DNA from: a virus
Length of the DNA: 24,018 bases
Virus record (IMG/VR): IMGVR_UViG_3300027736_000249
Coordinates: 1 to 24,018 of that record
Reading direction: 5' to 3' (one strand)
In this document: piece after piece, positions 1-24,018 of the stretch
How the letters are laid out: the number at the start of each line of letters is the position of its first letter
How positions within the stretch are numbered: position 1 is the stretch's first letter
The notes under the pieces: model-generated
What the model was told of the DNA's origin: nothing
Database searches by the model: none
What the model saw: only the letters and a program-made list of their open reading frames with translations
Program-made: the position numbers and the translations under genes

Positions 1-119
1 CACTAGCAGTGACGTTCGCGTTTCCGGTAGCGCACCGTGAGTCGAGTTACGATAGAGCACCAAGAACAACATCAACCCGCTCGCAATCAAGCGTAGCAAC
101 TGGATGGATGGGGCACTAA
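1..119 (+). CDS. Terminase large subunit, C-terminal end (partial)
   Basis: This is the 3' end of a gene that enters from the left edge. The open frame begins at base 3 and ends in TAA at 117-119, giving about 38 residues. It contains LAVTFAFPVAHRE, which resembles the end of the nuclease domain of large terminases (typically ALTFAYPV followed by a charged tail), and it finishes with GWMGH. Large terminases are the ATPase-nuclease motors that pump DNA into the prohead through the portal. Position supports the call, because the portal gene lies a few hundred bases downstream as in P22-like phages. The ATPase motifs lie outside the window, so the identification rests on this short tail plus context. 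Confidence 0.68.
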   Translation, partial: LAVTFAFPVAHRESSYDRAPRTTSTRSQSSVATGWMGH

Positions 120-120
120 G

Positions 121-381
121 ATGGCAGCTAAGAAAAATGTGTCGTTAAGCGTTGGACGTGGCGAGAAGCAGTCCGTTGCTAAGGGCGCGGGGTTAACTGC
201 CAAAGGGCGTGAAAAGTATAACGCTGCAACAGGCTCGAACCTCAAAGCGCCTGCACCGCATCCAAAGACTAAGGCAGATGAAGGGCGCAAGAAGTCGTTC
301 TGCGCTCGTATGGGTGCCGTTGCGGCTAACGCCAAAGACGGTGAACGCGCGAAAGCGTCACTTAAACGATGGAAATGCTAA
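121..381 (+). CDS. Small basic phage protein, DUF6321-like
   Basis: This 86-residue, Lys/Arg-rich protein has the pattern SVGRGEKQSVAKGAGLTAKG near its N-terminus, then GSNLKAPAPHPKTKADEG and KKSFCARM. I recognise this as the DUF6321 family of short phage proteins, whose function is unknown. The start ATG lies one base after the terminase stop, so translation is probably coupled. Its own stop overlaps the next ATG by one base (TAATG at 379-383). It has no membrane segment or signal peptide and only one cysteine pair candidate (residues near 60 and 86). Its place between terminase and portal and its strong positive charge would suit DNA or RNA contact, but that is inference only. Confidence 0.72.
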   Translation: MAAKKNVSLSVGRGEKQSVAKGAGLTAKGREKYNAATGSNLKAPAPHPKTKADEGRKKSFCARMGAVAANAKDGERAKASLKRWKC

Positions 382-536
382 TGGCTACTAAACCTGGACT
401 GTACGCGAACATCCACGCTAAACAAGAACGCATCAAAGCTGGTAGCGGCGAGAAGATGCGAAAGCCTGGATCGCCTGGCGCGCCAACTAACAAAGACTTT
501 AAGCAATCAGCTAAGACAGCAAAGAAAGGTAAATAA
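381..536 (+). CDS. Very small basic phage protein (51 aa)
   Basis: The ATG at 381 overlaps the stop of the preceding gene (TAATG) and the frame runs to TAA at 534-536. The product is 51 residues, rich in Lys, Arg and Gly, with the recognisable pattern GLYANIHAKQERIKAGSGEK followed by MRKPGSPGAPT. The same LYANIHAK...AGSGE...MRKPG pattern recurs in short hypothetical proteins of many phages, next to terminase and portal genes. No function is known to me. It has no hydrophobic segment and is probably a soluble, largely disordered basic peptide. The tight overlap and the family resemblance make it a real gene despite its size. Confidence 0.7.
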   Translation: MATKPGLYANIHAKQERIKAGSGEKMRKPGSPGAPTNKDFKQSAKTAKKGK

Positions 537-537
537 C

Positions 538-690
538 ATGCCGCTCATTAAATCAACAAGCAAAGAAGCGTTCCGTAAAAATATTAAAGCTGAAGTACAA
601 TCTGGCAAACCTGTTAAGCAAGCAGTTGCTATTGCATACGCTACCAAACGAGCATCAAGTCATAAAGCCCCAGCAAAAGGCAAAAAGTAA
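538..690 (+). CDS. Very small basic phage protein (50 aa)
   Basis: The frame from ATG 538 to TAA 688-690 encodes 50 residues and ends directly before the portal ATG at 691. The N-terminus MPLIKSTSKEAFRKNIKAE and the middle GKPVKQAVAIAYATKR match a widespread family of tiny phage proteins (MPLIKS...KQAVAIA) of unknown role. The protein is strongly basic at both ends and has one predicted amphipathic helix around residues 24-40. It is the third of three consecutive mini-genes between terminase and portal, probably translated as one chain with them. A DNA-packaging accessory role is possible but unsupported by motifs. Confidence 0.7.
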   Translation: MPLIKSTSKEAFRKNIKAEVQSGKPVKQAVAIAYATKRASSHKAPAKGKK

Positions 691-2898
691 ATGGACTATA
701 CCGGCATAAACAAAGCCGCAAAAGTAGCTGCCATAGGCGGTAACCCCGCCTCAGATGAGATTCGCAAAGACAATACGGATGTCTTAGCGACGATGCGTAC
801 CCGCCTGCAAATGGCGATCTCTGCATTGTCCGAAAGCCGTGAAGACGAGTTAGATGACTTAAAATTCTACGCGGGATCACCCGACAATCATTGGCAATGG
901 CCTGCTGACGTATTAGCAACCCGTGGCTCAGTGCAAGGGCAAACGATCAACGCGCGTCCGACGTTAACTATTAATAAGTTGCCGCAACATGTCCGACAAG
1001 TTACGAACGACCAAAGACAGAACCGTCCGAGCGGCAAAGTTATTCCTGCCGACGACAACGCAGACGTTGAAGTCGCCGAAATATTCAATGGAATGGTCAG
1101 GCACATCGAGTACATCTCGGATGCTGATGTGGCCTATGACACTGCCTGCGAAAACCAAGTAAGTTACGGCGAAGGGTACATCCGTGTCATTACGGAATAC
1201 TGCGACGACGACTCGTTCGATCAAGACATCAAGATCATGCGGGTTCGCAACTCGTTCTCGGTGTACATGGATCCGACAATCCAAGACCCGTGCGGCGCTG
1301 ATGCTAAGTGGTGTTTCATTACCGAGGACTTGCAGCGCGACGAATATGAGCGCATGTTCCCTGACGCATCACCGATCTCTAGCATTGAGTCTGCTGGCGT
1401 AGGCGACCAATCGCTAAATGTATGGATTAATGAAGATACCGTTCGTATTGCCGAGTATTACTACGTCGAGTATGACAAGGCAACACTGCATCTGTACCCA
1501 GGCAACATCACTGCGTTTGCTGGATCGCCAGAAGCTAAGCAACTAGCAGTTATGGGTGTTAAACCTGTGCGTAGCCGCGAGGTGGATGCTAAGCGTGTGC
1601 GCTGGTGCAAGACAAACGGCTATGAAATGTTAGAAGAGCGCGACTGGATAGGCAAGTGGATACCTGTCGTGCGCGTGATTGGTAACGAGTTTGAGGTTGA
1701 CGGACGTATTTACATCTCTGGATTGGTCAGGAACGCCAAAGATGCACAGCGTATGTACAACTATTGGGTGTCGCAAGAGGCAGAGATGCTTGCTTTGGCA
1801 CCAAAAGCGCCATTTATTGGTTATGGCGGTCAGTTTGAGGGGTACGAAACCCAATGGAAGACCGCAAATACGCAAAATTGGCCGTATTTAGAGGTAAATC
1901 CTGACGTAACTGACGGAAATGGAGCTATTTTACCGCTTCCACAGCGTGCAGCGCCGCCATTACCGCAAACTGGCTTGATTCAAGCCAAAATGGGCGCATC
2001 AGACGACATTAAAGCGACCACTGGCCAGTACGATACTAGTTTAGGAGCGACATCAAATGAGCGATCTGGCAAAGCAATTATGGCGCGTGAGCGTCAGTCT
2101 GACACTGGCACTTATCATTACGTGGATAATCTCGCGCGTGCTATTAGACATGTCACACGCCAAATTGTGGATATGATTCCAAAGATTTACGACACACAAC
2201 GTGTAGCTCGTATTATTGGTGTAGATGGTGACACCGACATGGTTAAGATTGACCCGACTCAACAAGAGCCGGTCAAAAAAATCGTTGACCAGCAAGGCAT
2301 TGAGATTGATAAGATATACAACCCAAGCGTTGGTAAGTACGACGTTGTGGTAACTACCGGCCCAAGCTACATGACCAAGCGTCAAGAGGCATTGGATGCT
2401 ATGGGTATGATTCTGCAAAGCAATCCGCAGCTTTGGCAAGTGGCTGGCGACCTGTTTATCAAGAACATGGATTGGCCAGGCGCTCAAGAGATGGCTCAAC
2501 GCTTTGCGCGAGTCATTGATCCTAAAGTGTTGGGTGATGGATCAGATGACAGTCCTGAATTGCAGATGGCTAAGCAGCAAATTCAAGCGATGGGTCAAGA
2601 GATGGAGCAGATGCACCAAATGATTACCAATGTGGGTAAGTCAATTGAAGTGCAGGACATGCAACGTAAGGACTTTGAGGCGCAAATTAAACAATTTGAC
2701 GCTGAAACTAAGCGTATTTCGGCGGTTCAAGCGGGCATGACTGAACAACAGATTCAAGATATTGCGATGGGCGTGGTTGCAGCAGCAATGGAATCCAACA
2801 AAGAAATGATGGAAATGCCAGGCCGCCAACAAGAAATGATGCAGCCAGAAATGATGCCAGAACAAGGAATGATGCCACCTGAAGGGATGCAACAATGA
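691..2898 (+). CDS. Portal protein, P22 gp1-like
   Basis: This 735-residue protein matches the P22-type portal family in length (P22 gp1 is 725 aa) and in sequence. Residues about 58-72 (KFYAGSPDNHWQWPADV) and 89-114 (RPTLTINKLPQHVRQVTNDQ, then RQNRPS) are hallmarks of the family, followed by VSYGEGYIRV and the VYMDPTIQDPCGADAKWCF stretch. The dodecameric portal forms the unique capsid vertex, where it docks the terminase, nucleates assembly with scaffold and later carries the tail. Residues about 640-690 look coiled-coil, matching the barrel end, and the last 30 residues are Met/Gln/Pro-rich. The start ATG follows the previous stop directly. The final ATGA overlaps the next gene by four bases. 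Confidence 0.95.
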   Translation: MDYTGINKAAKVAAIGGNPASDEIRKDNTDVLATMRTRLQMAISALSESREDELDDLKFYAGSPDNHWQWPADVLATRGSVQGQTINARPTLTINKLPQHVRQVTNDQRQNRPSGKVIPADDNADVEVAEIFNGMVRHIEYISDADVAYDTACENQVSYGEGYIRVITEYCDDDSFDQDIKIMRVRNSFSVYMDPTIQDPCGADAKWCFITEDLQRDEYERMFPDASPISSIESAGVGDQSLNVWINEDTVRIAEYYYVEYDKATLHLYPGNITAFAGSPEAKQLAVMGVKPVRSREVDAKRVRWCKTNGYEMLEERDWIGKWIPVVRVIGNEFEVDGRIYISGLVRNAKDAQRMYNYWVSQEAEMLALAPKAPFIGYGGQFEGYETQWKTANTQNWPYLEVNPDVTDGNGAILPLPQRAAPPLPQTGLIQAKMGASDDIKATTGQYDTSLGATSNERSGKAIMARERQSDTGTYHYVDNLARAIRHVTRQIVDMIPKIYDTQRVARIIGVDGDTDMVKIDPTQQEPVKKIVDQQGIEIDKIYNPSVGKYDVVVTTGPSYMTKRQEALDAMGMILQSNPQLWQVAGDLFIKNMDWPGAQEMAQRFARVIDPKVLGDGSDDSPELQMAKQQIQAMGQEMEQMHQMITNVGKSIEVQDMQRKDFEAQIKQFDAETKRISAVQAGMTEQQIQDIAMGVVAAAMESNKEMMEMPGRQQEMMQPEMMPEQGMMPPEGMQQ

Positions 2899-3257
2899 AA
2901 GCAGCGGATTTTATAGGACTGTTGTTTTTAGCTAGGGATGTTGCACACAGCGTGCATTTAAACACCCGTAGTTACTCTAAACATGTAGCGCTAAACATAT
3001 TTTATGACCGCATTATTGGCGCCGCTGACGATTTTACAGAAGCGTATCAAGGTCGGCACGGGTTAGTTGGCCCAATTACATTGCATTCTGCTAAAAAAAC
3101 AGGCAACATTATAGAGTTTTTAGAAGATTCGCTGCAACAAATTGAAGATGCTCGTTACGAAGTAGTTGATAAGACCGATATGTCGTTACAACAGCTTATC
3201 GACAACATAATTGAGATTTATCTCCGTACTTTGTACAAACTGAGGTACTTAGCATGA
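2895..3257 (+). CDS. Dps/ferritin-like small protein (DUF5856-like)
   Basis: This is a 120-residue all-helical protein starting at the ATGA overlap with portal and ending in another ATGA overlap. The pattern FIGLLFLARDVAHSVHLNTR and the ending LYLRTLYKLRYLA type (here EIYLRTLYKLRYLA) match a phage family I know as DUF5856. His18, His30, Asp45 and Glu49 are spaced 12, 15 and 4 residues apart. This equals the spacing of the Dps ferroxidase ligands (E. coli His51, His63, Asp78, Glu82). A further Dps ligand (Asp67) corresponds to Asn34. Helices about 5-30, 31-52, 64-88 and 95-118 would suit a shortened ferritin-like bundle. Dps proteins oxidise and store iron and protect DNA. Whether this one binds iron or sits in the virion is unknown. 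Confidence 0.7.
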   Translation: MKAADFIGLLFLARDVAHSVHLNTRSYSKHVALNIFYDRIIGAADDFTEAYQGRHGLVGPITLHSAKKTGNIIEFLEDSLQQIEDARYEVVDKTDMSLQQLIDNIIEIYLRTLYKLRYLA

Positions 3258-4036
3258 GTAATATTTACGCATCGCAAACGTATTTTGGCAAAAATGAACC
3301 GTTTGATTTGCAGGTAGCCCGTGGACAAATATCGGGGCATTCAATTGTTACGGTTTCTGGATATAACTCAGATGTTGACTCCGCTGCGTATGAAATGATT
3401 ACGCCTGTTGGAAACTTATCGTACGCAGCGGCTGCTTTGCAAATGACTGTTAGCTCATCTAGCGCAAACGATACTTCGGCAGGCACTGGCGCAAGAACGG
3501 TGTTAATTACTGGTCTGGATGCAGACTACAATGTGATTAGCGAGAGTGTAACTCTTAACGGTCAAACCGCAGTAACCACCACAAATTCATTTTTGCGTAT
3601 TAACAGTATGTTGGTAGCAACCGCAGGTACCGGATTGTCAAATGCGGGGGCTATTTACATTGGAAGCGGCACTGTAACTTCTGGTGTCCCCGCAACGATC
3701 TATAATTTAATTGCTATCGGCTTTAACACTGCCACATCAAGCCAATACACCATACCTGCTGGCTATACTGGATATTTGGTTATTGCGCGGATTGGGTTAG
3801 CACAAGACGCGGGAACCACTCTAATCACAGCGCGTACACGCTTCATTGGTACAAACGGGATTGCGATTACTGGGCCACTAATTGTAACCAACAACGGCAT
3901 TTCAACAATTAATTTTTCGTATCCTATTGCACTCGCTGAAAAGACTCGCATTCAAGGTGAAGCTATTGGCGGCGCTGACAACAACGAGGCAGCGGGATTT
4001 TTTGAAATTGTTTTAATTAAAAATATATTAAGCTAA
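3254..4036 (+). CDS. Beta-rich virion structural protein
   Basis: This 260-residue protein starts inside the stop of the preceding gene (ATGA at 3254-3257). It is rich in Thr, Ser, Ala, Gly and Ile with few charges and very little predicted helix, as is usual for virion surface proteins. Residues about 75-125 hold GARTVLITGLDADYN, NGQTAVTTTNSFLRIN and AGAIYIGSGTVTSG, a pattern common in structural proteins of aquatic phages. The C-terminal half (IPAGYTGYLVIARIGLAQ onward) looks like a second beta-sandwich. No catalytic motif was seen. It lies in the cluster of genes ahead of the tailspike, so a decoration or tail-appendage role is most likely. The exact location in the particle cannot be read from the sequence. 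Confidence 0.6.
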   Translation: MSNIYASQTYFGKNEPFDLQVARGQISGHSIVTVSGYNSDVDSAAYEMITPVGNLSYAAAALQMTVSSSSANDTSAGTGARTVLITGLDADYNVISESVTLNGQTAVTTTNSFLRINSMLVATAGTGLSNAGAIYIGSGTVTSGVPATIYNLIAIGFNTATSSQYTIPAGYTGYLVIARIGLAQDAGTTLITARTRFIGTNGIAITGPLIVTNNGISTINFSYPIALAEKTRIQGEAIGGADNNEAAGFFEIVLIKNILS

Positions 4037-4038
4037 TT

Positions 4039-4308
4039 ATGGCAAATTACACATACATTACGGCTTCGGCCAACATTAAACCAATGGCTGGCAAGCTAAA
4101 AGGTATTTTTGTTAGCGCGGCTTCAAGTACCCCAACCATTACAGTCTACGATTCATCCGCTACATCGACCACGCAGCCAACCATTTTGGGTGTATTTACT
4201 CCCACTGCTGCAACATCTTACGTATTGCCTTTAGATGGCGCCTATGCTAAAAATGGCATATATGTAACGATTGGCGGTACAGTTGCGGCAACAGTGATTT
4301 ACGAATAA
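4039..4308 (+). CDS. Small beta-rich virion-associated protein
   Basis: This 89-residue protein starts two bases after the preceding stop. It is almost entirely short hydrophobic and Thr/Ser strands (for example GKLKGIFVSAASSTPTITVY and GIYVTIGGTVAATVIYE), which suggests a single small beta-sandwich or jelly-roll domain. It has one predicted strand-turn-strand with a charged Lys pair near residues 15-20 and no cysteine. I do not recognise the family by name. Very similar short proteins occur beside tail fiber genes of environmental phages. The gene is followed by a clear AAGGA Shine-Dalgarno for the next gene. It is probably structural and may partner the preceding 260-residue protein. Confidence 0.55.
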   Translation: MANYTYITASANIKPMAGKLKGIFVSAASSTPTITVYDSSATSTTQPTILGVFTPTAATSYVLPLDGAYAKNGIYVTIGGTVAATVIYE

Positions 4309-4317
4309 GGATAAAAC

Positions 4318-4815
4318 ATGGCCGTTTTTCTCTCCCCTGTAGGCGGCGTTGCGGCTCAGTTTTTTGACAACAGCGGCGTAATTTTAACCGGCGGTAAGCT
4401 ATATACTTACGCGGCGGGAACTACCACGTCCCAAGCTACATATACTTCTTCTAGCGGCGCGACGGCGCACACTAATCCGATTATTTTAGATTCCGCAGGA
4501 AGAGTGCCTGGCGGCGAAATTTGGTTAACTGCTTTAGCATATAAATTTTTAATTAAAACTAGCACTGACGTGCTTATTGCAACGTATGACAATATATCTG
4601 GAGTAGGCGCAACAACCTATCAGATTGACAATTTTACTGGTACAGGATCACAAACTGTATTTACGTTAAGCAGCACTTCAGCGGGCGAAAATTCTACTTT
4701 TGTGTATATCAATGGCGTATACCAGCAAAAAAATACCTATTCTTTATCAGGCACAACTTTAACCTTTTCTGCCGCTCCGCCATTTACGGCTACCATTGAA
4801 GTTGCATATAACTAA
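4318..4815 (+). CDS. Tailspike head-binding adaptor protein
   Basis: This 165-residue protein has two visible parts. Residues about 1-95 (AQFFDNSGVILTGGKLYTY, then SSGATAHTNPIILDSAGRVP and GEIWL) follow the pattern of phage tailspike head-binding domains, which dock trimers onto the tail hub. Residues about 98-165 (FTGTGSQTVFTL, FVYINGVYQQKNTYSLSG, LTFSAAPP) form a repeat module common in fibers, used as a spacer or interaction site. The chain stops after this module with no receptor-binding or catalytic part. The next gene supplies the missing spike body and lacks a comparable N-terminal domain. I infer that this protein connects the spike to the particle. An AAGGA Shine-Dalgarno lies at the usual distance from ATG 4318. 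Confidence 0.72.
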   Translation: MAVFLSPVGGVAAQFFDNSGVILTGGKLYTYAAGTTTSQATYTSSSGATAHTNPIILDSAGRVPGGEIWLTALAYKFLIKTSTDVLIATYDNISGVGATTYQIDNFTGTGSQTVFTLSSTSAGENSTFVYINGVYQQKNTYSLSGTTLTFSAAPPFTATIEVAYN

Positions 4816-4846
4816 CTAATATATTGTTTAAGTTAGAGGATAAAAA

Positions 4847-7156
4847 ATGGCGTTAACAAAAGTTTCGTATTCTATGATTTCTGGCACTCCGCTTAGCCCT
4901 TTGGATTATGGCGCGGTGGGTAACGGAACAACAAATGACACAACAGCTATAACCGCTGTTATTGCGGCAGCTCAAACAAATAAACAGTGGATTGATGGCG
5001 GCCGCAAAACTTATTTAGTAACTGCTGTTCCTACAGATTTATATTATTTTAAAAATGCAGTGTTTAAAATTGGGTATGTTCTTTACCCAACAAACGATTA
5101 TTTAAACCAAAACACTGCAAAAGTTACCAACGCAAAAGCATACACCGCATGGCCGCAAGATAAGTGCTATGTCATAAACAATGAAATTCGGATGTGGGCT
5201 AACTATGGGGACAGCCATGTAGACCCAGATAAAAGGGCGGTTGTATTTAACTCAGACGATAGCGGTATTTCATACCAAGAAGGCGAGTTTCTTGACGAAA
5301 CAGCTAATGGCTTAACATCTTGGTCGGCAGGTACTGACGGCACGTATGAGTATGTTTTTGCAAGTACATCCGCAGTTTCAGATTCATTAAATGGCGCAAT
5401 CAATGCGGCTGTTACAACCATTACGCTTAATGATGCGTATGCTTTCCAAACTTCTGGAATTGTAACAATTGATTCTGAGCAGATTTTTTATACCGGAAAA
5501 ACCGCAACCACCTTAACTGGTTGCACCCGAGGTTACAACTCAACAACTGCCGCGTCTCATTTAACTGCCGCAACAGTATCTGCTGGCATTTTGTCTTATA
5601 TGAATAAGCGTACTGTGCCTGTTAGCCCAGGCGGAAATACTTACGCTGCGTTTACAAGAACTTTATTAAGTTTACCTTTACCTAGTTTTACAGCAAGCCC
5701 TGCGATTTATCAACATTCTTTTGCGTCTAACGGGGGAACAATTGTTACTGGCGCATCAAATGGAGATGGCGCATGGCTTTTAAAGTCCACAGATCAAGGC
5801 GCAACTTGGACTGCGTATACTTTACAAGCATCAACTAATGCAGAAGAGCCAACCGTAAAATGGGATTCTTCTACAAGCAAATGGTATGGATTTATTCGGG
5901 CGGGTGATGCTGGTGGTTTAATTCAGTTTTTTGTTGCTTCATCTGATTTATCCACAATTAATCGCTATGCGATCCCATCAGGGTATTTCAATGCAAACGC
6001 AATGATTGATAGTCCTGTGCCGTTGGTTATTGTTGATGGGGTAATCCATGCGTTTTGTTCATACAGAACCGGAACGAATGAAGGTAATGCGTCGGATAAA
6101 AATGTTTCTGCGTTTTACATTCGTGCAGTAATTGCGGATGTGGTTGCAAATGGAAACAACATTTGGACAACATCCACAACGCAAACATATTACATTGGAA
6201 ATTTACTCCACCTTGACACAAGTTCATCTGGCTGCGGTGTTGGATCGGTTGTAAGTTACGAAAACAAGATATTTTTGTTTTATGGAAGTGAAGAATTAAT
6301 TGGTACTTTCCCCGCAACATTAGCAACCGGAACACCAATAAATCGTTTTGTAAACGTTTATCAAACTGTGTTTCCTACAATAGATAAAGCTGGGTTTATT
6401 GACTACCGTACTAAGTTGCCAGAAGATCGGTCTGCAAACAATCCTAATATGCGGTTGCCAGGCGGTATTGGATGGAAAGCAAAAGAAGGTTCGTGGGTTT
6501 GGTCACAAAGTGGGCAGCTTTCTGCTTCTTATCCAAACGCTAAAGCAAGTTCTTTTGGTGATTATATTTTTGACTTAGCAACAACTGCTGGTGGCGTTTC
6601 AATATCTACTACAAGCACTAGCTCAACGGGGTATTCTGTATTCAATACTCTTGGGACAGACCCAACAGGGTGGTTTACAGATTCAACAGGAAACATTCGG
6701 TTTCAAGTTAATGGAGTTTCTAGGGTTAGATGGAGCGAAACAGATTTAGCTTGGAGGCCAGACACAATAGACAATGGTATTTCTTTGGGGACAGCAGCCC
6801 GCAGATGGTCAGTTGTTTATGCGGGTACTGGAACAATTAATACTTCTGATTTAAAGACAAAACAAGACATTGAGCCGCTTAATGAAGCTGAAAAACGCGT
6901 GGCTATTGCCATTAGAGGGTTAGTTAAAAAATTCAGGTTTAAAGACGCAGTAGCCCAAAAAGGTGATGCTGCTCGTATTCATGTTGGCGTAATTGCTCAA
7001 GAAGTAGCGCAAGCGTTTGAAGATGAAGGTCTTGACGCCCATAAATACGGAATTTTGTGCTATGACGAATGGGAAGCAGACGAAAACCAACCTGCTGGAA
7101 ATCGTTATGGTGTTAGATATGAAGAATTATTGGCATTTATAGTTGCATCAATGTAA
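4847..7156 (+). CDS. Tailspike with endosialidase-like propeller and S74 chaperone
   Basis: This 769-residue tailspike opens with SPLDYGAVGNGTTNDT (residues 17-32), the cap seen at the start of spike enzymes. AWPQDK at 101-106, the Asp-box STDQGATW at 314-321 and GCGVGSVVSYENKIFLFYG at 462-480 resemble, in the same order, blocks of the K1 phage endosialidases, whose beta-propeller cleaves polysialic acid. Residues about 178-245 form a distinct module, where endosialidases carry their inserted beta-barrel. The last about 100 residues are an S74 intramolecular chaperone. Ser667 in NTSDLKTK, with Lys672 five residues later, predicts self-cleavage before Ser667, and ARIHVGVIAQEVAQAF is the conserved core. 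I could not place the catalytic Glu and Arg residues with certainty, so substrate is unknown. It starts with an AGAGGA Shine-Dalgarno. Confidence 0.82.
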   Translation: MALTKVSYSMISGTPLSPLDYGAVGNGTTNDTTAITAVIAAAQTNKQWIDGGRKTYLVTAVPTDLYYFKNAVFKIGYVLYPTNDYLNQNTAKVTNAKAYTAWPQDKCYVINNEIRMWANYGDSHVDPDKRAVVFNSDDSGISYQEGEFLDETANGLTSWSAGTDGTYEYVFASTSAVSDSLNGAINAAVTTITLNDAYAFQTSGIVTIDSEQIFYTGKTATTLTGCTRGYNSTTAASHLTAATVSAGILSYMNKRTVPVSPGGNTYAAFTRTLLSLPLPSFTASPAIYQHSFASNGGTIVTGASNGDGAWLLKSTDQGATWTAYTLQASTNAEEPTVKWDSSTSKWYGFIRAGDAGGLIQFFVASSDLSTINRYAIPSGYFNANAMIDSPVPLVIVDGVIHAFCSYRTGTNEGNASDKNVSAFYIRAVIADVVANGNNIWTTSTTQTYYIGNLLHLDTSSSGCGVGSVVSYENKIFLFYGSEELIGTFPATLATGTPINRFVNVYQTVFPTIDKAGFIDYRTKLPEDRSANNPNMRLPGGIGWKAKEGSWVWSQSGQLSASYPNAKASSFGDYIFDLATTAGGVSISTTSTSSTGYSVFNTLGTDPTGWFTDSTGNIRFQVNGVSRVRWSETDLAWRPDTIDNGISLGTAARRWSVVYAGTGTINTSDLKTKQDIEPLNEAEKRVAIAIRGLVKKFRFKDAVAQKGDAARIHVGVIAQEVAQAFEDEGLDAHKYGILCYDEWEADENQPAGNRYGVRYEELLAFIVASM

Positions 7157-7170
7157 AATTTAAGCATAAT
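7143..7170 (+). promoter_or_regulatory. Weak sigma70-like promoter candidate before scaffold
   Basis: CATAAT at 7165-7170 matches five of six bases of the -10 consensus. It has TTGCAT at 7143-7148 as a poor -35, 16 bases upstream. It lies at the end of the tailspike gene and would start transcription near the structured scaffold leader. This is one of the few places in the plus-strand cluster with any space between genes. The -35 match is only three of six, so this is a suggestion only. Confidence 0.25.
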
Positions 7171-7186
7171 GTTAATAAACCCGTAT

Positions 7187-7222
7187 CGGCGAGGTTCACC
7201 GAGGATTCTTTAGGAATCGATA
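7187..7222 (+). promoter_or_regulatory. Tandem hairpin leader of the scaffold gene
   Basis: Two short inverted repeats lie back to back in the 66-base gap before the scaffold ATG. The first, at 7187-7201, is CGGCGAGGTTCACCG, with pairs CGG/CCG and GA/TC around one C-A mismatch and a three-base loop. The second, at 7204-7218, is GATTC, loop TTTAG, GAATC. The Shine-Dalgarno AGGA (7212-7215) falls in the loop and the start of the 3' arm of the second hairpin, seven bases from the ATG. Folding of this hairpin could therefore tune ribosome access. I recall similar gaggttcaccgaggattct sequence before capsid genes of other phages, which suggests conservation, but I cannot check this. Confidence 0.5.
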
Positions 7223-8008
7223 ATGTCTGAAGAGATTCAAAACGAAGTAGCGGATTCGCCCGCGCCAGAACAGGTACCAACGGCAGAACCTGTAGCTGAA
7301 GAAACACAAGCGCCGGAGAATGAACAGCCGACCGAGCAGCAGTCTAAGACCTTCACACAAGAAGAATTAGATGCAATCGTAGGCAAAAGGCTTGCAAGAG
7401 AGCAGCGTAAGTGGGAACGAGAGCAGTCTCGTAGGGTGCAAGAAGCGCCTGCGGGAACCGCCGAACTTCCTGCGCCAGAACAGTTTGAATCCGTCGATGC
7501 GTATGCTGATGCGTTAGCAGTACGTAAAGCGGAAGAACTACTGGTTAAGCGTGAAGCTGATCGGCAAAAAATGGATATGCTAGAAGCGTATCAGGATCGT
7601 GAAGAAGAAGCTCGAGGTAAGTATGAGGACTTTGAACAAGTCGCATATAACCCTAAGCTACCAATTACATCCGTGATGGCGGAAACTATCCAAGCGTCGG
7701 ATATAGGGCCAGATTTAGCATACTATTTGGGTACTAATCCACGTGAAGCTGACAGAATTTCACGTTTAACGCCGTTTTTACAAGCTAAAGAAATTGGTAA
7801 ATTAGAAGCAAAAATTTCTTCTGCGCCAGTTTTAAAGAAAACGACAAGCGCCCCACCGCCTATAGCGCCAATTTCTGGCCGCGGCACTGGATCGCCGTCT
7901 CATGACACAACCGACCCACGCTCAATAAAAAGTATGAGCACGTCGGAATGGATTGAGGCAGAGCGCCAGCGTCAAATTAGGAAATGGGAAGCTCAACGTA
8001 ACCGCTAA
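7223..8008 (+). CDS. Scaffolding protein, P22 gp8-like
   Basis: This 261-residue protein is highly charged, has an acidic disordered N-terminus (residues 1-40, Glu/Pro/Gln rich) and long predicted helices at about 43-75 (FTQEELDAIVGKRLAREQRK) and 95-135. The EELDAIVGKRLARE motif is typical of phage scaffold proteins. The basic C-terminus (SEWIEAERQRQIRKWEAQRNR in part) fits the helix-turn-helix by which P22 gp8 contacts coat. Scaffold drives coat protein into the correct procapsid shell and leaves before or during packaging. The gene lies directly upstream of coat, as in P22. Translation begins after the structured leader, which may regulate its dose. P22 scaffold is 303 aa, so this version is somewhat short. 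Confidence 0.85.
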   Translation: MSEEIQNEVADSPAPEQVPTAEPVAEETQAPENEQPTEQQSKTFTQEELDAIVGKRLAREQRKWEREQSRRVQEAPAGTAELPAPEQFESVDAYADALAVRKAEELLVKREADRQKMDMLEAYQDREEEARGKYEDFEQVAYNPKLPITSVMAETIQASDIGPDLAYYLGTNPREADRISRLTPFLQAKEIGKLEAKISSAPVLKKTTSAPPPIAPISGRGTGSPSHDTTDPRSIKSMSTSEWIEAERQRQIRKWEAQRNR

Positions 8009-8025
8009 CTTTTTTAAGGAATATC

Positions 8026-9228
8026 ATGGCAAACTCGATTCTAACCATCGACATGATTACCCGTAAAGCTCTCGAAATCCTCGAGAACAATCTGGTAATC
8101 TCCCGTAACGTAAACCGTCAATACGACGACTCTTTCGCTGTTGAAGGCGCTAAAATTGGTTCCACACTGCGTATCCGTTTACCGGATCGTGCTTTGGTAA
8201 CTGACGGTGCTGCCCTGCAAACTCAGGACGACAACGAGCAGTACACAACTCTGACTGTAGCTTCGCAAAAGCACATCGGCATTAATTTCACTTCTGCTGA
8301 ATTGACTATGCAGTTGGATGATTTTGCTGAGCGTGTTTTGAAACCACGTATTTCGCAATTGGCTTCGTCTATCGATGCTGACGTTGCAAATGCGTACAAA
8401 AACATCTATGCATCTGTTGGCACACCAGGCACTACACCTTCGACTTCATTGGTTCTGTTGCAAGCGCAACAAAAACTGAACGAAGCTGCTGCTGTAATGT
8501 CACCACGCTATGCAACTGTTAACCCAGCCGCTAACGCTGGTTTGGTTGAAGGCATGAAAGGTTTGTTTAACCCAACAGACACTATCAGCAAGCAGTTTAA
8601 GAACGGCATGATGGGCACAGGCGTATTGGGCTTTGAAGAAGTCAACATGTCTCAGTCAATCAAGCAACATACTACTGGTGCTTGGGGTACTTCTATTACT
8701 GTTACTTCAACAGTTACTACTGAAGGCCAATCCACACTGCCAATTAGCTTTACTGGTTCCAGCAAGACATGGAACGTTGGCGACGTGTTTACTATCGCTG
8801 CTGTAAATTCGGTTAACCCACAAACCCGTGAATCAACTGGTTCGTTGCAGCAATTCGTTGTGACTGCTGTTGCTACTGGCTCTTCCACTGCAACTTTGTC
8901 AATTAGCCCAGCTCTGTACTCGGCTGGTCAAGCTTTGGCTACTGTTGACGTGTTGCCACAATCCGGCGCTGTAGTAACAATGTTGGGTTCGGCTTCAACT
9001 CAGTACGCTCAAAACTTGGTTTACCACAAAGATGCAATCACGCTTGCTACTGCTGACTTGCTGATGCCACAAGGCGTTGACATGGCTTCGCGCCAAGTTC
9101 ACAACGGCATTTCGATGCGTATTGTTCGTCAATACGATATCAACAATGACCGCTTGCCTTGCCGTATTGACGTTCTATACGGCTTTAGCACAATTCGTCC
9201 GCAAATGGCTTGCCGTATCTGGGGCTAA
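8026..9228 (+). CDS. Major coat protein, P22 gp5-like
   Basis: This 400-residue protein (P22 gp5 is 430) has the HK97-type coat fold of the P22 family. The N-terminal helix MITRKALEILENNLVISRNV, the VEGAKIGSTLRIRLPDR stretch and the C-terminal block YHKDAITLATADL, then MRIVRQYDINNDRLPCRIDV and VLYG are diagnostic. Residues about 215-320, rich in Thr, Ser and Val, correspond to the inserted I-domain that stabilises the subunit. It forms the icosahedral shell. The gene has a strong AAGGA Shine-Dalgarno and uses many C-ending codons (AAC, GAC, TAC, CTG) near its start, unlike neighbours, as expected for the most abundant protein. A stable hairpin follows the stop. Confidence 0.94.
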   Translation: MANSILTIDMITRKALEILENNLVISRNVNRQYDDSFAVEGAKIGSTLRIRLPDRALVTDGAALQTQDDNEQYTTLTVASQKHIGINFTSAELTMQLDDFAERVLKPRISQLASSIDADVANAYKNIYASVGTPGTTPSTSLVLLQAQQKLNEAAAVMSPRYATVNPAANAGLVEGMKGLFNPTDTISKQFKNGMMGTGVLGFEEVNMSQSIKQHTTGAWGTSITVTSTVTTEGQSTLPISFTGSSKTWNVGDVFTIAAVNSVNPQTRESTGSLQQFVVTAVATGSSTATLSISPALYSAGQALATVDVLPQSGAVVTMLGSASTQYAQNLVYHKDAITLATADLLMPQGVDMASRQVHNGISMRIVRQYDINNDRLPCRIDVLYGFSTIRPQMACRIWG

Positions 9229-9234
9229 CTTTGG

Positions 9235-9267
9235 TGGGGGCTACGGCTCCCATTAACGACTCTTTTT
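9235..9267 (+). terminator. UACG-tetraloop hairpin after coat gene
   Basis: Just after the coat stop, TGGGGGC (9235-9241) pairs with GCTCCCA (9246-9252), with one G-U pair, around the loop TACG. C(UACG)G is one of the exceptionally stable tetraloops. The T-run (9263-9267) comes ten bases after the stem, so it is not a textbook intrinsic terminator. It may be a partial terminator, an RNA 3'-end protector for coat mRNA, or both. The T-run leads directly into AAAGGA, the Shine-Dalgarno of the next gene. Confidence 0.55.
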
Positions 9268-9281
9268 AAAGGAAAATTATC

Positions 9282-9692
9282 ATGGCACTTCCAAATGGCG
9301 CAGGTGGCTATCAAGTTGGTGATGGCAACCTTAATGAAGTTGTATTAAGCGTTCAAGCAGCACCTTTATCTGTAGCGGCTACAGCTACGTTGACTGCGGC
9401 ACAAGTTACTTCTGGCGTTTTGCTAGTTGGTGCTGGTGCTACTACAGCTCAAACTTACACGCTGCCTACTGCTTCTGCTATCGACGCAATCGTTACTAGC
9501 GCAAAAGCAAACAGCACGTTTGAATTGATTCTGGTTAACACTGGTACTAGTTCAGGTACAGGCGCGTTAGCTTTGGGTACGGGCATTACTGATGGCGGCA
9601 ACGCAACTGTAGCAGTAGCAATTACTGCGGCAGGTCGTTTCTTATTCCGTAAAACCGCTGACGGTGCTTACACTGTTTATCGCGTAGCGTAA
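9282..9692 (+). CDS. Putative capsid-associated (decoration-type) protein
   Basis: This 136-residue protein is Ala/Thr/Gly/Val-rich with almost no predicted helix and ends in GRFLFRKTADGAYTVYRVA. The run ATATLTAAQVTSGVLLVGAG, then TTAQTYTLPTASAID, followed by STFELILVNTG, has the pattern of beta-sandwich proteins that sit on capsids or fibers. Position directly after coat, with its own AAAGGA ribosome site and hairpins on both sides, suggests a highly expressed head decoration protein. I do not recognise a named family. No catalytic or metal site is visible. Alternatively it could be a fiber tip module expressed separately. Confidence 0.55.
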   Translation: MALPNGAGGYQVGDGNLNEVVLSVQAAPLSVAATATLTAAQVTSGVLLVGAGATTAQTYTLPTASAIDAIVTSAKANSTFELILVNTGTSSGTGALALGTGITDGGNATVAVAITAAGRFLFRKTADGAYTVYRVA

Positions 9693-9697
9693 TAAAT

Positions 9698-9719
9698 GGG
9701 GGCTTCGGCTCCCGTTTTT
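9698..9719 (+). terminator. UUCG-tetraloop hairpin with T-run
   Basis: GGGGGC (9698-9703) pairs with GCTCCC (9708-9713) around TTCG and is followed by GTTTTT. This has the form of an intrinsic terminator: a GC-rich six-pair stem with a C(UUCG)G loop and an immediate U-tract. The U-tract runs straight into AAAGGA, the ribosome site of the next gene. Transcription must therefore partly read through if 9733-9996 has no promoter of its own. The hairpin closely resembles the one after coat. Confidence 0.68.
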
Positions 9720-9732
9720 AAAGGAAAATACT

Positions 9733-9996
9733 ATGCCTAACACCAAATCGATTGGCGTTGCATACGAAGACCAGCAACTTGATGGCGCTGTTATGGGCAA
9801 ATCAGGTGGCACTGCTGGCTTTTTTGGTGCAGTCGCAACTAATCAACCCGCAGCAATAACTACTGCCGCAACACCTACGTTAACAACTTCTAATGTTAGT
9901 GGTTTGACGACTACGCAAATTTCTGCGTTAAATACAACTTTGTCAAACGTAAACACTGTTATTAGTAGCTTGAAGACTTTAGGTTTAACGGGCTAA
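9733..9996 (+). CDS. Head fiber-like small protein
   Basis: This 87-residue protein has the N-terminus MPNTKSIGVAYEDQQLDGA, then GKSGGTAGFFGAVATNQPAA and a C-terminal heptad-like stretch (about 62-87, LNTTLSNVNTVISSLKTLGL) that would form a short trimeric coiled coil. FYG/FFG followed by xQPxA and a small coiled coil ending in LGL is the pattern of the phage head fiber family (Phage_fiber_2), which I recognise with moderate confidence. Such proteins project from the capsid surface and may bind host or environment. The gene is bracketed by two UUCG hairpins and has its own strong ribosome site, so expression is set apart from its neighbours. Confidence 0.6.
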   Translation: MPNTKSIGVAYEDQQLDGAVMGKSGGTAGFFGAVATNQPAAITTAATPTLTTSNVSGLTTTQISALNTTLSNVNTVISSLKTLGLTG

Positions 9997-9999
9997 TTA

Positions 10000-10019
10000 A
10001 ACGGGGCTTCGGCCCCGTT
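10000..10019 (+). terminator. UUCG-tetraloop hairpin, perfect 8-bp stem
   Basis: AACGGGGC (10000-10007) and GCCCCGTT (10012-10019) pair perfectly around TTCG just after the stop of the head fiber-like gene. Only a weak T-containing tail (TTACTCTC) follows, so efficient termination is doubtful. The next ATG is six bases away, and the hairpin covers the place where its Shine-Dalgarno would be. It could stabilise the upstream RNA or limit translation of 10026-10223. Confidence 0.6.
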
Positions 10020-10025
10020 ACTCTC

Positions 10026-10223
10026 ATGAATATATATCTACAACACCCTGTGCACGGCACTAAAGTCGCTACGATGGAATTAGAGGCTGAAGCAGATGAA
10101 CAAAACGGTTGGGTGAGGTATACTCACGACACGCCTTTGGCTCCCGAAGAAGCGGCACCAGCATCTAATGAGCTGGAAGTCAAACGTCGTCGTAGCCGTC
10201 CTACTGTAGAGGCGGCAGCTTAA
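10026..10223 (+). CDS. Small acidic phage protein, unknown
   Basis: This 65-residue protein begins MNIYLQHPVHGTKVATMELE, continues with EADEQNGWVRYTHDTP and ends in a basic KRRRSRP stretch. The HPxHGTKVAxxExEAExDExxGWxRY pattern recurs in small hypothetical proteins found between the coat and neck genes of P22-like environmental phages. No function is known. It has an acidic first half and basic tail and is probably soluble. There is no obvious Shine-Dalgarno because the stable hairpin lies immediately upstream, so expression may be low. The following gene has a strong AAAGGAG site. Confidence 0.62.
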   Translation: MNIYLQHPVHGTKVATMELEAEADEQNGWVRYTHDTPLAPEEAAPASNELEVKRRRSRPTVEAAA

Positions 10224-10233
10224 AGGAGCGAAT

Positions 10234-10962
10234 ATGGCGGTATACACTGCTGGCGATCAAATTAACAGAGCATTGCGATTGCTAGGCGTATTAGCCGAAG
10301 GCGAGACTACGTCTGCGTCTGTATCGCAAGATTCGTTGATGGCGCTTAATCAGATGATCGACTCATGGAATACTGAGCGGCTATCAATTTTTAACACGAT
10401 TGACCAAACATTTACGTGGCCTGCGGGCGAAATTCAACGCCATCTTGGCCCATCTGGCGCAAGTATCGGCGGATTTGATGGCTTACGCCCTGTGTTGTTA
10501 GATGACTCAACGTATTTCCGCGATCCACAAACCAACGTATCGTTTGGTATTAAGTTTATTAACCAACAGCAATATGATGGGATTGCGGTTAAAACGGTAA
10601 CGTCCACGTATCCACAAGTTATGTGGATCAACATGGAATACCCCAACATTCAAATGACAGTCTACCCCAAGCCAACAAGGGATTTAGAGTGGCATTTTAT
10701 TAGTGTTCAAGAGTTAGATAAGCCAGCTACTTTGGCGACTGATATTTTATTTCCGCCAGGCTATCTTAGAGCTTTTACGTATAACTTAGCAATGGAGATA
10801 GCGCCAGAATTTGGCGTTGAACCTTCGCCGCAAGTGCAACGGATTGCTATGACGTCCAAACGCAATTTGAAACGTATTAACAATCCTGACGACATTATGA
10901 GTATGCCTTATGCTCTCGTAGCTAATCGTCAGCGGTTTAACATTTACGCTGGCAATTATTAA
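10234..10962 (+). CDS. Neck / tail accessory factor, P22 gp4-like
   Basis: This 242-residue protein shares with P22 gp4 the N-terminal helical motif GDQINRALRLLGVLAEGE, then a Met-Asp-Trp helix (LNQMIDSWNTE) and the later AFTYNLAMEIAPEFGVEPSP, which parallels the NLACRIAPDYALE of gp4. Gp4 binds the portal ring after DNA packaging, seals the head and provides the platform for gp10. This version is longer than P22 gp4 (166 aa) because of a central beta-rich part, about residues 70-165. Order supports the call, because the gp10-like gene follows with a one-base TAATG overlap. The AAAGGAG ribosome site lies just before ATG 10234. Confidence 0.84.
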   Translation: MAVYTAGDQINRALRLLGVLAEGETTSASVSQDSLMALNQMIDSWNTERLSIFNTIDQTFTWPAGEIQRHLGPSGASIGGFDGLRPVLLDDSTYFRDPQTNVSFGIKFINQQQYDGIAVKTVTSTYPQVMWINMEYPNIQMTVYPKPTRDLEWHFISVQELDKPATLATDILFPPGYLRAFTYNLAMEIAPEFGVEPSPQVQRIAMTSKRNLKRINNPDDIMSMPYALVANRQRFNIYAGNY

Positions 10963-12404
10963 TGAAAACCCCGATTCTTGGGTCAGCATATGTTGCCCGC
11001 AGCATCAATGCTGCGGACAATCGTATGGTCAATTTGTTTCCGGAAGTTATTCCAGAAGGCGGTAAAGAAGCAGGATTTCTTAACCGCGCGCCAGGGCTTA
11101 ATTTTTTACAGACAATAGGCACAGGGCCAATTCGAGCGTTATGGGCGCATCAAACTAATGGCAGTGCTTTTTATGTTGTATCTGGTAATGAGTTTTATAA
11201 GCTCACTGGATTGACTGCTACCCCCACGCTATTAGGCACTGTGTCGGGCACTGGCCCTGTATCTATCGCTGACAACGGCACACAAATATTTTTAGCCTGT
11301 AATCCTGACGGGTACATTTATAACGAATCTACCGGTGTATTTGCTCAAATTACCGATTCTGATTTTGCAGGCGCAGTAACAGTTGCGTACCTTGACGGCT
11401 ATTTTGTTTTTAATCAACCAAACAGTCAGATTATTTGGGTGTCGCAACTGTTAGATGGCACATCAATTAACCCGTTAGATTTTGCAAGTGCTGAAGGTTC
11501 TCCCGATGGCGTGGTTGGCCTTATTTCCGACCACCGCGAATTGTGGGTATTTGGTACGGATTCAGTAGAAGTATGGTACAACTTAGGAGCGGCTGACTTT
11601 CCTTTGCAGCGAATTCAAGGCGCTTTTAATGAAATTGGCTGTGTGTCGGCGTACACCATTGCTAAGATGGATAACGGTTTGTTTTGGTTAGGCACCGATG
11701 CCCGTGGCCAAGGTATTGTTTATCGTGCTAACGGCTACACCGGCGTTCGTATTTCAACGCACGCGGTTGAATACGCTATTGCTCAATACGGTAATATTTC
11801 AGACGCAATTGCGTACACGTACCAGCAAGAAGGCCATGCTTTTTATGTGTTGACGTTTCCTAGCGGCAACGCAACGTGGGCGTATGACGTAGCTACTCAA
11901 GCCTGGCATGAGCGGGCGGGCTGGAATAATGGGGCGTTTACGCGTCATCGTAGCAATTGCCAATGCAATTTTGGCGGCAATATTATTGTTGGCGACTTTG
12001 AGAATGGCAACATATATACGTTTGATTTAGACATATATGCTGATAATGGCGGCGTCCAAAAATGGCTTCGTTCGTGGAGAGCATTGCCTACTGGCACCAA
12101 CAATCTTAAACGTACTGCACATCACAGCTTGCAATTAGATTGCGAGTCTGGCGTGGGGTTAAATGACGGGCAAGGCAGTAACCCAGAGGTTATGTTGCGT
12201 TGGTCAGATGATGGCGGGCATACATGGTCAAATGAGCATTGGTCGCAAATAGGTAAGATCGGCGAATATTATCGCCGCGTGTTTTGGCGTCGATTAGGCA
12301 TGACGCTTAAACTGCGTGATAGGGTGTATGAACTTTCAGGTACTGACCCTAATAAATTAGCTATTATGGGTGCAGAATTAATACTTAGCCCAACTAATAC
12401 CTAA
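10962..12404 (+). CDS. Tail hub / packaged DNA stabilisation protein, P22 gp10-like
   Basis: This 480-residue protein is close to the length of P22 gp10 (472). The family signature is clear: N-terminal AADNRMVNLFPEVIPEGGKE, then NRAPGL, LSDHRELWVFGTDSVEVWYN-type sequence (here SDHRELWVFGTDSVEVWYN), and WLGTDARGQGIVYRANGY. Gp10 forms the hexameric hub below gp4 and is the attachment point for tailspikes and needle, keeping the packaged DNA in place. The fold is a beta-propeller-like body, consistent with the repeated beta strands and Trp-rich turns (WHERAGW). The start overlaps the stop of the gp4-like gene. The large fiber gene follows after two bases, fitting attachment of fibers to this hub. 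Confidence 0.92.
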   Translation: MKTPILGSAYVARSINAADNRMVNLFPEVIPEGGKEAGFLNRAPGLNFLQTIGTGPIRALWAHQTNGSAFYVVSGNEFYKLTGLTATPTLLGTVSGTGPVSIADNGTQIFLACNPDGYIYNESTGVFAQITDSDFAGAVTVAYLDGYFVFNQPNSQIIWVSQLLDGTSINPLDFASAEGSPDGVVGLISDHRELWVFGTDSVEVWYNLGAADFPLQRIQGAFNEIGCVSAYTIAKMDNGLFWLGTDARGQGIVYRANGYTGVRISTHAVEYAIAQYGNISDAIAYTYQQEGHAFYVLTFPSGNATWAYDVATQAWHERAGWNNGAFTRHRSNCQCNFGGNIIVGDFENGNIYTFDLDIYADNGGVQKWLRSWRALPTGTNNLKRTAHHSLQLDCESGVGLNDGQGSNPEVMLRWSDDGGHTWSNEHWSQIGKIGEYYRRVFWRRLGMTLKLRDRVYELSGTDPNKLAIMGAELILSPTNT

Positions 12405-12406
12405 CT

Positions 12407-15379
12407 ATGGCGACTAGCCCAAACTCTACCCAAATTACGCCTCCACGGGTGCCGATTATTGACGACCGTACTGGTGCTGTGTCACGTGAATGGTATCGTT
12501 GGTTTTATAGCTTGTACAACATTGTTGGCGCGGGTGCTGGCATTATTCCTGTAAATAGTGGTGGCACAGGGTTAAGCGCTATCCCCACCAACGGCCAACT
12601 GTTAATTGGTAACGGTACGGGGTATGCATTAAACACACTTGGGACGGGTTCCGGCATTTCGGTAACTAATGGCGCGGGTACAATCTCTATTGCTAATACA
12701 GGCGTTTTATCTTTTGCAGGCGGCACTACCGGCTTAACCCCCGCAGTAGCTACTACAGGGGTGATAACCCTTGCAGGCATTTTAAATGTTGTGAATGGCG
12801 GTACAGGACTAAGTACGGCTCCCACCAACGGCCAACTGTTAATTGGTAACGGTACGGGGTATGCATTAAACACACTTGGGACGGGTTCCGGCATTTCGGT
12901 AACTAACGGTGCGGGCACGATTTCAATAGCCAATACAGGCGTTTTATCTTTTGCAGGCGGCACAACAGGTCTAACGCCAGCAACAGCTACTACCGGCGCG
13001 ATAACGCTTGCAGGCACATTAGCTGTTGCTAACGGCGGCACAAACGGTTCCGCAACGCCTACAGCCTATGGTATTGCGTATGGCACGGGTACAGCCTATG
13101 CGTTTACTGCTGCTGGCACGACAAAACAAGCATTACTTGCCAATACTGGCTCTACGCCCGCCTGGTCAACATTAACCAGTGGTACATCTATTCTCTATGG
13201 CGATGGTTCAGGCGGTTTTAGCAACGTTACAATTGGATCAGGCGTTAGTTTTGTTGCAGGCACGTTGTCGGCCACGGGATCAGGCGGTACAGTTACAAGC
13301 GTTAGTTTTACTGGCGGCATCATTACTGTGGCTACGCCAACCACCACCCCTGCTTTTACAGTGGCGGGGACTAGCGGAGGTATACCTTATTTTTCTAGCG
13401 CAAGCACTTGGTCATCATCATCGGCTTTGGCTGCTAATGCACTGGTGGTTGGTGGTGGTGCTGGTGTAGCCCCATCAACTATTACAACGGGAACTGGTGT
13501 TGTTACTGCCTTGGGCGTAAATACTGGCTCTGCTGGCGCTTTTGTAGTCAATGGCGGGGCTTTAGGAACACCGTCTAGCGGTACTGTGACTAACCTTACT
13601 GGCACTGCGTCAATTAACATTAATGGCACTGTTGGCGCTACTACTGCAAATACTGGGGCATTTACTTCATTAACTGATTCGGGCAACCTAACATTTACAG
13701 GCACAGGAAATCGCATTACTGGTGATTTCACTACTTTGACACTTGTTAATCGAGTAGCGTTTCAATCCAGTACGGCTAATGGAACGACCGCTATTCTTGC
13801 ATTGCCTAATGGAACGAATACTGATTCAAGTTTCCAAACATTTAATAATTCAGACCCAACAAATTCTAGTAGAACAATTATTTCGATAAGTTCAACAGAG
13901 TCATCTTTTCAAGCTGCAAGAACAGGAACAGGCACTTATTTGCCTATGACTTTTTACACAAATGGACTTGGTCGTTTTGTTATTGGAACTTCTGGTCAAT
14001 TTGGTATTGGGCCATTAGGGTCTGTAACTTACGGAACATCAGGACAGTTATTTACTTCTGGTGGGGCAAGTGCTGCTCCTACGTGGACTTCTACTACAGG
14101 TAGCGGCAATGTGGTGTTAGATACTTCGCCTAGCTTAGTAACTCCGTTGTTAGGTACGCCAACATCAGGAACATTATCTAACTGTACGGTTGACGGTACT
14201 GATTCAGTTGGCTTTAGAAATGTTCCGATGAACAATTCGCCATCTGGTCAATCGGCTAACTACACTACTGTTTTAGCTGATTCTGGTAAATTTATATTTC
14301 ATCCGTCAAGCGATGCTAACGCTAGAACATTTACCATACCGTCAAATGCTTCAGTTGCTTACCCAATTGGCACGCAGCTAACCTTTATCAATATGTCAGC
14401 GCAAAGTTTAACTATTGCAATTACAACTGACACGTTATATGCGGCAGGAAGTGGGTCAACCGCGCCTAAAATATTAAATCAATATGGAGTGGCAACAGCC
14501 ACTAAAATGACTGCAACTACGTGGGTTATTTCTGGCGCAGGATTAAATATTATTCCGTCAAGCGTTACTTATCTTGTTGTAGCTGGCGGCGGCGGCAGTG
14601 GTACGGGCGCGTCTGCTCAAGCAGGCGCTGGTGGCGCGGGGGGTTTTTTAACTGGGTCTTTATCGGTAGCCGGAGCTACTAGCTATACAGTAACAGTTGG
14701 CGGCGGCGGCGCGGAAAATACAAACGGAACAAACTCCGTTTTTTCTTCTATAACTTCTACTGGCGGCGGTAAAGGCGGTTCTAACACTAATACTTTAACC
14801 AACGGCTCCACAGGTGGTTCTGGCGGCGGCGGGTCTGGCTCAGGATTTACCGGCCGTGCGGGCGGTGCAGGTACTGCGGGGCAAGGCAACGCGGGTGGAT
14901 TGGGTATACTTTTTGGTGGCTCGACAGGCGGCGGTTGCGGCGGCGGCGGCGGCGCTGGTGCGGTTGGAGCTGATGGTGTGGGCAACGTCGGCGGTAATGG
15001 TGGTGTTGGCTTAGCAAATCCAATAGTAGGTTCTACTATAGGGCAAAACGTAGCGGGTACATATTATTTGGCTGGCGGTGGTGGTGGTACAAATAGACTT
15101 AGCTCGGGTGCGGCTGTAGGAACTGGAGGCAATGGAGGCGGCGGAGCGGGTCAACCTTCTACTGGTGGAACAAATGGAACTGCAAATACTGGCGGCGGCG
15201 CTGGCGGTGGTCAAGCTGCGGGCGGCGGTATTGGTGGATCAGGCGTGGTAATTTTGGCTTACCCAGCAACTCTTTCAGATTTAACTTCTATAGGCGTTGG
15301 GCTGACATATACAAAAACTACGCTTAGCGGTAATACGGTGTACACGTTTACGGCAGGCACCGGACTTATTTCATGGTGA
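12407..15379 (+). CDS. Large modular tail fiber with glycine-rich C-terminus
   Basis: The 990-residue product is built from modules. Residues 1-45 (PRVPIIDDRTGAVSREWYRW) match an adaptor found at the N-terminus of fiber proteins encoded beside gp10. Residues about 52-209 contain two near-identical 79-residue repeats (GTGLS..PTNGQLLIGNGTG, then LNTLGTGSGISVTNGAGTI), with a third degenerate copy after them. Other fiber motifs follow (GTPSSGTVTNLTGTASININ). Residues about 605-722 form the domain NYTTVLADSGKFIFHPSS...ARTFTIP. Residues about 722-948 are glycine-rich, from YLVVAGGGGSGTG to GGIGGSGVVILAYP, a domain known from phage adhesins. It is probably a host-recognition fiber. No enzyme motif was seen. 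Confidence 0.82.
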   Translation: MATSPNSTQITPPRVPIIDDRTGAVSREWYRWFYSLYNIVGAGAGIIPVNSGGTGLSAIPTNGQLLIGNGTGYALNTLGTGSGISVTNGAGTISIANTGVLSFAGGTTGLTPAVATTGVITLAGILNVVNGGTGLSTAPTNGQLLIGNGTGYALNTLGTGSGISVTNGAGTISIANTGVLSFAGGTTGLTPATATTGAITLAGTLAVANGGTNGSATPTAYGIAYGTGTAYAFTAAGTTKQALLANTGSTPAWSTLTSGTSILYGDGSGGFSNVTIGSGVSFVAGTLSATGSGGTVTSVSFTGGIITVATPTTTPAFTVAGTSGGIPYFSSASTWSSSSALAANALVVGGGAGVAPSTITTGTGVVTALGVNTGSAGAFVVNGGALGTPSSGTVTNLTGTASININGTVGATTANTGAFTSLTDSGNLTFTGTGNRITGDFTTLTLVNRVAFQSSTANGTTAILALPNGTNTDSSFQTFNNSDPTNSSRTIISISSTESSFQAARTGTGTYLPMTFYTNGLGRFVIGTSGQFGIGPLGSVTYGTSGQLFTSGGASAAPTWTSTTGSGNVVLDTSPSLVTPLLGTPTSGTLSNCTVDGTDSVGFRNVPMNNSPSGQSANYTTVLADSGKFIFHPSSDANARTFTIPSNASVAYPIGTQLTFINMSAQSLTIAITTDTLYAAGSGSTAPKILNQYGVATATKMTATTWVISGAGLNIIPSSVTYLVVAGGGGSGTGASAQAGAGGAGGFLTGSLSVAGATSYTVTVGGGGAENTNGTNSVFSSITSTGGGKGGSNTNTLTNGSTGGSGGGGSGSGFTGRAGGAGTAGQGNAGGLGILFGGSTGGGCGGGGGAGAVGADGVGNVGGNGGVGLANPIVGSTIGQNVAGTYYLAGGGGGTNRLSSGAAVGTGGNGGGGAGQPSTGGTNGTANTGGGAGGGQAAGGGIGGSGVVILAYPATLSDLTSIGVGLTYTKTTLSGNTVYTFTAGTGLISW
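12560..13033 (+). repeat. Two 237-bp tandem repeat units in the fiber gene
   Basis: Unit 1 (12560-12796) and unit 2 (12797-13033) are offset by exactly 237 bases, 79 codons. The blocks 12584-12669 and 12821-12906 are identical over 86 bases, and 12695-12726 equals 12932-12963 over 32 bases. Differences between these blocks are mostly at third codon positions. A third, strongly diverged unit begins in register at 13034 (GGT-N-G reading). The long identical stretch points to recent duplication or gene conversion. Confidence 0.88.
14574..15252 (+). repeat. Glycine-codon low-complexity tract
   Basis: This part of the fiber gene is dominated by GGC, GGT and GGA codons, with several perfect GGC runs (for example near 14586-14596, 14700-14711 and 14938-14955). 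It encodes the glycine-rich adhesin domain. Such triplet runs are prone to slippage in multiples of three, giving in-frame length variation of the tip. Confidence 0.7.
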
Positions 15380-15384
15380 TTGAT

Positions 15385-15756
15385 ATGGCTCATTACGCAT
15401 TTTTAGATGAAAATAATATTGTTACTGAAGTTATTGTGGGTAAAAATGAAAACGAAGACGGCATTGATTGGGAACAATGGTACGGCGAACTTCGCAATCA
15501 AGTGTGTAAACAAACTAGTTATAACACTTACGGCAACGTACATAAAAATGGCGGAACTCCGTTTAGAGGAAACTACGCAGGCATAGGTTATATTTACCGC
15601 GAAGATATTGACGCGTTTGTACCCCCGCAACCGTATCCTAGTTGGACGTTAAATAATAACGTTATATGGCAACCACCAGTTCCAAAACCTAACGATGGAA
15701 ACATATACGTTTGGGATGAAATTAATACAATGTGGATTCAACCAACTTTTGAATAG
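15385..15756 (+). CDS. Small virion-associated protein, unknown
   Basis: The start at 15385 was chosen because GGTGA precedes it by five bases and the product then begins MAHYAFLDENNIVTEVIVG, the usual N-terminus of this family. An upstream ATG at 15373 would add four residues. The 123-residue product continues with WYGELRNQVCKQTSYNT, GGTPFRGNYAGIGYIY and PPQPYPSWTLN, and finishes with a W-rich segment. The same pattern is common in proteins encoded next to tail fibers in cyanophages and other marine or freshwater phages. Role unknown, probably structural or a fiber chaperone. It overlaps no other gene, as the fiber stop is at 15377-15379. Confidence 0.68.
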   Translation: MAHYAFLDENNIVTEVIVGKNENEDGIDWEQWYGELRNQVCKQTSYNTYGNVHKNGGTPFRGNYAGIGYIYREDIDAFVPPQPYPSWTLNNNVIWQPPVPKPNDGNIYVWDEINTMWIQPTFE

Positions 15757-15788
15757 TTTTTTAAGTAAAAAAATTAACGGAGAAATAA

Positions 15789-15959
15789 ATGAGTGACATT
15801 AAACTAACTTTAAGTTTAGAAGAAGTTAACTGTATTTTAAGTGCGTTGGGTGATAAGCCATTTGTACAAGTTGTTAACTTAATAGCAAAAGTACGTGACC
15901 AAGCTAACCCACAAGTGCCAAAGCAAGAAAACATAGTTGCTGACGAACTTGTTGACTAA
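15789..15959 (+). CDS. Small conserved phage protein (56 aa)
   Basis: ATG 15789 has a strong Shine-Dalgarno (ACGGAG, 15777-15782) six bases upstream and the frame ends at TAA 15957-15959. The product MSDIKLTLSLEEVNCILSAL continues with GDKPFVQVVNLIAKVRDQA. Small phage proteins with the pattern LTLxxxEVNxILxALGxxPFxxVxxLIxKIxxQA are widespread near fiber and ejection genes, without known function. It would fold as one strand and two helices, perhaps dimeric. The 32-base gap before it is AT-rich with no clear terminator. Confidence 0.7.
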   Translation: MSDIKLTLSLEEVNCILSALGDKPFVQVVNLIAKVRDQANPQVPKQENIVADELVD

Positions 15960-16007
15960 TGCAATTATGAAAGGTACAGTTTGTATTGGGTAAAAATGGG
16001 GAGTGGT

Positions 16008-16445
16008 ATGAACGAAATTATTACGCCCGATGTTATGTGCGAAAAAATAACCGCGCTACAAACGGAGCTATCTAAATTACCGCAATATGAACCAATAACT
16101 ACGCATACTTTTCACGGCGGCATGTATTGTCGCGAAGTGTGGCGTGAAGCAGGCGTATTAGTTGTCGGAAAAGTTCATAAAAAAGAACATTTTTATTTAA
16201 TCGTATCTGGCACAGTTGCAATTACGACGGACGAAGGCGTGCAATCTATTACTGGCCCTCAATTATTGTGCAGTAAACCAGGAACTAAACGAGCAGTATA
16301 TGCCGAAACCGATGCGTTATGTATGACATTTCACCGCGTTGAATCTACAACTTTAGAAGATGCGGAAACAGAATTAGTCGAAGAGGATATAGATAGTATG
16401 TACACTATTGATAATAAAATTAAACCTTTAGAGGTGACAACATGA
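16008..16445 (+). CDS. Cupin-fold protein
   Basis: This 145-residue protein is counted from ATG 16008, which follows GGGGAG by four bases. ATG 15996 and TTG 15981 are in frame further up and less likely. Residues 33-61 include THTFHGGMYCREV and GKVHKKEHFYLIVSG, and residues 88-97 include SKPGTKRAVY. These fit the two cupin motifs, with His57, Glu60 and His61 in the first and Pro-Gly-Thr-Lys in the second, and His109 in a late strand. Cupins are small beta-barrels, often metal-binding, with many roles including sugar epimerases. In phage virion clusters they may be structural or modify glycans, but substrate cannot be inferred here. The stop overlaps the next start (ATGA, 16442-16445). Confidence 0.68.
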   Translation: MNEIITPDVMCEKITALQTELSKLPQYEPITTHTFHGGMYCREVWREAGVLVVGKVHKKEHFYLIVSGTVAITTDEGVQSITGPQLLCSKPGTKRAVYAETDALCMTFHRVESTTLEDAETELVEEDIDSMYTIDNKIKPLEVTT

Positions 16446-17137
16446 CGTGGTGGACAGCGGGCGCAATTGTTGGAAGCTCATTAATTGGCGGCGTAGCCGC
16501 TAATAGTGCTGCGGATACGCAAGCAGACGCCGCTAAATATTCTGCTAATCTGCAAAACAAGCAATACCAAGAAAACGTAAAAAGACAAAAACCTTTTTAC
16601 AATGTCGGCGTTAATGCGCTACCAGACTTAGTAAAAGCATCTAAATATACCAATTTTGGTATGAATCAGTTTCAAAAAGATCCAGGATACGCTTTTAGGC
16701 TATCTGAAGGTCAGCAAGCTCTTGATCGGCAAGCGGCTGCTAGAGGTGGGTTGATATCTGGCGGCGCGCTAAAAGCAGCAGAACGTTATGGCCAAGACAT
16801 GGGCAGCCAAGAATACATGAACGCGTTTAATCGCTATCAAGTTGAACGTCAAGCTCGTCTAAATCCGTTGCAATCGTTAACTGGCATGGGTCAAACCACA
16901 GCTAATACATTGGGTACTGCTGGTCAAAACATGGCGTCTAGTGTAGGCAATGCGTATGAAGGTGCGGCTAACGCAAGAGCGTCAGGGTACATAGGCGGGG
17001 CTAATGCGATAAGCGGTGGGTTGGGGCAGTATCTAAATTATCAGACCGCGCAAAACAATGCTAATTTCCAAAATCAGCTATTAAATAGGTACATGCAACC
17101 AAGTACGACTAGCAACAACTTTGGAGGGAGCTACTAA
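16442..17137 (+). CDS. DNA ejection (transfer) protein 1
   Basis: This 231-residue protein has a hydrophobic N-terminus (WWTAGAIVGSSLIGGVAANS) followed by an Ala/Gln/Asn-rich chain. Residues about 80-125 (DPGYAFRLSEGQQALDRQAA, then ARGGLISGGALKAAERYGQD) match a recurring domain of podovirus DNA transfer proteins. In P22 these proteins (gp7, gp16, gp20) are packaged in the head and pass into the host envelope ahead of the DNA to make a channel. The C-terminal half (LGTAGQNMASSVGNAYEG and repeats of Ala/Gly/Asn) is flexible. The gene is the first of three consecutive ejection-type genes, in the P22 position after tail genes. The specific P22 counterpart is not certain. Confidence 0.75.
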   Translation: MTWWTAGAIVGSSLIGGVAANSAADTQADAAKYSANLQNKQYQENVKRQKPFYNVGVNALPDLVKASKYTNFGMNQFQKDPGYAFRLSEGQQALDRQAAARGGLISGGALKAAERYGQDMGSQEYMNAFNRYQVERQARLNPLQSLTGMGQTTANTLGTAGQNMASSVGNAYEGAANARASGYIGGANAISGGLGQYLNYQTAQNNANFQNQLLNRYMQPSTTSNNFGGSY

Positions 17138-17138
17138 C

Positions 17139-18479
17139 ATGCCAATTGATACTAACATTGCGCTTCAATACCGCGCACCGCAAATAGACTTTTCGCAGAT
17201 GCAACAGCCCGTCAATCAGATGGCGCAGGTGTATCAGCTTCAGCACGCTCAGCAACAAAATCAATTAGGCCAAATGCAAATGGCTGAGTACGAACGCGCC
17301 AGAGAATCTGAAAACAAACTACGTAATCTGTTTGCTAATCCAGAAATAGACCGCACTTCACCGGATTTTCTGCGTCAAATTTACGCTATCTCCCCTAAAC
17401 AGGGTATAGAGATAGAAAAAAATTTGCGCGAGACAAATAAAGCAAATCTAGAAATACAAAAAGTTAAAGGTGAACTTGTTGATCAACGAACTAAACAATC
17501 GCGAGAGTTGCTTGATCGAATTGACCCAACATCTCCTGACGCGGCTAGACAATATTTAGCTTGGCATGAAGCAAACCATAACGACCCTATACTTGGGCCA
17601 ACATTAAAATCGTTAGGCGCTGACCAACAAAAAGCGTTTGCAGACATTAACCGAGCTATACAGACTAATACGTTGCCTGATTTAATAGAAAAATCAAAAT
17701 TAGGAATGACAAAATTCCAAGAATCACGTTTACCTAAACCGCAAGCAATGGATTTACATGATCGTACAGTATTGGTTGATTTAAACCCACAAAGCCCTAC
17801 GTTTAAAACAGAATTAGCTTCTGCGAAAAAAGGTACAACTTCGCACGAAAAAATGATGGAAAATTTCCGTAGCAAAGAAATTGACGAACAAAAACGTACG
17901 CATGGAGTTACTGAAAAACAAGCCGGTCAAGTTATTACTAATGCAAAAGGCGATGTCATTGTGTTAGATAAGTCTGGCAAACCAATGAATACGTTGCCTG
18001 GCGCGGGTAAACCTAGTGCAACATTTGAAAAAACTCAAGCCCAGCAAAAACAACTTGTTCAAAATCGCGATTTAGCAATTACTGAATTAGAAAAAGCAGT
18101 TAAAGAAGGTGGTTTAATTGACCAATCTACCGGCAGCGGCGCGGGTAAGATAGTGGATTTTGGCGCGCGTTTTGTCGGTAAAGCGACTGAAGGCGACATT
18201 GCTATTGGTAAATTACAGCCTATTGCTGACCTTGTGCTTAAAATGGTTCCTCGTTTTGAAGGGCCACAATCTGATAAAGATACTGCGTCGTATAAAGAAG
18301 CTGCCGGACAGTTGGCAGATGCTGGATTGCCGCGCGCCATTCGTAAAGCTGCCGCAAACGAAGTTTTACGTTTAATGAAAGCCCGTAAAAATCAATTTGT
18401 TACAGAAGATATGGCAAGCGGTAATGTAGCCACGCCAGACACTTCGCCTCCAGCAGGCTTTAGATTGGATACTCAATAA
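17139..18479 (+). CDS. DNA ejection protein 2 (coiled-coil)
   Basis: The start at 17139 follows GGAGGGAG by eight bases and gives 446 residues. An in-frame TTG at 17121 lies inside the Shine-Dalgarno region and is less plausible. The N-terminus MPIDTNIALQYRAPQIDFSQ, then a Gln-rich helical stretch (QLQHAQQQNQLGQMQMAEYE) to about residue 75 is typical of podovirus ejection proteins. Further long helices occur at 90-140 and 280-330. No signal peptide is present. The C-terminal part (RKAAANEVLRLMKARKNQF) is basic and helical. Together with the genes on each side it probably forms the ejection complex that crosses the cell envelope. Confidence 0.7.
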   Translation: MPIDTNIALQYRAPQIDFSQMQQPVNQMAQVYQLQHAQQQNQLGQMQMAEYERARESENKLRNLFANPEIDRTSPDFLRQIYAISPKQGIEIEKNLRETNKANLEIQKVKGELVDQRTKQSRELLDRIDPTSPDAARQYLAWHEANHNDPILGPTLKSLGADQQKAFADINRAIQTNTLPDLIEKSKLGMTKFQESRLPKPQAMDLHDRTVLVDLNPQSPTFKTELASAKKGTTSHEKMMENFRSKEIDEQKRTHGVTEKQAGQVITNAKGDVIVLDKSGKPMNTLPGAGKPSATFEKTQAQQKQLVQNRDLAITELEKAVKEGGLIDQSTGSGAGKIVDFGARFVGKATEGDIAIGKLQPIADLVLKMVPRFEGPQSDKDTASYKEAAGQLADAGLPRAIRKAAANEVLRLMKARKNQFVTEDMASGNVATPDTSPPAGFRLDTQ

Positions 18480-18481
18480 TC

Positions 18482-20608
18482 ATGGGAATTCAAACCGCTA
18501 CTAATCCAGACACCGGCGACCGCGTTGCGTTAATCGGCGGCGAATGGAAACCTATTGAGCAGTCAGCTACTAATCCGCAAGGGCTTAAAGCCTATAAGAT
18601 TGGTGGGTCGTGGATGACCGACGAACCGGCGCCAGCACCTGCTGCACCTGCTGCGCCTGCGCCGTCAAATGAAATACCTGGCCCTCGCGTAGAGTCGCCT
18701 AGGTTTGCAGCGGTACGTGAATTTGTGACGCCAACAGTGCAAGCGTTAGGAACTATGGCGGGGGCAACTTTAGGCGCGCCTTTTGGCCCTTTTGGTATGG
18801 TGGCGGGCGGCGGCGCTGGCTACGCAGCTACTGAAAACTTGCTTAAACAAGCGGACATTATGGCGGGCAACGCGCCGCCTATGACGCCAGCACAAGGTTT
18901 TGAATCTGGAGCTAACGAATTATTGACCGGCATGACTATGGAAGCTGGTGGAAGAGCCGCAGCACACTACATAGGCGAAGCAATAAAGTTAGGCGCTAAA
19001 AGCGCGGGTAAGATTTATGATGCTTTGTCCGGTAAATTAGGCGAATTAAAAGCTGCCGACATACTTAGGCAGGCATTTGGTGATGACGTAGCTAAAGCCA
19101 CGATAGCCGCCCGTGCAGCGGATGCAGGTCTATCGGCTAGACAAGCTGTGTCTGAACTTAAAGCGCCAGCGGCACAAGCTCTATTGCGTCGAGTAGAAAC
19201 CCGCACGCCTCAAGCAGCTAAGAATGCGTTAACTAGCGCTGAGGTTCAAGAGATGACGCGGCTAAACGCGTTAGCTGATTTGGCTGGTGGCACAACCGCT
19301 ACAGAAGTTAAAGCAGCGCAAGTAGAAGGTAAGAAAGCGTTAAACACCGCTACCACGCCTATGCGTGAAGGTGCATTAGATCAAGCTAATAAAACAACGC
19401 GAGAGCTTGTAGAGCTAGAAGCTCGCGCAGGCAGTTTAAGTGAAGCTGCGGCCGCTAAAGTACAAGAAGTACGCGATTTAGTAAACGCAGGAAAAATAGC
19501 GGAAGCTGCGGGTAGGCTAGAATTAATTAAAAAAGGCATACCTGTAGGGTTTACACGCTTTACGTATGCCGGTGAATTAGCTGCTAAAGCTGACGATTGG
19601 GCATCGCAAGCCGCAACCGCATCATTAAATCTTGGCGAAGGCGCTAGGTTTGCTCAAGCCGCCGTAGATACATTAAAAAATAACGGCGTTGTGCCGCTTA
19701 AATCGGCGTCAATTATAGGTAAGATTGAAGGGTTAGTTAAAAATCCAGAGTTTGCCGGTAACGATATTCTTGAAGGATCAATAAAAAATATAGCCAACGA
19801 TATTGCTCGATGGACTGAAAGCGGTGGTGTTATTGATGCTCGAGCATTAGACGCCATTCGTAAAAATTCTATCGTTGCCGCGGTCGCACAATTGCGTCCA
19901 GGCGTAGATGCTACTACGCAACGTAATTTGACTTCTAGTGTGCTATCTAAAATTAAACCCCTTATTGATGACGCTATTGAAGCGGCGGGCGGTAAAGGTT
20001 ACAAAGAATATTTAGCAGAATATTCTAAGCACGCGCAACAATTAAGTCAGCAAAAATTATCTGGCGTAGCGCAAGACATGTACAAAAACGATAAAAAAGG
20101 ATTTATTCGTTTAGTAGAAGGTGAATCGCCAGATGCAGTAGAAAAAATTTTTGGCCCAGGCAGCTATGACATAGCTAAAGAAATGAGCGCCAAAGCAATG
20201 GCTACGCTTAAAGGTACAGCAGCAGAAATAAAACGCGATTTAGGTATAGAAAGCCAAGCCACGTTAGGTCAAGACACGTTAAAACAACTGTTAGAAGATA
20301 AAGTGTTTGGCGCTAGAATACCACCGTATCTCAGTAAAGTTACGACTTCGATTAATACTGCGCTAGATATACTAGAAAAAAAGTTAGGTAAAAAAGTGAT
20401 GGACTCGCTTACTACCGCCGCGCAATCAGGTGAAAAATTAGCGCAGCTGCTTCAGTTGATGCCTGCATCTGATCGTAATGTATTATTGCGTACGTTAAAA
20501 AATCCGCAAGATTGGTTAATAGTACCAAAAACAGGTAAAGGCGCCGCAGCAGTGGGCACGGTAAACTCATTAGCGCCAGAAAGCGTTAATGAATTAAGAG
20601 GCGATTAA
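18482..20608 (+). CDS. DNA ejection protein 3 (large internal virion protein)
   Basis: This 708-residue, Ala-rich, mostly helical protein is the third ejection-type gene. The N-terminus contains two similar segments, TNPDTGDRVALIGGEWKPIE and TNPQGLKAYKIGGSWMTDEP, then a Pro/Ala linker at about 50-62. A Gly/Ala hydrophobic stretch follows at about 85-120 (TMAGATLGAPFGPFGMVAGG), likely membrane-active. The rest is long charged helices. Length is similar to P22 gp16 (609 aa), but I see no lytic transglycosylase motif. Its presumed role is to be packaged in the head and inserted in the host envelope during infection. The gene starts two bases after the previous stop. Confidence 0.68.
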   Translation: MGIQTATNPDTGDRVALIGGEWKPIEQSATNPQGLKAYKIGGSWMTDEPAPAPAAPAAPAPSNEIPGPRVESPRFAAVREFVTPTVQALGTMAGATLGAPFGPFGMVAGGGAGYAATENLLKQADIMAGNAPPMTPAQGFESGANELLTGMTMEAGGRAAAHYIGEAIKLGAKSAGKIYDALSGKLGELKAADILRQAFGDDVAKATIAARAADAGLSARQAVSELKAPAAQALLRRVETRTPQAAKNALTSAEVQEMTRLNALADLAGGTTATEVKAAQVEGKKALNTATTPMREGALDQANKTTRELVELEARAGSLSEAAAAKVQEVRDLVNAGKIAEAAGRLELIKKGIPVGFTRFTYAGELAAKADDWASQAATASLNLGEGARFAQAAVDTLKNNGVVPLKSASIIGKIEGLVKNPEFAGNDILEGSIKNIANDIARWTESGGVIDARALDAIRKNSIVAAVAQLRPGVDATTQRNLTSSVLSKIKPLIDDAIEAAGGKGYKEYLAEYSKHAQQLSQQKLSGVAQDMYKNDKKGFIRLVEGESPDAVEKIFGPGSYDIAKEMSAKAMATLKGTAAEIKRDLGIESQATLGQDTLKQLLEDKVFGARIPPYLSKVTTSINTALDILEKKLGKKVMDSLTTAAQSGEKLAQLLQLMPASDRNVLLRTLKNPQDWLIVPKTGKGAAAVGTVNSLAPESVNELRGD

Positions 20609-20611
20609 CTC

Positions 20612-20833
20612 ATGGACAATCAACTTCTAATAAATATCCTGATCGGAGCATCCGGCGCGTTTGGCGGTTGGATTTTGAACAATCTTACCCGTTCGGTAAA
20701 TAAGTTAGAAGATAAATTTTCTGCCCTTCCAACAGTGTACGTACAAAAAGACGATTACCGTCGCGACATAGATGATGTAAAAGCTATGCTAAAACAAATA
20801 TTCGATAAGCTGGACAATAAGGCCGACAAGTGA
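20612..20833 (+). CDS. Small membrane protein with C-terminal coiled coil
   Basis: The 73-residue protein has one transmembrane helix at about 5-25 (LLINILIGASGAFGGWILNN) and then a soluble part with YVQKDDYRRDIDDVKAMLKQ, ending IFDKLDNKADK. The TM-then-YVxKDDxRxxIxxxxxML...DKLDxKxDK pattern is common in tiny proteins of phage lysis regions and in tail-adjacent clusters. It could be an accessory holin or antiholin-like protein, or a membrane anchor. No cysteine or lipobox is present. It is the first gene of the lysis region, three bases after the ejection gene. Confidence 0.62.
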   Translation: MDNQLLINILIGASGAFGGWILNNLTRSVNKLEDKFSALPTVYVQKDDYRRDIDDVKAMLKQIFDKLDNKADK

Positions 20834-20834
20834 A

Positions 20835-21446
20835 GTGGATCCAATCACTATCCTTGCTGCTGCTAAAACTGCTGCTGCCGCTATCCGCAAAGGTTGCGAA
20901 CTATATCAGCAATATAAAGCACAAGGCATGGAGTTGGTGGATGCTTACGGTCAAGCCAAAGATGTTGTCGCCGACCTTAGTACGCATCTCGGTAGTTTTT
21001 TCAAATCGCATGAGGCTCTTGAAAAACACGTTCATGAGGAAGAGTTAAAGTCAAAGAAGTTGCGTGACCCTGAGCTGTCGTTAAATCAAGAAGCATTCAA
21101 CCGAGTATTAGCACAGAAAGAAATGCAGCGACTTGAGACTGAGCTGCGCGAAATGCTCGTATATCAAGCCCCACCACAATTGGGCGCTGTATGGTCAGAA
21201 TTTGAAGTAATGCGTGATAAGGTTAAAGCAGAACGTGCCGAAGCACAACGGCAAGAAGTATTAAGACAACAGGCGGCGGCATGGCGACGGGCAAGTTTAA
21301 GAAAAAAAATCGCGGAGCAGATGACGTCAATAGTCGCGGTGCTGTTCATAACATTGTGGTTCCTATGGCTAATGATTCTAATCAGGACGAGCGCGACGTA
21401 CCGTGGTCTTTACTCATCGCCGTCATCGTTCTGTGTTTTGTGTTAG
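20835..21446 (+). CDS. Putative inner-membrane lysis accessory (spanin-like) protein
   Basis: The start is GTG at 20835, one base after the previous stop, giving MDPITILAAAKTAAAAIRKG, a common N-terminus for this phage family. The 203-residue product is helical and charged in its middle (residues 60-160, with EALEKHVHEEELKSKK and KVKAERAEAQRQEVLRQQ). It has one strong transmembrane helix at about 166-183 (SIVAVLFITLWFLWLMIL) and ends in FCVLC. Membership in a lysis cassette and the long coiled region suggest an envelope-spanning role, but classical i-spanins carry the membrane segment at the N-terminus, so the assignment is tentative. The last 166 bases overlap the next gene in another frame. 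Confidence 0.55.
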   Translation: MDPITILAAAKTAAAAIRKGCELYQQYKAQGMELVDAYGQAKDVVADLSTHLGSFFKSHEALEKHVHEEELKSKKLRDPELSLNQEAFNRVLAQKEMQRLETELREMLVYQAPPQLGAVWSEFEVMRDKVKAERAEAQRQEVLRQQAAAWRRASLRKKIAEQMTSIVAVLFITLWFLWLMILIRTSATYRGLYSSPSSFCVLC

Positions 21447-21571
21447 TGCTTGCCTTGCCAGTGATGGGCGTCATGTACATGGATATGAACAACGCCACCA
21501 ACGCAGCAATGGAAGAAATACGTAAGATGCGTGAACTACGCGCTAAAATTTTAACGGGAGTGCAGGAATAA
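21281..21571 (+). CDS. Small single-TM lysis-region protein overlapping in frame +2
   Basis: This 96-residue protein begins MATGKFKKKNRGADDV, then a transmembrane helix at about 42-66 (PWSLLIAVIVLCFVLVLALP) and a charged tail MEEIRKMRELRAKILTGV. Its first 166 bases overlap the previous gene in a different frame. The MATGKFKKK...DxPWxLL...MxEIxKMxELRxKIL pattern is one I recognise from small proteins in lysis clusters of aquatic phages, which supports translation of this frame. The start has AGGCGG eight bases upstream, a modest ribosome site. An in-frame ATG at 21365 is the alternative. Its stop overlaps the holin start (TAATG). It may be an antiholin or spanin component. Confidence 0.62.
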   Translation: MATGKFKKKNRGADDVNSRGAVHNIVVPMANDSNQDERDVPWSLLIAVIVLCFVLVLALPVMGVMYMDMNNATNAAMEEIRKMRELRAKILTGVQE

Positions 21572-22086
21572 TGCTGACAATCTTTTCAACGCTTGTATCG
21601 TTTTTAATGGGCGGTTTGCCTAAGATTTTAGATTTCTTTCAAGACAAGTCAGATAAGTCGCATGAGTTAAAACTGGCGCAAATGCAAACTGATCGTGAGC
21701 TGCAATTAGCTGCTGCGGGATTTGTAGCGCAACAGCATATCGAAGAAATTAAACTAGACGAGATTAAAACGCAGACACAATCTGCGGAAAAAGTCTCGCT
21801 AATCGACGCACAAAAAGCGGAGATGAATGCTATATACGCCCATGATACGGCGCTATCTGAAGGTACATCTACCTGGATGAAAGACCTACGCGCTTCGGTA
21901 CGCCCCGTGATTACTTACGGATTCTTTTTTCTGTTAGTAGGCATCGATAGCGTACTGGCGTACAAAGGACTGACAAGCGGCGTAGACTTTAAAGAACTGG
22001 CTAATCAGTTGTGGGATGACGAGACTCAGGCTTTATTCGCTTCGATTATTGCGTTTCACTTTGGTGGACGCGCATTCGGCAAATGA
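21571..22086 (+). CDS. Holin, 3TM gene-transfer-agent type
   Basis: The 171-residue protein has a hydrophobic N-terminus (residues 3-22, TIFSTLVSFLMGGLPKILDF), a long coiled region at 28-90 and two membrane helices at about 112-131 (PVITYGFFFLLVGIDSVLAY) and 152-168 (LFASIIAFHFGGRAFGK). The phrase WMKDLRASVRPVITYGFF is typical of the family named holin of 3TMs, for gene-transfer release (GTA_holin_3TM). Holins permeabilise the inner membrane at a set time and let the endolysin out. Gene order supports this, because the endolysin follows with an ATGA overlap. Its start overlaps the preceding stop by one base. Confidence 0.8.
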   Translation: MLTIFSTLVSFLMGGLPKILDFFQDKSDKSHELKLAQMQTDRELQLAAAGFVAQQHIEEIKLDEIKTQTQSAEKVSLIDAQKAEMNAIYAHDTALSEGTSTWMKDLRASVRPVITYGFFFLLVGIDSVLAYKGLTSGVDFKELANQLWDDETQALFASIIAFHFGGRAFGK

Positions 22087-22562
22087 TTAGCGCCAAAGCA
22101 CTTACGCTAATTAAGCACCACGAAGGCGTAAAACTTAAACCATACCGATGCCCTGCTGCCCTGCATACGATCGGCGTCGGGCATGTGCTCTATCCAGAGC
22201 AAGCCAAGCTGTCTATGGAAGACCGGATTAAATACCCGATTAGACCGGAAGACAACCGCACATTTACGATGGAGGAAGTTGATGCCATTCTTCAAAAAGA
22301 CCTTGATCGGTTTGTTGCGGGAGTTCTGCGCTATTGCCCTAGCGCTGCTAATAGTCAAGGCTGGCTTGACGCTCTTGTAAGTTTTAGCTTTAACGTAGGC
22401 TTGGGTACATTACAACGTTCAACCCTGCGCCAGAAACACAATCGTGGTGACTATGCTGGCGCAGCGGATGAGTTCCTAAAGTATTGTAAAGCGGGCGGTA
22501 AAGTCTTAAAAGGACTTGAGAACCGCCGCAAAGATGAGCGCGCTATTTACATCCTAGCGTAA
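22083..22562 (+). CDS. Endolysin, GH24 lysozyme
   Basis: The 159-residue protein is a T4/P22-type muramidase that cuts the glycan strand of peptidoglycan. The catalytic pattern E-x8-(D/C)-x5-T is visible as Glu14, Cys23 and Thr29 in LIKHHEGVKLKPYRCPAALH, then TIGVGH. Cys in the second position is a known variant. LDALVSFSFNVGLGTLQRST at about 92-111 and the Gly/Arg-rich GLENRRKDER near the end are the other conserved blocks. There is no signal peptide or N-terminal membrane anchor, so export must depend on the holin. The start overlaps the holin stop (ATGA). The 3' end overlaps a convergent minus-strand gene by 16 bases. Confidence 0.94.
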   Translation: MISAKALTLIKHHEGVKLKPYRCPAALHTIGVGHVLYPEQAKLSMEDRIKYPIRPEDNRTFTMEEVDAILQKDLDRFVAGVLRYCPSAANSQGWLDALVSFSFNVGLGTLQRSTLRQKHNRGDYAGAADEFLKYCKAGGKVLKGLENRRKDERAIYILA

Positions 22563-22768
22563 TCGTGCGCTTGTTCGGTTTTTTGTTTGACGATGGTCTC
22601 TATCCCTTGCGCGCAACGAATACGAAAGTCCGCCCATTTGTTTTGATACACGGGGTCTTCTGACGGCGGTACCCAATCGTATTTTGCGCGCCAGCGAATC
22701 GTGACATCTGTGGTTGACGGTGTGTAGATGTAATGATCGTTAAGTGTCATGTCGTTATACCTTTTCAT
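22547..22768 (-). CDS. Small conserved phage protein (73 aa)
   Basis: On the minus strand, this 73-residue protein contains YIYTPSTTDVTIRWRAKYDW followed by VPPSEDPVYQNKWADFRIRC. The TxxTxxTDVTxRWRxxYGWxPPSExPxYxxKW pattern recurs in short phage proteins near replication genes, with no known function. The start at 22768 overlaps the previous stop. Met7 (22750), which follows AAAAGG at nine bases, is an alternative. It is the last gene of the minus-strand unit and ends inside the endolysin gene. It has several Trp and one Cys, no membrane segment. Confidence 0.65.
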   Translation of the reverse strand: MKRYNDMTLNDHYIYTPSTTDVTIRWRAKYDWVPPSEDPVYQNKWADFRIRCAQGIETIVKQKTEQAHDYARM

Positions 22769-22953
22769 TTAGCCCCCGATAAAATCTCACCGCGTTCACG
22801 CGCATCGCGCAGCTTGCAATAACGTTGATGCAAGCGAGTCAAATGACTAGCGCGACAATACGACGTTAGCTCGGTCTCAATCAACTTCCAAACTTGCTTC
22901 TCAGTCATGCTTGAGATTTGCTCGTTTAGTTCTGTCCAATTTAAATGTTTCAT
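22765..22953 (-). CDS. Small conserved phage protein (62 aa)
   Basis: This 62-residue minus-strand protein begins MKHLNWTELNEQISSMTEKQ, continues VWKLIETELTSYCRASHLTR, then LHQRYCKLRDARERGEIL. The MTEKQVWxLxxxE...RxxxxxRLHQRYxxLRxxRER pattern is familiar from phage proteins of unknown function beside helicase and polymerase genes. It is helical and basic at the C-terminus, perhaps a small nucleic-acid or protein-binding factor. Four-base overlaps join it to the genes on both sides, so expression is coupled. Confidence 0.68.
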   Translation of the reverse strand: MKHLNWTELNEQISSMTEKQVWKLIETELTSYCRASHLTRLHQRYCKLRDARERGEILSGAK

Positions 22954-23099
22954 TCTTCAACCTTTTTATGTTCTGCTTCTAATTCTCGTAAATCCATTGC
23001 TACGTCAGCTACCCCATGCCAATCGCATCTGGCAATCATGACGTGCAAATAGTCAATTAATACTTCGCGTTGTGTTTCATACTTAGTAAAGTCAGTCAT
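22950..23099 (-). CDS. Very small phage protein (49 aa)
   Basis: The minus-strand frame runs from ATG at 23099 to TGA at 22950. It overlaps the helicase stop (23096-23098) by four bases and the start of the next gene by four. The product MTDFTKYETQREVLIDYLHV continues MIARCDWHGVADVAMDLREL and EAEHKKVEE. The LxxYLxxxxxxxDWHGVADxAMDLRxLEA pattern is widespread in small helical phage proteins beside replication genes. The perfect ATGA overlaps at both ends and the family pattern support it as a real gene although it is only 49 residues. No function can be assigned. Confidence 0.68.
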   Translation of the reverse strand: MTDFTKYETQREVLIDYLHVMIARCDWHGVADVAMDLRELEAEHKKVEE

Positions 23100-24018
23100 T
23101 TCAATGCCTCCATTGCTATTTCAGATATTGCTCGTTTGTCGTGTAATGCTGCCCATATTTTTTCATCGATTGTCTTTTCCGCCATAAGGATGTAGACCCA
23201 GACGTCCTGCGTTTGTCCGGAACGGTGCAATCGCCCAACCGTTTGTTCGTACAGTTCCAATGACCACGGCACTGACAGAAATACCATATGCCGCCCTCCG
23301 AACTGTAAATTGAGGCCGTGCCCCGCGCTCTTCGGATGAACGGCCAACAGTTCAACCTCGCCTTTATTCCACCGCTCAATCGCTTTATCATCGTCCAACG
23401 TAACAAGCGACAAATAGCGGCGTTGCAATTCCGCAAGTTCCTCTTGAAATTGATAAACCAGTATCGTATTGGCGCGCTGATTTTCATTGAGCAAATCCTC
23501 CAAAAGTTCAAATTTATGGTACCCAAACCATATCGCTTCTTTGGTTGATGTAAACACGCCTGGCGTATCACTGGCCACACGTTCGCTGTCGTACACAAAG
23601 CCAGAGGCCATCTGTTGCAACTTCGACGTCACTGCTGCTGCATTAGCAGCTAATATTTCTGCTGCCGGAAACTGCACGACAAAATCTTTCTTCATCTTTT
23701 CATACGGTTTGCGGTCGTATATCTGACACCGCATCTCAACCACATGGCACGGCGGCAATTTGTCTTTGTACTCGCCAGCATCTAGCACAAACGTCGCAGG
23801 CTTGATGCGTTCCATAACCAACGGCAGCGCGCCTGGGCGTGGCGTCCATTCGCCAAAGTCGCGGTTCATACATACAAAGTATTGCTGCAAGAACGCACCC
23901 TTGGCTCGGCCTAACAACGACTCGTCGACGATCTTGCACTGGCCAAACACGTCTTCGAGCCCGTTAGATGTAAACGATCCGGTCAAGCCCCAACGTATTT
24001 TGAATTGGTCAATAATCT
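23096..24018 (-). CDS. SNF2-like DNA helicase (partial, C-terminal part)
   Basis: The frame is open to the right edge, so the gene continues outside. The visible 306 residues start IIDQFKIRWGLTGSFTSNGL, in place of the usual LTGTPxxN (motif III) of SNF2/DEAD helicases, then EDVFGQ. The second RecA-like domain carries LLAVHPKSAGHGLNLQ (motif V) and YEQTVGRLHRSGQTQD (motif VI, with the arginine finger). It belongs to superfamily 2 ATPases that move along double-stranded DNA. In phages such enzymes take part in replication or recombination. The ATP-binding motifs lie beyond the window. A TTG at 23986 is not the true start, because the frame and homology continue upstream. Downstream genes are coupled. 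Confidence 0.88.
   Translation of the reverse strand, partial: IIDQFKIRWGLTGSFTSNGLEDVFGQCKIVDESLLGRAKGAFLQQYFVCMNRDFGEWTPRPGALPLVMERIKPATFVLDAGEYKDKLPPCHVVEMRCQIYDRKPYEKMKKDFVVQFPAAEILAANAAAVTSKLQQMASGFVYDSERVASDTPGVFTSTKEAIWFGYHKFELLEDLLNENQRANTILVYQFQEELAELQRRYLSLVTLDDDKAIERWNKGEVELLAVHPKSAGHGLNLQFGGRHMVFLSVPWSLELYEQTVGRLHRSGQTQDVWVYILMAEKTIDEKIWAALHDKRAISEIAMEALK

Follow-up and report, generated by a model that had tools for sequence, protein, structure and literature searches.

The window, by which we mean the whole 24,018-base stretch of an IMG/VR virus record analysed here, contains at positions 4847..7156 an ORF for a 769-aa endosialidase-like protein. This protein is probably the tailspike with which a P22-like environmental phage depolymerises capsules. 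The assignment draws on Pfam, PHROG, hhalign and structure matches, and the ORF lies, as do the other features given below between positions 691 and 9228 of the window, on the plus strand. Three such chains would form the spike, a homotrimer by analogy with EndoNF of Escherichia phage K1F, and its N-terminus would dock on a separate adapter. Each subunit would have a sialidase-type propeller of six blades, of the endosialidase class, that cleaves a capsule polymer resembling polysialic acid (a nonulosonic acid) within its chain, using the Glu and Arg residues E334, R407 and probably R351, while a C-terminal S74 chaperone would fold the trimer and its stalk and then cut itself off before S667. 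The spike would be carried as an exchangeable module. It is by comparison that the family, the fold and the greater part of the active site are shown; endo-cleavage, substrate and host are what we infer.

Phage backbone and position of the spike

The original prediction, that the spike belongs to a P22-like podovirus outside the group of K1 coliphages, agrees with the content of the window. P22-type portal (691..2898; PF16510, 2.4e-175 in Pfam), head-closure (Hc3, PHROG 578) and coat (major head protein, PHROG 283) genes are all present, and the nearest relatives of the portal protein (72% identity) come from uncultured phages of Dishui Lake and Manatee Spring, with no K1 phage among the closest portals. 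The portal gene is located upstream of the spike cassette, and the scaffold and major capsid genes (7223..9228; PHROG 283 at 9e-79) downstream of it. The products of the latter region share 58% and 75% identity with their counterparts in phage DSL-LC05. The spike gene and the gene of a separate 165-aa tailspike adapter (4318..4815) thus sit between portal and scaffold, with smaller genes among them. Elsewhere in the window, the region 12407-15379 codes for a fibre-like protein of 990 aa, in which segments near the N-terminus are repeated and the C-terminal domain is rich in glycine (PF21722, 4e-13).

Domain organisation of the tailspike

PHROG 1171 (tail spike) matches residues 16-745 of the protein at 2e-49. 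Near its N-terminus, the endosialidase N-terminal extension (PF12218, End_N_terminal) was found over the cut-off at aa 23-73 (4913..5065; 7.2e-9), and the End_beta_propel model of Pfam scored just under its own (23.9 bits vs 24). The propeller itself, delimited by hhalign, the AF2 model and PDB fold matches, extends over about aa 84-540 (5096..6466). It is followed at about aa 545-666 (6479..6844) by a presumed trimeric stalk, which was assigned from its position, is shorter than that of EndoNF and matches End_tail_spike of Pfam over its last 27 residues alone, under the cut-off (0.0013).

The S74 intramolecular chaperone occupies aa 667-769 (6845..7153; PF13884, 3.4e-10, with the match at aa 667-729). 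Both S667 and K672 are present, and the protein presumably cleaves itself before S667 by means of this dyad, on the model of S911/K916 of EndoNF, which we take to be the self-cleavage dyad of that enzyme. The closest relative of this chaperone is that of Synechococcus phage S-CBP4, to which it is 60% identical at the amino acid level and detectably similar even as DNA, a likeness pointing to module exchange. A search with the full spike gave 600 phage matches, most of which, like L005, had only the S74 end in common with it.

At about aa 177-250 (5375..5596), the propeller carries an inserted small domain of ∼70 residues, which resembles a segment of PHROG 4406, a virion structural protein family (1.3e-6 at aa 178-237). 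It was found in the proteins of the window and of contig L003 only, being absent from L004, L017 and L018. This domain is not the beta-barrel of EndoNF, which belongs to the following loop. In the alignments, no counterpart of the lectin-like beta-barrel polysialic acid site of EndoNF was seen in any of the nine members of the subfamily described below.

Comparison of profile and fold with endosialidases

An hhalign comparison of the nine-member subfamily with ten endosialidases, taken from coliphages and from related viral contigs, gave a probability of 99.8% and an E-value of 2.5e-30 over 380 columns. When the subfamily profile was run against the PDB, the best match was the phi92 endosialidase (2.4e-26), followed by EndoNF (4e-24), and both enzymes were also among the phmmer matches on solved structures. 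An AF2 model of aa 17-579 reached a pLDDT of 69.6 and a pTM of 0.72 but was uncertain in the inserted domain and in the stalk; since the 16 sequences on which it was built included the coliphage homologues, it is not independent of them and the comparison is partly circular. A model made with three close relatives only had a pLDDT of 38 and was discarded. The retained model matched EndoNF best in the PDB (1e-22), then the phi92 endosialidase (4e-20), and in BFVD its best matches were a coliphage endosialidase and the K1E spike. The TM-scores to endosialidases, normalised by query length, were 0.54-0.59 and the overall rmsd was large, so that the blade fold is supported and the arrangement of domains is not. 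Taken together, sequence profiles and the model make the family and fold of the spike solid, in line with the expected endosialidase-type propeller. By fold, sialidase-like propellers were also detected in the BFVD entries A0A482MG86 and A0A5Q2F3L1 (8e-16 and 6e-15; 13-14% identity), which are spikes of Serratia phage Parlo and Pectobacterium phage MA13, respectively.

The next fold matches of the model were exosialidases (2e-11), and the spike has a canonical Asp-box, STDQGATW, at aa 314-321 (5786..5809), both of which would be expected if the protein were an exosialidase rather than an endosialidase. Such a function appears highly improbable, however, because the endosialidase fold matches better by eleven orders of magnitude and the protein possesses both the endosialidase N-terminal extension and the S74 chaperone.

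The Asp-box deserves a comment of its own. The endosialidase assignment had been derived from the succession of AWPQDK (aa 101-106, nt 5147), STDQGATW, GCGVGSVV (aa 462-469, nt 6230) and S74, all of which are indeed present; the parallel with the K1 enzymes fails at the Asp-box. According to the alignment, STDQGATW occupies the region where the coliphage endosialidases have PRxxG, including R549, and it was rejected as a motif in common with them. EndoNF has two Asp-box-like motifs: SGDDGQTW, whose counterpart in the window spike is SDDSGISY (aa 136-143), and SRDIGQTW, whose counterpart is SSDLSTIN (aa 365-372).

Active-site residues

Deep mutational scanning of the K1F spike has identified H350, R549, E581, R596, R647, Q330, K585 and N699 as critical, and D331, H527 and S528 belong to the same active-site network (PMC12632334). 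The window spike is identical to EndoNF at 8 of these 11 positions in both alignments used for the count, against a background identity of 22-24% (P below 1e-3). The catalytic E581 and R647 correspond to E334 (5846..5848) and R407 (6065..6067), on which every alignment agrees. The other equivalents, all from alignment, are H124 for the active-site residue H350 (5216..5218; role in PMC12632334), Q104 D105 for Q330 D331 (5156..5161), H290 S291 for H527 S528 (5714..5719) and K338 for K585 (5858..5860), i.e. His350 and the Q330-D331-H527-S528-K585 network are identical at six of six positions.

The second catalytic arginine is less certain. R351 (5897..5899), the probable equivalent of R596, stands opposite it in two of the alignments and is 1-4 residues off in the others; it is invariant in all nine subfamily members, and its distance to the next Asp-box Asp is 16 residues, the same as between R596 and D612 of EndoNF. 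Of the anticipated catalytic Glu and two Arg, the Glu and one Arg are therefore firmly located, and R351 is the probable other Arg. Nine of the eleven functionally critical residues thus appear to be kept, eight firmly and R351 probably. R549 and N699 are not: in the alignment their places are taken by a Thr within the Asp-box and by Ser460, and both residues are lost throughout the subfamily.

Re-use of propeller folds is common, and the spike might accordingly bind a capsule without cutting it, or cut an unrelated polysaccharide with a re-purposed pocket. The two missing critical residues and the ambiguous alignment of R351 are compatible with this. On the other hand, the equivalents of Glu581, Arg647 and His350 and the Q-D-H-S-K network are kept on a background of ∼22% identity, more than one would expect of a pocket that is dead or has been re-purposed, and we regard this possibility as quite improbable. 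Judging from the conserved residues, catalysis by the spike is likely.

Because R549, N699 and the barrel site were missing when looked for, the spike was not filed as a strict member of the EndoNF family, and its substrate specificity may differ for the same reason. It represents a divergent variant, probably with the same mode of action as EndoNF. Besides these losses, the shorter and hardly recognisable stalk also counts against the reading as a capsule-cutting endosialidase.

Relatives and exchange of the catalytic module

Scans of IMG/VR yielded a small subfamily consisting, besides the window spike, of L003 (73% identity), L004 (49%), L017, L018, L023, L024, L025 and L028; a match in L019 was confined to 90 residues. 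In L004 and L018, the same propeller is found behind a T7-type virion-binding N-terminal domain. L017 (= L020) is a prophage of Ensifer sp. LCM 4579, and L028 has DNA in common with Sinorhizobium phages. The spike of the L028 prophage spans two overlapping frames (L028:5062-7290 and 7086-7562), perhaps because of a frameshift or a sequencing error. S74 was not detected in L004, L017 and L018. With the propeller alone, tblastn gave no match among 50,697 phage records, placing the clade far from anything among them; the Ensifer-type spike had no tblastn match among plasmids. Window-like motifs retrieved no genome in a first scan, and a scan with an alignment led by the Ensifer sequence found one genome. 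What is new here is a small, divergent endosialidase-like subfamily in environmental phages and rhizobial prophages.

In L003, a single 901-aa ORF (L003:3013-5718) combines the adapter (52% identity) and the spike (73%), which are separate in the window. An assembly error as the cause of the split was rejected, as a second contig of the same virus from another assembly (L002) shows the same split. The N-terminal docking stretch of the window spike (aa 1-48, 4847..4990) is 52% identical to the DSL-LC05 spike. DSL-LC05 also has a separate adapter (63% identity) and the same flanking genes, and its spike bears another catalytic domain. Given that DSL-LC05 keeps the adapter and the first 48 residues with a different catalytic domain, the comparison of the two sequences indicates that the catalytic domain is a swapped, exchangeable module. 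Docking of a short N-terminal peptide on an adapter is known for the K1E and K1-5 spikes, and modular spike exchange for CUS-3, K1F and K1E (PMC5380687). DSL-LC05 was set aside as a clue to the host, being itself metagenome-assembled with a host that is only predicted.

The Ensifer prophage and the probable substrate

Ensifer sp. LCM 4579 is a nitrogen-fixing, salt-tolerant soil isolate (PMC5383890). Its prophage spike, which is 41% identical to the window spike in the propeller, belongs to the same subfamily and keeps the catalytic Glu and Arg; it differs by the undetected S74, the lack of the inserted domain, the replacements Q330->E and H527->I, and a neighbouring polysialyltransferase gene. 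The capsule locus of this bacterium (L032, G001:C19:21000-40500) contains NeuC (350 bits vs a cut-off of 236), and NeuB (closest to N-acetylneuraminate synthase, score under the cut-off). It also encodes a CMP-sugar synthetase, a polysialyltransferase and a capsule-synthesis protein (PF05159), and has export genes of the KpsM/T/E type. A locus of this NeuA/NeuB/NeuC/polyST/Kps type suggests a polysialic-acid-like capsule in a nitrogen-fixing soil bacterium.

The prophage has an alpha-2,8-polysialyltransferase of its own (L017:7834-9123, minus strand, = L020:9858-11150; PF07388, 3e-36). This gene adjoins that of the spike on the opposite strand, has a lower GC content, and its product is 25% identical to the chromosomal enzyme. 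It had no match in the 50,697 phage records and, among viral contigs, was found only in the same prophage. Such a gene could be a capsule-converting one. Among 299 genomes of the family to which Ensifer sp. LCM 4579 belongs, polysialyltransferase was present in 4 and NeuC over the cut-off in 18; Ensifer sp. LCM 4579 was the only one with both, and also the only one with a full-length spike. Among the titles and abstracts listed in searches of the open-access literature, none described a polysialyltransferase in a prophage, and none described polysialic acid from rhizobia.

The original prediction also raised the possibility that the spike cuts a different nonulosonic-acid capsule (sialic, pseudaminic or legionaminic acid). 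As an alternative, then, an enzyme of the same class might act on a polymer of another nonulosonic acid (of the pseudaminic, legionaminic or Kdn type) or on a heteropolymer containing one. Aquatic hosts may carry varied nonulosonic acids. Moreover, the residues by which EndoNF binds or positions sialic acid, R549 and N699, have been lost throughout the subfamily together with the barrel, and the CMP-sugar synthetase of Ensifer scores best against the pseudaminate enzyme PseF, albeit under the cut-off. Against this stand the Ensifer NeuC over its curated cut-off, the NeuB nearest to N-acetylneuraminate synthase and the polysialyltransferase, whereas no Pse- or Leg-specific enzyme in the operon exceeded its cut-off; hence this alternative seems rather unlikely. 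With NeuC, NeuB, polysialyltransferase and Kps genes in the host and a polysialyltransferase in the prophage, the evidence, which comes from the host of one relative and was found after the fact, favours a polysialic-acid-like substrate of the subfamily over a pseudaminic or legionaminic one. For the window spike, for which the link to a host runs through that single relative, a nonulosonic-acid polymer is plausible as the class of substrate.

Relation to known endosialidases and implications

The window spike has in common with EndoNF the succession of N-terminal extension, six-bladed propeller and S74 chaperone, as well as the equivalents of E581, R647, H350, Q330, D331, H527, S528 and K585. 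It differs from it by an overall identity of about 22-26%, the missing beta-barrel sugar site, the replaced R549 and N699, another inserted domain, a shorter stalk and the lack of a virion-binding domain in the same chain. EndoNF and the K1E and 63D enzymes presumably make up family GH58 of CAZy. Endosialidase 92 of phi92 (gp143, PDB 4hiz) is the closest to the window spike by profile and among the best folds; phi92, however, is not P22-like, and its enzyme has the barrel, R549 and N699, unlike the window spike.

An endosialidase in a P22-like podovirus is not new, since CUS-3, a P22-like K1 phage, carries siaK1 (PMC5380687). In this Enterobacteria phage (Lederbergvirus, E. coli K1), as here, an endosialidase spike is mounted on a P22-like virion, but siaK1 has a P22-type fused N-terminal domain and lies elsewhere in the genome, whereas the window spike occupies the portal-scaffold position and has a separate adapter. 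The annotation of neuO beside siaK1 parallels the polysialyltransferase gene beside the spike of the Ensifer prophage.

A more far-reaching idea, which is speculative and for now also unlikely, is that the endo-acting depolymerases of nonulosonic acids include a second clade, represented by this subfamily, whose sugar site has been re-shaped by the absence of R549, N699 and the barrel and whose substrate is other than K1 polysialic acid. The polysialyltransferase that accompanies the spike in the Ensifer prophage may then alter the capsule of the host and so keep out competing phages. If true, module exchange would have spread the clade among environmental phages, both P22-like and T7-like, and prophages of rhizobia.

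To our knowledge, the endosialidases that have been characterised stem from phages infecting E. coli with a coat of polysialic acid. The match of the window spike in fold and residues, along with a related prophage in a soil bacterium bearing capsule genes, indicates that endosialidase-type enzymes probably reach well beyond E. coli phages. Enzymes of this kind could serve as tools with new linkage or sugar specificity. The occurrence in environmental phages of such a clade, divergent yet catalytically plausible, implies that capsules resembling polysialic acid exist on bacteria of soil and other environments, and Ensifer sp. LCM 4579, as a prophage host with matching capsule genes, offers a testable case.
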